Source of the DNA: Bacillota bacterium
Lineage (GTDB): Bacteria; Bacillota; Sulfobacillia; JACIYH01
Assembly (NCBI GenBank): GCA_040757085.1
Contig: JBFLXJ010000029.1
Location: 1 to 64,000, forward strand
Length of the DNA stretch: 64,000 bases
Direction: 5' to 3'
The translations under genes and the position numbers were made by a program. The notes below the pieces were generated by a model that ran no database searches, was not told the DNA's origin, and saw only the letters and a list, made by a program, of their open reading frames with translations. Position 1 is the stretch's first letter. Every line of letters begins with the position of its first letter. Positions 1 through 64,000 of the stretch are shown here, piece after piece.

Positions 1-9
1 CTGGCGGGG

Positions 10-1104
10 ATGAGCAGGAAGATGCGGGAGAGGCTCACCACGCCGCGGGCAGTGCTGGCCGTGGACCGCTACCTGCGGGGGGACGACCCGGCCACCATCC
101 GGCGGGAGCTGGCGGTGTCGCGGCACCTGTTCAGCAAGTGGTACCTGGGGTTCCAGTACGCGGTGGCCCTTTCTGACCGGCCCGCAGACGAGATCGCGGA
201 AGCAATTGGCGAGCCCCCCGAGGTGGTGGCCGGCTGGCTGGGACTCTGGGCCCGCTACCGGGACAGCAAAGACGGTGCCCGGGAGAGGGTGCCCCAAAAG
301 GGCGTGCTGCCGCCGCCCAAAGCACGCCCGGGGCAGGAGCGGGAAGCCTTCTTAGCCCTGCTGCGGCAGCGGCACGGCTACACCCCCGCCTCCTCGGAGC
401 GGTTCTGCCAGGAGGTGAGCGACCTCGCCTACCGCATCTCCCGCCGGCACCGGGCCTCGGGCCAGGTGGTGTACTTCGGGGTGTCGAGTGCGGAGCCCCC
501 GGGGAAGAGCCTGCGCGACTGCACCCTGCGGGAGGTCATCCTGGACTACGTCACCCCGGAAGATTGGGCCCTGGTGAACCGGGAGAGTCCCCAGGCGCTC
601 AAGTGGGCGCGCCTGGAGCGTCTTGCCACCTCCGCCTACGCCCAATGCGTGGCCCTGTCGCTGGCCGACCTCGGCTTTTTGCTGGGGCTGTCCACCGACG
701 CGGTGGCCGACTGCATGAAGGAGCACCCCAAGGTGGTGCTGCCCATCCGGGGCCGGGTGGCCGACATGGGCCCCACGCTGTCGCACGCGGAGAAGATCAT
801 CCGGCTCTACATGGACGGGTACACGGAGACGGACATCGTGCGCCGCACGGGGCACAGCTACGAGAGCATCGAGCGGTACCTGATCGACTTTGCCCGCGTG
901 ACCTACTGCCTGGACCTGGGCATGCCCGTGCCCGCGGTGAGGATGGCCGTGGGCAGGTCGCGCAGGCTGGTGGAAAAGTACGCGGCCCTCTACCGGGAGT
1001 TCACGGCCACGGACGACTACATCTTCCGCATGGCCAGGATCCGCCGGATGGCCGAGGCCCACCCCCCGGAGAAAAAAGGGGCGCAAAGGGAGGAGATACA
1101 GTGA
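10..1104 (+). CDS. DUF1670-family HTH protein, first of a pair
   Basis: Function unknown. The C-terminal half (from about residue 240) carries the pattern I associate with the DUF1670 family: a P-x-R-G turn, then DMGPTLSHAEKIIRLYMDGY, then a helix-turn-helix-like stretch (TDIVRRTGHSYESIERYL) and a last helical segment. The N-terminus (residues 10-75) has two more short HTH-like segments, one ending in FSKWYLGF, the other around ADEIAEAIGEPPEVV. No signal peptide or membrane helix is seen. It overlaps the next gene by 4 bp (GTGA), so the two are translationally coupled. The frame is open to the left edge of the window, so the true start may lie outside it; ATG at 10 and ATG at 22 are both possible. 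A DNA- or RNA-binding role is inference from the HTH segments only. Confidence 0.75.
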   Translation: MSRKMRERLTTPRAVLAVDRYLRGDDPATIRRELAVSRHLFSKWYLGFQYAVALSDRPADEIAEAIGEPPEVVAGWLGLWARYRDSKDGARERVPQKGVLPPPKARPGQEREAFLALLRQRHGYTPASSERFCQEVSDLAYRISRRHRASGQVVYFGVSSAEPPGKSLRDCTLREVILDYVTPEDWALVNRESPQALKWARLERLATSAYAQCVALSLADLGFLLGLSTDAVADCMKEHPKVVLPIRGRVADMGPTLSHAEKIIRLYMDGYTETDIVRRTGHSYESIERYLIDFARVTYCLDLGMPVPAVRMAVGRSRRLVEKYAALYREFTATDDYIFRMARIRRMAEAHPPEKKGAQREEIQ

Positions 1105-2363
1105 CCCGAGAGCGGAAGGGGAGCGAAAGGTACGCGACCCTTCCCGCAAGGGACCTTCTGCCAGTCCAGGTGTCCCACCTCAGGGCGCGGTTCGAACTGG
1201 CGCCCCAGTCATACCTCGCGGAAGCCGTGGCCCGGATGACCAACGAGGCCATGGAGGCCTGGGAGAAGCAGCACGGGATCGAGCGGGTCAGGCCGGGCGA
1301 GATGCTCGTCACCTACCAGGGCAAGAACGTGAGGCTGCCCCTGCTTGATCCCGGGACCATCTCCCGCCTCGGGGAGCTCAGGGTGGAGGCGGTGAAGCGC
1401 CAGATCGAGCACCTGGAACTCGAGCGGCTGCAGGTGGAAAACCCCGCCGCCACCGTGCAGGACGTGTGGCAACTCCTGGACCAGGGCGAACTGGCCCGGC
1501 AGCGGGGAGCCAAGGGCCAGGGCTTCCTCCCCGAGGAACCCATCTCCGCCGACCAGTTGCCCCAGGTGCCCAGGAGGCCCGAGGCCGCCGACCCGCCCAG
1601 GGAGGTCCTCACCCTCCTGGTCAGCAAGCTCGAGTCGGACTACGGGTGCAAGCCCGCCCAGGCCGAGGGGCTGGTCAGGACGGCGGCCGAGATCCGGGCC
1701 TGGTGCTGCCCGGAGGTATCGGAGCTACAGCCCGGGCAGGTGGTGTGGCTGGCCCACGGTACCCACCGCAGCCGCCGCACCGACCCACGCCTGTTCGTCC
1801 CCGTGGTGCTCACGCTCCTGACCCCCGAGGAGATGGAGCGCCCGCCGTCGAGCAGGGCGGAACTGAAGCGGCTCAAGATGAGGCAGCTCGAGCGCATCAC
1901 GGCCGAGGCGTGGCGGCAGGACGGGGTGCTCACCACCGTGGACCTGGAGTGGATCCTGCACATCAGCCCGGGGCTCATCCGCGAACTCCTGGAGGCGTAC
2001 CAGGAGCGGTTCGGGGTGCTGCTGCCCACGGCCGGCACGGTGCTGGACATGGGCAGAACGCTGACGCACAAGACGATCGTGGTGGAGCTGGCCCTGCAGG
2101 GTCTTTCCACCACCGAGATTGCCCGCAGGATCTACCACGCGCCCTCTTCAGTGGACGCCTACCTGCGCCTGTTCGACCGGGTGCTGATGCTGGTGTACTA
2201 CCGCGTCCCCGAAAAGGCCATGCACCGCATCACCGGCACCAGCCCCGCTCTCGTGAAGGAGCACCTGGAACTGGCGAAGAAACACTTCCCCGACCCGGAC
2301 GCCATCAAGAACTACCTGGTCAGCCGCGGCGTCAAGGTCGAGGAGCTTGCTTTGGGAGTTTAG
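1101..2363 (+). CDS. DUF1670-family protein, second of a pair
   Basis: A 420-residue protein beginning at GTG 1101, inside the stop of the previous gene, with GGGAGGAGAT as ribosome binding site. Residues about 165-265 form the central DUF1670 region (YGCKPAQAEGLVRTAAEIR, LQPGQVVWLA, VPVVLTLLTPEEME). Residues 265-420 repeat the plan of the partner gene: a predicted HTH, P-x-x-G turn, DMGRTLTHKTIVVELALQG, STTEIARRIYHAPSSVDAYL, then a final helical segment. The two products are therefore paralogous over their last 120-130 residues. The N-terminal 100 residues are charged and helical. Family function is unknown; regulation of a genetic element is possible but unproven. The reading frame of a decayed aminotransferase begins within 10 bp of the stop codon. 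Confidence 0.78.
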   Translation: MTRERKGSERYATLPARDLLPVQVSHLRARFELAPQSYLAEAVARMTNEAMEAWEKQHGIERVRPGEMLVTYQGKNVRLPLLDPGTISRLGELRVEAVKRQIEHLELERLQVENPAATVQDVWQLLDQGELARQRGAKGQGFLPEEPISADQLPQVPRRPEAADPPREVLTLLVSKLESDYGCKPAQAEGLVRTAAEIRAWCCPEVSELQPGQVVWLAHGTHRSRRTDPRLFVPVVLTLLTPEEMERPPSSRAELKRLKMRQLERITAEAWRQDGVLTTVDLEWILHISPGLIRELLEAYQERFGVLLPTAGTVLDMGRTLTHKTIVVELALQGLSTTEIARRIYHAPSSVDAYLRLFDRVLMLVYYRVPEKAMHRITGTSPALVKEHLELAKKHFPDPDAIKNYLVSRGVKVEELALGV

Positions 2364-2370
2364 CTGTAAT

Positions 2371-2630
2371 CCCCTGATTGGCGATGTGCGGGCGCTGGGG
2401 CCCATGGTGGCGGTGGAACTGGTGAAGGACCGGCAGACCAAGGAGCCTGCCACGGCGGAGGCGGCTGCGATCATCCAGTATGCGTACGAACACGGGTTGA
2501 TCCTGCTCAAGGCGGGCCGGTACGGGAACGTGCTGCGCTTTTTGCCGCCGCTGGTGATCAGCGACGAGCAGCTTGAGGAAGGGCTATCCGTGCTGCGTGA
2601 CGCGGTGGCTTCCGTGGTGAGCAGGCGGAA
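2371..2630 (+). pseudogene. 4-aminobutyrate aminotransferase C-terminal remnant
   Basis: An open stretch of roughly 85 codons encodes IGDVRALGPMVAVELVKDRQ, then TKEPATAEA, HGLILLKAGRYGNVLRFLPP and ISDEQLEEGLSVL. This matches the conserved C-terminal end of GabT-type class III aminotransferases. The PLP-binding lysine domain and the first three quarters of the enzyme (about 430 residues normally) are absent. The remnant starts directly after the stop of the DUF1670 gene, which suggests that the DUF1670 pair arrived by a recombination event that removed the 5' part of this gene. No ribosome binding site or start fits a functional product. Confidence 0.75.
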
Positions 2631-2674
2631 GGGTGTTCCAGGGGAATTTTGCCCTGTTGTCCCTGAGCTCGGCT

Positions 2675-2812
2675 GAAGCGGCGAACTTCACCAACGGGGT
2701 GCCTGTGGTGGGCGCAGCTTTAGCATACTTGTTCCTGGGGAAGAAGCTAACGAGTGCCCAGCTGGTGGCGGGGATAGCCGTGGTTGCCGGCGTGTGGCTT
2801 TCTACTGCTGTT
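2675..2812 (+). pseudogene. EamA/DMT-type transporter C-terminal remnant
   Basis: About 46 codons resemble the last two membrane helices of EamA (DMT superfamily) permeases: FTNGVPVVGAALAYLFLGKK, LTSAQLVAGIAVVAGVWLST. In intact family members the corresponding text follows a phrase such as FxNLxPV. The other eight helices are missing and the frame is in a different phase from the aminotransferase remnant just before it. With that remnant it forms a small gene graveyard between the DUF1670 pair and the nucleoside cassette. The identification rests on a short but characteristic pattern. Confidence 0.6.
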
Positions 2813-2851
2813 CCGCGGTGTGGGCGGAGATTTGGCCTGCCGGGAGCCCAG

Positions 2852-2875
2852 GGGTCCCGGAACAGGGTAGCAATG
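2852..2875 (+). repeat. 24-bp direct repeat, left copy
   Basis: This 24-bp segment, beginning GGGTCCCGGAACAGGGTAGC, is repeated in the same orientation at 13328-13351 with 22 of 24 bases identical (differences at repeat positions 11 and 23). Weaker similarity seems to continue upstream (TGCCGG 10-15 bases before each copy). The two copies bracket the whole minus-strand nucleoside cassette. I see no integrase or transposase to which they could belong. Confidence 0.5.
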
Positions 2876-2936
2876 TAGGAGGCCCCTGGCGCAGGCGATG
2901 CGGGCAGTTTCCAGTCCTGGCATGGCTCCGCCCGCG

Positions 2937-4337
2937 TCAGTCGTAACGCGCCAAAGCTCTCCTGACCAAGTCGACGTTCCAGCGCGCAAGGTGCGCGATG
3001 CTCAGTTCTTCCATTCCCCGCACGTAAGTCTGCAGCCGGTCTCCGATGGGTTTCGTCCAATGCTCGCCGAGGGCGCTCGGGCCGAGCGCTACGCCCAGCA
3101 CCGTCGCAACCTGGGCTGCGTTGCAGTCCACGTCCTGGCCAGCCAGGGCCACAATGCGCATGGTCTCGTCGAAGTCCCCGTTGCCGAACCAGAGGGCCAC
3201 CACCTCAGCTGCCGCGTTCGGGTAGGCGTGGACCCAGTTGTACCGCTCCAGACGCTTCTCGCATTTCCTCCAGGCCGCCAGCCAGTCGCTTGCTTCCCTG
3301 CAGACCCCGAGAGCCTCCCGTACGACGGAATGGTATTCGCTCTCGGGGGGCAGCAGGTCGATGGCGTTCTGTACGATGCCCCGGATGTCCCCGCGTACGA
3401 AGGCCAGGGAGGTCATGACGGCGTTGAAGACCTCGCCCAGCACCCCGTTGCCCTCGTGGGAGATCACCCCGTCGATCCAGGCCAGCCGAGCGGCCTGCCG
3501 GGGATCCCCGGGCGCCACCAGCCCGCACACGGTGCCCCTCATCTGTGCCCCGATCCATTCGGAGAACGGGTTAGACCGGCGCCCGCTTTCCGGAGGATAT
3601 ACCCCCAGCTTCAGATTCCTGAGGGCGATGTCTTCGGCGGACCAACCGAAGGGGATCAGTGCCACCCATTCCTCGGCGATGTCTTGCGACGTCACGTGGT
3701 AGCCCCGGTACTCGAAAGCCTTGAGGAAGGCCAGTTCGTAGGTGATGTCATCGTTGAAGGTGTTGGGTTTGCGCACGTAGCCTCTGATATCGCCGAACAC
3801 CTCCATGAGTCGGTCGGTGGTGTAGCCCTCCAGGGCGGTCCCGAGGGCGCCTCCGCACACCTGCGCCAACCAGCCGGCATAAACCCTTTCTGTGAACTGG
3901 GGTGTATGGGGCGAGACCGGGACGGGGTCAGGGAACCGAACGGCGGCGATGTGTTCCTCCCACGATGTCGGCGTGTGGAACTTCCAGTACGGGGAGCCTT
4001 CGTCCCTGGGCGCCTCCTGGAGGGTCTTCAAAATCAAGGAGGTCAACCGGTGAAGGGTTGCGAGGTCTCCCGTTTCCAGGGCCTTCAGGCCGTCTGCAAA
4101 CAGCGCCTCGGCCTCTTCCACACGGCGGCCGCGGTTTTCCATGGATTGAATCGCCCCGGCCACCAGGCACTCGGGCGCCCCCGACCCGGGGACCTCGCTG
4201 CGCCAGTAAATCCTGATGCGCTCGTCCTCTGCGTCTCTCACCCTGAAAATGGAATCCCAGGTCTGTTCCTCTTCCGTGAGGATCCTGGGGACAGCTTGCC
4301 TGCGTTGCTCGAGTTCCCACTGCCACGCCTTGATCAT
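2937..4337 (-). CDS. ADP-ribosylglycohydrolase family protein
   Basis: A 466-residue cytoplasmic protein of the ADP-ribosylglycohydrolase (DraG/ADPRH) fold. The family domain begins near residue 150 (RVYAGWLAQVCGGALGTALE), with the first metal-binding motif FNDDITYE around residues 194-200 and the second motif GQDVDCNAAQVATVLG near residue 410. In typical members the second motif reads G-G/A-D-x-D-T/S; here Cys replaces the Thr/Ser. The first 150 residues are an extra helical region. I prefer ATG 4337, preceded by CAGGGGGGCT at good spacing, over the GTG/ATG further upstream. It is the last gene of the nucleoside cassette. A role in cleaving an N-glycosidic bond of a ribosylated compound fits both family and context, but the substrate is unknown. 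Confidence 0.82.
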   Translation of the reverse strand: MIKAWQWELEQRRQAVPRILTEEEQTWDSIFRVRDAEDERIRIYWRSEVPGSGAPECLVAGAIQSMENRGRRVEEAEALFADGLKALETGDLATLHRLTSLILKTLQEAPRDEGSPYWKFHTPTSWEEHIAAVRFPDPVPVSPHTPQFTERVYAGWLAQVCGGALGTALEGYTTDRLMEVFGDIRGYVRKPNTFNDDITYELAFLKAFEYRGYHVTSQDIAEEWVALIPFGWSAEDIALRNLKLGVYPPESGRRSNPFSEWIGAQMRGTVCGLVAPGDPRQAARLAWIDGVISHEGNGVLGEVFNAVMTSLAFVRGDIRGIVQNAIDLLPPESEYHSVVREALGVCREASDWLAAWRKCEKRLERYNWVHAYPNAAAEVVALWFGNGDFDETMRIVALAGQDVDCNAAQVATVLGVALGPSALGEHWTKPIGDRLQTYVRGMEELSIAHLARWNVDLVRRALARYD

Positions 4338-4399
4338 GGTACGGGCTAGCCCCCCTGGTGCGGCAACATGGCTACTCTGGCGCACGAACCTGCCCGCGG

Positions 4400-5335
4400 T
4401 CAGTCGTATTTCTCCAGGGCCTCGAACAGCATCCTCATGAAGCGCTCGCGGTCAATCTCGAGGGCCACGTCGGCGTTGGGGGGCCTACCGGTCACCCCGT
4501 AAATGTCCACCACCGTGCGCCCGGTGGTAAACTCGCCGTGGCACTCGATGTCCACGCGCAGGTGGCGCGTCGTCAACATGGTGGGATCGATGACGGCCGC
4601 CACGGCCACGGGGTCGTGCAGCGGGCTTCCCCGGAAACCAAACCGCCGGTGGAAGAGGGCGTAGAAATCCAGCAGTTCGGCCACCATGCGGGCCACGCGC
4701 CGGTTCATGGCGTAGAGGGCCTGGACGTCTTCAGGATACACCTGGGCCTTGTGGGTGACGTCCAGGCCGACCATGGTGATGGGTACCCCCGACTCGAAGA
4801 CGATACGGGCGGCCTCGGGATCGACCAGGATATTGAACTCGGCCGCCGGCGTCCAGTTGCCCTCGTATGGGGCCCCGCCCATGAGGGTGATCCTCTCGAT
4901 GTTCTTCTTGATGTCGGGCGCAACGGACAGGGCCAGGGCCACGTTGGTGAGGGGCCCGGTGGGGATGAGGGTCACCGGGGCCGGGCTCCGCCGGAGCGTG
5001 TCCACAATGACGTCCACCGCCGACCGCGGACTGGGCCCGTACGCGGGCTCGGGCAGGATGGGACCGTCCAGGCCGCTTTCCCCGTGGACTTGCGGTGCCA
5101 CGATCAGGGGTCGGCACAGGGGTTTGCCTGCTCCTGCTGCCACCTCCACCTCGATGCCGGCGAAGCTCAGGACGCGCAGGGCGTTGCGCAGAGTCTTGTC
5201 GAGGGTCTGGTTGCCGGCTACCACCGTCACCGCCCTGACGTCGAGGAGGTCGGAAGCGAAGGCCAAAAGGAGGGCTATGGCATCGTCGTGTCCCGGGTCA
5301 CAATCGATGATCACGGGTTTACGCACGGGCATCAT
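4400..5335 (-). CDS. Nucleoside hydrolase (IunH/RihA family), copy 1
   Basis: About 311 residues of the inosine-uridine preferring nucleoside hydrolase family, which cleave the N-glycosidic bond of ribonucleosides to free base and ribose. The Ca2+-binding signature IIDCDPGHDDAIALLLA sits at residues 9-25, with Asp11, Asp13, Asp17 and Asp18. Further family landmarks are PTGPLTNVALAL, TLMGGAPYEGNWTPAAEFN (metal and ribose contact region) and HDPVAVAAVIDP near the C-terminus. The start is one of two tandem ATG codons (5335, 5332) that overlap the stop of the upstream permease gene. Free ribose produced here could be phosphorylated by the ribokinase encoded at the head of the same cassette. It shares the fold with the copy at 10095-11015 but differs enough to suggest a different base preference (inference). 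Confidence 0.93.
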   Translation of the reverse strand: MMPVRKPVIIDCDPGHDDAIALLLAFASDLLDVRAVTVVAGNQTLDKTLRNALRVLSFAGIEVEVAAGAGKPLCRPLIVAPQVHGESGLDGPILPEPAYGPSPRSAVDVIVDTLRRSPAPVTLIPTGPLTNVALALSVAPDIKKNIERITLMGGAPYEGNWTPAAEFNILVDPEAARIVFESGVPITMVGLDVTHKAQVYPEDVQALYAMNRRVARMVAELLDFYALFHRRFGFRGSPLHDPVAVAAVIDPTMLTTRHLRVDIECHGEFTTGRTVVDIYGVTGRPPNADVALEIDRERFMRMLFEALEKYD

Positions 5336-6261
5336 CCTTTCCGGCCCAGGCGGGCCAGGCGCACCATTTGTTGGCGGGCGTAGATGGCCAGGCCGAGGAC
5401 GGTGGCCAAATAGGGCGTCATCTGGACGAACTCCGAAGGGACGCGCAGGGACTGCAGGTAGTTTGAAAAGGCCTCCACAAAGCCAAAGAAGAGGGAGGCC
5501 AGGAAGGCACCGCCGGGGGTGCGACCGCCCAGGGCGGCGGCGGCCAGCCCGATGAACCCCCGCCCCGCGGTCATGTCCCGGGCGAACCAGGATACGTACC
5601 CCATCGAAAGGTGGGCGCCGCCCAGGGCGGCCAAGAGCCCGCTCACACCCAGGGCGATGAACTGGATGCGGCGGACATCGAGCCCCACCGATTCGGCAGC
5701 GTGGGGATTCTCTCCCACCGCCCGCACGCGCAGGCCCAGCGGGGTACGGTACAGGAAGTACCACAGCAGCAGGACGGACAAGAGGGAGGCGTAAACCAGG
5801 ACGTGCTGGTCGGAAAAGATGGGTCCGAGGACGGGTACGTGGTGCAGGAGCGGTAGCTTCACCTGAGGCAGTACCTTGCTGGCCAGCGAGCTGGAAACAC
5901 CCTTGTCGTGGGCGACCACGTAGAGCAAAAAGACGGTACCGCCGCTGGCCGCCAGGTTGAGGGCGATCCCGGCCAGGATGATGTCCGTCTTCAGCTTGAG
6001 GGAGAAGTATCCCAGGATCAGGGCCATGAGGATGCCGGAGGCGATGGCCGCCAGCAGGCCCAGCCAGGCGTTTTGGGTAAGGGCACTGACCACCACGCCC
6101 GTGAAAGCGGCGGTGAGCATGATCCCTTCCAGGGCGATGTTGATGACTCCGGCCAGGTCGGACACCACGGCTCCCAGGGCGGCGAACAGTACCGGGGTGG
6201 TGACGCGCAGGATGGAGTAGGCAAACCCCGCGGTCAGGATAGACTCAAGCAGCGTCTGCAT
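5332..6261 (-). CDS. ABC transporter permease, nucleoside type (YufQ/NupQ-like)
   Basis: A 309-residue integral membrane protein of the BPD_transp_2 permease family (RbsC/LivH group), with eight or so hydrophobic segments and the family signature GENPHAAESVGLDV around residue 190 and GRGFIGLAAAALGG near residue 240. It is the equivalent of the second permease of Bmp-type nucleoside ABC importers (B. subtilis NupQ/YufQ). The start overlaps the end of the preceding permease gene by 17 bp, and its stop overlaps the start of the nucleoside hydrolase, so the genes are translationally linked. The transporter would import purine or pyrimidine nucleosides. Confidence 0.92.
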   Translation of the reverse strand: MQTLLESILTAGFAYSILRVTTPVLFAALGAVVSDLAGVINIALEGIMLTAAFTGVVVSALTQNAWLGLLAAIASGILMALILGYFSLKLKTDIILAGIALNLAASGGTVFLLYVVAHDKGVSSSLASKVLPQVKLPLLHHVPVLGPIFSDQHVLVYASLLSVLLLWYFLYRTPLGLRVRAVGENPHAAESVGLDVRRIQFIALGVSGLLAALGGAHLSMGYVSWFARDMTAGRGFIGLAAAALGGRTPGGAFLASLFFGFVEAFSNYLQSLRVPSEFVQMTPYLATVLGLAIYARQQMVRLARLGRKG

Positions 6262-7303
6262 GCTCTCTTGCCTCCCTCACCACCATCCGGTGCCTGTAAG
6301 TGGCCAGGAACGCCTGCGCGGTGATGAGCAGGATCAGGATGGACTGGATCACGGTGACCATTTCGCTGGTCACGTCGGTCATGCGTGCCATGATGTCGGC
6401 CCCAGTGCGGAGGTATGCTAAGAAGAGGGCAGCCGCGGGAACCAGGAGCGGGTTGTTCCGGGCCAGGATGGCGACGATGATACCGTCAAAGCCGTAACCC
6501 GGCATGGCCTGCCACTGGAAGCGGCGGTAGATGCCCAGCATCTCGCAGGCCCCGGCCAGCCCGGCGACGGCACCGCTGATGGCCTGGGAGTAGATGAGGA
6601 CGGAGGCTGTGTTGATCCCCGAGTAGTGGGCGAATTGCAGGTTGAGCCCGGTCATCCGCAGGGCATATCCCCAGCGGGTGCGGTAGAGGAAGCAATGTGA
6701 GAACACGACGGCGAGTAAGGCCACCAGGATGCCCCAGTGAATGCGGGTGGGTGGTAGGAACTGATGCAGCCAGGAACTGGCTTTGAGCGGCCAGGAAACC
6801 ATGGCTCCGGCCTGAGAGTCCCGGAAGTGATAGTTGATGATGTATATGCCCAGGCGGTAGAAGATGTAGTTCAGCATGAGGGAGGAAACCAGTTCGCTGG
6901 CACCCCACCGGGCTTTGAGGACCCCGGGGATGTAGCCCACCAGCGCGCCGGCGGCTGCGGCAGCCAGGAGGGCGATCAGGGCGTGGATCACGGGGGGCAA
7001 TTCCAGGGCGATGCCCACCACCGTCGCCGCCACTGCTCCGAAAAAGAGTTGGCCCTCGGCACCGATGTTGAACTGACTGGCCTGGAAGGCGATAGACACG
7101 GCCAGTCCGGTAAAGGTCAGGGGAATGGCCATCTCGATGAAATTGCCGAACCGGCGGGCGGACGTGAGGGGCCCGAAAATGAGGGTGCCAAAGGCCTCGG
7201 CAGGTTCCCCGGAGACCAGATAGGTCACCAGGAACCCCAGGGCCAGGGCCAGCACTACTGCCGCGGCAGTCCGGATGGCCTCAAAGAGAAACTCCCGCCT
7301 CAC
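6245..7303 (-). CDS. ABC transporter permease, nucleoside type (YufP/NupP-like)
   Basis: A 352-residue permease of the same BPD_transp_2 family, with a long first hydrophobic segment (VVLALALGFLVTYLVSG) and about nine helices. The central pattern FNIGAEGQLFFGA and the later GYGFDGIIVAILARNNPL are typical of the larger permease in Bmp-type nucleoside importers (B. subtilis NupP/YufP). It begins with GTG at 7303 inside the stop codon of the ATPase gene (4-bp GTGA overlap). With the other permease it forms the heterodimeric membrane channel. Confidence 0.92.
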   Translation of the reverse strand: MRREFLFEAIRTAAAVVLALALGFLVTYLVSGEPAEAFGTLIFGPLTSARRFGNFIEMAIPLTFTGLAVSIAFQASQFNIGAEGQLFFGAVAATVVGIALELPPVIHALIALLAAAAAGALVGYIPGVLKARWGASELVSSLMLNYIFYRLGIYIINYHFRDSQAGAMVSWPLKASSWLHQFLPPTRIHWGILVALLAVVFSHCFLYRTRWGYALRMTGLNLQFAHYSGINTASVLIYSQAISGAVAGLAGACEMLGIYRRFQWQAMPGYGFDGIIVAILARNNPLLVPAAALFLAYLRTGADIMARMTDVTSEMVTVIQSILILLITAQAFLATYRHRMVVREAREHADAA

Positions 7304-8856
7304 TTGGACCTGACCTCCTCGCGGTCGTCGGGGTCCGGTGTTTGCCGCTTGACACCGAGCATGTAAAGCCCCAGTTCTTCTTCCGTTACGTTCCTTGAGT
7401 CGGGGAACAGGGCCACGATCTCGCCACTGTACATGACGGCCAGGCGGTCGCTCAAGCCCATCACCTCGTTGAGATCGGCCGAGACGAGCAGGACCGCCAC
7501 CCCTTTGCGGCAGTAGTCCATGAGTTTGCGGTGAATGAATTCGGTTGCCCCCACGTCGATTCCCCGGGTGGGCTGGTTGGCAATGATCACCCTGGGGTTA
7601 GAGGAAAGTTCCCGGGCAACGACTACTTTCTGGATATTTCCTCCCGAGAGCATCCTCACCGGGGTCCGGGTCGAGCGGGTCCGGATATCGAACTCCCTGA
7701 TCAGGGCCCGGGCAGTTTCCGTCACCGCCCTGGGATCCATGAGGAGGCCCCGGTTGTAAGCTGGCGTGAAGAACCGATCGGAGATGAGGTTTTCTTCGAT
7801 GCTGCCGCGTTCGGCCACCCCGTGGACCATGCGGTCCTCGGGGATGTGGGAGACCCCGCGGGCCCTGATCTCCCGCGGCGTGGCGTCGGTCACATCCACC
7901 CCATCCACCAACACCTTTCCCGCCGACGCTCTGCGCAGACCGGTGAGGATTTCGACCAGCTCGCGCTGGCCGTTGCCCTCCACCCCGGCGATACCCAGGA
8001 TTTCGCCGGAGTACAGCACCAGGTCGATCCCCTTGAGCACTTCCTTGCCCGTCTCCGCCACATACCGCAGTCCCCTTATTTCCAGTACCGGCTCCCCGGG
8101 CTGGGTGGGCAGCTTGTCGATGCGCAATGCGACGTCACGGCCTACCATTAGACGCGAGATGTCGGGCTCCGTGGCCGAAGCAGTCTCCAGCACTCCCACC
8201 ACCCGGCCGCCGCGCATCACGGTGACACGGTCGGAGATGGCCTTGACCTCGCGTAGCTTGTGGGAGATAAAAATGATGGTATGGCCGCGCTCTTTCAGGT
8301 TGACGAGGGCCGCGAAGAGTTCTTCTGTTTCCTGGGGGGTGAGCACGGCGGTAGGCTCGTCCAGGACCAGGAGCTCGGCACCCCGCATGAGGGCCTTGAG
8401 GATCTCCACCTTCTGTCGCATGCCCACCGGGATGTCCCGCACCCTGGCGGACGGGTCTACCGGGAGGTTGTAGTTCCTGGCCAGCTCGGCGGTCAATTCG
8501 ACGGCCCGCGCGCTGTCGTAAAAGATGCCCCGCCGCGGCTCCAGGCCCAGGACCATATTGTCGGCGACGGTCAGCGAGGGCACCAGCATGAAGTGCTGGT
8601 GCACCATGCCGATACCGTGGGAAATGGCCATGTGCGGCGAGGTGATCTGGACGGGGCGGCCTTTGTACAAGATGGTGCCCCCGTCGGGTCGCTCGAGCCC
8701 GAACAGGATCTTCATCAAGGTGGTCTTGCCGGCGCCGTTTTCGCCCACCAGGGCGTGGATCTCGCCGGGCCGCACGGAGAAGTTGACCCCCCGGTTGGCG
8801 ACCACGCCGTTGGGATACACCTTGGTGATGTTCCTCATTTCCAGCAGGATGTCCAT
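7300..8856 (-). CDS. ABC transporter ATP-binding protein, two ABC domains (NupO-like)
   Basis: A 518-residue protein containing two fused ABC domains, as in sugar and nucleoside importers of the RbsA/NupO type. The N-terminal domain has Walker A GENGAGKTT (near residue 38), a degenerate signature region and Walker B LLVLDEPTAVLT. The C-terminal domain has an altered Walker A region (GVEGNGQRELVE), signature LSGGNIQKV and the characteristic IANQPTRGIDVGA in place of a normal Walker B. The ATG is preceded by GGGAGGGTCTCG. A perfect 12-bp hairpin lies between this gene and the upstream lipoprotein gene. It powers the two downstream permeases. Confidence 0.95.
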   Translation of the reverse strand: MDILLEMRNITKVYPNGVVANRGVNFSVRPGEIHALVGENGAGKTTLMKILFGLERPDGGTILYKGRPVQITSPHMAISHGIGMVHQHFMLVPSLTVADNMVLGLEPRRGIFYDSARAVELTAELARNYNLPVDPSARVRDIPVGMRQKVEILKALMRGAELLVLDEPTAVLTPQETEELFAALVNLKERGHTIIFISHKLREVKAISDRVTVMRGGRVVGVLETASATEPDISRLMVGRDVALRIDKLPTQPGEPVLEIRGLRYVAETGKEVLKGIDLVLYSGEILGIAGVEGNGQRELVEILTGLRRASAGKVLVDGVDVTDATPREIRARGVSHIPEDRMVHGVAERGSIEENLISDRFFTPAYNRGLLMDPRAVTETARALIREFDIRTRSTRTPVRMLSGGNIQKVVVARELSSNPRVIIANQPTRGIDVGATEFIHRKLMDYCRKGVAVLLVSADLNEVMGLSDRLAVMYSGEIVALFPDSRNVTEEELGLYMLGVKRQTPDPDDREEVRSK

Positions 8857-8892
8857 CGAGACCCTCCCGGCGCTCCCGCCTCAGGGGGAGCA

Positions 8893-8924
8893 GGGGCCGG
8901 GCGAGATTTTAATCGCCCGGCCCC
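8893..8924 (-). other. Perfect 12-bp intercistronic stem-loop
   Basis: GGGGCCGGGCGA (8893-8904) pairs without mismatch with TCGCCCGGCCCC (8913-8924) around an 8-base AT-rich loop. It sits in the gap between the stop of the substrate-binding lipoprotein gene and the start of the ATPase gene. There is no U-run after it on the minus strand, so it looks like a partial terminator or an mRNA-protecting hairpin rather than a full terminator. Such structures often keep binding-protein mRNA more abundant than permease mRNA in ABC operons; that role here is inference. Confidence 0.75.
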
Positions 8925-8931
8925 GCTGTAC

Positions 8932-10059
8932 CTAGGGCTTGACCGAATTGCGCAGTTCGTCCAGCTTCTTGGTGTCCATGCCGAAGGCGGTGTCGACCAC
9001 GATTTCGCCCTTGACGATCTTCTGCTTGATCTCGTCCAGCTTCGTCCGGAACTCCTGGGGCACGAGTTCGCGGTAGAACTCGTTGTCAGCCAGGCCCACG
9101 GCCTCTTCTTTCAGGCCCAGGTTCTCGGCCTGGCCGAAGGTGAGCTTGCCTTCCTTGTACAGCTTGATGGCACGTAGCAGGGAGTTGTCGACCCGCTTGA
9201 GCATAGAGGTGATGATCAGCTTAGCCTTGGCCGGGTCGGAGTCCTTGAACAGCAAGGCCTGGTCGGAATCCACGCCGATGGCGTACCGGTTCATTTCCTT
9301 GGCTGCATCCAACTGACCAAGCCCGGTCTGGCCCGCCACGTTGAAGCCGATGTCGGCCCCCATCTGGTACTGGGCCAGCGCCATTTCCTTGCCCTTGGCG
9401 GGGTTGGCGAAGTCCCCCACGTAGGAGATGGCCACCTTGATGTCGGGAACCACGCTCCTGGCGCCCTGGATGTAGCCGACCAGGAAGTCGTTGATGACCG
9501 GGATGTCCATGCCACCCAGGAAGCCGATGATCTTCTTGTCGTTGGCCAGCGGCATCTTCGACGTGGTCACCATGGCGGCCAGGGCACCGGCGAGGTAAGA
9601 GCCCTCGTTTTGCTTGTACAGGATGGAGTACACGTTGCCGAGGTTACCCTTGCTGTAGTCGACCGCCGTGTCGAAGATGACATACCGGTTGTTCGGGTAC
9701 TTGGGGGCGATCTTTTCCAGGTGCTCGGTCATCTGCCAGGTACCGACGATGATCAGGTCCCACTTCTGTTCGGAGACGTCGGCCAGGGTGGGTTCCCACT
9801 TGCTGGGGTCAGTCCCCATCTCGATGATCTTGGCTTCGATGCCCAGTTCCTTCTTGGCGGCTTCGATGCCGGCGGCGGCGGAGTCGAAGAAGGACTTGTC
9901 GCCCAGCGTGCCGTTGATGAGGAGCACGACCCGCAGGGGCTTTTCGCCGCCCTGCTGGGAGCCGGTCTCTTTGGGCTCTTCTTTCTTGGCGCACCCGCCC
10001 AGAGCCAGGGCTCCCAGCACCAGGGCTGCGACCAGCAGAACGGACACCAGTTTCCTCAC
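8932..10059 (-). CDS. Bmp-family nucleoside-binding lipoprotein
   Basis: A 375-residue substrate-binding lipoprotein of the basic membrane protein (BMP/PnrA/NupN) family. The start is GTG 10059, chosen because AAAGGAGGT lies 7 bases upstream and because it gives a proper lipoprotein signal peptide: RKLVSVLLVAALVLGALALG followed by lipobox LGGC. The mature protein has the family pattern GTLGDKSFFDSAAAGIEAAK, later GFLGGMDIPVINDFLVGYIQ and IGVDSDQALL. It would be anchored outside the membrane and deliver nucleosides to the permeases. A strong hairpin follows the stop codon. Confidence 0.95.
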   Translation of the reverse strand: MRKLVSVLLVAALVLGALALGGCAKKEEPKETGSQQGGEKPLRVVLLINGTLGDKSFFDSAAAGIEAAKKELGIEAKIIEMGTDPSKWEPTLADVSEQKWDLIIVGTWQMTEHLEKIAPKYPNNRYVIFDTAVDYSKGNLGNVYSILYKQNEGSYLAGALAAMVTTSKMPLANDKKIIGFLGGMDIPVINDFLVGYIQGARSVVPDIKVAISYVGDFANPAKGKEMALAQYQMGADIGFNVAGQTGLGQLDAAKEMNRYAIGVDSDQALLFKDSDPAKAKLIITSMLKRVDNSLLRAIKLYKEGKLTFGQAENLGLKEEAVGLADNEFYRELVPQEFRTKLDEIKQKIVKGEIVVDTAFGMDTKKLDELRNSVKP

Positions 10060-10094
10060 GTTCCGGACCTCCTTTTTGGCTGTTTTCTGACCGC

Positions 10095-11015
10095 TCAATC
10101 GGTCAGGGCTTTCAGGAACAATTCGCCCACGCGGCGCCTGTCCACGCCCAGGCACACGGTGGCGTTGGGCGGGCGACCGCTGAGACCGGCGTAGTCGACC
10201 GCGGTCAGCCCGCGGGCGATGGTCCCGCAGGTTTCCACCGCCACATGGGCGTGGGCCTTTTCGGTCATGATGCCCGGATCCAGCGCCACGGCGGCTGCGA
10301 CCAGGTCGCAGAGGACGAGCCCTTTCAGCCCCAGGCGCTCCTGCACTAACCTGGCGAGGACGCGGCTAGCCTGGAAGAAAGTGCGGGCCAGGGGGCGATC
10401 CGAGCTCTGCAGGACATCCACCATCTCGGGTCCCAGTACCGCCTTCAGTGTGGTCTCCCAGGGCACCATGGTGATGGGGATCCCGGATGCGAACACGATG
10501 GCCGCCGCCTCGGGGTCGGCGTGGACGTTGAACTCGGCCACCGCGGTCGTGTTGCCCCGGGCGTCGCTGGTTCCTCCCATGAGCACGATGTGGTGGACCG
10601 CCCGGCAAAAACTGCGGTCCTGGGCGATGGCCAGGGCGAGGTTGGTCAGCGGACCCAGGGCGAGGATACTCAGCTGACTGGGATGGCGCCGTGCGCTTTC
10701 CAGGAGGAAGTCCACGGCGTGGCCCTCGGCGGGCCTGCGCGCCGGGTCGGGCAGGAAGGTGTTCCCAAAACCGTCTTCGCCGTGGACGTCGAGTGCGTGG
10801 TGGGGCGGCTCCAGCAGTGCCTGCTCGGCACCCCCGTGCACGGGGACGTCCGCGTCTAGCAACTCCACCAGGCGCAGGCTGTTCCTGAGCGTGTGGTGGA
10901 GAGGTGAGTTGCCGAACACCGCCGTGATGCCGATCACGTCCAGGCCCGAACGTATGGCGGTGATGATGGCCGCCGCATCGTCAATCCCGGGATCAGTGTC
11001 TATGATCCACTTCAT
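10095..11015 (-). CDS. Nucleoside hydrolase (IunH family), copy 2
   Basis: A 306-residue nucleoside hydrolase. The metal-binding motif IIDTDPGIDDAAAI is at residues 4-17 (Asp6, Asp8, Asp12, Asp13). Other landmarks are LALGPLTNLALAI, VLMGGTSDARGNTTAVAEFN and LCDLVAAAVALDPGIM. In the last of these the usual HD pair of the family (HDP in copy 1) reads CDL, so the histidine often proposed as general acid is replaced by Cys; this may mark a thiol-type or altered-specificity hydrolase. It lies between the ribokinase and the transporter lipoprotein. Two hydrolases in one cassette suggest a division of labour between purine and pyrimidine nucleosides (inference). Confidence 0.92.
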   Translation of the reverse strand: MKWIIDTDPGIDDAAAIITAIRSGLDVIGITAVFGNSPLHHTLRNSLRLVELLDADVPVHGGAEQALLEPPHHALDVHGEDGFGNTFLPDPARRPAEGHAVDFLLESARRHPSQLSILALGPLTNLALAIAQDRSFCRAVHHIVLMGGTSDARGNTTAVAEFNVHADPEAAAIVFASGIPITMVPWETTLKAVLGPEMVDVLQSSDRPLARTFFQASRVLARLVQERLGLKGLVLCDLVAAAVALDPGIMTEKAHAHVAVETCGTIARGLTAVDYAGLSGRPPNATVCLGVDRRRVGELFLKALTD

Positions 11016-11032
11016 CGTGGCGATCTCTCACT

Positions 11033-11956
11033 TCACCCCCTCTCCCGCAGGAATTGCTCCACCTCAGGCCGTGAGGGCATGGAGGTTTGGGCCCCGAACC
11101 TGGTAACGGACAGGGCCCCCACGGCGTTGGCGAAGGTCACCGCGTTGCTCAGGTCTTTTCCCTCCACCAGGGCCACCGCCAGGCCCCCGGCAAAGGCATC
11201 TCCGGCGGCAGTGGTGTCAACTGCCTCTACCGGGAAGCCGCGGCAGTGCTCGAACCGGTTGCCCTCGGCCAGCAGCGCCCCCCGTGGACCCAGCTTGATC
11301 AGTACCCGATTGGCACCCTGCCTGAGGAGGTCGGAGGCGGCCAGCTTGGCACTCTTTAAGTCCGTCACCTGGCGGCCGGTCAAGACCGCTGCCTCGCTCT
11401 CGTTGGGAGTGATGATGTCCACCTGGCGCAGGAGTTCAGGTGGAAGCGGCCGCGCCGGGGCCGGGTCGAGCAGAACCGTTACCCGCCTGTTGTGCGCCAG
11501 TTCCACCGCCTTGCGGACGGTGTCCAACGGTATTTCCAGCTGGAGCATGAGGACCCTGGCGGAAGCGATTACCTCGGCTGCAGTCTCCACGTCGGCCGGA
11601 GACAGCAAGCCGTTGGCGCCCGCTACCACCACGATGCTGTTCTGGCCGCTGTGCTCAACGATGATCAGGGCCGTGCCGGTGGGCACGCCCGGGGTCCGCA
11701 GGACCCCGTCTGTGTGTACTCCTGCCGCCCTGAGGCTGCCAACGAGGCTCTGGCCAAAGGGATCATCTCCCACCCGGCCCAGCATGGCCACTTTGCCGCC
11801 CAAACGGGCGGCGGCCACCGCCTGGTTGGCCCCCTTGCCCCCAGGTATCATCCTGAACTCGTCCCCGGAGACGGTCTCACCGGGAGCTGGTCGGCGTGCG
11901 GTGCGTACCACGAGGTCCACGTTGAGACTGCCGATGACGACTATATCCGCCTTCAC
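11033..11956 (-). CDS. rbsK: Ribokinase
   Basis: A 307-residue PfkB-family kinase that converts ribose and ATP to ribose-5-phosphate. The N-terminal signature GSLNVDLVV is followed by PGGKGANQAVAAARLGG, the ribokinase sugar-binding region. The C-terminal PfkB signature VDTTAAGDAFAGGLAVAL contains the anion-hole and catalytic Asp (usual text D-T-x-G-A-G-D, here D-T-T-A-A-G-D). The start is GTG 11956, within the stop of the regulator gene (GTGA) and 8 bases after AAGGAG; the in-frame codons upstream are not needed. Within the cassette it would capture ribose released by the nucleoside hydrolases. Confidence 0.95.
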   Translation of the reverse strand: MKADIVVIGSLNVDLVVRTARRPAPGETVSGDEFRMIPGGKGANQAVAAARLGGKVAMLGRVGDDPFGQSLVGSLRAAGVHTDGVLRTPGVPTGTALIIVEHSGQNSIVVVAGANGLLSPADVETAAEVIASARVLMLQLEIPLDTVRKAVELAHNRRVTVLLDPAPARPLPPELLRQVDIITPNESEAAVLTGRQVTDLKSAKLAASDLLRQGANRVLIKLGPRGALLAEGNRFEHCRGFPVEAVDTTAAGDAFAGGLAVALVEGKDLSNAVTFANAVGALSVTRFGAQTSMPSRPEVEQFLRERG

Positions 11957-13029
11957 CCGGTGTGCTCCTTCCCTCCACAAGATTCCCTGATCACCAGTTG
12001 GGGGGTCAGGAATACCTCTTGCGGGGGTCCGGTGACCCGGCCGTACATCCGCCGGATGAGCAGCTCGGTAGCCGTGACCCCCATCTGGTACGCTGGCTGG
12101 CTGACCGTGGTGAGGGCCGGCCTTACCAGCGACGCCAGCAGGATGTCATCGAAGCCCACTACCGCCACGTCGTCGGGCACCCGGCGGCCTGACTCCTCCA
12201 GGGCCCGGATGGCGCCGATGGCCATCAGGTCGTTGGCGGCAAATACCGCAGTCGGGGGATCTGGGGCCTCGAGCAGTTCTTTCATCCGCGCATAACCGGA
12301 AGGGTACCTGAAATCCCCCGCCCTGATGAGGGTTTCGTTTGCCTCCAGACCGGCCTCCCCGAGGGCCTCCAGGTAGCCCCTCAGGCGATCCCGGCTGGTG
12401 GTCAGTTGCGGTGGCCCGCTGATGTGGGCGATCCGCCGGTGCCCGAGGCGGATAAGATGGCGGGTGGCCTCCCGGGCGGACGCGACGTTGTCCACCAGGA
12501 CCGCATCCACCCGGGCACCCTCGACCTGCCGGTCGATGAGGGCCAGCGGGAAATGCCCGCGCAACAACTCCCATACGGCCGTGCTGTCGCAAGAGCTGAC
12601 CGTAAAGATGATGCCGTCGACCCGGCGCTCCCTGAGGGTCTTGACATAGGCCATCTCCTGGGCTGTGTCGCCGTCGGTGTTACACAGGACCACCGTGTAA
12701 CCCATGGTGCTGGCTGCGTCCTCGACGCCGCGGGCGATGGTGGGGAAGAAGGGGTTGGTGATGTCGGGGATGACCAGGGCTATGAGACGGCTTCTGCCGG
12801 TAGCCAGGCTGCGGGCCAGGTTGTTGGGCTGATAGTTCAGCTCCTCTACTGCCCGCAGCACCTTCTGCCGGGTGGCGTTGCTGACGTACCCGTTGCTGTT
12901 CAGCACTCGGGACACCGTGGCCACTCCCACCCCGGCACGCCGGGCGACATCCCTGATCGTGGGGGGTTTCCTGTCGGTCCCCGCCGGATGGGACGATGGG
13001 GCAGCCGATCGAGGCTTGTCCACCAGCAC
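11953..13029 (-). CDS. LacI-family transcriptional regulator (RbsR-like)
   Basis: A 358-residue repressor-type regulator. After a 25-residue extension, the DNA-binding HTH reads TIRDVARRAGVGVATVSRVL with the hinge helix region NNLARSLATGRS, followed by a periplasmic-binding-like effector domain (LIALVIPDITNPFFPTIARG, GFDDILLASLVRPALTTV). The gene heads the minus-strand cassette and starts with GTG 13029. Two LacI-type palindromes lie 40-85 bp upstream, which points to autoregulated control of the whole nucleoside operon. Ribose or a nucleoside-derived sugar phosphate is the likely effector, by analogy with RbsR (inference). Confidence 0.93.
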   Translation of the reverse strand: MLVDKPRSAAPSSHPAGTDRKPPTIRDVARRAGVGVATVSRVLNSNGYVSNATRQKVLRAVEELNYQPNNLARSLATGRSRLIALVIPDITNPFFPTIARGVEDAASTMGYTVVLCNTDGDTAQEMAYVKTLRERRVDGIIFTVSSCDSTAVWELLRGHFPLALIDRQVEGARVDAVLVDNVASAREATRHLIRLGHRRIAHISGPPQLTTSRDRLRGYLEALGEAGLEANETLIRAGDFRYPSGYARMKELLEAPDPPTAVFAANDLMAIGAIRALEESGRRVPDDVAVVGFDDILLASLVRPALTTVSQPAYQMGVTATELLIRRMYGRVTGPPQEVFLTPQLVIRESCGGKEHTG

Positions 13030-13067
13030 GTGACCTCTCTTCCGGCATCAGGACTGCCCTGCGCCAC

Positions 13068-13114
13068 GTGGAATCCGTTCCACAACCGTGCCAGAACTCG
13101 GGAATCGGTTCCAC
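13068..13114 (-). promoter_or_regulatory. Tandem LacI-type operators upstream of the nucleoside cassette
   Basis: GTGGAATCCGTTCCAC (13068-13083) is an inverted repeat with six-base arms. GGGAATCGGTTCCAC (13100-13114) repeats the same core, TGGAAnCGnTTCC-like. The centres are 31 bp apart, about three helical turns, so two repressor dimers could sit on the same face of the DNA. They lie directly upstream of the LacI-type gene. I could not identify convincing -35/-10 hexamers on the minus strand here. Confidence 0.75.
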
Positions 13115-13327
13115 ACTCTCGTGTACACTATTCGACGCGAGTGGTCACATTCCTCCCGTCAGGGTTAGCCGTGAGAGGTCGGGCCGTGTGCGCGTGAGGC
13201 AGGGCGAGCGCGGCAAGTACCGTTCCGTCGCTCAACGGGTGTCATACCCAGGGGGAACGAGCTCCTGGCCGGACCCACTGCCAGTTGACCTGCTGGGACT
13301 TGGTGGGTCTGGATGCCGGAAGTTCAC

Positions 13328-13351
13328 GGGTCCCGGAGCAGGGTAGCAAGG
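13328..13351 (+). repeat. 24-bp direct repeat, right copy
   Basis: Starts GGGTCCCGGAGCAGGGTAGC and matches 2852-2875 at 22 of 24 positions in the same orientation. It lies in the 432-bp stretch without genes between the regulator (ends at 13029) and the CotF-like gene (13462). That stretch otherwise contains the operators at 13068-13114 and the hairpin at 13397-13422; I see nothing coding in it. Confidence 0.5.
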
Positions 13352-13396
13352 CAGGGGTTATGGTAGGACACAAGGAGGACGGCTGCCGGAAACGGA

Positions 13397-13422
13397 GAGA
13401 GCGGCACTTGCCTGCCGCTCTC
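13397..13422 (-). terminator. Likely terminator hairpin of the CotF-like gene
   Basis: GAGAGCGGCA (13397-13406) and TGCCGCTCTC (13413-13422) form a perfect 10-bp stem with a six-base loop. It lies about 40 bp beyond the stop codon of the minus-strand CotF-like gene. The trailing sequence on that strand (TCCGTTTCCGG) has only a weak T-run, so termination may be incomplete. Confidence 0.6.
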
Positions 13423-13461
13423 ACACTTCCGTCCTGCCCGATTTACGTGCTGCCCGTATGT

Positions 13462-13989
13462 TCAAGCTCTGGGGGCGGTCCCCTGCAGCCACTGGGCGAC
13501 CGAGTTGACGTCCTCGGGCCGGGCCGAGGGGTGCTTGTACCAGCCCTTGTCCTCCATGAACTTGTACAGTTCGTAGGCCATGCCCAGGTGCTCGGAAGCC
13601 TGCGAAAGGAGGTCGTTGCGCAGGTTGGGGTTGGAGGCTTCCGCGGCGGCCATGGTGGCCCGGGTGGCGAAGTACTTGCAGTCCTTCAGGCAGTCGCTGG
13701 CGATGTCGCGATCGGAGAAGATGCGTTCTGGGCTGCGGGCACCAAACTCGCGGGTCACGGGGCCCCCGATGGTGCCGACCTCTACGTCGGTGCCGCCCAG
13801 GCGCCCGTGGACGCCCAGGTGCCCTTCCAGCTTCCGGACGTTGTTGCGGAAGCGGTTGGAGTGGCTGTCGATCATGCTCCGCAGCCTGGGGTCCTGACAC
13901 TGGTCCGAAAGGATGGTCAGCTTCCGCGCGGCGTCCTGCTGCTCCCTGATCATCTCGCTCAGTTCCGTGAGTTCCCTCTGGGTTGGCAT
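13462..13989 (-). CDS. CotF-like spore coat protein, full-length (two-part) form
   Basis: A 175-residue, largely helical soluble protein of the CotF/ferritin-like coat family. The start is ATG 13989 with GGAAGGTGGGGAA upstream. The N-terminal part (REQQDAARKLTILSDQCQDP) matches the small protein encoded at 41837-42064 (HERLCLTKCNTFANQLQDPQ). The C-terminal part (LYKFMEDKGWYKHPSARP) matches the one at 42177-42410 (DAMQARGWYKVEPARP). So this gene looks like a fusion of the two short genes found 28 kb away, or they are its split halves. Residues 60-100 between the halves contain a GGPVTREFGARSPE linker. A role in the spore coat is by family analogy. Confidence 0.75.
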   Translation of the reverse strand: MPTQRELTELSEMIREQQDAARKLTILSDQCQDPRLRSMIDSHSNRFRNNVRKLEGHLGVHGRLGGTDVEVGTIGGPVTREFGARSPERIFSDRDIASDCLKDCKYFATRATMAAAEASNPNLRNDLLSQASEHLGMAYELYKFMEDKGWYKHPSARPEDVNSVAQWLQGTAPRA

Positions 13990-14235
13990 TTCCCCACCTT
14001 CCTTTCCCGTGGTGATACCGTCAGTTATGCTTTCCCGGCCAGCCCTGTTTATTCGCACCATGGCCCCGCCCAGGAGGAATAGGCAGCCTGCTGGCCGTAA
14101 TCCTCAATGAAGCGGCAGAGCCAGTGCGCGGCCGCGGGCGCCCGTCTGGCGAGGGTGCACCAGTTGGGCCGCGAGGGTGCCGGCCGGTGCATGACGGTGC
14201 CTATCGCGCGATGTTGCTCGTGGAGGGTTGTCGGT

Positions 14236-14658
14236 ATGGCGAAGAAGCGCGTCATGTTCCTCTGTACCGGCAATTCATGCCGCAGCCAGATGGCGGCGGG
14301 GTTCGCCCGTCACCTGGGCGGTGACAGGTGGCAGGTATACAGTGCCGGCCTGGAGCCCGCCGGGCTCAATCCCCGGGCGGTGGAGGTGATGAGAGAACTG
14401 GGGATAGACATCTCGGGGCAGGTCTCCAGGGCCATCGATCCCGACCTCTTGCGTTCCATGGATCTGGTGGTTACTCTGTGTGGTGACGCCCGCGACCGGT
14501 GCCCCGTGACCCCTCCCCACATCCGCCGCCTGCACTGGCCGCTTCCCGATCCGGCCCGGGCGGAGGGGACGGAGGAAGAGATCATGGCCGTGTTCCGCCG
14601 GGTGCGGGACGAAATACAAGAGCTGGTTGCTCAACTGTTGCAGGAGGTGGCAGAGTGA
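14236..14658 (+). CDS. arsC: Arsenate reductase, thioredoxin type (LMW-PTPase fold)
   Basis: A 140-residue protein with the P-loop CTGNSCRS (Cys10 nucleophile, Arg16), the resolving cysteines Cys81 and Cys88 in [17 protein letters not shown], and the catalytic Asp104 in PLPDPA. This is the full residue set of the thioredoxin-coupled ArsC of Gram-positive bacteria, which reduces arsenate to arsenite. The start ATG 14236 follows GGAGGGTTGTCGGT. There is no arsenite pump or ArsR gene nearby; instead the stop overlaps the start of a class II aldolase-like gene by 4 bp. The protein may thus have a substrate other than, or besides, arsenate. Confidence 0.87.
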
Positions 14659-15740
14659 ACTTCGCCTTTGCGGGGGAAAGACAAACGCCGGCCCTGGACT
14701 GGCTGGCGGCGGGGCTGGAGGATGTGCTGCGCCGGCACGGTCATACCCTTGTGGACGCCGGCAGCGACGACATCCGGCTGGTGCTCAACTTCACGCGGGC
14801 GGAGCGGCCGGAACCCTACCGGCGCCGGTCGCAGGCGACTTTCGTGGTCTCCGTCATCCAGGTGCCGGAGAGACCGGCCGACATCCTCAGGGCTGCCTAC
14901 CCGTTACTGGTGCAGTCGCTTTCCAACCTCCTGATCTACGTGGTGGGCGAAGAGCGGGCCGTCCGGGAGACATACTTCGTAACCCTGGAACGGGGCTACT
15001 ATCCACTGGCCGTTGAGCCGGGGGACGCCGCCTACTTTGCCCGTATATACGAGCGCCTGGCACCGCTGGCCTCCTCGCGGCTGGTGATCAGGAACGAGTT
15101 CGTGCCCGACCTGCCCCCGGAACTGTGGAACGGGGACGAAGTCACCGAGCAATTGCGCTGGGCGAGCAGGAAGCTGGAGGAACTGGATCTGCTCCCCGCC
15201 CCGTTCCCCATCCGGGAAATCCTCTCCGAGAGGGATTTCCGGCACGTGCAGCACCTGTACGGGATCGGGGGCCTGAGTTACGGGAACCTGAGCGCCCGCC
15301 ACGGACCCCGCAGTTACTGGATGAGCGCCAGCGGGGTGAACAAGGCCCGCCTGGAGACAATCGGGCGCGACATCCTGCTGGTGACCGGATACGACCCCGA
15401 GAAAAACGCCATGATCCTGAGTGTTCCCCCGCACGTGGAACCGCGACGGGTTTCGGTGGACGCCATTGAGCACTGGATGATATACACCACCCACCCCGAG
15501 GTGAAGGCCATCGTCCACGTGCACGCCTGGATGGATGGTGTTCCTTCCACCGAAGTGAACTACCCGTGCGGCACCTACGAGCTGGCCTGCGCGGTGGCCG
15601 ACCTGGTGAGCAGGAGCCCCGACCCCGCCTGCGCGGTGGTGGGGCTGAAGAACCACGGCCTCACCATCACCGGCCGCAGCCTGCCGGAGATATTCGGACG
15701 GATCGAGGGCAAGATACTGCGCCAGGTGCCCATGTCCTGA
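14655..15740 (+). CDS. Class II aldolase/adducin domain protein with novel N-terminal domain
   Basis: A 361-residue protein starting at GTG 14655 within the arsC stop. The C-terminal half (about 190-361) is a class II aldolase/adducin domain: [12 protein letters not shown], the metal-binding pair in AIVHVHAW, and the third histidine in [12 protein letters not shown]. The N-terminal 180 residues form an alpha/beta domain I do not recognise ([55 protein letters not shown]). Family enzymes cleave phosphorylated keto sugars using Zn2+. Translational coupling to an ArsC-type protein suggests that the two work together, but I know no described pathway. Confidence 0.8.
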
Positions 15741-15745
15741 GCGGT

Positions 15746-16483
15746 TCAGGCCGATGGCAGCCTGACCTCTCCCCTGACCGTTATCACAACCTCGTCTGTG
15801 GGGATGCTGGCTCCTGCTCGGGCAAGGGCCTGTCGCACTACGTACGTCATGCCGAAGCAGCAGGGGACTTCCATGTGCACCACGGTGATGCGCTCCGGGT
15901 GTGCCGTGCCCACGATGGCCGCCAGCTTCTCGATGTAGGCCGGGACATCGTCGAGCTTGGGGCACCCCACCAGCAGGGCCCGGCCGGGCAGGAAGCGGCG
16001 GTGGAAATCGGGGCAGGCGAAGGCGGTGCAGTCGGCCGCCACCACCAGGTCCGCGTTCTGGAGGAACGGGGCTCCCGGCGGCACCAGGTGAATTTGCAGG
16101 GGCCAGTTCCCCAGCGTAGATGACAGAGCCCTCACGGCCGCGCCCGGGCATCCACAGGGCAGCTCCGGTGCGGGAGGCGCCGCCCCATGCTCCATCACAG
16201 GTTCTGCCCTGTCTTCCACCATCGTTGCTGCGTGCGCGGAAGTTCGGGGGGGTGCGTGATCCGCGGGGTGGGGCGGGGCGAAGGGGTCAGCCTCCCGTTC
16301 CTCGACGGTGATGGCGCCCTGCGGGCAGTGGCCCAGGCACGCACCCAGGCCGTCACAAAGGCGGTCATCCACGAGGCGGGCCTTGCCGTCAACGATCTTC
16401 AGGGCCCCTTCCGCGCAGGCGGGGATGCACAACCCGCAGCCGTTGCACTTTTCCTCGTCAATCCTCACGATAAGCCTCTTCAT
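15746..16483 (-). CDS. Ferredoxin-like 4Fe-4S protein with cysteine-rich C-terminal domain
   Basis: A 245-residue iron-sulfur protein. Cluster 1 is complete (Cys13, 16, 19, 23 in CNGCGLCIPAC). In cluster 2 the motif is CDGLGACLGHCP (Cys43, 49, 53), where Leu46 stands in place of one expected Cys, so it may hold a 3Fe-4S or unusual cluster. After a Pro/Ala/His-rich linker (residues 65-105) a second domain (FLQNADLVVAADCTAFACPD, LLVGCPKLDD, HMEVPCCFGM) has at least five further cysteines. The start ATG 16483 follows AAAGGAGCAGGAAA. It overlaps the zinc-ribbon gene by 4 bp and both are read from a promoter facing an Rrf2 regulator. An electron-transfer or redox-sensing role is likely. Confidence 0.8.
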   Translation of the reverse strand: MKRLIVRIDEEKCNGCGLCIPACAEGALKIVDGKARLVDDRLCDGLGACLGHCPQGAITVEEREADPFAPPHPADHAPPRTSAHAATMVEDRAEPVMEHGAAPPAPELPCGCPGAAVRALSSTLGNWPLQIHLVPPGAPFLQNADLVVAADCTAFACPDFHRRFLPGRALLVGCPKLDDVPAYIEKLAAIVGTAHPERITVVHMEVPCCFGMTYVVRQALARAGASIPTDEVVITVRGEVRLPSA

Positions 16484-16770
16484 TTTCCTGCTCCTTTCTC
16501 GCCGGCGGGAGGGGAGTCGAGCTGGTCCCGCTCCCGGCGGGGTGGCATTCCTCTGGCGATTTCCCCCAGACACTGTTGGGCGTAAGCGCACCAGGCGGCA
16601 CAACCGGGGTCGAAACGGGGGTTGAAGACCCGGCTGCCGCAACGTGGGCAGCACACGGATATGTCGTCTTTCCAGAACTCCAGGGTGTTGCCGCAGTGGG
16701 GGCAGGGGTGCTCGAATATGTCGGCGGGCATCCAGAAACGCCTGTCCTGGCCGGGGCATCGCATGGACAC
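16480..16770 (-). CDS. Small zinc-ribbon protein
   Basis: About 96 residues with a zinc ribbon formed by CPHC and CCPRC (FEHPCPHCGNTLEFWKDD, SVCCPRCGSRVFNP), followed by three more cysteines (PGCAAWCAYAQQCLGE). GTG 16770 is preferred over ATG 16764 because AGGTGG is well spaced from it. It is first in a two-gene operon with the ferredoxin-like protein and overlaps it by 4 bp. The combination of zinc ribbon, iron-sulfur protein and divergent Rrf2 regulator recurs in anaerobic Bacillota as I recall it, but its function is unassigned. Confidence 0.75.
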   Translation of the reverse strand: MSMRCPGQDRRFWMPADIFEHPCPHCGNTLEFWKDDISVCCPRCGSRVFNPRFDPGCAAWCAYAQQCLGEIARGMPPRRERDQLDSPPAGEKGAGK

Positions 16771-16788
16771 GGCAGATCACCACCTGCG

Positions 16789-16834
16789 GATTCCTAACCA
16801 AGTTAGTTATAAATCTTCCTCGTGCCCCTGTCAA
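16789..16834 (-). promoter_or_regulatory. SigA-type promoter with overlapping Rrf2-type operator (zinc-ribbon operon)
   Basis: On the minus strand TTGACA (16834-16829) is followed after exactly 17 bp by TATAAC (16811-16806). Overlapping the -10 and the expected start point is the palindrome CTAACCAAGTTAG (16794-16806). The minus-strand text GGTTAGGAATC at 16799-16789 occurs again on the plus strand at 16918-16928 in front of the divergent Rrf2 gene. This placement is that of a repressor site. Confidence 0.85.
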
Positions 16835-16876
16835 TACCTGCGGGAGTCTATCTGCCCTTTTCCCCTGGTTTTGCGC

Positions 16877-16928
16877 TTGATTTTGCTTCGGGCAGGGAGT
16901 ACATTAGCAACCGATGAGGTTAGGAATC
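16877..16928 (+). promoter_or_regulatory. SigA-type promoter with matching operator (Rrf2 gene)
   Basis: TTGATT (16877-16882), a 17-bp spacer and TACATT (16900-16905) form a promoter reading towards the Rrf2 gene. GGTTAGGAATC (16918-16928) lies just after the expected start of transcription and repeats, in mirror orientation, the 11-mer at 16789-16799 of the divergent promoter. This supports autoregulation by the Rrf2 protein together with control of the divergent redox operon. Confidence 0.8.
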
Positions 16929-16941
16929 AGGTGATTAGTGA

Positions 16942-17370
16942 TTGCTGGTAACCAGGAAAGCAGAGTATGCCATCGCCGCGCTGGTGGATCTGGCCCTCCA
17001 GGAAGGGAGAGAGCGGGTGCCCTCCCGGGAGATCGCTCGGCGGCAGGGCATTCCCGTCAATTTGATCGTCCAGTTGCTCGGGCGCATGAGAGAGGCGGGG
17101 TGGGTGGAGGCAGCGCGAGGGCCGGCGGGCGGGGTGCGACTGGTGCGCGATCCTGGCGAGATCTCGCTGCGCCAGGTGATCGAGTTCTTTGAAGGGCCAG
17201 TGGGCATCACCCGGTGCCTGGTGTACGAGGGAAGTTGCCAGAACCAGCCCACCTGCCCCTTGCGGGGGATCTGGGCCCGCGCCCAGGCGCGGATGCTGGA
17301 GGTGCTCGACAGTACCACCATCCGCGACCTGGCCGAGGCGCGGCGCGTGCTGGAGCGCGCCGGGTCTTGA
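16942..17370 (+). CDS. Rrf2-family Fe-S transcriptional regulator (IscR-like)
   Basis: A 142-residue winged-helix regulator starting at TTG 16942, 7 bases after AGGTGA. The HTH covers VPSREIARRQGIPVNLIVQLL with the wing text AARGPAGGVRLVRDP. Three cysteines, Cys92, Cys99 and Cys105 (TRCLVYEGSCQNQPTCPL), match the cluster-ligating spacing of IscR-type members. An iron-sulfur cluster sensor of redox state or Fe-S status is therefore expected. It is divergent from the zinc-ribbon/ferredoxin operon and shares a mirrored operator with it. It is not next to isc or suf genes, so its regulon may be just this pair. Confidence 0.9.
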   Translation: MLVTRKAEYAIAALVDLALQEGRERVPSREIARRQGIPVNLIVQLLGRMREAGWVEAARGPAGGVRLVRDPGEISLRQVIEFFEGPVGITRCLVYEGSCQNQPTCPLRGIWARAQARMLEVLDSTTIRDLAEARRVLERAGS

Positions 17371-17402
17371 CGGATGGGCGGGGGACGTGCTATCAAGTTG
17401 CG

Positions 17403-17535
17403 ATAAGGGGAGTAGCCCCCCGCACCAGCGGTTGTTGCCGCAACTGCGGGGCGCCGGGACCGTCAGCACGGAGTAATCCCGGCCCGGCGATGGCAAGGGC
17501 GAGACCTTCCGGGCCTCTGGCCGCGGGGGGTCTTT
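17403..17535 (+). promoter_or_regulatory. yybP-ykoY (Mn2+) riboswitch with terminator
   Basis: The leader carries the conserved blocks of the yybP-ykoY class: AAGGGGAGTAGC (17405-17416), the CCGTCAGCACGG hairpin (17460-17471) and ATGGCAAGGGCGAGACCTT (17490-17508). The 3' block GAGACC can also pair with GGTC at 17529-17532, with GGGCC/GGCC inside the stem, followed by TTTTTT; this is an intrinsic terminator that competes with the aptamer base. Members of this class bind Mn2+ and switch on export genes. Here it precedes a CaCA-family exchanger. Confidence 0.88.
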
Positions 17536-17593
17536 TTTGTTCCGATCATCGCCGGCTGCTCGCCCGGGGAATCATGTAATGGAGGTACACGAG

Positions 17594-18823
17594 GTGAAGC
17601 GTTTCTTGCCCGTGGTGCTGGCCTTCCTGGCCGCCATGCCCTGGATCGTGCTTCGGCTGATCGGGTACCACTACAGCCCTCCGGTGACGGCGGCCCTATC
17701 GGGGCTGGCAATCCTCGGTGCCGCCTTCCTTCTCTCCTGGGCAGCCGAGGTGGCCCAGCTGGAGATATCGGCCGCGCTTGCCGTGGCTATCCTGTCGCTG
17801 ATCGCTGTACTGCCGGAGTATTCGGTGGACATGTACTTCGCCTGGCAGGCGGGCAAGGATCCCACCTACGCCCAGTACGCCGCCGCCAATATGACCGGGG
17901 CCAACCGGTTGCTCATCGGGCTGGGCTGGAGCACCGTACTCCTTCTTTACTGGTGGAAGTCGAAAAAGCCGGTTCTCCACTTCGAAAGGAAGGACGCGGT
18001 GGAACTGGGCGCCCTCACGATCGCCACCGTGTACGCCTTCCTGCTTCCCATCAAGGGAACCCTCTCCCTCCTGGATAGCGTCATCCTGATTGCCATCTTC
18101 GTCATGTACATCCGGGCCACATCCCGACAGGGGGTGGAGGAACCGGAACTGATCGGCCCCGCCGAGGCGCTTGCCGCATTGCCCCGGGGGCCCAGGCGGG
18201 CCGTTACGGTGGCCATGTTCCTCTACGCGGCCTTCGCCATCTTGATGTCGGCGGAATGCTTTGCCGAAGGCCTGGTGGAGACGGGTACCATGCTGGGCAT
18301 CGACGAGTTCTTCCTAGTGCAGTGGCTGGCACCCCTGGCCTCGGAGGCCCCCGAGTTCATAGTGGCGGCCCTCTTCGCTCTGCAGGGGCGAGCTCACCTG
18401 GGTGTGCGCACCATGATTTCTTCCAAGGTCAACCAGTGGACCCTGCTCATCGGCATGCTGCCCCTGACCTACGCTGTTTCCACCAGCAGTATCCATCCTC
18501 TGGTTCTGGACCACCGCCAAGTGCAGGAAGTGCTTCTCACCGTGGCCCAGAGCGCCTTCGCCATCGCCGTCCTGGCCAACATGGACTACACGGTGGGGGC
18601 AGCCCTGGCCCTCATGGTGCTGTTTGTGAGCCAGCTTCTGACCCCGCACCTGCACTTCGTGTTCAGCATCATCTACCTGTTCCTCACTGCGGGGTTGCTG
18701 GTTGTGCAGAGGAAACGCGTGGCGGGCGTGGTCATGGCCGTGGGCAACATCCTCCGCCCGGGCGTCGTCCCTGCGGGGGAAGGGGAAACCGCATCCGGGG
18801 CTCCCGAACACGTCACTGAGTAG
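17594..18823 (+). CDS. CaCA-family cation (Na+/Ca2+-type) exchanger under Mn2+ riboswitch
   Basis: A 409-residue membrane protein with 10-11 hydrophobic segments and two inverted halves of the calcium:cation antiporter family. The alpha repeats are visible as LIAVLPEYSVDMYFAWQAGK with AAANMTGANRLLIGLGW (first) and LAPLASEAPEFIVAALFALQ with TMISSKVNQWTLLIGMLPL (second), including the acidic residues that bind cation. GTG 17594 is chosen because GGAGGT lies 7 bases upstream. The yybP-ykoY riboswitch upstream argues that it exports Mn2+ (possibly also Ca2+) when the metal is in excess. The family is mainly known for Ca2+, so the specificity here is inference. Confidence 0.87.
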   Translation: MKRFLPVVLAFLAAMPWIVLRLIGYHYSPPVTAALSGLAILGAAFLLSWAAEVAQLEISAALAVAILSLIAVLPEYSVDMYFAWQAGKDPTYAQYAAANMTGANRLLIGLGWSTVLLLYWWKSKKPVLHFERKDAVELGALTIATVYAFLLPIKGTLSLLDSVILIAIFVMYIRATSRQGVEEPELIGPAEALAALPRGPRRAVTVAMFLYAAFAILMSAECFAEGLVETGTMLGIDEFFLVQWLAPLASEAPEFIVAALFALQGRAHLGVRTMISSKVNQWTLLIGMLPLTYAVSTSSIHPLVLDHRQVQEVLLTVAQSAFAIAVLANMDYTVGAALALMVLFVSQLLTPHLHFVFSIIYLFLTAGLLVVQRKRVAGVVMAVGNILRPGVVPAGEGETASGAPEHVTE

Positions 18824-19026
18824 CGCGGTGCGATCGCGGGCTACCGGCTCGCGGATGACGAGTGACCCCCGGCCTTTCGCCGAGCCGCGTGTCGCTGTTC
18901 TGGCCGGCTACTGGCTACCGCTGCCGCCCTGCGCCGCGCTGGCTGGAATTCCCGCCGCGAATGGAGTAGAATTGGGGACGAGCCTGGCAGGTATTGCCGG
19001 GCCCGATTTCCTCCGGGGGCTATGGG

Positions 19027-20868
19027 ATGAGGGCCAGCCTGCGCGGCAGGATCATGGGCGGGTACGTGCTCATCACGGCCCTGGCACTGGTCGTGGGGAT
19101 GTGGTCGGCTTTCAACTACGTCCGCTTCTCGGGCCAGTTGAACGCCATGATGGTGCAGAACTACCGCAGTGTGGTGGCAGCCACCCATATGGTGGCGGCA
19201 CTGGAGAGACAGGACAGTGCGGCCCTCATGTTGCTGCTCGGCGACCCGGAGTCAGGGGCACTGTTCGAGCGGGCCCGGACGGATTTCCTGGGATGGCTGG
19301 CCCGGGCAGAAGATAACGTCACCCTGCCCGGAGAAGGGGAAGTGGTGGCCCGCATCCGGGCGCGCTACCTGGATTACTGCCGTGCCCTGGAGACCATCTG
19401 GGGAGACCGCGACCACGCCCTGCCGGCAGACACCGTGAGTGCGGCCTATCGAGGCCTGGTGTTGCCGCGGTTCGATGCCGCCCGCCAGGCCTGCTGGGAA
19501 CTCTTCGCCATGAACGACCAGGCCATGAGCAACGTGCAGGCCCGCATGACTGCGGCCAGCGCTCGGGCCGCCTGGTCCACCCTGCTGGTGGGGGTGATGG
19601 CTCTGGTGATGGCCGTGGTGCTGGGATTCACGGTGTCAGAGGTTATTGCCCGTCCCGTGCGGCGCCTAGCCGAATCCGCCCGCCGGGTGGGGGAGGGGCA
19701 CCTGGATGAAACCATAGAGGTGCGGGGCCGGGACGAGGTCGGGCTGCTGGCTGCTGAGTTCAATGCCATGGTGGAAAAACTACGGGAAGTGCGGGCCTCC
19801 AACGTGGCCCGCCTGGCGGCCAGCCGGCGCAAGCTGGAGGCGGTCATAGACGCCATCGGGGATGGTCTGGTGGTAACCGACACCGCCCTGCGCATCGAAT
19901 CAGCCAACCCCGTGGCCCAGGAAGTGTTCGGATGGAAGGGGGACGACCTGGCCGGTCGGCCTTTTTCGCACGTGGTGCATGATGCCCGGCTGGTGGAACT
20001 GGTGGAGCGCGAGGCGGCCCGGGCTTCCTCCCCTCCGGATGGCGAACCCAGCGAGCCGGTACTGGTTGAGCACGCTCGGGGCGGGAGACGCCGCTGCTAC
20101 CTGGCGGAGGCCACCGCTGTCCGGCTCGGCGAGGAGGTGCTCGGGGTGGTGCTCCTACTCCGGGACGTAACGGCCGTGGAAGAAGTGGAGCGGTCCCGGT
20201 CCCGGTTCATGTCGGCCATTTCTCACGAATTGCGTACTCCTCTGGCATCGCTGACCATGGGGATCGGCCTCCTGGCCGAGAGCAAGGTCTTGCGGGGATG
20301 CCCCAGGGAGGCGGAGCTGGTGGACATCCTGAAGGAGGACTCCCGGCGGCTCTCCCGCCTGGTGGACGAACTCTTCGAGTTGAGCAGGTTGCAGTCGGGG
20401 CAGTTGCCCCTTAGCTTTACCCGGGTGGAGGTGGCGGAGATGGTAGAGAGCGCCACCCTGCCTTTCGTGGCCCAGGCCGAGGCCCAGGGGGTGGAGTTGC
20501 GCCGGGAGGTCCCCGCCGGTTTGCCAGCGGTGCGTGCCGATCGAGAGAAGGTGACCTGGGTGATTTCCAACCTGGTGGCCAACGCCCTGCGCTACACACC
20601 GGCCGGGGGCCGGATCGCCGTATCCGCGGAGCCCCACGGGGCTATGGTCTACGTCAGCGTTGCCGACACCGGGATCGGCATCCCCAGGGAGAAGCAGGAG
20701 GCCATCTTCCAGCCTTATGTTCAGTTGGAGGACAGGGCCGGGGGAGGTGCGGGCCTGGGCCTGGCCATTTCGCGGGATATCGTGCGTGCCCACGGGGGCC
20801 GTCTCTTTGTGGAAAGCGAACCTGGCCGGGGCAGCAAGTTCACGTTCAGCCTCCCTGTGGAGCCTTGA
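19027..20868 (+). CDS. Membrane sensor histidine kinase (KinB/PhoR-like)
   Basis: A 613-residue sensor kinase. Order: TM1 (residues 10-30), a 150-residue extracytoplasmic helical sensor domain, TM2 (183-205), HAMP (205-255), PAS (270-385), HisKA with phospho-acceptor His400 (SRFMSAISHELRTPLASL) and HATPase with N-box NLVANALRYTPAGG, G1 DTGIGIP and G2 GGGAGLGLAI. The start ATG 19027 leaves a short N-tail before TM1. It is followed after 18 bp by the response regulator and, 0.8 kb on, by trkA/trkH genes, which suggests sensing of an osmotic, ionic or envelope signal (inference). No promoter was clear in the 200-bp gap before it, apart from a lone TAGAAT at 18967. Confidence 0.93.
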   Translation: MRASLRGRIMGGYVLITALALVVGMWSAFNYVRFSGQLNAMMVQNYRSVVAATHMVAALERQDSAALMLLLGDPESGALFERARTDFLGWLARAEDNVTLPGEGEVVARIRARYLDYCRALETIWGDRDHALPADTVSAAYRGLVLPRFDAARQACWELFAMNDQAMSNVQARMTAASARAAWSTLLVGVMALVMAVVLGFTVSEVIARPVRRLAESARRVGEGHLDETIEVRGRDEVGLLAAEFNAMVEKLREVRASNVARLAASRRKLEAVIDAIGDGLVVTDTALRIESANPVAQEVFGWKGDDLAGRPFSHVVHDARLVELVEREAARASSPPDGEPSEPVLVEHARGGRRRCYLAEATAVRLGEEVLGVVLLLRDVTAVEEVERSRSRFMSAISHELRTPLASLTMGIGLLAESKVLRGCPREAELVDILKEDSRRLSRLVDELFELSRLQSGQLPLSFTRVEVAEMVESATLPFVAQAEAQGVELRREVPAGLPAVRADREKVTWVISNLVANALRYTPAGGRIAVSAEPHGAMVYVSVADTGIGIPREKQEAIFQPYVQLEDRAGGGAGLGLAISRDIVRAHGGRLFVESEPGRGSKFTFSLPVEP

Positions 20869-20886
20869 ATGCAGGAGGTGGGACCG

Positions 20887-21549
20887 TTGGCCAGGATCCT
20901 GGTGGTGGATGACGAGAAGAACATAAGGGTGACCCTGCAACAGTGCCTGGCGGATGCCGGGCACGAGGTGGACCTGGCGGTGAGCGGGGAACACGCCCTG
21001 GAGAAGCTGGAGAAGGGCGAATACGATCTGGTGCTGCTGGACATCAAGCTTCCCGACATAGACGGGGTGGAGGTGCTGCGCCGCATCAAGCACCGCCGGC
21101 CGGAGCAGGCGGTGGTCATGATCACCGCTTACGGTACCATCGAGACGGCGGTGGAGACCATGAAGCTGGGGGCGCTGGACTACCTGCAGAAACCCTTCAC
21201 CCCCGAGGAAATCCGGAACGTGGTCGCCACGGTGCTGGCGAGGGAGCGGGTGACGGAAGAAGAAGCGGAGCAGTCGTTCCGGGCCGCAGTGGAGTACGCC
21301 AAGGCCTGCATTGCCCGTTCCCGCCCCGAGGACGCCATCCCTCACCTCAAGCGTGCGGTCTCGCTGAATCCCAACCATCCCGAGGCGTACAGTCTGCTGG
21401 GGCTGGTGGCGGAGCTGCGGGGGGACGTGCTGGGAGCCCTCAAGATGTACCGGGCGGCGCTGGCGGTGGACCCGGGATACCGTCCGGCCCTGTCCAACCT
21501 GGAGCGCGCCACCGGTTGGCGATATACGCCGCCTGCCCCGCAGCTCTGA
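20887..21549 (+). CDS. Response regulator with TPR output domain
   Basis: A 220-residue protein. TTG 20887 is the start because AGGAGGTGG (20873-20881) sits just upstream; the in-frame ATG 20869 lies before this site. The receiver domain has the acidic pair Asp8/Asp9, phospho-acceptor Asp52 (LVLLDIKLPDIDG) and Lys102 (YLQKPF). In place of a DNA-binding domain, residues 125-215 form two to three tetratricopeptide repeats (EDAIPHLKRAVSLNPNHPEA, DVLGALKMYRAALAVDPGYR). The output is therefore probably protein-protein contact. Its kinase is encoded directly upstream and potassium-transport genes follow. Confidence 0.9.
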   Translation: MARILVVDDEKNIRVTLQQCLADAGHEVDLAVSGEHALEKLEKGEYDLVLLDIKLPDIDGVEVLRRIKHRRPEQAVVMITAYGTIETAVETMKLGALDYLQKPFTPEEIRNVVATVLARERVTEEEAEQSFRAAVEYAKACIARSRPEDAIPHLKRAVSLNPNHPEAYSLLGLVAELRGDVLGALKMYRAALAVDPGYRPALSNLERATGWRYTPPAPQL

Positions 21550-21647
21550 TTTTCCGGCGGCGAGGGAGAAGATGCGGCTCGGCCGGTCAAGCGAAGAGCC
21601 CTGAGTTTGGCTGACGAGCGAAGGGCGTGGCGAGGGAAGGGGCGAGC

Positions 21648-22301
21648 ATGTACATCATAGTGGCAGGATGCGGGAGCCTGGGGGCGGAACTGGCACGCAC
21701 CCTGGCCGACGAGGGGCATGACGTGGTGGTGATCGACCGGGACCGGACCGCTTTCGAGCGGTTGGGTCCTGGTTTCGACGGGGTCACGGTATCGGGAACC
21801 GCCATCGACGCGGACGTTCTGCGACAGGCGGGGGCCGACCGGGCGGACGCCCTGGCGGCGGTGACGGGCAGCGACCAGGTCAACCTTATGGTGGGGCAGG
21901 TGGCTTCCCGGCTGTTTGGCCTGCGCCGGGTGGTGATACGGGTTTCCGATCCCCAACTGGAAGAGACATACCGTCGCCTGGGATTTCAGACCCTGCGCCC
22001 GGGGAAGTCCGCGGTGGCCCAGGTGCGGTGCCTGCTTGGCGCCGGGGCGCTCATGCACCTTCTGGCCCTTGGCACGGGTGACGTGGAACTGGTGCAGTTT
22101 GCAGTCCGTCCCTCGCTGGCCGGGGAGCCGCTGGAGCGACTGGTGATTCCGGGCAAATGCCACCCCGCGGGGGTAGTGCGACGGGGGAGGGTGCTCCTGC
22201 CGGGTCCCGATCTCCGCCTGGAGGAAGGAGACGGTGTCTTGGCGCTCATCCGCCTGGACGCCCGTGCCGCGGTCTTGGCCTGGATCCATGAAGAGCCATA
22301 G
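21648..22301 (+). CDS. trkA: TrkA-type RCK protein 1 (potassium channel gating)
   Basis: A 217-residue cytoplasmic protein with an RCK_N Rossmann domain (IIVAGCGSLGAELARTLADE, Gly7-x-Gly9-x-x-Gly12, and acidic VVVIDRD at the end of beta-2 for NAD(H) or adenine nucleotide binding) and an RCK_C domain near residues 140-215 (LAGEPLERLVIPGKCHPAGV). ATG 21648 follows GAAGGGGCGAGC. Such proteins gate TrkH/KtrB-type K+ channels in response to nucleotides. It stands 25 bp ahead of a second RCK gene; two single RCK proteins may form a hetero-oligomeric ring or replace a double-RCK TrkA. Confidence 0.9.
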   Translation: MYIIVAGCGSLGAELARTLADEGHDVVVIDRDRTAFERLGPGFDGVTVSGTAIDADVLRQAGADRADALAAVTGSDQVNLMVGQVASRLFGLRRVVIRVSDPQLEETYRRLGFQTLRPGKSAVAQVRCLLGAGALMHLLALGTGDVELVQFAVRPSLAGEPLERLVIPGKCHPAGVVRRGRVLLPGPDLRLEEGDGVLALIRLDARAAVLAWIHEEP

Positions 22302-22326
22302 AGGGATGCCCGGGGGAGGATCAGGC

Positions 22327-23139
22327 ATGCGAGTGGTGGTGGTAGGGGGAGGCAAGGTCGGGTTCTACCTGGCGCGCACACTCCAGGAGAAGCATCACCA
22401 GGTGAGCGTGGTGGAGAAGAATCCGCGACGGGCGGTCATGCTGGCCGAGCAGCTTCCCGTGCTGGTGATCGCCGGTGACGGGACCAACCCCGCTTACCTT
22501 GCCGACGCGGGGGCCGATCGGGCCCAGGTGCTGGCGGCCGTCACCGGGCTGGACGAGGTCAACCTGGTGGCATGCCAGGTGGCCCGGGAGGAGTTCGGGG
22601 TGCCGCGCACCATCGCCCGGGTGAACAACCCCAAGAACCAGCATGTGCTGCAACAACTGGGCGTGGACATAGCAGTATCGAGCACGTCCATCATCGCCCG
22701 CTTCATCGAGCGGGAGACCAGCATGGGTGCCCTGCGGGAACTGCTCACCTTTCACCGGGGCGAGATGGCCCTCGTGGAAGCACAGCTGGACGAAGGTGCG
22801 CCAGCTGCCGGGCGGACAGTCAGGGAGCTGGCCGCTCACCTGCCCGCGGATTCGGTCCTGGTAGCGGTGGTGCGGGGCGAGCACGTGGTATTCCCGCGGG
22901 GAGATACCGTTCTGCTTCCCCACGACGGGGTGCTGGCCCTCACCACCACGGAGAGGGAAGAGGCCCTCATGCGCGCCCTGGTGGGCAGGGGGGCAAAGGC
23001 TGCCAGCACTCGCCGCCCGGGTGGCGGCACGACCCGGGCCGATGGGCCCGCGGCCGGTGGTGGCGCCGCGCTCGACGGGCCCGCACCGGGCGGTGGTAGC
23101 TCCCGGCCCCGGCCGGTTGCGCCCGGGTGGAGAGGGTGA
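22327..23139 (+). CDS. trkA: TrkA-type RCK protein 2 with Gly/Pro-rich tail
   Basis: A 270-residue RCK protein: Rossmann motif VVVVGGGKVGFYLARTLQEK, acidic VVEKN, and RCK_C domain about residues 140-220 (GRTVRELAAHLPADSVLVAV). After residue 230 there is a 40-residue low-complexity tail of Gly, Pro, Ala and Arg (repeated GGG and DGPA elements) not usual in the family. ATG 22327 follows GGGGGAGGATCAGG. It lies between the first trkA and a 48-residue membrane peptide plus trkH. It would work as the second regulatory subunit of the K+ uptake system. Confidence 0.9.
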   Translation: MRVVVVGGGKVGFYLARTLQEKHHQVSVVEKNPRRAVMLAEQLPVLVIAGDGTNPAYLADAGADRAQVLAAVTGLDEVNLVACQVAREEFGVPRTIARVNNPKNQHVLQQLGVDIAVSSTSIIARFIERETSMGALRELLTFHRGEMALVEAQLDEGAPAAGRTVRELAAHLPADSVLVAVVRGEHVVFPRGDTVLLPHDGVLALTTTEREEALMRALVGRGAKAASTRRPGGGTTRADGPAAGGGAALDGPAPGGGSSRPRPVAPGWRG

Positions 23140-23145
23140 GCGAAC

Positions 23146-23292
23146 GTGAGCCTGGCAGGGCGTGCGGCTGAGCGATTGGTGCCCAAGCGCCCCCTCTGGA
23201 ATGGCGTGGCGGGCATCCTTGTGGAAGTGGGCGCGGTTGCCCTGTATCTTTTGGTGCTCTTCGTCCTTTGTGCGGTGGTGACCCGGATGTGA
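23146..23292 (+). CDS. 48-residue single-helix membrane peptide between trkA and trkH
   Basis: An unassigned small gene. GTG 23146, preceded by GAGAGGGTGAGCG, opens a 48-codon frame that ends in TGA 23290-23292, overlapping the GTG start of trkH by 4 bp. The product has a basic N-terminus (residues 1-17, GRAAERLVPKRP) and one hydrophobic helix around residues 20-45 (GAVALYLLVLFVLCAVV), ending in TRM. The GTGA coupling at both ends, the tight fit between two trk genes and a peptide that makes sense as a membrane protein support expression. By position it recalls KdpF-type helper peptides, but I know no named family for it. A Trk channel assembly or gating role is inference. Confidence 0.65.
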   Translation: MSLAGRAAERLVPKRPLWNGVAGILVEVGAVALYLLVLFVLCAVVTRM

Positions 23293-24782
23293 GCCGGCAA
23301 GACCTGGCGACCGTGGGGCTCCAGACCGGTCGGGTGCTGTGGGGTGTGGCGGCCCTGATGGTCATCCCCATGCTGGTGGCGGTGGCCTCCCGCGAATGGG
23401 CGGTGGTGGCCGACTTTCTCAGCGGGGCCGGGGTGGCCCTGGTGGGGGGTTCGGCCCTGGTCATCTTCTGCCGGCGCACTCCCCGGAGGGTAACCTGGAC
23501 CCAGGGGATGGTCACCGTGGCCGTTTCTTGGTTGGTGGCCATGGTGATATGCGCCATCCCCAGTTGGTTGAGCGGTCACTACGGTTCCTTCGGCGATGCC
23601 TGCTTCGACGTCATGAGCGGGTTCACCACCACCGGCCTCGTTCTGATTCAGGACCTCGACCATGTCTCCGACGGCCTCAACACCTGGCGGCATCTGCTGT
23701 CGTACCTGGGAGGCCAGGGAATGATTGTCCTGGCCCTCACTTTCCTGGCGCGGGGGCTGCCGGGCGGATACAAGCTCTACGTGGGGGAGGGCAAGGACGA
23801 GCGACTGCTGCCCAGCGTCGTCCACACTGCCCGCGCCATCTGGGGGATCAGCCTGGTGTACCTGGCATTGGGTACGCTGGTGCTGAGCATGATCGCCTGG
23901 CGCGAGGGCATGGCCCCTTACCGGGCCTTCCTGCACGGCATGTGGGTGTTCATGGCTGCCTGGAGCACGGGTGGTTTTGCTCCTTACAGCCAGAGCATCC
24001 TTTTTTACCACAGCGCCCCCTTCGAAGTGGCCACCATGGTGTTCTTCGTCCTGGGCTCATTGAACTTCGGCCTTCACCATGCGGTGTGGACGGGAAACCG
24101 GCGCGAGGTGCTGCGCAACCTGGAAACCCAGGCCTTTGCCGCCACCTCCACCGCGCTGTCCCTGATGGTGCTGGGGGTGCTGGCCGCCCGGGGCGTGTAC
24201 ACTTCTGCCGTGGATCTGTTCCGTAAGGCGGTATATCAGGTCCTCTCCGCCCACACAACCACGGGATTCATGACCGTGTATCCCGCCCAGATCCCGGGGC
24301 AGTGGGGTGACCTGGCCCTGCTGGGACTGACTCTGGCCATGGTACTGGGCGGGTCCGCCAGCTCCACCGCCGGTGGGTTCAAGGGCATCCGGGTGGGGCT
24401 GGCGGTCAAGACCCTCTCCCATGAGGTGCGCCGGCTGCTGGTGCCGGAATCTGCCCTGGTGGTCACCAGGTTTCACTTTTTCCGGGATTTCACCCTGGAG
24501 GGTCATCACGTGCGGGGGGCACTGTTCATCATGGGTCTGTACAGTCTGACGTTCGCGGTGGCAGCCACCGCTACCGTGGCGGCTGGATATCCCCTCGACC
24601 GTTCCCTTTTCGAGGCGGCGTCCGCCACCGGGAACGTGGGTCTCACGGTGGGCATCACTTCTCCCACCATGCCCTGGTTTCTCAAGGCGCTGTATGTGGT
24701 GGTGATGTGGGCGGGGCGGCTCGAGTTCATGGCGGTCCTGGTACTCCTGGGATACGCGGTCTACCGGCGGAGGCTACCTTGA
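23289..24782 (+). CDS. trkH: TrkH/KtrB-type potassium uptake channel subunit
   Basis: A 497-residue membrane protein of the TrkH/HKT superfamily. The four pore-loop filters are visible: SGFTTTGLVL, TGGFAPYS, AHTTTGFMTV and ATGNVGLTVG, each with the Gly of the K+ filter. Ten or more membrane helices surround them; the basic residue expected in the last pore-lining helices is consistent with the family. The start GTG 23289 overlaps the stop of the 48-residue peptide. Together with the two RCK proteins it forms a K+ uptake system. The stop overlaps the next start (TGATG). Confidence 0.94.
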   Translation: MSRQDLATVGLQTGRVLWGVAALMVIPMLVAVASREWAVVADFLSGAGVALVGGSALVIFCRRTPRRVTWTQGMVTVAVSWLVAMVICAIPSWLSGHYGSFGDACFDVMSGFTTTGLVLIQDLDHVSDGLNTWRHLLSYLGGQGMIVLALTFLARGLPGGYKLYVGEGKDERLLPSVVHTARAIWGISLVYLALGTLVLSMIAWREGMAPYRAFLHGMWVFMAAWSTGGFAPYSQSILFYHSAPFEVATMVFFVLGSLNFGLHHAVWTGNRREVLRNLETQAFAATSTALSLMVLGVLAARGVYTSAVDLFRKAVYQVLSAHTTTGFMTVYPAQIPGQWGDLALLGLTLAMVLGGSASSTAGGFKGIRVGLAVKTLSHEVRRLLVPESALVVTRFHFFRDFTLEGHHVRGALFIMGLYSLTFAVAATATVAAGYPLDRSLFEAASATGNVGLTVGITSPTMPWFLKALYVVVMWAGRLEFMAVLVLLGYAVYRRRLP

Positions 24783-25333
24783 TGATCGGGCGCAGGCTGG
24801 GGACGCGGATACTGCTGACTGTCGGCCTGCTATGCTGGCTTGTGGGGGCTGTATTACCGGCGACAGGGGCGGCCGGCGCCGGGCCCGCGGGGGGAGGGTC
24901 CTTTCCTGGCGAGGATACCGTCCTTACTCCCACCGGCCTTACTTCGGACCCCGGCAGGTACCACGGAAAGCCGGTGACGCTGAAGGGGGAAGTGATCGGG
25001 AGCGTCATGCGCCGGGGCGACCACGTCTGGCTGAACGTGGGGGACGGCGTGTCAGCGGTGGGGGTATGGGCGCCCGCGCAGCTTGGGGAAGCGATTCGGT
25101 TCACGGGCGGCTATGCTTCCCGGGGGGACACGGTGGTGGTGACGGGACTGTTTTCTGCCGCCTGCCCCCTGCACGGTGGCGATTCCGACCTGCATGCCTT
25201 GGCGTGGTGGGTGGTGGAAAGGGGATATCGCAAGGAGTACCCCCTCCCGACCTGGAGATGGGGGCTGGCTCTCTCCCTGGCGGCGGGCGGCGCGCTCCTC
25301 ACGTTGGTGGCCTGGCGGGCCTCCCGCATCTGA
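24782..25333 (+). CDS. Secreted/membrane OB-fold protein in the trk operon
   Basis: A 183-residue protein starting at ATG 24782 (one base shared with the trkH stop). It has an N-terminal hydrophobic signal segment (ILLTVGLLCWLVGAVLP), an OB-fold-like domain (residues 45-135: LKGEVIGSVMRRGDHVWLNV, GVSAVGVWAP, VVVTGLFSAACPLHGGDSD) and one C-terminal helix (WGLALSLAAGGALLTLVAW). So the OB domain lies outside the membrane, tethered at the C-terminus. OB folds of this type can bind small ligands or nucleic acid. Its position directly after trkH suggests a link with K+ transport or with the sensor kinase upstream, but no function is known. Confidence 0.75.
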   Translation: MIGRRLGTRILLTVGLLCWLVGAVLPATGAAGAGPAGGGSFPGEDTVLTPTGLTSDPGRYHGKPVTLKGEVIGSVMRRGDHVWLNVGDGVSAVGVWAPAQLGEAIRFTGGYASRGDTVVVTGLFSAACPLHGGDSDLHALAWWVVERGYRKEYPLPTWRWGLALSLAAGGALLTLVAWRASRI

Positions 25334-25337
25334 CCGG

Positions 25338-25760
25338 CTATTCGGGGATGGCCCGGTGGGCGAGTCCCACGGCCACGTCGTCCAGGTGAAGGAGGCCCAC
25401 CCCGGCGAATACGGCCACCGCCAGGTGCTCGCCCCCCTTGGCCACCGCGATCTTGCCCCCCACGTTAAGCCCCATGGCCCGGGTGCCCATCTGCACCATG
25501 GCCTCCCGGGTGGCACCGGCCACTGCTCCCAGGTGCAGGTGGGTGTCACGGATGACGCCCTCTCGCTTGGCGGCCACCAGTGCCCTCTCTACCGCTTTGG
25601 GGATGGTGGAGTAGAATTCTCCCCCGAAGTCCACCGCCACCGTTCGTATGCCGTGTTCGCTTAGGGTGCGCTTCAGTTCTGCCTCTTCTTCACGGGAGAT
25701 GGACAGGGCCATGCGTATGGCAGCCCGGGCCACGGTCAGGTTGTCCGGTCTTGTCGACAC
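25338..25760 (-). CDS. hutP: HutP-family RNA-binding regulator
   Basis: A 140-residue protein resembling HutP, the Mg2+/histidine-dependent antiterminator of the hut operon. The C-terminal two thirds (EGVIRDTHLHLGAVAGATRE, AMGLNVGGKIAVAKGG, LAVAVFAGVGLLHLDDVAVG) match the HutP core, with the metal/histidine-binding His pair in THLHLGA and a glycine-rich end. GTG 25760 follows GGGAGGTGCTAAT. It overlaps the end of the MFS transporter gene by 25 bp. The only hut gene in the window, hutU, is 19 kb away on the other strand, so this HutP may control something else, possibly amino-acid uptake. Sequence match is moderate but spans the whole core. Confidence 0.72.
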   Translation of the reverse strand: MSTRPDNLTVARAAIRMALSISREEEAELKRTLSEHGIRTVAVDFGGEFYSTIPKAVERALVAAKREGVIRDTHLHLGAVAGATREAMVQMGTRAMGLNVGGKIAVAKGGEHLAVAVFAGVGLLHLDDVAVGLAHRAIPE

Positions 25761-26980
25761 ATTAGCACCTCCCGGCTGATCTGCACGGCGGAAAGCCCGG
25801 CACTGTACCACAGGGAAGCCAATCCCAGCAGGGCACCCCCCAGGAAGGTGGCACCCGGACCCCAGGCCGCCCACAGGAGGCCTCCGGCAAAGGGAACCAG
25901 TACCCCGGCGATGTGGTTGACGGTACCACCCGCCGCCAGGGTGGACGCCAGGTCTTCGGGTGGGGCGATCTTGGCCAGGTGGCTGGAGATCGCTATCTCG
26001 AATCCGAACATGGCGCTGTCCAGGACGTAAACGCAATAGAGGAGCCGGGGGTAAGGGAGGAAGCCGTAGGCCAGGAAGAGTGGGATGATGACGGCATAGT
26101 TGAGCATGAGGCTGCGTTGCTCACCCCAGCGGTCTATGAGGCGTCCCAGTAGGGGCCGGGTGAGGATGGCCACCACGTTGGAGATGGCCATGAGCACCAT
26201 CATCACGGTGAGGGGGGTGTGGTACAGCTTTACCAGGGCAAACGCGGCAAAAGTCATGTACATGTGGCGCCGGGACCCTGCCAGGAAGGTGAGGACGTAG
26301 TAGGAGATGTAGGCCCGGCGGAACAGCAGAGGGCGACGGAGTCGACCCCCACCGTCGCCCCCCTGGAAGTAGAGCGCGAGGGCCCCGGCGCAGGCTGCGC
26401 CGGCACCCAGCGCGAAGAAGGCGCTGTAATTGTAAAAGCCCAGCCCCCGGGTGAGGAACAGCACCACTCCCATGGCAAGCAAAGAGGCAGCGGCGGTGAC
26501 GGAGTTCACCTGACCCAGGCGAGTGGCCCTTTCCTGCGGTGAGGCGATGCGCAGCACCATGGCGGACTGCAGGGGGTAAAATAGGTGGAATCCCACCGAT
26601 ACCACCAGGGTAGCCACGACCAGGTGCCAGAAGGTGCTGGTCAGGGCGTACAGGCCCAGGCCCAGGGCGGTGACGAGCAGGGTGAGTGCGGTGAAGGTGG
26701 ACTGGCGGAAAAACACTGCGGCCGCCCCCAGCACCACCGTGAGCAATCCCGGTATTTCGCGGATGCTCTCCACCACTCCCAACTGGTCCGCCCCGATGCC
26801 CAGCACCTGCGCCACGAAGTTGGGATATACCCCCCGCTGCACCCCCAGCGCGAACTCCAGGGCCAGGGTGGCCAGGGCCACGTTGCGGAATTCTTTGCTC
26901 ACCTGAGCCTTTGCGGGAGAGGGGCCCTCAGGGCGGGCGATGGGTGAGGGCGACTTCAGGAAAGCCGTGAAGTAACGCAT
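25736..26980 (-). CDS. MFS transporter
   Basis: A 414-residue permease with about 12 hydrophobic helices and the loop pattern GRLIDRWGEQRSL after helix 8, a variant of the G-x-x-x-D-R-x-G-R/K motif of the major facilitator superfamily. The first half contains LGVVESIREIPGLLTVVLGA. The substrate cannot be told. The gene overlaps the HutP-like gene at its end, so the two are likely co-transcribed; an amino-acid or related nitrogen source is one possibility. Confidence 0.88.
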   Translation of the reverse strand: MRYFTAFLKSPSPIARPEGPSPAKAQVSKEFRNVALATLALEFALGVQRGVYPNFVAQVLGIGADQLGVVESIREIPGLLTVVLGAAAVFFRQSTFTALTLLVTALGLGLYALTSTFWHLVVATLVVSVGFHLFYPLQSAMVLRIASPQERATRLGQVNSVTAAASLLAMGVVLFLTRGLGFYNYSAFFALGAGAACAGALALYFQGGDGGGRLRRPLLFRRAYISYYVLTFLAGSRRHMYMTFAAFALVKLYHTPLTVMMVLMAISNVVAILTRPLLGRLIDRWGEQRSLMLNYAVIIPLFLAYGFLPYPRLLYCVYVLDSAMFGFEIAISSHLAKIAPPEDLASTLAAGGTVNHIAGVLVPFAGGLLWAAWGPGATFLGGALLGLASLWYSAGLSAVQISREVLMCRQDRTT

Positions 26981-27004
26981 ACCGGAATGTTCGCCGTCCG
27001 TGCT

Positions 27005-29410
27005 TTATTCCCTGCGCCCTGACTCGAAGAGGCGTCGGTATTCCTCCAGGGTCAGGAATACCTCGCGGGGACGGGTGCCGTCGTACGCGCTCACGAACCC
27101 GCGGGCCTCCATCATGTCTATCAGGCGGGCGGCCCGGGTGTAGCCCACCCGCAGACGCCGTTGCAGGAGGGAAGCGGACGCCTGGCGGGCTTCCACCACC
27201 ACCCGCACCGCCTGCGGGAACAGGTCATCTTCCATCTCCTGGGTCTCTTCCCCGGTTTCAACCTGCAGGATACGCTGCTCAAACTGGGGGCTGGCCTGAG
27301 CAGAGCAGTGGGTGACCAGGGCTTCCAGTTCCTGCTCCGAGATATACGCTCCCTGGGCCCTGATCGGTTTGGTGGCTCCCATGGGCAAGAAGAGCATGTC
27401 GCCGCGCCCCACCAGGCGCTCGGCTCCCGGCATGTCCAGGACGATCCGAGAATCCACCTGGGAAGCTACGGTAAACGCCACCCGGGAAGGGATGTTGGCC
27501 TTGATGGTGCCCGTCACCACATCGGCGGACGGGCGCTGCGTGGCCATCACCAGGTGGATGCCCGCCGCCCGCCCCATCTGGGCGAGGCGCTGCACGGCTT
27601 CCTCTAGTTCCACGGGAGCCACCGTCATCAGGTCGGCCAGTTCGTCGATCACTACCACGATGAAGGGGAGCGCGGCCAGGGGATTGCCGTCCTTGATCAT
27701 GGCCTGGTTGTAGCGTCCGATGTCCCGTACCCCGGCGTCGGCGAAGAGCCGCCAACGCTGGACCATTTCTTCTACCACCCACCGCAGCACCCCGGCTGCC
27801 TTCTTGGGCTCGGCCACCACCGGCGCCAGCAGGTGGGGAATCCCGTCGAATACGCTGAGTTCCACCACTTTGGGGTCGATGAGGATGAACTTGACTTCGT
27901 GGGGGCGGGCTTTGAAGAGGATGCTCGAGATGATGGCGTTCAGGCACACGCTCTTTCCGGAGCCCGTGGCCCCCGCGATGAGCAGGTGCAGGAGGCTATC
28001 CAGGGTGGGGACCACCGGTCGCCCGGCCACGTCCTTCCCCAGGGCGATGGTGAGCGGGGAGGGGGATTGCTGGAACTCGGGGGTCTCCAGCACATCGCGC
28101 AGGGTGACCATGGAGATCTGGCGGTTGGGGACCTCGATGCCCACGGCGGATTTGCCGGGTATCCGCGGCTCGATGCGCACGTCCGCCGCCGCCAGGGAGA
28201 GGGCGATGTCGTCGGCCAGCGCCGTGATGCGTGATACCTTGACGCCCGGCCCCGGGTGGACTTCGAACCGGGTGACGGCGGGGCCCCGGCTGACCTCCAC
28301 AACTTGGGCCTGCACACCAAAGGAGGCCAGGGTTTCCTCGATCAGGCGGGCCTTGTCGGCGATCTCCCGGTCGCTGCGGGGCAGGCGCGAGCGACCCTTC
28401 TCCAGAAGAGTCAGGGGCGGCAACTGGTACAGCTGAAAGTCAAGGGTCAACTGACGTTCGTTCGCAGCCCGGGTCTGCCGGCGGGCGCCAGCATGGGGAG
28501 AGGAACCCGGTGGTGCCTGCGGGGGCTGCCCGGCCGGCACCCCCGTCGGGGGAGCCCCCTGCCCGCCGGGCACCCCGGGGGTGGCCGCCTGCCCGCCGGG
28601 TGCCCCGGGGGTGGGCGGTTCCCGGGTGGCCAACTGCTCGCCCGGCAGGGCGGGCCCCGCCACGGGAGGGGCAGGAACGGGCACATGGGCCGGCAACCCG
28701 CTGCCGGTGGGGGTCAGGGATGCTTCCTCTTCCGTCGACTCGATCAGTTCCTGCGGTACCTCCACGAAGAACAGCCGGCGCAGGCCGTGCACCAGCCTCC
28801 TCCATGCTCTGGCCGCCAGGCGGGCAGTCCGGGCAGTCAGCCCCAGTAACTGGGCGACGGTGACGTGCGTCAGGGCCAGAGCACTTGCCAGGGCAGCGGC
28901 GCTTCCCACCAGCCACGCCCCCGCGCTGCCGAAGGCCCGGGTGAGTGCCAGCCAGACTACCCGGCCCAGGACGCCCCCGCCCATACCCAGGCGGGCGGCC
29001 TCCCATTCCTGGAGGCCCGAGAAGCGGTTAACCGATAGGGCCCAGGCGTGGACAGCGGCTGCCCCCAGCAGGAGGAGTCCCGTGGCTCCCAACCAGCGTC
29101 TGACTCCGGCGAAGCCCCGATGGCGCCACACCAGGCCGGCACCCAGAAGGAGCAGGGTCGCCCCCAGGCCGTAAGCGGCATCGCCGAGCAGGAGGCGCAG
29201 GATCCGTTTCAGCCAGACCCCCACAGGTCCCGTAGATGACGGGAACCCGAGGGCGGTCATCACCAGTCCCCCGCCCACCAGGGAAGCGATACCCCAGAGT
29301 TCGTAATACAGGGCATCACGGGGCCTGGCATGCGAATCCTCTCGGTCTCCTCTACCCCTACCCCCTCTTCCCCTCTGTGTCCGGGCCCTGCCCGTGTTGC
29401 GGCGGCTCAA
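27005..29410 (-). CDS. ftsK: DNA translocase FtsK/SpoIIIE
   Basis: An 801-residue translocase that pumps chromosomal DNA at division or into the forespore. Four membrane helices occupy about residues 40-190, followed by a linker rich in Pro and Gly that contains a 30-bp tandem DNA repeat. The motor has Walker A GATGSGKSVCLN (about residue 480), Walker B FIVVVIDELADLM and the motif GATKPIRAQGAYIS. The C-terminal gamma winged-helix domain (QASASLLQRRLRVGYTRAARL) recognises orienting DNA sequences. TTG 29410 is the likely start, behind GGGGGGAATGCC. YlzJ and TepA, which flank spoIIIE in B. subtilis, are encoded 3 kb away on the same strand. Confidence 0.96.
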   Translation of the reverse strand: MSRRNTGRARTQRGRGGRGRGDREDSHARPRDALYYELWGIASLVGGGLVMTALGFPSSTGPVGVWLKRILRLLLGDAAYGLGATLLLLGAGLVWRHRGFAGVRRWLGATGLLLLGAAAVHAWALSVNRFSGLQEWEAARLGMGGGVLGRVVWLALTRAFGSAGAWLVGSAAALASALALTHVTVAQLLGLTARTARLAARAWRRLVHGLRRLFFVEVPQELIESTEEEASLTPTGSGLPAHVPVPAPPVAGPALPGEQLATREPPTPGAPGGQAATPGVPGGQGAPPTGVPAGQPPQAPPGSSPHAGARRQTRAANERQLTLDFQLYQLPPLTLLEKGRSRLPRSDREIADKARLIEETLASFGVQAQVVEVSRGPAVTRFEVHPGPGVKVSRITALADDIALSLAAADVRIEPRIPGKSAVGIEVPNRQISMVTLRDVLETPEFQQSPSPLTIALGKDVAGRPVVPTLDSLLHLLIAGATGSGKSVCLNAIISSILFKARPHEVKFILIDPKVVELSVFDGIPHLLAPVVAEPKKAAGVLRWVVEEMVQRWRLFADAGVRDIGRYNQAMIKDGNPLAALPFIVVVIDELADLMTVAPVELEEAVQRLAQMGRAAGIHLVMATQRPSADVVTGTIKANIPSRVAFTVASQVDSRIVLDMPGAERLVGRGDMLFLPMGATKPIRAQGAYISEQELEALVTHCSAQASPQFEQRILQVETGEETQEMEDDLFPQAVRVVVEARQASASLLQRRLRVGYTRAARLIDMMEARGFVSAYDGTRPREVFLTLEEYRRLFESGRRE
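28558..28617 (-). repeat. Tandem 30-bp repeat in the FtsK linker
   Basis: Two adjacent 30-bp units beginning CCTGCCCGCCGGG differ at about three positions. On the minus strand they encode PGGQ-containing text in the flexible linker between the membrane and motor domains of FtsK. Adjacent sequence continues the same proline/glycine theme in looser form. Confidence 0.7.
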
Positions 29411-29490
29411 GGCATTCCCCCCAATATATGTTCGCAAGAGGCGACCGGATTCCTGCCACCTATCGCCTCCCGTCCCAATTCTACCCAACG

Positions 29491-30348
29491 TCAGTAAGGA
29501 TGCAGGTAGGTGGCCGCCAGGGTGATGATCCCGACTGCCCAGCAGTAGTAGGCAAATGACCGCAGGGATCCCTGCCGCACCAGACGCAGCATCCAGCGCA
29601 CGCTGATCACGCCCACCAGGGTGGCGGTTACCGCCCCCACCAGGAGTGGCGCGGCTGCGAGGGCCAGGCCGCCGCTGCCCAGGGCATCCAGGGCGTCCAC
29701 GGCGGCGGCTCCCAGGATGGCGGGGATGGAAAGCAGGAACGAGAAGCGGGCGGCGGCATCCGGTTCCATCCCGCAGGCCAGGCCGGCTGCGATGGTGAGG
29801 CCGGAGCGGGAAAGCCCCGGCACGATGGCCAGCGCCTGGGCGGTGCCGACGGCCAGCGCCTGGCGTCCCCTCACCGCAAGGAGGCGGGTGCGACCCCCCG
29901 AAAGCGAGGGAGTGACGGCCAGGACCGCGCCGGTGACCAGCAGGGCCCAGGCCGCCGCACGGGGAGATGTGAACAGCCGCTCGAAGAAGTCCTTGCCCGC
30001 CAGGCCTATGACCCCGGTGGGGACCAGGGCCAGCAGGATCATGGCCAGGAGCTGGCGCTGGCTACGGCGCTGGTGGGCAAACCGAATCTGGCGAGGGGGA
30101 GGCCCGAAAATCGCGTGAAGCAGCATCTTCACGTCGGGCCACAGGGCGATGAGAACGGCCAGTAGGGTCCCCAGGTGCACGGCCACCTCGAAAGTGACAC
30201 CCGGCATCTTCACCCCGGTCAGCCCCTGCAGGATTACCAGGTGGCCGGAGCTGGACACGGGGAGAAACTCGGTCAGACCCTGGACGACCCCCAGGACCGC
30301 AGCCCATGTCAGGGACACGTACCTCACCGTCCTTTTCGTTCCGGACAT
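29491..30348 (-). CDS. uppP: Undecaprenyl-diphosphatase UppP (BacA)
   Basis: A 285-residue integral membrane phosphatase that regenerates undecaprenyl phosphate for peptidoglycan and other polymers. The two signature regions are present: GLTEFLPVSSSGHLVI near residue 25 and VPGLSRSGLTIAAGLACG near residue 175, holding the catalytic Ser, His and Arg. Eight helices are expected. The N-terminus (MSGTKRTVRYVSLTWAAVLG) starts with ATG. A TATAAT occurs on this strand at 30404-30399, overlapping the stop of the upstream gene, but no good -35 accompanies it. Confidence 0.95.
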   Translation of the reverse strand: MSGTKRTVRYVSLTWAAVLGVVQGLTEFLPVSSSGHLVILQGLTGVKMPGVTFEVAVHLGTLLAVLIALWPDVKMLLHAIFGPPPRQIRFAHQRRSQRQLLAMILLALVPTGVIGLAGKDFFERLFTSPRAAAWALLVTGAVLAVTPSLSGGRTRLLAVRGRQALAVGTAQALAIVPGLSRSGLTIAAGLACGMEPDAAARFSFLLSIPAILGAAAVDALDALGSGGLALAAAPLLVGAVTATLVGVISVRWMLRLVRQGSLRSFAYYCWAVGIITLAATYLHPY

Positions 30349-30399
30349 GAACAGCCAGGCGCCGCCTAGGAGACGGCTGTCCCATCGGGAACGGTCCCA

Positions 30400-31506
30400 T
30401 TATAACGCGCGGGTGCGCCACAGGGCCACGGGAAGGCCGAGCAAGACCAGGAACCCCACGTAACCTGCCAGAGGGTAGATGGTTACCACCAGGCGGGGGA
30501 ATCCCAGGCGGCTGGCCAGAAGTGCCAGTATTCCCATCCCCGCCAGAACCATGGCCCGCCATAGCCCCGCCCTCGTCGCCTGCCGGGGGGTCAGGCGCCG
30601 CTCCAGGGCGAACAGGTTGGCTACCGCTGTGGTGTAGATCTCGGCGAACAGGACCAGGGCGTAACCGGTGCGGGCCCATGGGGGTAGCGATCGGGCAGCC
30701 TCCAGCATGGGGATGGCCAGGGCTGCGGAATCCGGCAGGCTGCTCAGGACGGCCAGATGGACGGCCAGAGCCGCCACCCCCAATCCCATTCCCCCCAGGA
30801 TACCTCCGGCCACCACCGTTCGCAAGGACTGCGTGCCTGCCCCCAGGGGCGCCAGTACCCCCAGGGAGAGGAATAGATTGTACGAGGCGTAGAGGGCTGT
30901 GGCTACCCCCCAGGAGGGGTGGGCAGCTGCCCCGGGCTGCCACCATCTCCAGCCGAGATGGATGCCTCGGGCGACGACGGTGGAAATGGAGACCGCCAGC
31001 ACCGCTGTCACCAGTAGGGGCACCACCACCCTGTTCGCGGCCACCACCCCGCGCAACCCAAACGCCACCGTCGCCACTGCAGCCAGCACCAGGACCGCTG
31101 AACCCAGCCAGTTGGCGAGCCCCAGGTGTTCCTGGAACAGGGCCCCGGAGCCGGCCGTCATCACCACCATGCCTCCGAATAGCAGGAAGGCCATGGTCCC
31201 ATCGAGCAAGCGCCCCACCAGCGGTCCGGCCAGGGTGAGGAGGGCGTCCCCAAAGGACCTGGCTCGGGTGCGTCTTCCCAGTTCGCAAATGGCGGCGCCG
31301 CCGGCCATGAGGAGCAGGGCGGCCAGCAGCACGCCGCCGGTGCCCCGTCCCCCGAACTGACTGAAAAAGCGTAAGACCTCCTGGCCTGAGGCGAAGCCGG
31401 CTCCTACCACTGTCCCCATGTACGTGGCTGCCACTCCCCAGAGGGACGGTCCGGCCCGGCCCGGCCGGAGCGGTGGGCGGACAGCCGCGTGCTCATCCTG
31501 TGCCAA
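30400..31506 (-). CDS. YkvI-like membrane protein
   Basis: About 368 residues with some ten membrane helices, starting with GVAATYMGTVVGAGFASGQE, the hallmark of YkvI-family proteins (distant relatives of amino-acid/polyamine/choline permeases). Function is unassigned in the family. TTG 31506 with GGAG 9 bases upstream is my choice; the open frame extends to 31605, but the added residues are Pro/Gly-rich and not family-like. A FASGQE element just after the first unwound helix resembles substrate-binding segments of LeuT-fold transporters. Confidence 0.78.
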   Translation of the reverse strand: MAQDEHAAVRPPLRPGRAGPSLWGVAATYMGTVVGAGFASGQEVLRFFSQFGGRGTGGVLLAALLLMAGGAAICELGRRTRARSFGDALLTLAGPLVGRLLDGTMAFLLFGGMVVMTAGSGALFQEHLGLANWLGSAVLVLAAVATVAFGLRGVVAANRVVVPLLVTAVLAVSISTVVARGIHLGWRWWQPGAAAHPSWGVATALYASYNLFLSLGVLAPLGAGTQSLRTVVAGGILGGMGLGVAALAVHLAVLSSLPDSAALAIPMLEAARSLPPWARTGYALVLFAEIYTTAVANLFALERRLTPRQATRAGLWRAMVLAGMGILALLASRLGFPRLVVTIYPLAGYVGFLVLLGLPVALWRTRAL

Positions 31507-31755
31507 GGTGAGTGCCTCCAGTGGGACCGCGCCAGGAGGGGCGGGCAGGGAGGCCCAGCACCCGCCGGCAAGGTAAGGGCTCCCTGGTACCCGGAGCCCC
31601 TTCACATGAATTGTAGGCCCGCAGAGCCGCGGCTATTCGCTCCGGGCTGCGTCCGGCGCCGGGGCTGTCAACGTGGGTGCCAATGTGGTACACTCGCGTC
31701 GGCGCAGATGTCGATGCGCCGGTTGAATCGCAGGTGGCAGGGGTGGGGGGAAGCG

Positions 31756-32409
31756 ATGGGCGAGCAGGAAGCCAGGTTGCGAGAAGAGATGGTGCGTTAC
31801 GGCAACCTGCTCCTCGAGCGCGCGCTGGTCACGGGGACGGGCGGGAACATAAGTGTTCGCCTTCCGGATGACAGGGGGATGTTGATCACCCCCAGCGGGA
31901 TGCCTTACGCCGAGATCGGGCCGGAAGACATCGTGAGGGTGGATCTTGCGGGTAACGTGCTGGGCGGGACGCGCCGGCCCTCGATCGAGAGACTCATGCA
32001 CCTGGAGATATACCGGCGCCGGCCCGATGTGGGGGCCATCGTGCACGCCCACCCTCCGTTCTGTACCGCGGTGGCGGCGTGTCGCCGGGACCTGGAGCCC
32101 ATCACCGACGTGATTGCGGCCGTCTTCGGGGGTCCCGTGCGCACTTCCGCGTACGCCCGCGTGGGCACTCCCGAGTTAGCGTGCAACGTGGCTGAGGTCC
32201 TGGGCCAGGGGCGGGCGGCCCTCATCGCCAACCACGGCGCGGTGACGGTCGGGCCCGACCTGGCTTCGGCATTTGACCTCTGTATCATACTGGAATCCTG
32301 TGCCCAGGTCTTCGTTTACGCCCATCTGTTGGGGCAGCCGGTGGTCTTGCCGCCGGAGGTGGTAAGGGAGGAGAAAGAGGACCTGGCCAGGCGCTACGGG
32401 CAGCGCTGA
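31756..32409 (+). CDS. Class II aldolase, L-fuculose-phosphate aldolase-like
   Basis: A 217-residue Zn2+-dependent aldolase. Conserved elements: GTGGNISVRLPDD (phosphate-binding loop), ITPSGMPYAEI, Glu and the His pair in MHLEIYRRRPDVGAIVHAHP, and the third His in IANHGAVTVG. This is the full active-site set of fuculose/rhamnulose-phosphate or related aldolases, producing dihydroxyacetone phosphate and an aldehyde. ATG 31756 follows GGGGGGAAGCG. It is a lone plus-strand gene between minus-strand neighbours, so the sugar pathway cannot be inferred. In thermophiles and anaerobes such lone genes have been linked to salvage of 5-deoxyribose phosphates (a possibility only). Confidence 0.9.
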   Translation: MGEQEARLREEMVRYGNLLLERALVTGTGGNISVRLPDDRGMLITPSGMPYAEIGPEDIVRVDLAGNVLGGTRRPSIERLMHLEIYRRRPDVGAIVHAHPPFCTAVAACRRDLEPITDVIAAVFGGPVRTSAYARVGTPELACNVAEVLGQGRAALIANHGAVTVGPDLASAFDLCIILESCAQVFVYAHLLGQPVVLPPEVVREEKEDLARRYGQR

Positions 32410-32432
32410 CCCGGACCCGGCTTGCCGTTTGT

Positions 32433-32654
32433 TCAGCGGAGCAGGGGAACCACGCGGCCGGGTTGGAGGTCAGGTCGCAGGAAGTCGGCGGGATCGGTGG
32501 AGATGAGCCTGACCACGCGGGCCTGGGTGGCGGAAATGGGCTCCACCAGCAGACGTTTTCCGTGGTAGGTTATCTCGATGATATCGCGGTCGTAACTGCG
32601 GGGATCGATCATCACCGCCTCTTCGGCCATGGGCGTCCACAACATGTGCTTCAC
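32433..32654 (-). CDS. ylzJ: YlzJ-like small protein
   Basis: A 73-residue protein matching the YlzJ family: [11 protein letters not shown] near the N-terminus, [20 protein letters not shown] and [15 protein letters not shown] at the end. GTG 32654 overlaps the tepA stop by 4 bp; ATG 32645 is an alternative. In B. subtilis ylzJ likewise follows tepA just upstream of spoIIIE, so the order is partly conserved. Function unknown. Confidence 0.85.
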
Positions 32655-33592
32655 CCCGGCTGTCGTGTTTTAGCACCGTCCTGTTGTGGGGCGGACGAGG
32701 TCGGGGGAACGTCACCGGCGGGGGCCGGGGGTGCGGGAACGTTGCCGGCGGGGGCTGGCTGGCCTGCGGCACCTTGCGGCCGGTCTCGTCCGGGGTTCTT
32801 GGCCTGGTGTTTCCTCTCGGCAATGAGATCCTCCAGCCTGGCCAGGGCTTCCTGGAGCCCGCCCACCTCGTCTATAAGGCCCACGTCCACGGCGTCCTTG
32901 CCCACCAGCACCGTGCCGATGTCGCGGGCGAGTTCCCCGGTGCGGAACATCAATTCGCGGTACTTTTCTTCGCTGATGCGGGAGTGGCTTACGACGAACT
33001 TTACCACCCTGTCCTGCATTTTCTCCAGGTACTCGAAGGTCTGGGGGACCCCTATGATCATGCCGCTGAGTCGGATGGGATGGACCGTGACGGTGGCGGT
33101 GCTGGCGATGAAGGAGTAATCGCACGCGATGGCCAGGGGCATCCCTATGGAATGGCCTCCTCCCAGGACCAGGGAAACCCGGGGTTTCTTCATGGAAGCC
33201 AGCATCTCGGCGATGGCCAGCCCGGCCTCCACATCCCCACCCACGGTATTGAGGATCACCAGGAGTCCTTCTATGGAATCGCTCTGCTCGACGGCCACCA
33301 GCTGGGGGAGGACGTGCTCGTACTTGGTGGTCTTGTTCTGGGAAGGGAGCAGGATGTGCCCCTCGATCTGACCCACAACCACCAGACAGTGGATGTTGCT
33401 GGGCACACCGGGCACGGAACTGTCCTCGGCCCAGGCGGCCACGGGACCGGGAGCGGGTTTGTCGGGGGTGCGCCGGCGCTTCCCTGCTCTTGGGGCAGGC
33501 GCGGGCGTCGTTCCGGGTGCGACGGGCCCCGGCGCCGCCCCGGGTGGTTCCCGTACGGGAATCGTCGTGCCCAGCCGTGTCCTGTCTGCCAC
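32651..33592 (-). CDS. tepA: Translocation-enhancing peptidase TepA (ClpP/crotonase fold)
   Basis: A 313-residue ClpP-type serine protease homologue. The core (residues about 65-260) has [40 protein letters not shown] and the nucleophile motif [11 protein letters not shown], as in TepA proteins linked with preprotein translocation and spore germination. Both ends carry unusual low-complexity Pro/Ala extensions; the C-terminal one contains a tandem repeat of [19 protein letters not shown] 33592 follows GGGGAGGGG. ylzJ is coupled downstream. Confidence 0.92.
32705..32764 (-). repeat. Tandem 30-bp repeat in the tepA tail
   Basis: Two consecutive 30-bp units beginning GGGAACGT and running through CGGCGGGGGC are nearly identical. 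They encode the [16 protein letters not shown] duplication near the C-terminus of TepA. Unit length equals ten codons, so copy-number changes would keep the frame. Confidence 0.7.
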
Positions 33593-33705
33593 TGTACCCC
33601 TCCCCAGGCCTGCAGGTGAAGCCAGGGGTTATTATCCCCCGCATGCTGCGGTTTGTGGCCTGGTACGTACGGGAGACGCGCTGCCTCCCGAGGCAACGCG
33701 GGGTC

Positions 33706-33735
33706 TTGTCAGGAAGGCCTTCTTGTCTGTATAAT
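33706..33735 (+). promoter_or_regulatory. SigA-type promoter of the aromatic operon
   Basis: TTGTCA (33706-33711), an 18-bp spacer and a perfect TATAAT (33730-33735) read towards aroH. Transcription would start near 33742 and give a 200-nt leader. This lies in the 349-bp stretch without genes between tepA and aroH; the rest of it is the leader with its terminator hairpin. Confidence 0.85.
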
Positions 33736-33862
33736 GCCGCGCAAGGAGGACGGCAGTTTCCTCTCCCCGGCCCGAGCGGGCGGCAGGTTGCGCAATCCGG
33801 GCGGGCGGGGCAAATACGGCGGTAGGACGGTAGGGCGGTAGGGGCCGGCGGCAGTGCGCATC

Positions 33863-33888
33863 GCACCCCCTACGGGGTGTTTTGTGTT
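33863..33888 (+). terminator. Leader terminator (possible attenuator) before aroH
   Basis: CACCCC (33864-33869) pairs with GGGGTG (33874-33879) around CTAC, followed by TTTTGTGTT. It lies between the strong promoter and the first gene of the aromatic operon, about 120 nt into the transcript. This is the arrangement of an attenuator. The upstream leader is G-rich and could form an alternative structure, but I did not recognise a T-box (no AGTA/GGTGG-type element) or a clear leader peptide rich in aromatic codons. Confidence 0.7.
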
Positions 33889-33941
33889 ATCTGGCCCTCC
33901 GTGCGCCGCGGGGAGGTGTTCTCTTGCGGAGGCGAGGCGTT

Positions 33942-34316
33942 TTGTTGCGTGGGGTGCGAGGAGCTATTTTGATCCCGGACGATGCCGGAGGGGGACGCGC
34001 GGCAGTGCAGGAACTGCTGCGGGCCCTGGTGGACGCGAACGGAATCCTGTTGGAGGATCTGGCAGCCGCGCTGTTCAGCCTTCCCCCGGAACTGGCCGGG
34101 TTGCGGGCAGCACAGGCAGCCCGCGAGATGGGGTGGGATCATGTTCCCCTCTTTGAGTTGAGCCAGCCCGCCCGTGCCGATGACCTGCCCCGCTGCCTGC
34201 GGGTGCTGCTCTTGTGGAACACCGACCGTTCCCAGGGCGACGTCCGCCACATCTATCTGGGAGAGGCAGTCCGGCTGCGCCCGGACCTGGTCTGTGGGGA
34301 GGAGGAGGAACGGTGA
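33942..34316 (+). CDS. aroH: Chorismate mutase, AroH type
   Basis: About 124 residues. Converts chorismate to prephenate, the first step to phenylalanine and tyrosine. The trimeric AroH (B. subtilis type) pattern is clear: RGVRGAI at the N-terminus, LFSLPPELAGLRAAQAAREM, LPRCLRVLLLWNTDRSQGDV and RHIYLGEAVRLRPDL with the catalytic arginines. TTG 33942 (9 bases after GGAGG) or TTG 33945 is the likely start. It is first in an eight-gene operon and overlaps aroF by 4 bp. Confidence 0.93.
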   Translation: MLRGVRGAILIPDDAGGGRAAVQELLRALVDANGILLEDLAAALFSLPPELAGLRAAQAAREMGWDHVPLFELSQPARADDLPRCLRVLLLWNTDRSQGDVRHIYLGEAVRLRPDLVCGEEEER

Positions 34317-35380
34317 TCGTAGTCATGCTACCCTCTGCTACGGCGGAGCAGACGGACAGAGTGGTCGGAGAGGTACGCAGCCGGGGCCTGGAAGCGCACG
34401 TTTCCCGGGGGGAAAAGTGCACCGTCATCGGGGTGGTAGGGAACACTGCAGACATCGACCCCGAAGATCTGGGTGCCCTGCCGGGCGTCGAGCGGGTGGT
34501 GAGGGTGATGAAACCCTACCGGCTGGCTCATCGCGAGGCCCAGCCGGGGGGGACGCGGGTCACGGTACGCTGGAACGGCGGCAGCGTCACCGTGGGAGGA
34601 AAGGAGATCGTCCTGGCGGCGGGACCCTGCGCGGTGGAGGATGAGCAGGGCCTGCTGGAGACGGCCCGGGCCGTGAGGCGCTCAGGGGCAGTTATGCTGC
34701 GGGGAGGGGTGTTCAAGCCTCGCACCTCTCCGTACAGCTTCCAGGGCCTGGGGCGGGAGGGATTGCTCATGCTGGCCCGTGCCCGGGAGGAGACCGGCCT
34801 GGCCATTGTGACCGAGGTCATGGCTCCCGAACAGGTCCCCCTGGTGGCGGCTTACGCGGATATGCTGCAAATCGGCACCCGCAACATGTTCAACTACCCG
34901 CTCCTGAAGGCGGCGGGCAGAACCTCCCGCCCCGTGTTGCTCAAGCGGGGGATGATGGCCACCGTGGAAGAGTGGTTGCTGGCGGCCGAGTACATCCTGG
35001 CGGAGGGGAACCCCAACGTGATCCTGTGCGAGCGGGGGATCCGGACTTTCGAAGGGTTCACCCGTAACACCCTGGATCTGAGCGCGGTACCGGTGGTGAA
35101 ATCCCTTTCTCACCTGCCGGTGTGGGTTGACCCCAGCCACGGGACGGGCCGGGCCGATCTGGTGATCCCCATGGCCCGGGCAGCCGTGGCCGCCGGGGCC
35201 GACGGGTTGCTGGTGGAGGTGCACGGTTCTCCGGCCGCGGCTCGCTCCGATGGTGCCCAGTCTCTCACGCCGGACCAATTCGACCGCCTGGTGGAAGAGT
35301 GCCGGGCAGTGGCCGGGGCACTGGGGCGCAGCCTGGCGACACCCTGCGTTGACGTTGCCTGCCAGGAGGCGGCCGGATGA
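34313..35380 (+). CDS. aroF: 3-deoxy-7-phosphoheptulonate (DAHP) synthase, type I-beta
   Basis: A 355-residue enzyme joining erythrose-4-phosphate and PEP, the entry to the shikimate pathway. Residues 1-70 form the ferredoxin-like regulatory domain found in Thermotoga-type enzymes (IVVMLPSATAEQTDRVVGEV), through which tyrosine or phenylalanine inhibits. The barrel follows with AAGPCAVEDEQ, GGVFKPRTSPYSFQGLG, IGTRNMFNYPLLKAAG, LLKRGMMAT, LCERGIRTFEGFTRNTLDL and VDPSHGTGRADLV. GTG 34313 lies in the aroH stop with GGAGGAGGAA upstream. Coupling to chorismate mutase suits joint control. Confidence 0.95.
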   Translation: MIVVMLPSATAEQTDRVVGEVRSRGLEAHVSRGEKCTVIGVVGNTADIDPEDLGALPGVERVVRVMKPYRLAHREAQPGGTRVTVRWNGGSVTVGGKEIVLAAGPCAVEDEQGLLETARAVRRSGAVMLRGGVFKPRTSPYSFQGLGREGLLMLARAREETGLAIVTEVMAPEQVPLVAAYADMLQIGTRNMFNYPLLKAAGRTSRPVLLKRGMMATVEEWLLAAEYILAEGNPNVILCERGIRTFEGFTRNTLDLSAVPVVKSLSHLPVWVDPSHGTGRADLVIPMARAAVAAGADGLLVEVHGSPAAARSDGAQSLTPDQFDRLVEECRAVAGALGRSLATPCVDVACQEAAG

Positions 35381-36339
35381 TGGGCGGCGGTGATCCTCAC
35401 TTTAGCTGGAAGGGGCGGCCCGTCGGGGTGGTCGGTCTGGGCCTGATGGGAGGGTCGTGGGCGGGGGCGGCCCGCCCACTAGTGGGGACCCTGCACGGTT
35501 GCGATCGGGCCCCGGAAGCGAGGGCGGGCGCCCTGGCCCGGGGGCTCGTCGATGCCGCCTGGGAGGCACCCGGTCCCTGGCTGGGGCATTGTGACCTGGT
35601 GGTGCTGGCGGTGCCCCCCGGGGTTGCAGGCGAGATGGCCAGGTCCTGCCTCGACTACATGAAGGCTGGGTCCATCCTCACCGACGTATGCAGCGTCAAG
35701 GAAGCGGTGGTCGCAGAGGTAGCACCCCTGTTGGAGGGAAGAGGAGTGAGCTACGTTCCCGGACACCCCCTGGCGGGAAAGGAAAGGTCTGGCCTCGATG
35801 CCGCCTGCCCCGATCTCTTCCGGGGGGCTCCCTACGTGTTGTGCGATCCCTTGCCCTCCGGGAGGGCGGAGCCCGCCTGGCAGGCACTGGCCGTCCTGGT
35901 ACGGGCCATGGGGGCGCGACCCGTGCGTGTTGGGCCTGATGATCACGACCGCCTGGTGGCAGCTTCCAGCCACCTGCCCTACCTGGTGGCGGTGGCCATG
36001 ACCCGGGTGGTGGGGGCAGTGCAGGCAGGGGGAGTGCCCGCCACCGCCCTGGTTTCCTCCGGGTTCCGAGATACCACCCGGGTGGCCCTGTCGCCCCCCG
36101 ACCTGTGGGCCGACATCCTGGTGCGCAATCCGGCCCTGGGCGAGGTCGCCCGGATGGTGCTGGCCGAGCTGCAGATGATCCTCGGGGTCGTCCGGGAAGA
36201 ACCGGGTGGACTGGCCCGTCTGCTGGAAGAAGGCCGGGCCGTGCGCGACCAGATAGACCGGCAGCGTCCGGAATATGAGCGACACGGGCTGCCCCGGACC
36301 CGGGACTGCCGGCCGAAGGGTGGGGAGGGATCAACGTGA
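35377..36339 (+). CDS. tyrA: Prephenate dehydrogenase
   Basis: A 320-residue NAD(P)-dependent enzyme of the tyrosine branch. The Rossmann motif VGVVGLGLMGGSWA is at residues 16-29, with DVCSVKEAVV, PGHPLAGKERSG (active-site His and the TyrA pattern) and SSHLPYLVAVAM later. The usual C-terminal ACT domain is absent. It overlaps aroF by 4 bp (ATGA) and is coupled to aroA at its end. The last 25 residues are charged and not conserved. Confidence 0.93.
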   Translation: MMGGGDPHFSWKGRPVGVVGLGLMGGSWAGAARPLVGTLHGCDRAPEARAGALARGLVDAAWEAPGPWLGHCDLVVLAVPPGVAGEMARSCLDYMKAGSILTDVCSVKEAVVAEVAPLLEGRGVSYVPGHPLAGKERSGLDAACPDLFRGAPYVLCDPLPSGRAEPAWQALAVLVRAMGARPVRVGPDDHDRLVAASSHLPYLVAVAMTRVVGAVQAGGVPATALVSSGFRDTTRVALSPPDLWADILVRNPALGEVARMVLAELQMILGVVREEPGGLARLLEEGRAVRDQIDRQRPEYERHGLPRTRDCRPKGGEGST

Positions 36340-37682
36340 GCCAGGTTACGGTATATCCGGCCGGGGTTGGCCTGCAGGGAACCCTGGAACTCCCCGGCGA
36401 CAAATCCATTTCCCACCGCGCCGCCATCCTGGCGGCCATGGCGGACGGGACGTCTTCCATCGGAGGATTCTCGCCCAGCGATGACTGCGGCCGGACCGTG
36501 TCCGCCCTGCAGGCTATGGGGGTGGAAATCGAGCGGCGCGGGGACAGCCTCACCGTCAGGGGAACCGGTGTGGCCTGGCGGGAACCGGCCGGGGTAGTGG
36601 ACCTGGGGAACTCGGGCACCAGCATGCGTCTTCTCGCGGGCGTGCTGGCGGGCGTGCCGGGATTCCGGGTGCTGGATGGAGATGATTCCCTGCGGCGCCG
36701 CCCCATGGGGCGGGTGGTGCATCCCCTGCGCAGCATGGGGGCAGACATCGACGGGCGGCAGGAGGGTAATCTGGCTCCCCTGGCCATTCGAGGCCGGGCC
36801 CTCACGGGAAGGGAGTTCACCCTCCCCGTGGCCAGCGCCCAGGTGAAATCCTGCCTCTTGCTGGCGGGCCTGCTGGCCGATGGGGAAACCTGGGTGGAGG
36901 AGCCCCTGCGCACCCGCGACCATACTGAACGCATGCTGCCCCTGGCGGGAGTCACCGTGAGCAGCAAGGGTAGGGCGGTGGGCGTGCGGGGTCCCTGCCG
37001 TTTGCGTCGCTTTGAGGTGCACGTGCCCGGGGATCCCTCCGCGGCGGCATTCCTGGTGGTGGCATCCTGCCTGGTGCCGGGCAGTCGCGTGGTCCTGCGG
37101 CGGGTGGGGCTGAATCCCCACCGCACCGGCTTTTTGCGGGTGCTGGCCCGCATGGGTGCCCGCCTGCGGGTGGTGCCGGGAGACGGCGCAGGGGCCGGGG
37201 GCGAACCCGTGGGTGACCTGGAGGTACTCAGCGCCCGGCTGCAGGCCACCGAGATCGGGCCGGAGGAAATTCCGTCCCTCATCGACGAACTGCCCGTGCT
37301 GGCGGTGGCCGCCTGCGCCGCCAGCGGCGTCACCCGGGTTCGGGGCGCCTCCGAACTGCGGGTGAAGGAGAGCGACCGCCTGGCGGCGGTGGCGGGGGAG
37401 CTTTCCCGGCTGGGGGCCCGCATCGCGGAGACTCCGGACGGCTGGATCATCGAGGGGCCCTGCCGCCTGCACGGGGGCAGCGTCTCGTCCTGGGGTGATC
37501 ACCGGCTGGCCATGGCCTGGGCGGTGGCAGCACTGGCCTCCGAGGGTCCGGTCGAGGTGGCGGGGGCAGAGGCGGTGGCCGTTTCCTACCCCGGCTTCTT
37601 CGCCGACCTGCGGGCCCTGGGCGCCACCATTGAGGCGGAAGAATCCCGCGGAGACGGTGACGGATATGAACCCCGGGCGTAG
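36336..37682 (+). CDS. aroA: 3-phosphoshikimate 1-carboxyvinyltransferase (EPSP synthase)
   Basis: A 448-residue enzyme. The substrate-binding patterns are intact: LPGDKSISHRAAILAAMADG near the N-terminus, LGNSGTSMRLLAGVLAG, and RVKESDRLAA-type text (RVKESDRLAAVAGELSRLGA) near residue 345. It couples shikimate-3-phosphate with PEP. GTG 36336 overlaps tyrA by 4 bp and the 3' end overlaps aroE by 17 bp. In the loop equivalent to the glyphosate-contact segment the text is LGNSGTSMRL, which is the class II-like form with Gly-Thr-Ser. Confidence 0.96.
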   Translation: MSQVTVYPAGVGLQGTLELPGDKSISHRAAILAAMADGTSSIGGFSPSDDCGRTVSALQAMGVEIERRGDSLTVRGTGVAWREPAGVVDLGNSGTSMRLLAGVLAGVPGFRVLDGDDSLRRRPMGRVVHPLRSMGADIDGRQEGNLAPLAIRGRALTGREFTLPVASAQVKSCLLLAGLLADGETWVEEPLRTRDHTERMLPLAGVTVSSKGRAVGVRGPCRLRRFEVHVPGDPSAAAFLVVASCLVPGSRVVLRRVGLNPHRTGFLRVLARMGARLRVVPGDGAGAGGEPVGDLEVLSARLQATEIGPEEIPSLIDELPVLAVAACAASGVTRVRGASELRVKESDRLAAVAGELSRLGARIAETPDGWIIEGPCRLHGGSVSSWGDHRLAMAWAVAALASEGPVEVAGAEAVAVSYPGFFADLRALGATIEAEESRGDGDGYEPRA

Positions 37683-38532
37683 TTGCTTTCTCATCGGATA
37701 CCCCGTATCCCACAGCCTCTCCCCGGCCATGTTCCGGGCGGCCTTCTCTGCCCTGGGCCTGGACTGGACCTACCGGGCCATCCCGGTTCTCCCCGGGCAG
37801 GTGGGGGAGGCCCTGGCTCGCCTTGCGGAAGAAGGAGCGGTGGGAGTCAACATCACCATGCCCCTCAAGCACGAGGCCCTCGCCCACGCTACCTGCATCA
37901 CCCCCCGGGCCCGGGCGGTGGGGGCGGCGAATACCCTCACCCGCCTGGGGGACACGGAGTGGGAAGCCGACAATACCGACTGGCCCGGGCTGGGGCGGGC
38001 TCTGGCGGAGGTGGCCGACCCCGGCGAACTGGCGGCCGGGAGCCGCCCGGGAGTGGTCTTCGGGGCCGGGGGGGCTGCGGCCGCCGCCGCCTTCTGCCTG
38101 GCGGAGATGGGCCTTCGCGTCGTGGTGGTGAACCGCGACGCGCGTCGAGGCATATGCCTGGCCGACCGGGTACGGGGGCAGTACCTGCCCTGGGGGGATG
38201 GCTCCCTTCCCGGCGTGCTGGCGCGGGCCGCGGTGGTGGTGAACGCTACTCCCCTGGGGATGGGGGACCGGCGGGGGGAAAGCCCCCTGCCCCCCGGCAC
38301 GGTGCTGTCACCGGGGTGCGTGGCCTGCGACCTGGTGTACCACCCGGTGGAGACGGAGTTTGTAACCCGGGCACGGGAGCAGGGGGCCAGGGTTGTGACG
38401 GGTCTGGCTGTGCTCCTCTGGCAGGGGGTGCTGGCCTTCCAGAGGTGGACCGGGCAGCTCGCCCCCGTGGAAGCGATGCGCCATGCCCTTACCGGAGCGG
38501 AGCAAGGAGGGACCTCGCGTTGCGTTATCTGA
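37666..38532 (+). CDS. aroE: Shikimate dehydrogenase
   Basis: A 288-residue NADP-dependent enzyme that reduces 3-dehydroshikimate. The shikimate-binding text GYPVSHSLSPAMFRAAF and NITMPLKHEAL (catalytic Lys) are followed by NTDWPGL (catalytic Asp), the nucleotide-binding VFGAGGAAAAAAF with NRD, and VNATPLGM. ATG 37666 lies inside the end of aroA. The end overlaps aroC by 13 bp. Confidence 0.95.
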   Translation: MNPGRSCFLIGYPVSHSLSPAMFRAAFSALGLDWTYRAIPVLPGQVGEALARLAEEGAVGVNITMPLKHEALAHATCITPRARAVGAANTLTRLGDTEWEADNTDWPGLGRALAEVADPGELAAGSRPGVVFGAGGAAAAAAFCLAEMGLRVVVVNRDARRGICLADRVRGQYLPWGDGSLPGVLARAAVVVNATPLGMGDRRGESPLPPGTVLSPGCVACDLVYHPVETEFVTRAREQGARVVTGLAVLLWQGVLAFQRWTGQLAPVEAMRHALTGAEQGGTSRCVI

Positions 38533-39668
38533 CGGCCGGGGATTCCCACGGCCCGGGTTTGGTGGTCATAGTGGATGGTGTTCCGGCCGGGGTACCGCTG
38601 GAACCCGCCCACATCGAGCGGGACCTGGCCCGCCGGCGGGCGGGTTACGGCCGATCTGGCCGGATGAGCCAGGAAACAGAAAAGGTGCAGATCTGGGGTG
38701 GTCTCTACCGGGGGGTGACAACGGGGGCACCCCTGGGAATCATCATCCCCAACCGGGTGGGTCCCCGGGTGGCGGGGCCCGAGGTCTACCGGATCCCCCG
38801 TCCCGGCCACGCCGACCTGGCCGGGTTTCTCAAGTATTCCCCTCCGGACCTCTTCCCCGTACAGGAACGGGCCAGCGCCCGCGAGACGTCCGCCCGCTGC
38901 GCGGCGGGGGCAGTGGCCAGGAGGTTACTGGAGGAGGTGGGGGTGCGCGTGTTCAGTCTGGTCACCAGCATCGGCGCGGTTACTGCCCCCGGGGTCGGTG
39001 CCAACGAACTCGCAGAGGATCTGCCTGCCGGCGGGCCCGATCTCACTGCCGGGGGCCAGGTGGGTTGGGACGATCTGGCTGCCAGGGCCGAGGCGTCTCC
39101 CGTCCGTTGCCCCTGGGAGGGGGCCAGTTCCGCCATGCAGGAGGAGATTGCCCGCGCGGCTCGCGCCGGCGACACCCTGGGCGGTACCTTTGTGGTGGTG
39201 GCCACCGGGGTGCCTCCCGGACTGGGCACCTACGCCCAGAGGGACAGGCGCCTGGACGGCCGTCTGGCGGCGGCGGTGATGTCCGTTCCCGCCATCAAGG
39301 GGGTGGAAATCGGCCTGGGGTTTGCGGGTGCCTCCCTGCCCGGGTCGCGGGCCCACGACTCCATCCTGCCGGGATTCGTCCGCCCCACCAACCGGGCGGG
39401 TGGGCTGGAGGGCGGGGTGACCACCGGTCAGCCGCTCTTGTTGCGCGCGGCAATGAAGCCCATACCCACCCTCCCCGGGGGGTTGCCCTCGGTTGACCTG
39501 GTGACGGGGGAAGCAACGCGCGCGCCTGCCCAGCGGGCCGACGTGTGTGCTGTGCCTGCTGCTGCGGTGGTGGCCGAAGCCGCGGTGGCCTGGGAACTGG
39601 CCCGGGCCCTCCTGGAGCGTTACGGAGGAGACCGGCTGCAGGACATAAAGGCGGGTATGGGGAGATGA
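38520..39668 (+). CDS. aroC: Chorismate synthase
   Basis: A 382-residue FMN-dependent enzyme forming chorismate. The three family signatures are present: GDSHGPGLVVIVDGVPAGV at the start, ERASARETSARCAAGAVARR (with the Arg-Glu-Thr motif), and RPTNRAGGLEGGVTTGQPLL near the C-terminus. TTG 38520 is the start: AAGGAGG lies 9 bases before it and the protein then begins exactly as family members do (RYLTAGDSHG). The open frame upstream overlaps aroE and is not part of the gene. Confidence 0.96.
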   Translation: MRYLTAGDSHGPGLVVIVDGVPAGVPLEPAHIERDLARRRAGYGRSGRMSQETEKVQIWGGLYRGVTTGAPLGIIIPNRVGPRVAGPEVYRIPRPGHADLAGFLKYSPPDLFPVQERASARETSARCAAGAVARRLLEEVGVRVFSLVTSIGAVTAPGVGANELAEDLPAGGPDLTAGGQVGWDDLAARAEASPVRCPWEGASSAMQEEIARAARAGDTLGGTFVVVATGVPPGLGTYAQRDRRLDGRLAAAVMSVPAIKGVEIGLGFAGASLPGSRAHDSILPGFVRPTNRAGGLEGGVTTGQPLLLRAAMKPIPTLPGGLPSVDLVTGEATRAPAQRADVCAVPAAAVVAEAAVAWELARALLERYGGDRLQDIKAGMGR

Positions 39669-41254
39669 AGGTCTACCTAGTGGGTCCCACCGGTGTGGGC
39701 AAGACCACCATCGGCAGGCTGCTGGCATCCCGGCTCAACCTGGCCTTCCTGGATGCCGACGAGTTGATCGCTGCTCGGGCGGGGGTGCCCATCCCGAGGA
39801 TCTTCTCCCGCGAGGGCGAGCAGGGGTTCCGGCGCCGGGAAAAGGAGACCGTCCGGCTGATCACCCAGCTGGGGAGCGCGGTTGTGGCCCTGGGGGGTGG
39901 CGCGGTGCTCGACCCGGACATCCGGGAATGGTTGACGCAGTCGGGTAAGGTGGTATCCCTGGTGGCCGACCCCGATCTCCTGGTGGACAGGATCGGGCGG
40001 TCGCCCCGCCCGGGGTTGCCCCGTCCCGCGGACGCCGCCTTCGCGGACAAGGCCCGGCAGGCCTTGGGGGAACGCATGCAGGCGGCGGCTGGCCTGGGCC
40101 CCTCCGTGGACGTCTCCGGGCTGACGCCCGACGAGGCGGCGCTCCGGGTGCTGCTCGCCCTCCGGAATCCTGCCAGGACGGCGGCGTGCCACGGCAGGTG
40201 GGAGATGATACTTCGGCTGGGCAGGACCGACTGCCTGGTACGGGGAGAGCCGGGGGCAGTGCGGAGTGCTTCGCTTGAGATCCCCGTCGACCGGGTCTCT
40301 GCACTCCTGGTGGTCAGTTCCCCCGTACCGTATTGCCTGTACGGCGGTGGCCTGGTGGCTAGGTGGCGCGAGGCGGGTTGGCCGGTGCAGGTAAGCCTGG
40401 TCCCCGACGGGGAAGAGGCCAAGCGACCCCGCTGGTTGTGGCACCTGTGGCGAGCCTGGGCCCGGTTGCGGGTGGACAGGGAGGCCCTCGTGGTGGCGCT
40501 CGGGGGAGGGGCCGTGAGCGACCTGGCAGGCCTGGCTGCCGCTACCTATTTGCGGGGGATATCCTGGGTGGTGATACCCACCACCCTGCTCGCCCAGGTG
40601 GACGCGTCGCTGGGAGGCAAGGTGGCGATCGACCTGCCCGAGGGCAAGAACCTGGCGGGTGCCTTCTGGCAACCCCGGAGCATCCATGTGGACGTGGAGG
40701 TGCTGGGCAGCCTGCCCCGGGAGCAAATCCGGTCCGGCCTGGCCGAGGTGGTGAAATGCGCCCTCATCGAGGGCGAGGGGTTCCTGCGTCTGCTGGAGGA
40801 GGAGGCAGACGCCCTGATGGGGGCAGATCCCAGCGTCCTCGGGGAAGTGGTGCGCCGCTGCCTGTCCGTGAAGGCGGCCGTGGTGGAGCGGGACGATCAG
40901 GAACGGGGCCCCCGCCAGATCCTCAACCTGGGGCACACGGTGGGACACGCCCTGGAGCGGGAGACGGGGTGGGACCACGGCCGGGCGGTGGCGGTGGGTC
41001 TGGTGGCCGCCTGCGAATTGGCCGGTGCGGATGGACTGGCCGAGCGGGTGCGGACGCTCCTGGTACGGCTGGGGCTGCCGGTGAGGCTGCCCGTGGGGCT
41101 GGCTCATCGGGTGGGACGCCGCATGTGGTGGGACAAGAAGGTGCGGCAGGGTCAGTTGAGGTTCGTGTTACCCCGAGCCCCCGGGGACGTGTGCTGGGGA
41201 GTGGCGGTGGACCCGGACCGGGTGCGGGAAGTCCTGCGGCAGATGGAGGGGTAA
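39665..41254 (+). CDS. aroKB: Fused shikimate kinase / 3-dehydroquinate synthase (AroKB)
   Basis: A 529-residue bifunctional protein. Residues 1-170 are shikimate kinase: Walker A GPTGVGKTT (7-15), FLDADELIAARAGVPIPRIF with the shikimate-binding Asp, FRRREKETV and ALGGGAVLDPDI. Residues about 180-529 are 3-dehydroquinate synthase: VVALGGGAVSDLAGLAAATY, IPTTLLAQVDASLGGKVAID, GLAEVVKCALIEG and NLGHTVGHALE (metal His). The order kinase-synthase is known from Thermotoga. The start is ATG 39665 in the aroC stop. The fusion joins pathway steps 2 and 5. Confidence 0.95.
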   Translation: MKVYLVGPTGVGKTTIGRLLASRLNLAFLDADELIAARAGVPIPRIFSREGEQGFRRREKETVRLITQLGSAVVALGGGAVLDPDIREWLTQSGKVVSLVADPDLLVDRIGRSPRPGLPRPADAAFADKARQALGERMQAAAGLGPSVDVSGLTPDEAALRVLLALRNPARTAACHGRWEMILRLGRTDCLVRGEPGAVRSASLEIPVDRVSALLVVSSPVPYCLYGGGLVARWREAGWPVQVSLVPDGEEAKRPRWLWHLWRAWARLRVDREALVVALGGGAVSDLAGLAAATYLRGISWVVIPTTLLAQVDASLGGKVAIDLPEGKNLAGAFWQPRSIHVDVEVLGSLPREQIRSGLAEVVKCALIEGEGFLRLLEEEADALMGADPSVLGEVVRRCLSVKAAVVERDDQERGPRQILNLGHTVGHALERETGWDHGRAVAVGLVAACELAGADGLAERVRTLLVRLGLPVRLPVGLAHRVGRRMWWDKKVRQGQLRFVLPRAPGDVCWGVAVDPDRVREVLRQMEG

Positions 41255-41257
41255 AGC

Positions 41258-41695
41258 GTGCGGATCTGGGTGTTGCACGGGCCCAACCTGGGGGAGCTGG
41301 GGAAGAGAGAGCCAACCGTTTACGGTACCACTGGCCTGGAGGAAATCGACCGCCGGCTCCGGGAACGGGGGCACGAACTGGGCGTGGAGGTTTGGTGTGC
41401 ACAGTACGATGGGGAAGGAGAGCTGGTGAGCGCCATCCACCGGGCTGGCCGCGAGGCACAGGCGCTGGTGATCAACCCGGGCGCTTACGCTCACTACAGC
41501 CTGGCCATCGCCGATGCCATCCGGGCTATCACTATCCCCTGCGTAGAGGTGCACCTGAGCAACGTCTGGGCGCGAGAGCCCTTTCGGCACACCCTGGTGA
41601 CTGCTCCGGCCTGCCGCGGCGTAATCGCGGGGCTGGGGGTGCACGGTTATTTGCTGGCCCTGGAGGCAGCCGCCGCCCTGGCCACCGGCGCGTAG
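41258..41695 (+). CDS. aroQ: 3-dehydroquinate dehydratase, type II
   Basis: A 145-residue dodecameric-type enzyme. Catalytic elements: HGPNLGELGKREPTVYG (Arg and Tyr of the mobile loop), INPGAYAHYSLAIADAI with the active Asn and His, and VEVHLSNVWAREPFRH with the second His and Arg. GTG 41258 is 3 bases after the aroKB stop. It ends the operon, which thus contains every step from DAHP synthase to chorismate. An inverted repeat CTCCCGG/CCGGGAG at 41786-41804 lies before the next genes. Confidence 0.95.
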   Translation: MRIWVLHGPNLGELGKREPTVYGTTGLEEIDRRLRERGHELGVEVWCAQYDGEGELVSAIHRAGREAQALVINPGAYAHYSLAIADAIRAITIPCVEVHLSNVWAREPFRHTLVTAPACRGVIAGLGVHGYLLALEAAAALATGA

Positions 41696-41836
41696 TGCTG
41701 GATCCCGGGGCGTTCCCCTTCCGCACGGTGGATAAATGCCACCGGGCTGGTGACACTACTGGCAGAAGGGCCGAGGGGGACGCTGCTCCCGGGATATCCG
41801 GGAGGTGGTTTGCCGAGCAGAAGGGGGTGTGGTAGG

Positions 41837-42064
41837 GTGACCGCCCAGATGCGGGGCTCCCAGTTGAGTGCCCTGGAAAAGCACTACATCGAGGAACAGC
41901 TCAAACACGAGCGGCTGTGCCTCACCAAGTGCAACACCTTTGCCAACCAGTTGCAGGACCCTCAGTTGCGGCAGGTGGTCCAGAACCTGGGGCAGCAGTG
42001 CCAGGGGCACGTGCAGACCCTGAGCAACCTGCTGCAGCAGAGCGGTTTCACGCCTCCCGCGTAG
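41837..42064 (+). CDS. Small CotF-like protein, N-terminal half type
   Basis: A 75-residue helical protein (ALEKHYIEEQLKHERLCLTK, CNTFANQLQDPQLRQVVQNL) related to the first half of the 175-residue CotF-like protein at 13462-13989. GTG 41837 follows GAAGGGGGTGTGG; ATG 41849 is an alternative. It contains three cysteines, one in LCLTKC. It lies 112 bp before the matching C-terminal half gene; a joint role in the spore coat or as a stress-related ferritin-like pair is inference. Confidence 0.75.
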   Translation: MTAQMRGSQLSALEKHYIEEQLKHERLCLTKCNTFANQLQDPQLRQVVQNLGQQCQGHVQTLSNLLQQSGFTPPA

Positions 42065-42176
42065 CAGCCCCGGGGGTATTGGCCGCGCGGGAGGCAGGCC
42101 GGATCCTCCGGGCACCCGGGAGTGAGGCCGTGCGGAGAGACGCCAGGGACCAGAGGATGGGAAAAGGGGGATGGCA

Positions 42177-42410
42177 ATGCCTTTTGGCGGTATGAGCGAC
42201 CGGGACATGGTGGGGGACCTGCTGGCTACGGTGAAATCCATGTCCAGCACCTACCACCAGGCCATTCTGGAGTCTGCCAACAACAACGTGCGGCAGACCA
42301 TGGAGACCCTGCACGACGACCAGGTCAACCAGGCCAAGGTCCTTTTCGACGCTATGCAGGCGCGGGGATGGTATAAGGTGGAGCCCGCCCGTCCCACGCC
42401 TCCGGGCTAG
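42177..42410 (+). CDS. Small CotF-like spore coat protein, C-terminal half type
   Basis: A 77-residue helical protein (DMVGDLLATVKSMSSTYHQA, LFDAMQARGWYKVEPARP). It matches the C-terminal half of the CotF-like protein at 13462-13989, including the GWYK...ARP ending. ATG 42177 is preferred to ATG 42171 because the run GGGGG sits six bases before it. It probably forms a two-gene operon with the preceding small gene. The 110-bp gap between them holds no feature I can name. Confidence 0.77.
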   Translation: MPFGGMSDRDMVGDLLATVKSMSSTYHQAILESANNNVRQTMETLHDDQVNQAKVLFDAMQARGWYKVEPARPTPPG

Positions 42411-42442
42411 CGGCCGCCCGGCCGAGGGGATCATCCCCTACG

Positions 42443-42853
42443 TCAGGGAGCTGGCGATACTGGTTCCCCGGGATAGCGGCCCACGATGCGTACGGGCGTG
42501 CCCAGGGGGGCCAGGTCGTACAGCTCCTCGACGTCCTGGTTGTACATGCGGATGCAACCGTTGGACACCCAGTGGCCGATGCTCCAGGGCGCATTGGTAC
42601 CGTGGATGCCGTAGCGCCCCCAGGGCACGTCCAATTCCATCCAGCGGGTACCCAGTGCCTCCCATTCCGGATGGCGGATCTTGGCGACAATGTGCCATCG
42701 CCCTCGGGGGGTGGGGGTGGAAGGCCGCCCCACCCCGCACGGGTACACCTTGTAAAACCTGCCCATCCGGAAAAACGTCAGTAAGCGGGCCTCGACGTCG
42801 ATCAGGATTTCCGGTGATTCGGCGACCAATACCCAGTTCCTGGGTCGGAACAC
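42443..42853 (-). CDS. L,D-transpeptidase (YkuD domain)
   Basis: A 136-residue protein made almost wholly of a YkuD catalytic domain. The signature HGTNAPWSIGHWVSNGCIRM contains the catalytic His, Ser and Cys. Such enzymes form 3-3 cross-links in peptidoglycan or modify the spore cortex. There is no LysM or signal peptide at the N-terminus (GTG 42853, VFRPRNWVLVAESPEILIDV), so it may act in the mother cell or be exported by another route. It is convergent with the CotF-like genes. Confidence 0.9.
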   Translation of the reverse strand: MFRPRNWVLVAESPEILIDVEARLLTFFRMGRFYKVYPCGVGRPSTPTPRGRWHIVAKIRHPEWEALGTRWMELDVPWGRYGIHGTNAPWSIGHWVSNGCIRMYNQDVEELYDLAPLGTPVRIVGRYPGEPVSPAP

Positions 42854-42939
42854 GTGCTCACCCGCATCATCCTATGCGGCGGACGTCGAGAGTCGCTATG
42901 GGCTTGCCGCGGCGCGTCAGGGTCACGCAGCGCAGCGGG

Positions 42940-43308
42940 TCACCGCCGCCAGAGGAGTTCTGAGCCCAGGATGCAGAGGGCGACCGTGATCACCACCCCG
43001 GAAGACACGAGCAGGCTTTCCTGCCAGGTGATGGCGCCTGATACGGACTCCACGTACGCCCAGAGGAAGCCGGCCAGCAGGGCCAGGCTGGAGACGGCCA
43101 CGAATAACAGTTCCCAGCGCCGCTTGCGCGCCACGAAGGCCATCTTCTCCTCCCAGGTCAGTTCCTGCCACGACTTGCCCTTCACCGTGGGCGGAAGCCC
43201 TCTCGTTTCCCGAGCGAGGCGGCGGTACCCGATGGCAACGGAGACCAGCACCGCCGTCGCCACCAGGGCAGCGAATATGGCAAGCACGTCCGCACCCGGG
43301 AAATCCAT
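42940..43308 (-). CDS. Small three-helix membrane protein
   Basis: A 122-residue protein of unknown family with hydrophobic helices at about residues 6-28 (VLAIFAALVATAVLVSVAIG), 68-90 (LLFVAVSSLALLAGFLWAYV) and 96-118 (LLVSSGVVITVALCILGSEL). Between helices 1 and 2 is a charged loop (WQELTWEEKMAFVARKRRWE). ATG 43308 follows GGTGGGAAGCGG. It is divergent from the cobalamin adenosyltransferase gene. Nothing suggests a function. Confidence 0.65.
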   Translation of the reverse strand: MDFPGADVLAIFAALVATAVLVSVAIGYRRLARETRGLPPTVKGKSWQELTWEEKMAFVARKRRWELLFVAVSSLALLAGFLWAYVESVSGAITWQESLLVSSGVVITVALCILGSELLWRR

Positions 43309-43358
43309 CCGCTTCCCACCACTGGTAATCTTATCACACACCAGCTGCCGCAGGTGCA

Positions 43359-43388
43359 TAGACAGATCTTTCCTCGCTGGGCTAAAAT
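43359..43388 (+). promoter_or_regulatory. SigA-type promoter of the adenosyltransferase gene
   Basis: TAGACA (43359-43364), an 18-bp spacer and TAAAAT (43383-43388) stand 27 bp before the GTG start of the cob(I)alamin adenosyltransferase gene. The leader is too short for a cobalamin riboswitch and none is seen. Confidence 0.7.
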
Positions 43389-43414
43389 AGCCCCGGGACC
43401 GGGAGGGGGGTGCT

Positions 43415-44029
43415 GTGTTGAGCAGGGAAGTCGAGGTGGGGGCAGAGCTGGAAGATGAGGTGCGATCCCAGATCCAGCCCAAGCGGGAGATCCGTTCTCG
43501 GGGCAGGGGGCTGGTCCTGGTGTACACCGGCAACGGCAAGGGAAAGACCACCGCTGCCTTTGGACTGGCCCTGCGGGCCGTCGGGCACGGGGAGGCAGTG
43601 TACGTCGTCCAGTTCATGAAAGGACCCGAGCGCACATATGGAGAAGCAGAGGCGGCCCACAAGTTCCTGGGGGAATGGCTCACGGTGGTGCAGTCGGGCC
43701 GCGACCAGTTCGTCGACCGTGCCCGTCCCGCCCCGGAGGACCGCGAACTGGCCCGGCAGGGGCTGGAACTGGCCAGGCGCGCCATGCTGTCCGGCCGTTA
43801 TCAACTGATCGTGCTGGACGAGGTCAACGTGGCCGTCGACTTCGGATTGCTGTCCATTAAAGAAGTGCTTGACCTGCTGGATGATCGCCCTCCGGACGTG
43901 GACGTAGTGCTCACGGGGCGGTATGCTTCCCCCGAGTTGATAGCCAGAGCAGACATGGTTTCCGAAGTGCGGGAGATCAAGCACCACTACCGGGAAGGGG
44001 TGGCGGCACGGGCCGGCATAGAATTTTGA
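43415..44029 (+). CDS. cobO: Cob(I)alamin adenosyltransferase (CobO/BtuR type)
   Basis: A 204-residue enzyme that transfers the adenosyl group of ATP to corrinoids. The P-loop GNGKGKTT lies at residues 39-46, followed by AAFGLALRAVGHG and the pattern YQLIVLDEVNVAVDFGLLSI and VVLTGRYASPELIARADMVS typical of the BtuR/CobO/CobA(Salmonella) type. GTG 43415 follows GGGAGGGGGG. The gene stands alone, with no other cobalamin genes in the window, so it may serve corrinoid salvage. Confidence 0.94.
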   Translation: MLSREVEVGAELEDEVRSQIQPKREIRSRGRGLVLVYTGNGKGKTTAAFGLALRAVGHGEAVYVVQFMKGPERTYGEAEAAHKFLGEWLTVVQSGRDQFVDRARPAPEDRELARQGLELARRAMLSGRYQLIVLDEVNVAVDFGLLSIKEVLDLLDDRPPDVDVVLTGRYASPELIARADMVSEVREIKHHYREGVAARAGIEF

Positions 44030-44054
44030 CGCGGGTGCGGTATTATTTACCTGC

Positions 44055-44099
44055 AGGGGGAAAGGGCTCCGGGCGCGAACCAAAGAATACTTTCCCCTG
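44055..44099 (+). other. Inverted repeat before the methyltransferase gene
   Basis: CAGGGGGAAAG (44054-44064) and CTTTCCCCTG (44090-44099) can pair over ten bases with one bulged G, enclosing a 25-base loop. The right arm abuts the ribosome binding site AGGAGGAGG of the gene at 44116. It could be a terminator of cobO without U-run, or a translation control element; the sequence does not decide. Confidence 0.4.
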
Positions 44100-44115
44100 A
44101 CAGGAGGAGGACGGT

Positions 44116-44961
44116 TTGACCGGCGACGTGCGTGACGTGCAGAGGCCGGTATCACGCCCGCCCCGACCCAAAGGCAGGCAGATATCCCCGGACGTGGTGG
44201 TCGAGGCCTGGGATCGGTGCGCCCCGGAGTGGGCGCAATGGGTGCGATCCGGCCGGGATGCTGACCGGGAGTGCCTGCTGGACCCGGTCATGCTGAGGTT
44301 GCTGGGGGGATTGAAGGGCGCCCGCGTGCTGGATCTGGGTTGCGGCGAGGGGTATTTTAGCCGGGTCATGGCCCGCCGGGAGGCCAGCGTGGTGGGAGTG
44401 GACATCTCTCCGGTCATGATTTCGCTGGCCCAGGAGGAGGAACAGCGTCACCCCCTGGGCATCACTTACTGCCAGGGGGATATCACCGACCTGGCCGTCT
44501 TCGCCAAAGAAACGTTCGACGCCGCGGTTGCCTACCTTTCGTTGTCCGATTGCATCGATCACCAGCTTGCCCTCCGAGAGGCAGCCCGGGTGCTCAAGAA
44601 GAAGGGACGGCTGGTGTACTGCCTGCCTCATCCCTGCTTCTTCACCCCGGGGGCTTCCTGGGAGCCCAGGGATCGCCTGCGGGTGTCCGGCAGCGACCAT
44701 GACAAGCTGCACTGGAAGGTGGATCGTTACTTCCACCGGGAGCGGGTGGACTGGGTGGTTTATCCCAACCTGCCCGCCAGCACCCCCCATTTCCACCGCC
44801 CCCTGCAGGATTACCTTGATGCGACCTGGGAGGCCGGGTTGCAGGTGACGGCTATCGTGGAACCGGTGCCTTCCCCTCAGTTGCTGGCAGAGAGCCAGAC
44901 CTGGGAGAAGTACCTCCGCATCGGTTTTTACCTAGTAGTGCAGGCGGAGAAGACCCGTTAG
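44116..44961 (+). CDS. Class I SAM-dependent methyltransferase
   Basis: A 281-residue enzyme with motif [12 protein letters not shown] (71-81), the acidic residue at the end of beta-2 in VVGVDIS, motif II/III region CQGDITDLA and [12 protein letters not shown], and post-motif [10 protein letters not shown]. The last part ([14 protein letters not shown]-like text and [11 protein letters not shown]) resembles Ubie/Coq5-like small-molecule methyltransferases. TTG 44116 follows AGGAGGAGGACGG. The substrate is unknown. It sits just before hutU with a 19-bp gap, so it may belong to that operon. Confidence 0.88.
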
Positions 44962-44980
44962 TCAAAGGGAGGGACGCGAG

Positions 44981-46633
44981 GTGTCTGTGCAAGCGCCCGT
45001 TGTGAGTGCACCGCGGGGGCTCGAGATGTCCTGCCGGGGGTGGCAGCAAGAAGCGGCCCTGCGCATGCTCATGAACAACCTGGACCCCGAGGTGGCGGAG
45101 AAGCCTTCCCAGCTCATCGTGTACGGGGGGACGGGGAAGGCGGCCCGCAACTGGGAATGTTTCCATGCGCTGGTGCGCAGCTTGCGTGAGCTGGGAGATG
45201 ACGAGACCCTGCTGGTGCAGTCGGGTAAGCCGGTGGGGGTATTCCGCACTCACCACCTGGCTCCCCGGGTGCTCATCTCCAACGCCATGCTGGTGCCGGC
45301 CTGGGCCACCTGGGAGAACTTCTGGGACCTGGAAGAGCGGGGCCTGACCATGTTCGGGCAAATGACGGCCGGCTCCTGGATATACATCGGCACCCAGGGT
45401 ATCCTCCAGGGCACGTACGAGACACTGGCCGAACTCTCCCGCCAGCATTTCGGTGGCACCCTGAAGGGGAGGCTGGTACTCACCGCCGGGCTCGGGGGCA
45501 TGGGGGGAGCCCAGCCCCTGGCCATCACCATGAACGAGGGTGTGGGCATCATCGTGGAGGTGGACCCGGCCCGCATCGAACGTCGCTTGCGCATGGGGTT
45601 CTGCCAGCGGCAGGCCACCCTGGACGAAGCCATCCGTATGGCAGAGGAGGCGAAGGCGAAGGGAGAGGCCCTTTCTATTGCCGTCCCTGGCAACGCCGCT
45701 GACATCTATCCGGAGATGGTGCGGCGGGGCGTGATCCCGGACGTGGTGACCGACCAAACCTCGGCCCACGACCCCCTGGGCGGATACATCCCCCGCGGGC
45801 TGACGGTTGAGGAGGCGGCTGAACTCCGTCGCCGCGACCCCGATGCCTACGTCAAGCGGGCCTACGAGAGCATGGCGGTGCACGTGCAGGCCATCCTGGA
45901 GATGAAGAAGCGGGGGGCCATCGCTTTCGATTACGGCAATAACCTCAGGCAGGGAGCTTACCGGGCGGGAGTGGAGGATGCCTTTTCCTACCCCGGCTTT
46001 GTGCCTGCCTACATCCGGCCCATGTTCTGCGAGGGGAGGGGACCGTTCCGCTGGGTAGCGCTGTCGGGTGATCCCCAGGACATATACGTTACGGACGAAG
46101 TGGTGTGCCGGGAGTTCGCCGGCAATCAGACCCTGGTGCGCTGGATCCGCCTGGCGCAAAAGCAGGTGCCATTCCAGGGGCTGCCGGCACGGGTGTGCTG
46201 GCTGGGGTACGGGGAGAGGGCCCACTTCGGCCTCATCATCAACGACCTCATCCGGAAGGGGAAGATCAGCGCCCCCATCGTCATCGGTCGCGACCACCTG
46301 GACACGGGCTCGGTGGCCTCGCCGCGCCGGGAGACGGAGGGGATGAAGGACGGGTCGGATGCCATCGCCGACTGGCCCATCCTCAATGCCCTCCTGAATG
46401 CGGTGAACGGGGCTTCCTGGGTGTCGGTACATCACGGAGGAGGGGTGGGAATCGGGTATTCCATTCACGCGGGCATGGTGGTGGTAGCCACGGGGACGCA
46501 GGAGGCAGCCTGGCGACTGGAACGGGTCTTGGACAGCGACCCCGGTATCGGGATCGTGCGCCACGCCGATGCCGGGTACGAGAAGGCCATCGAGACCGCG
46601 CGAAAGAAGGGGATCCGGATACCCATGCTGTAA
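44981..46633 (+). CDS. hutU: Urocanate hydratase
   Basis: A 550-residue NAD+-dependent enzyme of histidine degradation that hydrates urocanate to imidazolonepropionate. Family landmarks: [56 protein letters not shown] (NAD-binding), [21 protein letters not shown] and [13 protein letters not shown] with the active-site Cys. GTG 44981. The other hut enzymes (HutH, HutI, HutG/FtcD) are absent from the window. Downstream are an acyl-CoA dehydrogenase and a regulator. Confidence 0.96.
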
Positions 46634-46648
46634 GGGGGGCTGGGGACG

Positions 46649-47803
46649 GTGGAGTTCGAACTGGGGCCCGAGCAGAAGCAGATCAGGGAGCTGGCCCGCG
46701 AGTTCGCGGAGAAGGAGCTGGCGCCGGGAGCCGCAGAGAGAGACCGCACCGGACATTACCCTCAGGAACTCATCGACAAGATGGCCGCGCTGGGATTCTT
46801 CGGTCTTCCCATCCCCGAGGAAGAGGGGGGCGCGGGAGCGGACTACGTGAGCTATGCCGTTTTGGTCGAGGAGCTGGCCCGGGTGTGTGCCTCCACGGCG
46901 CTGATGGTGGCAGCGCACACCTCCCTGGGCTGCGGGGCCCTGCACCTGTTCGGAAATCCCGCTCAAAAGGAGCGGTGGCTCTACCCCGCCGCCCAGGGGA
47001 GGATGTTGCTGGGGTTCGGGCTCACGGAGCCCGGGGCGGGTTCGGATGCGGGGGCCGTACGTACCCGGGCCCGGCTCCAGGACGGGGAGTGGGTCATCGA
47101 CGGCAGCAAGGTGTTCATCACCAGCGGGGCGCGGGCCGGGGCAGTGGTGGTGGCAGCAGTGACCGACCCCGGAGCGGGGCACCGCGGCATTTCCACCATC
47201 ATTGTGCCGCGAGAGGCCCCTGGATTCCGGGTGGGAAGTATTTTCGATAAGCTGGGGGTACGCGCTTCGGAGACGGCGGAACTGATCTTCGAGGAATGCC
47301 GGGTTCCCGAGGAAAACCTGCTGGGACAGCGGGGCCGCGGCCTGGTTCAGTTCCTGACCGTGCTGGACGGGGGGCGCATCGCCATCGGCGCCATGTCCGT
47401 GGGAGTGGCCCAGGCCTGTTATGATGCTGCCTCCCGGTACGCCCGCGAGCGGTACCAGTTCGGGCGGCCCATCGCCGCTTTCCAGGCCATCTCTTTCCGG
47501 CTGGCGGACATGGCCACGCGCATCGAACTGGCCCGCTGGGCGGTGTACCGGGCTGCCTGGTTGCGAGACCGGGGCCTTCCTCATACAAAGGAAGCGGCCA
47601 TGGCGAAGTTGTTCGCCTCTGAGACGGCCATGGATGCCGCTCGGGACGCGGTGCAGATTCACGGCGGCTACGGTTACACCAGGGAATACCCGGTGGAGAG
47701 GTACTTCCGCGACGCCAAGGTACTGGAGATAGGCGAGGGCACGTCCGAGGTGCTCCGCCTGGTGATATCCAGGCAACTGGGATTGGGCGGTGACAAGGGG
47801 TGA
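46649..47803 (+). CDS. Acyl-CoA dehydrogenase (butyryl-CoA type)
   Basis: A 384-residue FAD enzyme. LTEPGAGSDAGAV (FAD/substrate motif), YQFGRPIAAFQAISFRLADM, QIHGGYGYTREYPVERYFRD and IGEGTSEVLRLVISRQL, with the catalytic Glu before Gly-Thr-Ser, are present. This matches short-chain (butyryl-CoA-like) dehydrogenases. GTG 46649 follows AAGGGGGGCTGGG. No electron-transfer flavoprotein genes are adjacent. It is flanked by hutU and a degenerate sigma-54-type regulator. Confidence 0.94.
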   Translation: MEFELGPEQKQIRELAREFAEKELAPGAAERDRTGHYPQELIDKMAALGFFGLPIPEEEGGAGADYVSYAVLVEELARVCASTALMVAAHTSLGCGALHLFGNPAQKERWLYPAAQGRMLLGFGLTEPGAGSDAGAVRTRARLQDGEWVIDGSKVFITSGARAGAVVVAAVTDPGAGHRGISTIIVPREAPGFRVGSIFDKLGVRASETAELIFEECRVPEENLLGQRGRGLVQFLTVLDGGRIAIGAMSVGVAQACYDAASRYARERYQFGRPIAAFQAISFRLADMATRIELARWAVYRAAWLRDRGLPHTKEAAMAKLFASETAMDAARDAVQIHGGYGYTREYPVERYFRDAKVLEIGEGTSEVLRLVISRQLGLGGDKG

Positions 47804-47809
47804 TCCAGA

Positions 47810-49393
47810 TTGGCCGGTCGGGTGGCCCTGGTTCTTCCTGCGCCCGGTTTACGGGCCGCGGCCCAGGAACTGGTCGCCGAGACGGGTGAAGATGCCCTGA
47901 TCTATACGGGTGCGGAATTTCACCCCGAGCGCGTGGTGGCCAGGGCGCTCGAGGAAGGGGCGATGGTAATCGTCGCCCCTCCTCCCCTGGCCCGGGGGTT
48001 GCGCCAGGTGGGACTGTTGCCGGTGGTGGAAGTAGAACCCACCCCCTTCGAGCTGCTGGAAGCCCTGGTGCGCGCCCGCCAGGCCGGGCGTCCCATCGTG
48101 CTGGTACATTACTCCCGCAGCGGCCTCGATGGGGACATGCTCTCAAGCCTCACCGGGGTACCGGTCACGTGCCTGTCGTTGCCGCGGGATGCGGGTAAGG
48201 TTAGGGAACACCTGGAAGGCCTTTCCCCCCGGGGAGTCGTGGTGGTGGGGGGCGAGACCACGGTGAACCTGGCCGCGGGTCTGGGACTGGCCGGGGTGGC
48301 GGTAACACCGGGTAAGCCCGCCCTGGAGGAGGCCCTCAAGAGGGCCCGCGCCGTGCTGGCAGCCATGAGCCATGCGCAGGGAACCGTTTCCTGCGGCTCC
48401 GGGCCCGCAGCCGGGGCGAGGGATGGGGCCGGGAGTCCGGTTAGAGGCGCCGGCGATGGAACGCACGAGGTCCGCGCTGGGGAGGAGATGGGACGGCCTC
48501 CCTGGGAAGAGGTAGTGGCCATCAGCCCGGCCATGAGCCGGGCGGTGGCGCTGGCGCGTCAGATCGCCACCAGCCTCCGCCCGGCCCTGGTTTGGGGGGA
48601 GCTGGGCGCGGGAAAGAGTTTCATGTGCACGTACATACACCGCCACGGTCCCCTGGCCGATCAGCAACTTGTCGTGGTTTCCTGCGCGGGTAGCCCTCAC
48701 TCCCTGAAGGAGAGATTGGGGAAAGCGATGGATAGAGGGAACGGGTTGCAGGGAACCCTGGTCCTGGAACAGGTTGAGGAACTTCCCTCCGAATGGCAGG
48801 CCGCCCTGCTCGGCCTTCTCGAGCAGGAGGGGAGCGGCATCAGGGTGCTGGCCACCACCCGGGGAAAGCTCAAGCAGGCCGTGGACGAGGGCAGGTTCCG
48901 GGAAGACCTGTACTGGCGGCTGGGTGAGCTCCAACTGCGCGTACCTCCTCTGCGCGAGCGGGCTGAGGATCTTGAACCGCTCCTGGCAGCTTTTTGGGCG
49001 GAATTAGCCGGACAAGCCCTGACACTCACTCCCGCGGGCCGGGAGCGTCTGGCCCGCTACCACTGGCCCGGGAACGTGCGCGAGTTGCGCAACTTCGCCC
49101 ACCGGTACTGGTTGCTGTGGAAGGGGCTACCCCTGTTCCCACCCGAGGAGCGGGAGAAGATGGCCCTGGATGATTTCCTGTCTGCGGTGGAGGAGGAGTC
49201 GGTGCACGCTCCCATCCAGGTGGTGCCAGGTACACTGGAGAGCATGCAGGCCCAAATCATGTACGAGATGGCCCGGCGGATCAAAGGTAGCAAGGCGGAA
49301 GTGGCACGCCGGCTGGGGATCAGCCGCACCACCCTGTGGAAAAGGCTCAAGGAAGCAGGACGGGCCACGGCCGGCGGAGAAGGGATATCTTAA
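47810..49393 (+). CDS. PrpR-N/AAA+ regulator with degenerate sigma-54 activator domain
   Basis: A 527-residue regulator. Residues 10-190 resemble the PrpR N-terminal sensor domain (DALIYTGAEFHPERVVARAL, VVVGGETTVNLAAGLGLAGV). The AAA+ domain has Walker A WGELGAGKSF (about 263-271) but lacks the GAFTGA loop that contacts sigma-54; after VVSCAGSPHSL it goes straight to GTLVLEQVEELP, where the Walker B DE is replaced by EQ. The arginine-finger region FREDLYWRLGEL and YHWPGNVRELRNF are kept. A Fis-type HTH (AEVARRLGISRTTLWKRLKE) ends the protein. TTG 47810 follows AAGGGGTGAT. It likely controls hutU or the dehydrogenase without activating sigma-54, like TyrR (inference). Confidence 0.85.
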   Translation: MAGRVALVLPAPGLRAAAQELVAETGEDALIYTGAEFHPERVVARALEEGAMVIVAPPPLARGLRQVGLLPVVEVEPTPFELLEALVRARQAGRPIVLVHYSRSGLDGDMLSSLTGVPVTCLSLPRDAGKVREHLEGLSPRGVVVVGGETTVNLAAGLGLAGVAVTPGKPALEEALKRARAVLAAMSHAQGTVSCGSGPAAGARDGAGSPVRGAGDGTHEVRAGEEMGRPPWEEVVAISPAMSRAVALARQIATSLRPALVWGELGAGKSFMCTYIHRHGPLADQQLVVVSCAGSPHSLKERLGKAMDRGNGLQGTLVLEQVEELPSEWQAALLGLLEQEGSGIRVLATTRGKLKQAVDEGRFREDLYWRLGELQLRVPPLRERAEDLEPLLAAFWAELAGQALTLTPAGRERLARYHWPGNVRELRNFAHRYWLLWKGLPLFPPEEREKMALDDFLSAVEEESVHAPIQVVPGTLESMQAQIMYEMARRIKGSKAEVARRLGISRTTLWKRLKEAGRATAGGEGIS

Positions 49394-49405
49394 ACTGGCG
49401 AGGAG

Positions 49406-52105
49406 GTGTGGGCGATAAGGCAGCGCACCCGGCTTTCTCTTCTGATACTCGGGATCGTACTCGGCGTCTTACTGGTGGTGGCGGTCGCCAGCGCCTACGT
49501 GTACACGGAGTGGCTCTGGTTCCGTCACCTCGGCTACGTGCAGGTAATCTGGCGCGTCTGGCTGTCCCGGTTGTGGGTGGGGGCAGCGGTGGGACTGCTG
49601 TACGCCCTCTTCCTGGGAGGCAACCTGTACTGGGCCCAGCGGCAGCGGCACCTTGGGGTGCAGGAGGCGTGGGGAATACCTCCCCTTCCTCCCGGATTCG
49701 GCATGCTGGTGTGGGTGGCCAGCATCGGGGTGGGATTCATCGCCGGGCTGTCCTCGTCCGGGCAATGGCCGCTGGTCCTGTCTTACCTGAACCAGGTCGG
49801 CTTTGGGCTGACCGACCCCCTCTTCGGGCGTGACGCCGCGTTCTACGTGTTTTCCCTGCCTTTCTTCCGCCTGGTGTACGCCCTGGTATCGACGCTGCTG
49901 GTGCTCTCGGTCCTGGGGTCGGCAGTCATCTATTTCCTGACCGGGGGGCTGGTGGGGGCAGCGGGCCGTATCTCCATCGGCAGGCAGGCCAGGTGGCACC
50001 TCTCTTTGCTGGTGGCGGGGTATTTGCTGCTTAAGGCCTGGGGATACTGGCTCGACCGCTACGGCCTGCTCTTTTCGGAGCGGGGAACCGTGTTCGGCGC
50101 CGGGTACGCGGACGTGCACGCCGTCTTGCCGGCCCTCAATGTGCTCACCGGGCTGGCCGTGGTGGTGGCGGCAGCGGTGGTGTTCACGGCCCGCCTGCGC
50201 AGCCTGCGTCCCTTGCTGGCTGCCCTGGGGCTGCTCGCGGCCCTCTCGCTGGTGGGCGGTACCATTTACCCCGCGGCCGTGCAGCAGTTCAGGGTGAACC
50301 CCAACGAAATCGAGAAGGAAAAACCCTTCATTAGCAACGATATCAGGTATACGCGCCTGGCCTACAACCTGGATGCGATTCGGGAGGTAGCCTTCACACC
50401 CCGCGATAGCCTTACCTATGAGGAACTTATGGCAGCCCCGGGCGTCGTGGAGAACATTCGCTTGTGGGACTACCAGCCGCTCAAACAGACTTACGGGCAA
50501 TTGCAGGAGATCCGCCTGTATTACACATTCCCCGATACCGATGTGGATCGTTACACCGTGGACGGTCGGTATCGCCAGGTGCTGGTGGCGGTGAGGGAAC
50601 TCAACCTGGGCAACCTGCCGGCCGAGGCGCGCACCTGGATCAACGAGCGGCTCAAGTACACCCACGGGTACGGGATGGTGATGAGCCCGGCCAACCGCTT
50701 CACCCAGGAAGGGATGCCCGAGTTCTTCATCAAGGATATCCCTCCCGTAGCCACCGCGGATGTGCGGGTGACTGAGCCCCGCATCTACTACGGGGAACTC
50801 ACCAACCAGTGGGTGGTGGTGAATACCCGCGAAAAGGAGTTTGACTATCCCCGCGGGGACGTCAACGAATGGTACACCTACGAGGGCCGGGGCGGCATCC
50901 CCATCGGTAACTGGCTGAACCGGCTGGCATTCGCCGTGCGCCTGGAAAGCTACCAGTTGCTGTTTTCAGGTGCCATTACCCCGGAGAGCCGGGTGATGCT
51001 TTACCGGAACATTGCCCAGCGCACCCATCGCATAGCGCCGTTCTTGCGCCTGGACCGCGATCCCTATCCGGTGCTCCACGAAGGACGCATCTTCTGGATC
51101 CTGGACGCCTACACCACCAGCAACAATTTCCCTTACTCGCAGCGCTCGGCCGAGGGCTTCAACTACGTGCGCAACTCAGTGAAGGTGGTGGTGGACGCCT
51201 TTAACGGCGACATCACCTTCTACATGTTCGACCCGGCTGACCCCATCGTGCAGACGTACGGGCGCATCTTTCCCGGCCTGTTCCGCCCCGCCGAAGAGAT
51301 GCCGGCCGGGCTGAGGGCCCACGTGCGTTACCCGGTCGATCTCTTCCGGTGGCAGGCCAAGATGTATGCTGCCTACCACATGCAGGACCCCTTCGTGTTC
51401 TACAACCGGGAGGACCTGTGGAACATCGCCCAGGAGATATTCGGGACCCAGACCGTGGAAATGGAGCCTTACTACCTGATGATGGAGCTTGACCCCAAAG
51501 TGGGTCCCGAGTACATCCTGCTTCTGCCTTACACCCCCAACGAGAAGCGCAACATGATCGCCTGGATGGCCGCCCGCTGCGACGGTCCCCACTACGGTCA
51601 GCTCCTGGTGTACAAGTTCCCCAAGGAGCGGCTGGTGTTCGGACCCATGCAGATCGAGGCCCGCATCGACCAGGACGCCCGCATATCCCAGGATCTGGCC
51701 CTGTGGGGAGCCAAGGAACTGGTATTCCGGGGCAATCTGCTGGTGATCCCGGTCAAGGAATCCATCCTCTACGTGGAGCCGCTCTACCTGCAATCTCCCG
51801 AGACCAAGCTGCCCGAACTTAAGCGCGTGATCGTGGGGTACGGCAACGTGGTGGCGATGGAGCGCACCCTGGAAGACGCCCTGCGGGCGGTGACGCTGGG
51901 CGTTACCGCACCGCCGACCGGCCCCACCACCGGACCCCCGGCGGTGGAGACGGTACCCGACCTCATCAGGAGGGCCAACCAACTGTACCGCACCGCTCAG
52001 GAACGGCTCCGGGCGGGCGACTGGGCCGGCTACGGCCAGGCCGTGGGGGAACTGGGAGAACTGCTCCAGAGGCTCCAGGGTATGACCGGAGGGACCTCCC
52101 CGTGA
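49406..52105 (+). CDS. UPF0182-family large membrane protein
   Basis: An 899-residue protein of the UPF0182 family, found in Actinobacteria, Cyanobacteria and Clostridia, of unknown function. The first 310 residues hold about seven membrane helices (LVVAVASAYVYTEWLWF, WVASIGVGFIAG and others), the following 550 residues are extracytoplasmic, with family text DIRYTRLAYNLDAI, YGYGMVMSPANR-like HGYGMVMSPAN, and NEWYTYEGRGGIPIG. The listed start GTG 49406 lies inside AGGAGGTG, the apparent ribosome binding site; the next in-frame candidate with good spacing is ATA 49415. The stop overlaps the amidohydrolase start by 4 bp. Confidence 0.92.
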   Translation: MWAIRQRTRLSLLILGIVLGVLLVVAVASAYVYTEWLWFRHLGYVQVIWRVWLSRLWVGAAVGLLYALFLGGNLYWAQRQRHLGVQEAWGIPPLPPGFGMLVWVASIGVGFIAGLSSSGQWPLVLSYLNQVGFGLTDPLFGRDAAFYVFSLPFFRLVYALVSTLLVLSVLGSAVIYFLTGGLVGAAGRISIGRQARWHLSLLVAGYLLLKAWGYWLDRYGLLFSERGTVFGAGYADVHAVLPALNVLTGLAVVVAAAVVFTARLRSLRPLLAALGLLAALSLVGGTIYPAAVQQFRVNPNEIEKEKPFISNDIRYTRLAYNLDAIREVAFTPRDSLTYEELMAAPGVVENIRLWDYQPLKQTYGQLQEIRLYYTFPDTDVDRYTVDGRYRQVLVAVRELNLGNLPAEARTWINERLKYTHGYGMVMSPANRFTQEGMPEFFIKDIPPVATADVRVTEPRIYYGELTNQWVVVNTREKEFDYPRGDVNEWYTYEGRGGIPIGNWLNRLAFAVRLESYQLLFSGAITPESRVMLYRNIAQRTHRIAPFLRLDRDPYPVLHEGRIFWILDAYTTSNNFPYSQRSAEGFNYVRNSVKVVVDAFNGDITFYMFDPADPIVQTYGRIFPGLFRPAEEMPAGLRAHVRYPVDLFRWQAKMYAAYHMQDPFVFYNREDLWNIAQEIFGTQTVEMEPYYLMMELDPKVGPEYILLLPYTPNEKRNMIAWMAARCDGPHYGQLLVYKFPKERLVFGPMQIEARIDQDARISQDLALWGAKELVFRGNLLVIPVKESILYVEPLYLQSPETKLPELKRVIVGYGNVVAMERTLEDALRAVTLGVTAPPTGPTTGPPAVETVPDLIRRANQLYRTAQERLRAGDWAGYGQAVGELGELLQRLQGMTGGTSP

Positions 52106-53424
52106 CCTCCTTCCTGAAGGACCAGGTGCGACAGGCCATCGCGGCCCGGGCTCCGGAAGTGATTGCCCTGGCCGAAGAAGTGTTCCGCCATCCCGAACTG
52201 GGATTCAAAGAAACCCGCACGGCGGCCCTGATGGCCGAGAGGCTGGCGGCCCTGGGCCTGCGGCCCGAGACGGGGCTCGGCATCACGGGAGTGCGGGCGG
52301 TGCTGGATTTCGGTCGCCCCGGCCCCACGGTGGCCATCCTGGGGGAACTTGACGCCGTGGTGTGCTACCAGCACCCAGCTGCCGATCCCGAAACCGGGGC
52401 CGTACACGCCTGTGGCCACCACGGGCAACTGGCCGCTGTGTGGGCGGCGGCGGCCGGCCTGAGCATACCCGAGTTGCGCCCGCACCTTTGCGGTCGGGTG
52501 GTGTTCTGGGCGGTTCCCGCCGAGGAGTACGTGGAGATAGAGTTTCGCCAGCGCCTGCGCAAAGAAGGAAAGATCACGTTCCTGGGGGGCAAGCAAGAGC
52601 TCATCGCCCGGGGGCTGCTGGATGATGTGGACCTGGCCATGCTTTGTCATGCCGACTCGGACAACCCGGGGCGCAAAGCCAAGGTAGGGGGGACGTGCAA
52701 CGGCTTCATCGGCAAGCTGGCCAGCTTCGAGGGAAAGGAGGCACACGCGGGGGGCGCTCCCCACCAGGGCGTGAATGCCCTCAACGCGGCCATACTCGGG
52801 ATCATGGGGATTCACTGCCAGCGGGAAACATTCCGGGACGAGGATCACGTGCGGGTACATCCCATCCTCACCAGGGGCGGGGACCTGGTCAACATCGTAC
52901 CCGCTGACGTGCGCCTGGAAACGTACGTGAGGGCAGCCACCACCGAGGCCATGGCGGACGCCAACCGCAAGGTTAACCGGGCCCTTCGGGCAGGTGCCCT
53001 GGCAGTGGGCGCCCGGGTGCACATCGAGGACCTCCCGGGGTACCTGCCCATGCGCAATGACCCTAATCTCACCCGGGTATTCTCGGAAAACCTGGGCTTG
53101 CTCATCGGCCCGGAGAACATCACGTGCGAGGAGCACATGAGCGGATCCACGGATATGGGGGATGTCAGCCACCTCATTCCCGCCATCCATCCTTCCATAG
53201 GGGGTATCGCCGGGCGGGCTCACGCCCGCGACTTCCGCGTGGTCGATGGGGAGATGGCCTACGTCATACCCGCCCAGGCCATGGCCATGACGGTGGTCGA
53301 CCTTTTGGCCGGGGATGGGGGGTTGGCGTCGCGGATCATGGCAGACTTTCGACCCCCGGTGGCGGACCGGGAAGAATACGTGAGATTGTGGGAGAAACTC
53401 ATCGCTCCCGAGGGGGTTTCCTAG
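52102..53424 (+). CDS. M20-family amidohydrolase/aminoacylase
   Basis: A 440-residue metal-dependent hydrolase of the M20D type (AbgB-like amidohydrolases). ILGELDAVVCYQHP, ACGHHGQLAAVWAAAAG (metal His pair), VPAEEYVEIEF with the catalytic Glu pair, and GGAPHQGVNALNAAIL in the dimerisation domain are present; the last metal ligand region is near STDMGDVSHLIPAIHPSIGG. Enzymes of this type deacylate N-acyl or amide compounds. GTG 52102 overlaps the UPF0182 gene by 4 bp, suggesting joint expression. Confidence 0.9.
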   Translation: MTSFLKDQVRQAIAARAPEVIALAEEVFRHPELGFKETRTAALMAERLAALGLRPETGLGITGVRAVLDFGRPGPTVAILGELDAVVCYQHPAADPETGAVHACGHHGQLAAVWAAAAGLSIPELRPHLCGRVVFWAVPAEEYVEIEFRQRLRKEGKITFLGGKQELIARGLLDDVDLAMLCHADSDNPGRKAKVGGTCNGFIGKLASFEGKEAHAGGAPHQGVNALNAAILGIMGIHCQRETFRDEDHVRVHPILTRGGDLVNIVPADVRLETYVRAATTEAMADANRKVNRALRAGALAVGARVHIEDLPGYLPMRNDPNLTRVFSENLGLLIGPENITCEEHMSGSTDMGDVSHLIPAIHPSIGGIAGRAHARDFRVVDGEMAYVIPAQAMAMTVVDLLAGDGGLASRIMADFRPPVADREEYVRLWEKLIAPEGVS

Positions 53425-53427
53425 CCG

Positions 53428-54723
53428 GTGGCGGTTAAGGTGCGTATCGAGGAACTGCAGGGGTATGTGGGTCAGGAGGTCCAGATCCAGGGCTGGCTTT
53501 ACAATCTGCGTTCCAGCGGCAAGATCCACTTCCTGATCGTGCGGGACGGTTCCGGATTCGTGCAGGCGGTTGCCGCGGCCTCCGAACTCGACCCGGAAAC
53601 CTTTGCTTTGGCGGGCCGGCTGCCTCAAGAGTCAGCCATCCGCGTGCGCGGCACGGTGAGGGAAGACCGCAGGGCGCCCGGAGGATACGAGTTGAGCCTG
53701 AGCGGGCTGGAAGTGGTGCAGCTCGCCGAGGCTTATCCTATCACCCACAAGGAACACGGGGTGGATTTCCTCCTGGAACGGCGGCACCTCTGGCTGCGCA
53801 CCCCGCGGCAGCAGGCCATAATGCGCATCCGGCACACGGTCCAGAGTGCCATCCGGGAATTCCTGGATGGACGGGGGTTCTTGTGCGTGGACGCCCCCAT
53901 CCTCACCCCGGCGGCCTGCGAGGGCACTACCACCCTGTTCCGCACCGATTACTTCGGTACTCCGGCCTACCTGAGCCAGAGCGGCCAATTGTACAACGAG
54001 GCCACCTGCGCCGCCCTGGGCCTGGTGTACTGCTTCGGACCCACCTTCCGGGCCGAGAAGTCCAAGACCCGTCGCCACCTCATGGAGTTCTGGATGGTGG
54101 AGCCCGAGATGGCCTACTGGGACCTGGACCAGAGCATGGCCCTGGGCGAAGAAATGGTTTCCCACGTGGTGCAGCGGGTGCTGCGGGACAGGAGGCGGGA
54201 ACTGGAGCAACTGGAGAGGGACACCGCCCCCCTGGAGAAGGTGGTCCCGCCCTTCCCCCGCATCTCTTACGACGAAGCACGTGAGATCCTGTCGCGGAAC
54301 GGCCGTGACCTCCCCTGGGGGGAAGATTTCGGGGCGCCCGACGAGACCATCATCTCGCGTTCCTTCGAAAAACCGGTGTACGTGCACCGGTATCCCGCTC
54401 AATGCAAGGCTTTCTATATGAAGAGAGATCCGGACCGACCGGAAGTGGCCCTGTGCGCCGACCTGCTAGCTCCGGAGGGATACGGGGAGATCATTGGGGG
54501 CGGGCAGAGGGAGGACGACCTGGAGACCCTGGCGGCCCGGGTGCAGGAACTGGGCCTTCCCGCCGAGAGCTACGCGTGGTACCTGGACCTGCGCCGGTAC
54601 GGTAGTGTCCCCCATTCCGGGTTCGGCCTGGGGATAGAGCGTACGGTGGCGTGGATATGTGGGCTTGAGCACGTGCGGGAGGCCATTCCCTTCCCGCGCA
54701 TGCTGTACCACCTGAGTCCGTAG
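53428..54723 (+). CDS. asnS: Asparagine--tRNA ligase
   Basis: A 431-residue class IIb aminoacyl-tRNA synthetase. The N-terminal OB fold ([20 protein letters not shown]) binds the anticodon. Motif 2 is [24 protein letters not shown] with the text typical for AsnRS, and motif 3 is [15 protein letters not shown]. FxxP-type ending MLYHLSP. The gene starts at GTG 53428, 3 bases after the amidohydrolase stop. It is the only aminoacylation gene here; there is no T-box leader because it is embedded in the operon. AspRS-like features (longer insertion) are absent. Confidence 0.95.
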
Positions 54724-54774
54724 GCTGTCCTGAGCGGAGATTCTTTCCCGGCGCCGAGCGGGGGGTTGGATACT

Positions 54775-55599
54775 GTGCGAGAAATTGGGGAATTGCTCAG
54801 GCGTACCCGGGAAGAAAAGGGACTTACCCTGCGAGATGCCCAGGTTGAGACCAAGATCCGCACCCGGTACCTGGAGGCCCTTGAACGGGGCGACGACAGC
54901 GTGGTGCCCGGCGAAGTTTATTTCCGTGGCTTCTTGCGCAGTTACGCCAATTTCCTGGGCCTGGACGGGCAGGAACTCGCCGCCCGCTACAAGGCCCTCA
55001 AGGAAGCCGAACGCGTCAGGGAGATTCCTCCTCCCGCCCCGCGAAGGAAGGCGACGCGGTTTGCCCGGTCCCTGCCCGCCACCGCCCTCGTGATCTTCCT
55101 GATAGCGGCTTCATTCATCGCCTGGTGGGCCTGGCAGTCGAGGCTGGTGATTGGTCCTGCCACGCCCGGGCAGACTTTACCTTCTCCGAGTCCGGGTGGC
55201 GGTCAACCGGGCGGCCCCGGGCCTGAACCCGGGTCCCCCGGCGGTCCGGGCACCGGCCCTGGCGGCGGTGGCGAGCCGGGCGGCGGTGCTCCGGGCGTGA
55301 CCGTGGAAAGGATATCCGGCCCGCCGGGGACGGTGAGCTTCCTGGTGCGGGGAGCCAGCAGTTTGGAAGTGAAGGCATCCTTTGCCGACCGGTGCTGGGT
55401 GCGGGTGATGGCAGATGGCCTCCTGCGCGAGGAGACCACCTTCATATCGGGGCAGGAGAAACTGTGGCGGGCCGATGCGGTTCTCAAGCTCAGGGTGGGG
55501 AATGCTGGTGCCGTTGTACTGCATGTCAACGGCATCGAGACGGGCCGGCCGGGGGGCACGGGGGAGGTAATGGAGGTGTTAATCGAGGTCGCCCGTTAG
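54775..55599 (+). CDS. RodZ-like HTH membrane protein
   Basis: About 274 residues: an N-terminal HTH_25 domain (EIGELLRRTREEKGLTLRDA, GEVYFRGFLRSYANFLGLDG), a single membrane helix near residues 102-122 (ALVIFLIAASFIAWWAW), a 50-residue Gly/Pro linker with collagen-like GPG and PGG runs, and a C-terminal DUF4115 domain (LEVKASFADRCWVRVMADGL, LRVGNAGAVVLHVNG). This is the RodZ plan, which links MreB to the envelope. GTG 54775 has GGGGGG at suitable spacing; TTG 54766 is directly next to it and less likely. Confidence 0.88.
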   Translation: MREIGELLRRTREEKGLTLRDAQVETKIRTRYLEALERGDDSVVPGEVYFRGFLRSYANFLGLDGQELAARYKALKEAERVREIPPPAPRRKATRFARSLPATALVIFLIAASFIAWWAWQSRLVIGPATPGQTLPSPSPGGGQPGGPGPEPGSPGGPGTGPGGGGEPGGGAPGVTVERISGPPGTVSFLVRGASSLEVKASFADRCWVRVMADGLLREETTFISGQEKLWRADAVLKLRVGNAGAVVLHVNGIETGRPGGTGEVMEVLIEVAR

Positions 55600-55708
55600 C
55601 CTCGGGTTACAGCCGCCGCTGTCACCACCAGCGCCATGTCAGACGGCCCGCCGCGCAGACCCTACATACTATGGCCGGTGAGCCCATATCTTCGTCCGGG
55701 GGGCATCA

Positions 55709-56944
55709 TTGGTGTCGTCCCGGCGCTGCGCATTTGTCCTGGTGGTGTTGCTGGTTTGGAACGGGATGATCCCGTCCCCGTCCAAAGCGGAGGATTACGG
55801 CGAGGTACCTGGCCTAGCCGAGGATGATGGTGAGATGCCCGCCCTCGTGGAGGCGCCGGTGGCCGGGGGCCAGCCTGACCTCGACTGCCGGGCTGCCGTC
55901 CTCATGGAGTGGACGACAGGTGCGGTACTGTATGCCCGGCGCGCATCGGAGAAGCGCGACCCTGCCAGCCTGACCAAGATAATGACCGCCATCGTGGCGC
56001 TGGAGCGCGGCTCCCTGCCCGAACCGGTAAGGGTCTCAGCCACCGCCGCCTGGATGCCCGGATCGGTGATCGGCCTGAGGGAGGGGGAGGAATACACACT
56101 GCGCGACCTGCTCTACGGGCTCTTGCTGGAGTCCGGGAACGACGCCGCCGTGGCCATCGCCGAGCACGTAGCCGGCAGTGAGCAGGAATTCGCCCGGCTG
56201 ATGACAGAGAAGGCCCGGCAGATCGGGGCCCTTTCCACCCAGTTCCGCAACCCGCACGGCCTCACCGAGCCCGGGCACTACAGCACCGCTTACGATCTGG
56301 CCCTCATCACCCGCTACGCCATGACCCTGCCCCTGTTCGCCGATATGGTGGCCACAGTGCAGAGGCAGGTGAGCGACTTGGGAGACGCGTCCGCGGCGGG
56401 CACACTGCACAACACCAACCGCCTCCTGGGCGTGTACCCTGGCATGGAAGGGGGCAAGACGGGCACCACAGCCGCGGCGGGTGCCTGCCTGATCACTTCT
56501 GCCCTCCGGGACGGCATGCGTCTTATCAGCGTGGTGCTGGATGCGGGGGACAGATGGGAGGATACCCGGAGGTTGCTCGACTGGGGTTTTGAGAACTTCA
56601 CCGTGGTCAGGCGGGGGCATGCAGGGGAACTGTACCGCACTATACCGGTCGCTGGGGGTATCTCCCGCAGCGTAGACCTGGTGCTTTCCCGTGACCTGGT
56701 GGCCGTGATCCACAGGTCAGAAGGGGAGCGGGTGGGGTTACGCGAGGAGGTGGCCACGCGGGCGGTCAGCCCGGTACGCAAGGGTCAGCCCCTGGGGAAG
56801 CTGATCCTGCTGGCCGGCGACAGGCACGCGGCAGAAGTAATCCTGGTGGCCCGGGAAGCCGTGCCCCCGGTCACCCTCTTCTGGCTGTTCTGGAAAGGCT
56901 TCTTTCCCGCCCTGCGCCTGCTTCACGAGGCTGGCCTGACCTGA
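55709..56944 (+). CDS. dacF: D-alanyl-D-alanine carboxypeptidase (DacF type)
   Basis: About 411 residues, a penicillin-binding protein with signal peptide (CAFVLVVLLVWNGMIPSPSKA). Active-site motifs: Ser87-x-x-Lys90 (DPASLTKIMTA), Ser142-Gly-Asn144 (LESGNDAA) and Lys250-Thr-Gly (GGKTGTTAAAG). A PBP5-type C-terminal domain and a final amphipathic segment (FWLFWKGFFPALRLLHEAG) for membrane association follow. TTG 55709 or GTG 55712 starts the protein. It removes the terminal D-Ala in peptidoglycan, in spore-formers often during sporulation. The gap before it contains CATACTAT at 55665-55672, a possible SigE/SigK-type -10, but this is weak evidence. Confidence 0.93.
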   Translation: MVSSRRCAFVLVVLLVWNGMIPSPSKAEDYGEVPGLAEDDGEMPALVEAPVAGGQPDLDCRAAVLMEWTTGAVLYARRASEKRDPASLTKIMTAIVALERGSLPEPVRVSATAAWMPGSVIGLREGEEYTLRDLLYGLLLESGNDAAVAIAEHVAGSEQEFARLMTEKARQIGALSTQFRNPHGLTEPGHYSTAYDLALITRYAMTLPLFADMVATVQRQVSDLGDASAAGTLHNTNRLLGVYPGMEGGKTGTTAAAGACLITSALRDGMRLISVVLDAGDRWEDTRRLLDWGFENFTVVRRGHAGELYRTIPVAGGISRSVDLVLSRDLVAVIHRSEGERVGLREEVATRAVSPVRKGQPLGKLILLAGDRHAAEVILVAREAVPPVTLFWLFWKGFFPALRLLHEAGLT

Positions 56945-56987
56945 ACTCCCCCTGGTTTTGCAGGTCGATCCCAATACGGTTGATCAT

Positions 56988-57017
56988 TTGCCCCCCATAG
57001 TATACCTGGGATAGAAT
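56988..57017 (+). promoter_or_regulatory. Possible promoter of the CooC-like gene
   Basis: TTGCCC (56988-56993), an 18-bp spacer and TAGAAT (57012-57017) lie 45 bp before the start of the CooC-like gene. The -35 is only a partial match, the -10 a good one. Confidence 0.5.
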
Positions 57018-57061
57018 AATGCGGGCTATTGCCGGCAATCCCTTGCGGGGGGGAAGGTGCG

Positions 57062-57889
57062 GTGAACGGGGGGCAGGATGGGGTGAAGCTGGCCGTTTGT
57101 GGCAAGGGCGGGGTGGGGAAGACCACAGTGGCTGCTCTGCTCGTAGAGGTTTATGCCCGCAGGGGGTACCGGGTGCTGGCCGTGGATGCCGATCCCGATG
57201 CCAATCTGGGGTCCGCCCTCGGTTTTGACCCCGGAGAACTGGCGCGCGTAGTACCGGTGGCGGCCATGGATGAACTGATCGCCGAGCGCACGGGAGCCAG
57301 GCCGGGGTCGGTGGGTGGGTGGTTTGCTCTCAACCCCAGGGTGGATGATTTGCCCGATAGGCTGGGGCTGATGCGGGACAACATCAGGCTGCTGGTGATG
57401 GGCGGGGTGAAGCCGGCCGGCAGCGGCTGTGCCTGCCCGGAAAACGCGCTCCTCCAGGCCTTGCTTCGCCACCTGGTGCTGCAGAGGAACGATACGGTGG
57501 TGGTGGATCTGGAAGCGGGGCTGGAGCATGTGGGGCGGGGCACGGCGCGGGGCGTAGACGCCTTCCTGGTGGTGGTAGAGCCGGGAAAGCGCAGTTTCCA
57601 GACCGCACGGGCGGTGGCGGGCGCCGCCCGAGCCCTGGGGGTGAAGCGCGTGCTGGGCGTCGCCAACAAGGTGCGCCCGGGTGAGGAGGAAATCGTCCGG
57701 GCAGGGCTGGACGAGGAGATGACCACCAGGGGTTTGGAGCCCGTCCCGCTGGTGGCTGTGTTCCCATATGAGTTGGAGGCGGTGAGGGCAGACGCCGAGG
57801 GCCGCGCTGTGTACGAGCTGTGTCCCGGGTTGCGCCAGGCGGCAGAGGAGCTCTTTGGGGTATTGCAGCGGGAACTGGGGTACGTGTAA
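57062..57889 (+). CDS. cooC: CooC-type nickel-insertion ATPase
   Basis: A 275-residue ATPase of the SIMIBI/MinD class. The deviant Walker A CGKGGVGKTT lies at residues 13-22, with VDADPDANLGSALG after it. A Cys-x-Cys pair, Cys123 and Cys125 (GSGCACPENALLQALL), matches the Zn/Ni-binding CxC motif of CooC dimers, which help insert nickel into carbon monoxide dehydrogenase or acetyl-CoA synthase. VVVDLEAGLEHVGRGTA is the family's Asp motif. GTG 57062 is listed; GTG 57083 is also possible. No CODH/ACS genes are in the window, so the client lies elsewhere. Confidence 0.87.
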   Translation: MNGGQDGVKLAVCGKGGVGKTTVAALLVEVYARRGYRVLAVDADPDANLGSALGFDPGELARVVPVAAMDELIAERTGARPGSVGGWFALNPRVDDLPDRLGLMRDNIRLLVMGGVKPAGSGCACPENALLQALLRHLVLQRNDTVVVDLEAGLEHVGRGTARGVDAFLVVVEPGKRSFQTARAVAGAARALGVKRVLGVANKVRPGEEEIVRAGLDEEMTTRGLEPVPLVAVFPYELEAVRADAEGRAVYELCPGLRQAAEELFGVLQRELGYV

Positions 57890-57892
57890 AAT
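57863..57892 (+). promoter_or_regulatory. Promoter of the PLP-enzyme gene inside the end of cooC
   Basis: TTGCAG (57863-57868), an 18-bp spacer and TAAAAT (57887-57892) overlap the last codons and stop of cooC and stand 43 bp before the start of the PLP-enzyme gene. It gives that gene a promoter of its own. Confidence 0.6.
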
Positions 57893-57935
57893 GACACTGT
57901 CCGGAGCGGAATATTGTTAATGGAGGGCACACACC

Positions 57936-59327
57936 ATGGCGGAGATCAGGTACGTGTATGGCCCCACCTTTGAGGAGATGCTGCATCCCGATCGCATACC
58001 GGCCGACGTGCGCGCCCGGGCCCTGCGGGCCCGTGAGGAGGATCCCCTCGATCCCATCAACCTTTTCAACATCACCTGGAAGGATCCCTACGGCCGGGTG
58101 CGTTACCTGGTGGTGGACCGCGCCCTCACAGGTGTGGACGCTAACATCGTGGTCCTGTACAGTAGAGATTTCCCCACGGGCAGCCACAAGGTGGGGGCTA
58201 CTTATTCAGTGGCCATGGAAAAGCAGCTGCTGGGGGAAATAGTGCCCGGGCAGCACACCCTGGTGTGGCCCTCCACCGGGAATTACGGCATCGGAGGGGC
58301 GTGGGTGGGGCCCCGCCTGGGTTACGATTCGCTAGTTATCCTGCCGGCGGAGATGAGCCAGGAGCGCTTTCAGCTCATCACGCAATACGGTGCCCGCTTC
58401 ATCAAGACCCCCGGCTGTGAGAGCAACGTGAAGGAGATATACGACAAGTGCAAAGAACTGGCCGTTCAGCCGGGCATCCGGATTCTCAACCAGTTCTCGG
58501 AGATGGCCAATTACCGTTTCCACTACTTCGTCACCGGTAACAGCGTGCTGGAAGCAGTGGCCGACCTGGAAAGGCAGGGGGTGGGGAACGGCCGCGTGGC
58601 CGCCTTTGTCTCGGCCATGGGCTCCGCCGGCACCATAGCGGCCGGAGATCGCATCAAGCAGGCATTCCCCGAATGCCGTATCGTGGGCCTGGAGCCCATC
58701 CAGTGTCCCACCCTGTTCCTGAACGGATACGGGGGGCACGACATCCAGGGGATCGGGGACAAGCACGTCACCTGGATCCACAACGTGCTCAACATGGATG
58801 CCCTCATGTGCATCGACGACCTGGAGTGCAAGAAGGGCTTGCAACTCCTCACCGATCCGGCCGGGGGGGAATACCTCGCCCACGAGGCCGGTGTGGGTCC
58901 CGACCACGTGCAGCAGATTGCCACCGTGTTTGGAATCTCCGGGGTGTGCAACCTGCTCGGTGCCATTAAAACCGCGAAGTTTTACGGCCTGGGGCCTCGG
59001 GATACGGTGGTCACTATCGCCACCGACAGCATCGACCGTTACCACAGTGTGATGGAGGACATGGCCCGGCGTTACGGGCCCATCGACCGCACCCGGGCAG
59101 CGGTGTACCTGGAAAGCATCTTCCACGGGGTCAAACTGGACTGGATTCAGGAAGGCACCGCGCACAACCGGCAGCGCTGGTTCAACCTCAAGTACTACAC
59201 CTGGGTGGAGCAGCAGGGCAAGACCGTCGAGGAACTTAACGCCCAGCGCAGCCAGGAATGGTGGGTATCGCACCAGCAGAAGGTGGCCGAGCTGGATCGC
59301 ATGCTACGACAGGCTCGGGGCTTCTGA
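57936..59327 (+). CDS. PLP-dependent fold-type II enzyme (cysteine synthase-like), function unknown
   Basis: A 463-residue cytoplasmic enzyme of the tryptophan synthase beta/cysteine synthase superfamily. PLP would bind Lys85 in TGSHKVGATYS, with STGNYGIGGAWVG as the phosphate/asparagine loop, and AFVSAMGSAGTIAAGDRIKQ later in the fold. A 100-residue C-terminal extension (RYGPIDRTRAAVYLESIFHG, WVEQQGKTVEELNAQRSQEW) goes beyond ordinary cysteine synthases. Similar orphan proteins are common in clostridia and actinobacteria without a proven reaction. ATG 57936 follows GGAGGGCACACACC. It is transcribed from a promoter in the end of cooC and ends at a strong hairpin. Confidence 0.85.
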   Translation: MAEIRYVYGPTFEEMLHPDRIPADVRARALRAREEDPLDPINLFNITWKDPYGRVRYLVVDRALTGVDANIVVLYSRDFPTGSHKVGATYSVAMEKQLLGEIVPGQHTLVWPSTGNYGIGGAWVGPRLGYDSLVILPAEMSQERFQLITQYGARFIKTPGCESNVKEIYDKCKELAVQPGIRILNQFSEMANYRFHYFVTGNSVLEAVADLERQGVGNGRVAAFVSAMGSAGTIAAGDRIKQAFPECRIVGLEPIQCPTLFLNGYGGHDIQGIGDKHVTWIHNVLNMDALMCIDDLECKKGLQLLTDPAGGEYLAHEAGVGPDHVQQIATVFGISGVCNLLGAIKTAKFYGLGPRDTVVTIATDSIDRYHSVMEDMARRYGPIDRTRAAVYLESIFHGVKLDWIQEGTAHNRQRWFNLKYYTWVEQQGKTVEELNAQRSQEWWVSHQQKVAELDRMLRQARGF

Positions 59328-59346
59328 CAGTACCCTGTAACGCCTT

Positions 59347-59371
59347 CCCCCCAAGCCGGCATGTTGGGGGG
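59347..59371. terminator. Bidirectional hairpin between convergent genes
   Basis: CCCCCCAA (59347-59354) and TTGGGGGG (59364-59371) form a perfect 8-bp stem with a nine-base loop. It lies between the plus-strand PLP-enzyme gene and the minus-strand deacetylase gene, where it can act on both. Neither side has a long T-run. Confidence 0.65.
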
Positions 59372-59407
59372 TCCTCGCCCCGGGCGCAGTGGTGACCGCG
59401 GGAGCCG

Positions 59408-60160
59408 CTACCTGCTGCTGGAATCAAGGGGCGGAGGTGGTTGCATGAGTTCGGAGAGCCGCACCATCTCCAGACCCTTGGCCCTGATACCCTGGATGAT
59501 GGCCGGGAGCGCACCCGGCGTGCCCGGGGCACTGTCGGAGGCATGCATGAGGACGATGTCCCCCTGCTTGATACGGCTTATGATGCGCCTGGCGATCTCC
59601 TCGCTCGACAGGCGCTTCCAGTCCAGGGAGTCCAGGCTCCAGATCACGGTCAGGTAACCCAGCTCGGCGGCGGTCTGGATCACTAGGTCGTTGAAGTCGC
59701 CGTTGGGGGGCCGGAAGTACCGGGGCTGTTGTCCGGTCAGTTCCACCAGGATTTCGTGGGTGCGACGGATGTTTTCGGTGATGAATTCGCGGCTGTATCC
59801 GGAAAGGTTGACGTGCTCGTAGCCGTGGGAAGCGATCTCGTGGCCTTCCCCTGCGATGCGCTTCACCAGGTCGGGGTAAGAGCGGGCCCACGGTCCGGAG
59901 AGGAAGAAGGTGGCCTTGACGCCTTCGTTCTTGAGGGCGTCCAGGACGCGGGGGGGCATTTCCTGGCCCCAACTGATGTCGAAGGTGAGGGCCACTTTCT
60001 TTTCCCGGGTTACGGCGCGGTAGACAGGCATGAGCCTGCCGCTGACGAGCAGGTGACGGGCGGCACTCACCAGATACCCGGCCGCGATCATGCTCAGGAT
60101 CAGGATGCCGGCCAGCATCAGCCGGCGTCTGCCGGTGCGGGTAATTGTCACCAGAAGCAT
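59408..60160 (-). CDS. pdaB: PdaB-like polysaccharide deacetylase
   Basis: A 250-residue membrane-anchored protein (helix at residues 14-34, MLAGILILSMIAAGYLVSAA) with a NodB domain. The first NodB motif reads TFDISWGQE, as in the sporulation protein PdaB, in which the usual TFDDG has lost its second, metal-binding Asp. The later motif HEIASHGYEHVNL keeps the His pair, and RPPNGDFND and GDIVLMHASDSAPGT follow the PdaB pattern. ATG 60160 has GGGGGTG six bases upstream. PdaB acts in forming or maintaining spore cortex peptidoglycan; that role is by analogy. Confidence 0.88.
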   Translation of the reverse strand: MLLVTITRTGRRRLMLAGILILSMIAAGYLVSAARHLLVSGRLMPVYRAVTREKKVALTFDISWGQEMPPRVLDALKNEGVKATFFLSGPWARSYPDLVKRIAGEGHEIASHGYEHVNLSGYSREFITENIRRTHEILVELTGQQPRYFRPPNGDFNDLVIQTAAELGYLTVIWSLDSLDWKRLSSEEIARRIISRIKQGDIVLMHASDSAPGTPGALPAIIQGIRAKGLEMVRLSELMQPPPPLDSSSR

Positions 60161-60316
60161 GGGGAGCACCCCCGGAATGGTCCTTCATTGTTACCTATTA
60201 GGGCAGGAGGTGGACTATTACAGCGGTTGCGCACGGGTTCGGGCCGCGAGGTATGCTTGTGCTCTCCGGCCCGCGGCAGGGCAATCCCCTTCTGCCCGGC
60301 AGGGGGCGATGAACCG

Positions 60317-61609
60317 TCAGCGGGTGGCCAGCTTGCGTTCCAGGCGCCGCAGGCGGTGGAGCAGTTCGGCCGGGGACGCACCGCGCACCGGTGAGGCGTG
60401 CAGGGCGGCCCGGGCCCGGGCGGCGTCCAGGGCCCTCAGGGTCCACTGGCGGGCTGCTTCCAGGTCGCGGGCGGTGTGCTCGTAATACTTGGCCAGTTCC
60501 ACCAGAGGACCGGGGTGGGCCAGGGGATCGTCCCCGGCCACCGCCTGCCAGATGCGGGCGGCTTCGTGGGGCCGGCCCTGGCGACGGTAAATGCGTCCCA
60601 GTTCCTCGCCCGCCCTGGCTGCCAGGACGCGGGGCAGCCTGGCCACTGCCCTTTCCCACAGGGACACCGCCTCAGAGGCATATCCCCGCGCCCACAGCAT
60701 CCGGGCCAGGCCGTAAAGTTCCTCGGGCTCTGCTTGCTCCGCCTGCAGCCAGGGGGAAAGCAGGCGACAGGCCAGTACCACCAGGGTGAGCAGGTCGCGG
60801 CGGTTGTGCTCCAGCACCGGGGCCAGGGTGTTCGCGGGAGCGCCCCGCAGGTAGGCCCGGTAGACCTCGGGGATGAGTTCGCTGGGGATGTCGTCTTCCC
60901 GCGGGCACCGCAGGATCTCAGCCTCAAGATTACAGAGGCGGCAGGATGAAAGCCGGGATCGGAACAGCCAGCGGGCCGCAAACAGCAGGTCGGCGTGCAC
61001 GGGATCAGGAGGGATGATTTGTCTGGCCAGCACCACGCGGTCACGGATGAGGGGCCAGTCGAAAGCCTTCCCGTTGAAGGAGACCAGCCCGGAAAAACGC
61101 CCGATGTCTCTCAGTACGGAGCAGATCAGGGCCGGCTCGGCAGTGGGGTCGGGAGCAAGGTACTGCCGCAGCACCAGGTTGCCGCCAGCGAAGTAGGCCA
61201 GGCCGCACAGGAAGACGATGGTTCCCGGTCCTCCCTGCAGGCCCGTGGTCTCCGTATCCAGGAACGCCCACGAGGGGGGAGGCAGGGCTACCGGGGGGAG
61301 GGCCAGGATACCCAGTCCCTCGGGGGGCAAGGCGAGGAACGACCCCAGGGTGAGATGACCGTGGCGGTGGGACGCGGGATAGTGGACTTCCCGGAAGTAG
61401 CACGGGCCGGCGGGAGTATCCTCCCGCTCGAGCCCCAGCACGGCCTCCACCTCCCGCCGCAGGTCTTTCTCCCGGGCTTCCGGCCGCAGTTCGATCCCCA
61501 CTCGCGCGGGGTGTTCCGGCTGCCCCCCGGGGTGCGGCCGCTGGTGCATCTGTTCACCCGCCCGCTGGGTACGTTCCTGGAACTGGCGGAACTTTTCCCA
61601 CAGGTCCAT
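60317..61609 (-). CDS. mrfB: MrfB/YprB-like RNase H-fold exonuclease with TPR region
   Basis: A 430-residue protein. Residues 112-290 form a DEDD-type exonuclease domain: Asp118 and Glu120 in AFLDTETTG, the second Asp in LVSFNGKAFDWPLI, and the third in VLEHNRRDLLTL. Four cysteines (SSCRLCNLEAEILRC) recall a metal site known in MrfB-type proteins. A C-terminal helical/TPR region (EELYGLARMLWARGYASEAV, EAARQWTLRALDAARARA) follows. MrfB of B. subtilis is a 3'-5' exonuclease that acts with the helicase MrfA in repair of mitomycin C damage. ATG 61609 follows AAGGGACC. It lies 58 bp after mrfA in the same direction. Confidence 0.87.
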   Translation of the reverse strand: MDLWEKFRQFQERTQRAGEQMHQRPHPGGQPEHPARVGIELRPEAREKDLRREVEAVLGLEREDTPAGPCYFREVHYPASHRHGHLTLGSFLALPPEGLGILALPPVALPPPSWAFLDTETTGLQGGPGTIVFLCGLAYFAGGNLVLRQYLAPDPTAEPALICSVLRDIGRFSGLVSFNGKAFDWPLIRDRVVLARQIIPPDPVHADLLFAARWLFRSRLSSCRLCNLEAEILRCPREDDIPSELIPEVYRAYLRGAPANTLAPVLEHNRRDLLTLVVLACRLLSPWLQAEQAEPEELYGLARMLWARGYASEAVSLWERAVARLPRVLAARAGEELGRIYRRQGRPHEAARIWQAVAGDDPLAHPGPLVELAKYYEHTARDLEAARQWTLRALDAARARAALHASPVRGASPAELLHRLRRLERKLATR

Positions 61610-61667
61610 TTCGGGTCCCTTCCCAATCCCTTCCCGGACGTTATCGCTCCCCGGCTGCGGCGCTGCG

Positions 61668-63986
61668 TCAGGTGCGGCCCAGGGCGCGCTCCAGCAACAG
61701 GCGGGCGGTGCCCCGGGCATCCTGCCCCGTCTGGGCGGCCGGACCTACGCACGAAGGGCAGCCGTCCCGGCACGGGCACTCCTTGAGGGTGGCGAGGGCT
61801 GCTTCCAGGAGTTGTTCGTGCAGATCGTAAAGTTTCTCTGCCAGGCCCACCCCGCCCGGGTAGGCGTCGTAAAGGTAGATGGTGGGCAGGCCGGTGTGGG
61901 GCGAGCGCACGTGGGTAGCACTGCCCAGGTCGCGGGGGTCGCACAGGAGAAAGAGGGGGCCCACGTGGGCCAACAGGTGGGCGATGCCGGCCAGCCCCGC
62001 TTCCAGCTGCGCTGGCGGAAGCTGACCGCTCACCTCGGGAGCCAGGCTCACCCAGTAAGCGGTGGTGGGCAGTTCCTGCTCGGGCAGGTGGATGGGGCCG
62101 GAACCCACGTTCTCGTGGGTGTGCAGCTTGATCTTCTTGAACATGGTGGCCAGGGCGCGCACCAGCACCTGCCCTACCCCCCGGGCAGCGGGGGCCGGGT
62201 GGGAGCGCCACTCCTCCAGGACCTTGACCTCCACCGCCAGGCTGGCATCGGTGTAGTAGTCCACCTCCACCTGGCGCACGTATGCCTTCTTGTTGGGGTA
62301 GTCCAGCTTTTCCACCTGGTACTGTTCGCCCCCGTGCATATAGATGGCTTCCTCGTGCAGCAGCATGGGGGCCGAGAAGGCGTCCACCTCGCCTATGACC
62401 CGGGGTGACGGCCCCGTCTGGTCCACCACCACGAAGTTCTCGGCAGCGGCGGACCGCAGGCTGATTCCCTCGGCGGGGAAAGCGTCCGCCACCCAGAAGT
62501 ACCGGTCTCCCTGGCGATGGAGCACGCCCTCTTCCTGCAGGAAGGCCAGCATTTCTTCCGTGGTGGGGACAGCGAACTGTTCCCCGGCGGCAAAGGGGAG
62601 TTCAAAGGCGGCGCACTTCAGGTGGGACATCAGTATGTACAGGTTGTCGGGGTTGATGAGGCCGTATTCGGGGGACTGGCTGAAGAAGTATTCCGGGTGG
62701 TTTACGATGTACTGGTCAAGGGGGTTGGAGGACGCCACCAGGACGGCGAGGGACAGCCCCGACCGGCGGCCCGCCCGTCCTGCCTGCTGCCAGGTGCTGG
62801 CCACTGTGCCCGGGTATCCCACCATCACGCACGCCTCCAGTTGCCCGATGTCGATGCCCAACTCCAGGGCGTTGGTGGACACCACGGCCCGTACGTGCCC
62901 CTCGCGCAGCCCGCGCTCGATGCGGCGCCGCTCCAGGGGCAGGTACCCGCCGCGGTAGCCCTGCACCGCCTCCGGGTGCGGGGTGCGTTCGCGCAGGTAA
63001 CGGAGGAGCACCTCCACCGAGAGGCGGGTGCGGGCAAAAGTGATGGTCTGGATGTTGTGGGAAAGGAGCAGCCTGGCCCAGGAGGCACCTTCCAGCAGGG
63101 CCGACCGCCTGATCCCCAGTTCCCGGTTCACCAGGGGAGGGTTGTAAAAGATGAAGTGCTTTTCCCCCGAGGGGGCGCCGTTTTGGTCCACCAGCACGAC
63201 CTCGTCTTCGATCAGGCGCTGGGCCAGCTCCTGCGGGTTGGCGATGGTGGCGGAGCACAGGATGAAGCGGGGGTGGGCACCGTAAAACTGGCAAATCCGC
63301 TTGAGACGGCGGATGACGTTTGCCAGGTGGCTGCCGAAAACGCCCCGGAACTGGTGCATCTCGTCGATGACCACAAAACGCAGGTTGGAAAAGAGCTTGA
63401 GCCATTTGGTGTGGTGGGGGAGGATGCCGGTATGGAGCATGTCGGGATTGGTGACCACGATGTGACCTGCGGAACGGATGGCCTGGCGGGCAGAGGCGGG
63501 AGTGTCCCCGTCGTAGGTGTAGGTGCGGATGTCGCTGCCCACCAGGGCCACCAGGTCGTGCAGTTCAGCCAGTTGATCCTGGGCGAGGGCCTTAGTGGGG
63601 AACAGGTAGAGGGCGCGGGCTTCCGGGTCCTGGAGAAGAGTGGTGAGGACGGGCAGGTTGTAGCAGAGGGTTTTTCCCGAGGCGGCCGGTGTTACCACTG
63701 CCACGTGCTTGCCGTCCCAGGCCGCCTGGAGCGCCTCTGCCTGGTGCGAGTAAAGCTGGTCGATCCCCTTCTTTTCCAGGGCCTGGCGCAGGACAGAGGG
63801 CAGGAAGGGTGGAAAAGGATGATAGCGCCCCGGGCGGGCACTCAGGACCTTCCAGGCGGTGATGTTGGCCCGGGTACGGGGCATGCGCTGAATTTCTTCC
63901 AGAAGTTGAGCCAGGTTCAAGCCTTTCACCTGCCCGAGAAGAGGTGATGGAGATGGAATCCCCTGATCTGCCGGTTTCGTCCCCAC
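61668..63986 (-). CDS. mrfA: MrfA/YprA-like DEAD/DEAH helicase with DUF1998
   Basis: A helicase of about 772 residues. Walker A TPAASGKTLCYN near residue 100, DEMH (DEAH-type) at about 205, motif III CSATIANP, motif V NALELGIDIGQLEA and motif VI QQAGRAGRRSG are all present. The C-terminal DUF1998 region ends in a zinc-binding cluster CPCRDGCPSC near residue 740. This is the architecture of MrfA, the ATPase partner of MrfB in nucleotide-excision-like repair of mitomycin C lesions. GTG 63986 is listed, but the frame stays open to the right edge of the window, so the protein may start further upstream; GTG 63929 is a later alternative. Confidence 0.92.
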   Translation of the reverse strand: MGTKPADQGIPSPSPLLGQVKGLNLAQLLEEIQRMPRTRANITAWKVLSARPGRYHPFPPFLPSVLRQALEKKGIDQLYSHQAEALQAAWDGKHVAVVTPAASGKTLCYNLPVLTTLLQDPEARALYLFPTKALAQDQLAELHDLVALVGSDIRTYTYDGDTPASARQAIRSAGHIVVTNPDMLHTGILPHHTKWLKLFSNLRFVVIDEMHQFRGVFGSHLANVIRRLKRICQFYGAHPRFILCSATIANPQELAQRLIEDEVVLVDQNGAPSGEKHFIFYNPPLVNRELGIRRSALLEGASWARLLLSHNIQTITFARTRLSVEVLLRYLRERTPHPEAVQGYRGGYLPLERRRIERGLREGHVRAVVSTNALELGIDIGQLEACVMVGYPGTVASTWQQAGRAGRRSGLSLAVLVASSNPLDQYIVNHPEYFFSQSPEYGLINPDNLYILMSHLKCAAFELPFAAGEQFAVPTTEEMLAFLQEEGVLHRQGDRYFWVADAFPAEGISLRSAAAENFVVVDQTGPSPRVIGEVDAFSAPMLLHEEAIYMHGGEQYQVEKLDYPNKKAYVRQVEVDYYTDASLAVEVKVLEEWRSHPAPAARGVGQVLVRALATMFKKIKLHTHENVGSGPIHLPEQELPTTAYWVSLAPEVSGQLPPAQLEAGLAGIAHLLAHVGPLFLLCDPRDLGSATHVRSPHTGLPTIYLYDAYPGGVGLAEKLYDLHEQLLEAALATLKECPCRDGCPSCVGPAAQTGQDARGTARLLLERALGRT

Positions 63987-64000
63987 CCGGGTGCATCGAC

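Follow-up and report, generated by a model that had tools for sequence, protein, structure and literature searches.

A membrane protein of 48 residues from the trkA-trkH junction is a probable accessory subunit dedicated to one clade of TrkH channels

Between trkA and trkH, the DNA that we analysed (a window of 64,000 nucleotides) contains a gene of 48 codons, which is shorter than the usual gene-calling length. The gene is under purifying selection, its product carries a conserved G-x-x-x-E motif, and it is linked to one particular clade of TrkH. We think it probable that this is a real gene whose product is bitopic and serves as a dedicated accessory subunit of that clade, and that it is translated in coupling with trkH as part of a five-gene cassette (Table 1). 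TrkH/TrkA is one of the main K+ uptake systems of bacteria. It serves as a model of ligand gating and is regarded as having two components. An initial annotation of this DNA had proposed that the small frame encodes the missing subunit of TrkH channels in this lineage, comparable with KdpF. As a whole, that interpretation is partly supported.

Table 1. Features in and around the trk cassette of the window.
Feature	Position	Strand	Description
Exchanger-like gene	17537..18823	+	5' of the kinase gene; putative sodium/calcium exchanger-like membrane protein
Kinase and response regulator genes	18994..21549	+	directly 5' of the trk cassette; sensor histidine kinase (HAMP-PAS-HisKA-HATPase) and response regulator
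trkA-1	21648..22301	+	one RCK unit (TrkA_N + TrkA_C)
trkA-2	22327..23139	+	one RCK unit (TrkA_N + TrkA_C); Gly/Pro-rich C-terminal tail
trkA-2 tail	22980..23136	+	Gly/Pro-rich, low-complexity, about 45 residues, outside the TrkA_C match
Shine-Dalgarno-like stretch	23129..23136	+	GGAGAGGG, at the end of trkA-2; from sequence and SD scoring
Small membrane protein gene	23146..23292	+	48 aa; basic N-terminal segment; G23 and E27 of G-x-x-x-E; one TM helix, residues 17-47
GTGA overlap	23289..23292	+	small-gene stop TGA (23290-23292) over trkH GTG start (23289)
trkH	23289..24782	+	497 aa; Pfam TrkH PF02386, 1.1e-39; clade with small gene
OB-like gene	24782..25333	+	183 aa; N-terminal signal/TM, OB-like domain, C-terminal TM

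The four closest relatives of this TrkH within the same class (71, 58, 56, and 51% identity) each have an equally placed small frame with G-x-x-x-E and a hydrophobic stretch; these four were inspected by eye before the motif was defined. A scan of genome contigs identified two MAGs, one deltaproteobacterial and one from Omnitrophota, and each has the small frame. When whole genomes were searched with a TrkH profile (A1), the hits fell into two populations, one above about 520 bits and one below about 325 bits. The small frame is present, in the same place, in all 57 of the loci that we inspected from the high-scoring group (the clade) and absent from all 39 from the low-scoring group, so the initial annotation was right to take it for a real gene. 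The clade loci were drawn from the window's own class and phylum, the deltaproteobacterial MAG, and Omnitrophota, and 55 of them were scored by script and two (L039 and L040) by eye. From trkA to trkH, the clade has a gap of 109-274 nt. Of the 27 low-group loci with an upstream TrkA, 26 have a gap of no more than 67 nt. In a tree of TrkH, from which misread and long-branch rows had been taken out beforehand, a branch with an SH-aLRT of 100 separates the clade from the remaining rows (57 versus 40 rows).

In further whole-genome searches, which were independent of trkH, the query was a profile (A2) built for the small protein. Within its own class there were matches in 9 of 154 genomes, and within its own phylum, at E < 1e-5, in 19 of 399. 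In both cases these are exactly the genomes that contain the TrkH clade, and each match adjoins trkH. Four further genomes from the phylum had weaker matches, which are located within long frames or extend over stop codons. Among the Omnitrophota, 54 of the 60 genomes with the TrkH clade had matches, and one false match fell within a frame of 774 aa. In G996, one of the genomes with a match, the small gene and trkH are on separate contigs. No credible match to the small protein was found away from trkH in any of these searches. The recovery of profile members is expected, because A2 contains sequences from those genomes. The informative results are the loci outside the profile and the lack of credible matches elsewhere.

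Upon inspection of the six Omnitrophota clade genomes without a match to A2, three do carry the gene (G-x-x-x-E in two of them and A-x-x-x-E in the third, L147), a fourth has N-masked sequence there, and the remaining two lack it. The last two, G932 and G950 (L145 and L146), are sister genomes in which trkA leads directly into trkH. The small gene is also missing beside the second trkH copy of G884 (L150) and beside a broken trkH copy in G941. Among these additional loci, the small gene has been lost at least three times. Since trkH was kept in G932, in G950, and in the second copy of G884, the small gene is not strictly indispensable. These three loci are natural experiments on the role of the small protein; the TrkH residues that change where the small gene is gone gave no hint of a contact site.

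The TrkH clade is altogether absent from two congeners of the window's genome. Because the small gene and its TrkH occur together in at least three phyla and are absent from these two congeners, the pair follows the type of TrkH and not the species lineage, and its distribution would fit horizontal spread or repeated loss. So the pair does occur in the lineage that the initial annotation had in mind, but it is not restricted to it. Similarly, the idea of a missing subunit holds for one clade but not for TrkH channels in general, as most of the sampled TrkH loci have no small gene.

The initial annotation suggested looking for amino-acid conservation at the trkA-trkH junctions of relatives, and the frame is conserved there. 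The product of the window's gene, which begins with GTG, is MSLAGRAAERLVPKRPLWNGVAGILVEVGAVALYLLVLFVLCAVVTRM. The G and the E of the motif are invariant in 56 of 56 distinct small-protein sequences, although this invariance was partly selected for, because the script that screened the first loci looked for the motif; the A-x-x-x-E variant is among the loci that were fetched later. Outside of the motif the protein is variable, with a mean column identity of 21%. In close pairs with enough divergence, the dN/dS of the small gene is 0.04-0.23, and a pooled pN/pS of 0.28 across ten independent pairs indicates purifying selection. Changes at the three codon positions number 51, 32, and 97, which is an excess at the third position. 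Together with its co-occurrence with one TrkH clade, the conservation and selection of the small protein strongly support the claim that it is dedicated to TrkH. The initial annotation had also described a basic tail plus one helix. AlphaFold2 does give a single, confident helix at residues 17-47 (pLDDT of about 88-97), while the tail is indeed basic but is at the N-terminus, where the net charge is above zero in 96% of clade members.

How might such a protein work? Because its N-terminus is positive, we infer that this end most likely lies in the cytoplasm and that the single helix spans the membrane. The invariant Gly would then serve for helix packing, and the Glu four residues on would lie in the half of the helix nearer the cytoplasm. 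The Gly/Glu motif suggests a specific packing of helices with a buried polar contact, and these two residues most likely dock the small protein on TrkH. If it is expressed, as we expect, the docked protein might make the TrkH channel more stable or adjust how TrkA gates it, in the way that KdpF would act on KdpA, and K+ uptake would be affected accordingly.

Another idea is that the small protein is a regulatory membrane peptide and that its main partner is not TrkH. That partner might be a sensor, TrkA, or the OB-like protein encoded downstream; or the peptide might control the turnover of TrkH. Small membrane peptides do regulate sensor kinases or transporters. The basic N-terminus would be on the presumed TrkA side, beyond its linkage to trkH, the gene is also strictly linked to trkA and to the OB-like gene, and some copies of trkH do without it. 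Also, mycobacterial KdpF binds proteins other than KdpA, including KdpD, in two-hybrid tests (PMC3618439). On the other hand, the position of the gene, its coupling with trkH, and a distribution that tracks the TrkH clade all point to TrkH. In addition, a divergent locus in G831 (L143/L174) has the small gene, but there is no OB-like gene behind its trkH and a purN-like formyltransferase frame is found there instead. Overall, we consider a main partner other than TrkH to be unlikely.

The coupling of the small gene to trkH suggests that the two proteins are produced in matched amounts. The GTG of the small gene is seven bases past the stop of trkA-2 (23137-23139), with a GAGG-type Shine-Dalgarno sequence about 9 nt upstream. 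The initial annotation correctly noted this ribosome binding site and the coupling to trkH by GTGA at the 3' end. NTGA overlaps with trkH occur in 33 of the 57 clade loci. These overlaps, immediately before trkH, might also mean that the frame is only a leader, from which ribosomes re-initiate at trkH while the peptide itself is idle. We find this improbable: selection acts at the amino-acid level, the G-x-x-x-E motif in the transmembrane helix is nearly invariant, the other 24 loci have no overlap, and other trkH genes directly follow trkA without any small frame. No RNA element from Rfam was found at the junction (positions 20000-26000 were scanned), and a comparison with plasmid records gave no match.

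The location of the small gene, exactly between trkA and trkH, could also suggest that gene fission split it off from TrkH (as the D0 helix, for example) or from TrkA. But when this TrkH was compared as a profile to the solved TrkH 3pjz (4.7e-54), positions 9-492 aligned to residues 2-479, which is the full length, and TrkH from the clade does not differ much in length from the TrkH of loci that lack the small gene. Furthermore, in the other branches, trkA and trkH nearly abut and there is no extra transmembrane segment. So fission is very improbable, and we reject a split piece of TrkH, as TrkH is complete. Because TrkH from the clade is complete over its full length, the helix is an addition to it. 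This TrkH scores 211.8 bits against NCBIfam TIGR00933, which is below the cut-off of 331, and there is a weak match to KtrB chains. A structure model of TrkH, built from three sequences only, had a mean pLDDT of 47.5, which is too low for the model to be usable. Finally, short frames with GTG starts are to be suspected in a GC-rich genome, which is rich in spurious ORFs, but the conservation, the selection, and the co-occurrence with the TrkH clade rule out a chance ORF at the level of sequence, and we see next to no prospect that the frame lacks a product.

The small protein has no match above the curated cut-offs of Pfam and NCBIfam, just scattered sub-threshold matches, and it matches no family in PDB, which agrees with its having been called undescribed. 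None of 42 members, nor the profile, matched the KdpF models of Pfam and NCBIfam or the KdpF chains in PDB, so we reject the idea that the small protein is a homologue of KdpF. Nor is its gene beside kdpA in a kdp operon, as its neighbors are trkA and trkH. The comparison with KdpF that was originally made does hold up as a functional analogy. Both are proteins of about 30-50 amino acids with one transmembrane helix, encoded directly beside (and, in this case, presumably co-translated with) a K+ channel-like subunit, and their partners, KdpA and TrkH, belong to the same superfamily of K+ transporters. The differences are that the helix of the small protein has the Glu of G-x-x-x-E, that its presumed partner is TrkH/TrkA, and that, within the operon, its gene is flanked by trkA and trkH. 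KdpF has been proposed to stabilise the Kdp complex and is non-essential (PMC3618439, PMC6255902). By analogy alone, KdpF would be the nearest functional parallel.

The initial annotation missed a second clade-specific partner gene, which lies downstream of trkH. In the first set of loci, this OB-like gene is found 3' of trkH wherever a clade locus extends that far downstream (56 of 56), as compared to 0 of 30 others. A profile of the OB-like gene matched the same 9 of 154 genomes in the class; two of these genomes also gave short additional matches, two in all. The core of the protein is GEVIGDxMxRGxxAWVN...HGGDLDIHA, and its conserved RACxxHGGDLDIHA-type motif is a possible metal site. In Pfam, the OB-like protein has weak matches to OB-fold models only, none of them above the cut-off; there was no match in PDB or to the KdpC model of Pfam. 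The OB-like gene was kept where the small gene was lost (G932, G950, and the second copy of G884). As the OB-like gene is just as clade-specific, the unit is a cassette of five genes: trkA, trkA, the small gene, trkH, and the OB-like gene. KdpC is a small membrane-anchored protein whose main domain is outside the cytoplasm. The OB-like protein is similar in being small and membrane-anchored, in having an extracytoplasmic main domain, and in being encoded beside a channel subunit, but this is a similarity of layout only. We are evenly divided as to whether the clade, across several phyla, is a multi-subunit K+ channel, with a split TrkA ring, TrkH, a helix subunit with G-x-x-x-E, and an extracytoplasmic OB subunit with the HGGDLDIHA-type motif, so that a layout with F-like and C-like parts, as in Kdp, would have evolved on TrkH without a pump.

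The Trk system, with its TrkH channel and its ring of TrkA RCK domains, has been solved for Vibrio (3pjz, 4j9u, and 6v4j). As generally described, and also in the introduction of one paper (PMC12059179), Trk systems consist of TrkH and TrkA alone. The clade resembles them in that its TrkH is a full-length homologue with two RCK genes directly upstream. It differs in that TrkA is encoded as two separate RCK genes and in that a small transmembrane protein and an OB-like membrane-anchored protein are added. In the open-licence literature, no paper that we found describes TrkH with a small partner or an OB-like one. The KtrAB system belongs to the same superfamily and is also gated by RCK domains. 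In Vibrio, the basic, disordered N-terminal tail of KtrB takes part in activation (PMC12059179), and the basic tail of the small protein may be comparable, except that the tail of KtrB is part of the channel chain while in the clade it is on a separate helix. If our proposal is correct, then two extra conserved membrane partners would change the parts list of TrkH/TrkA and could explain differences in gating. The clade would also be a clean test of why channels of the SKT superfamily gain single-helix partners, which has been asked for KdpF as well.

TrkH from the clade has some residues of its own near the pore segments: WRH...GGQG versus WRS...GGMG, and SGHTTTG versus a hydrophobic residue before TTTG. 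The outgroup set for this list included a few misread frames, and these residues are not tied to the helix. Searched for TrkH-type proteins and for KdpA, the window's genome has just one TrkH-type match and no KdpA, so the cassette may be its main route of K+ uptake. The response regulator upstream of the cassette has a C-terminal TPR region in place of a DNA-binding domain, and the exchanger-like protein that precedes the kinase has a weak match to TIGR00367 (9e-6).
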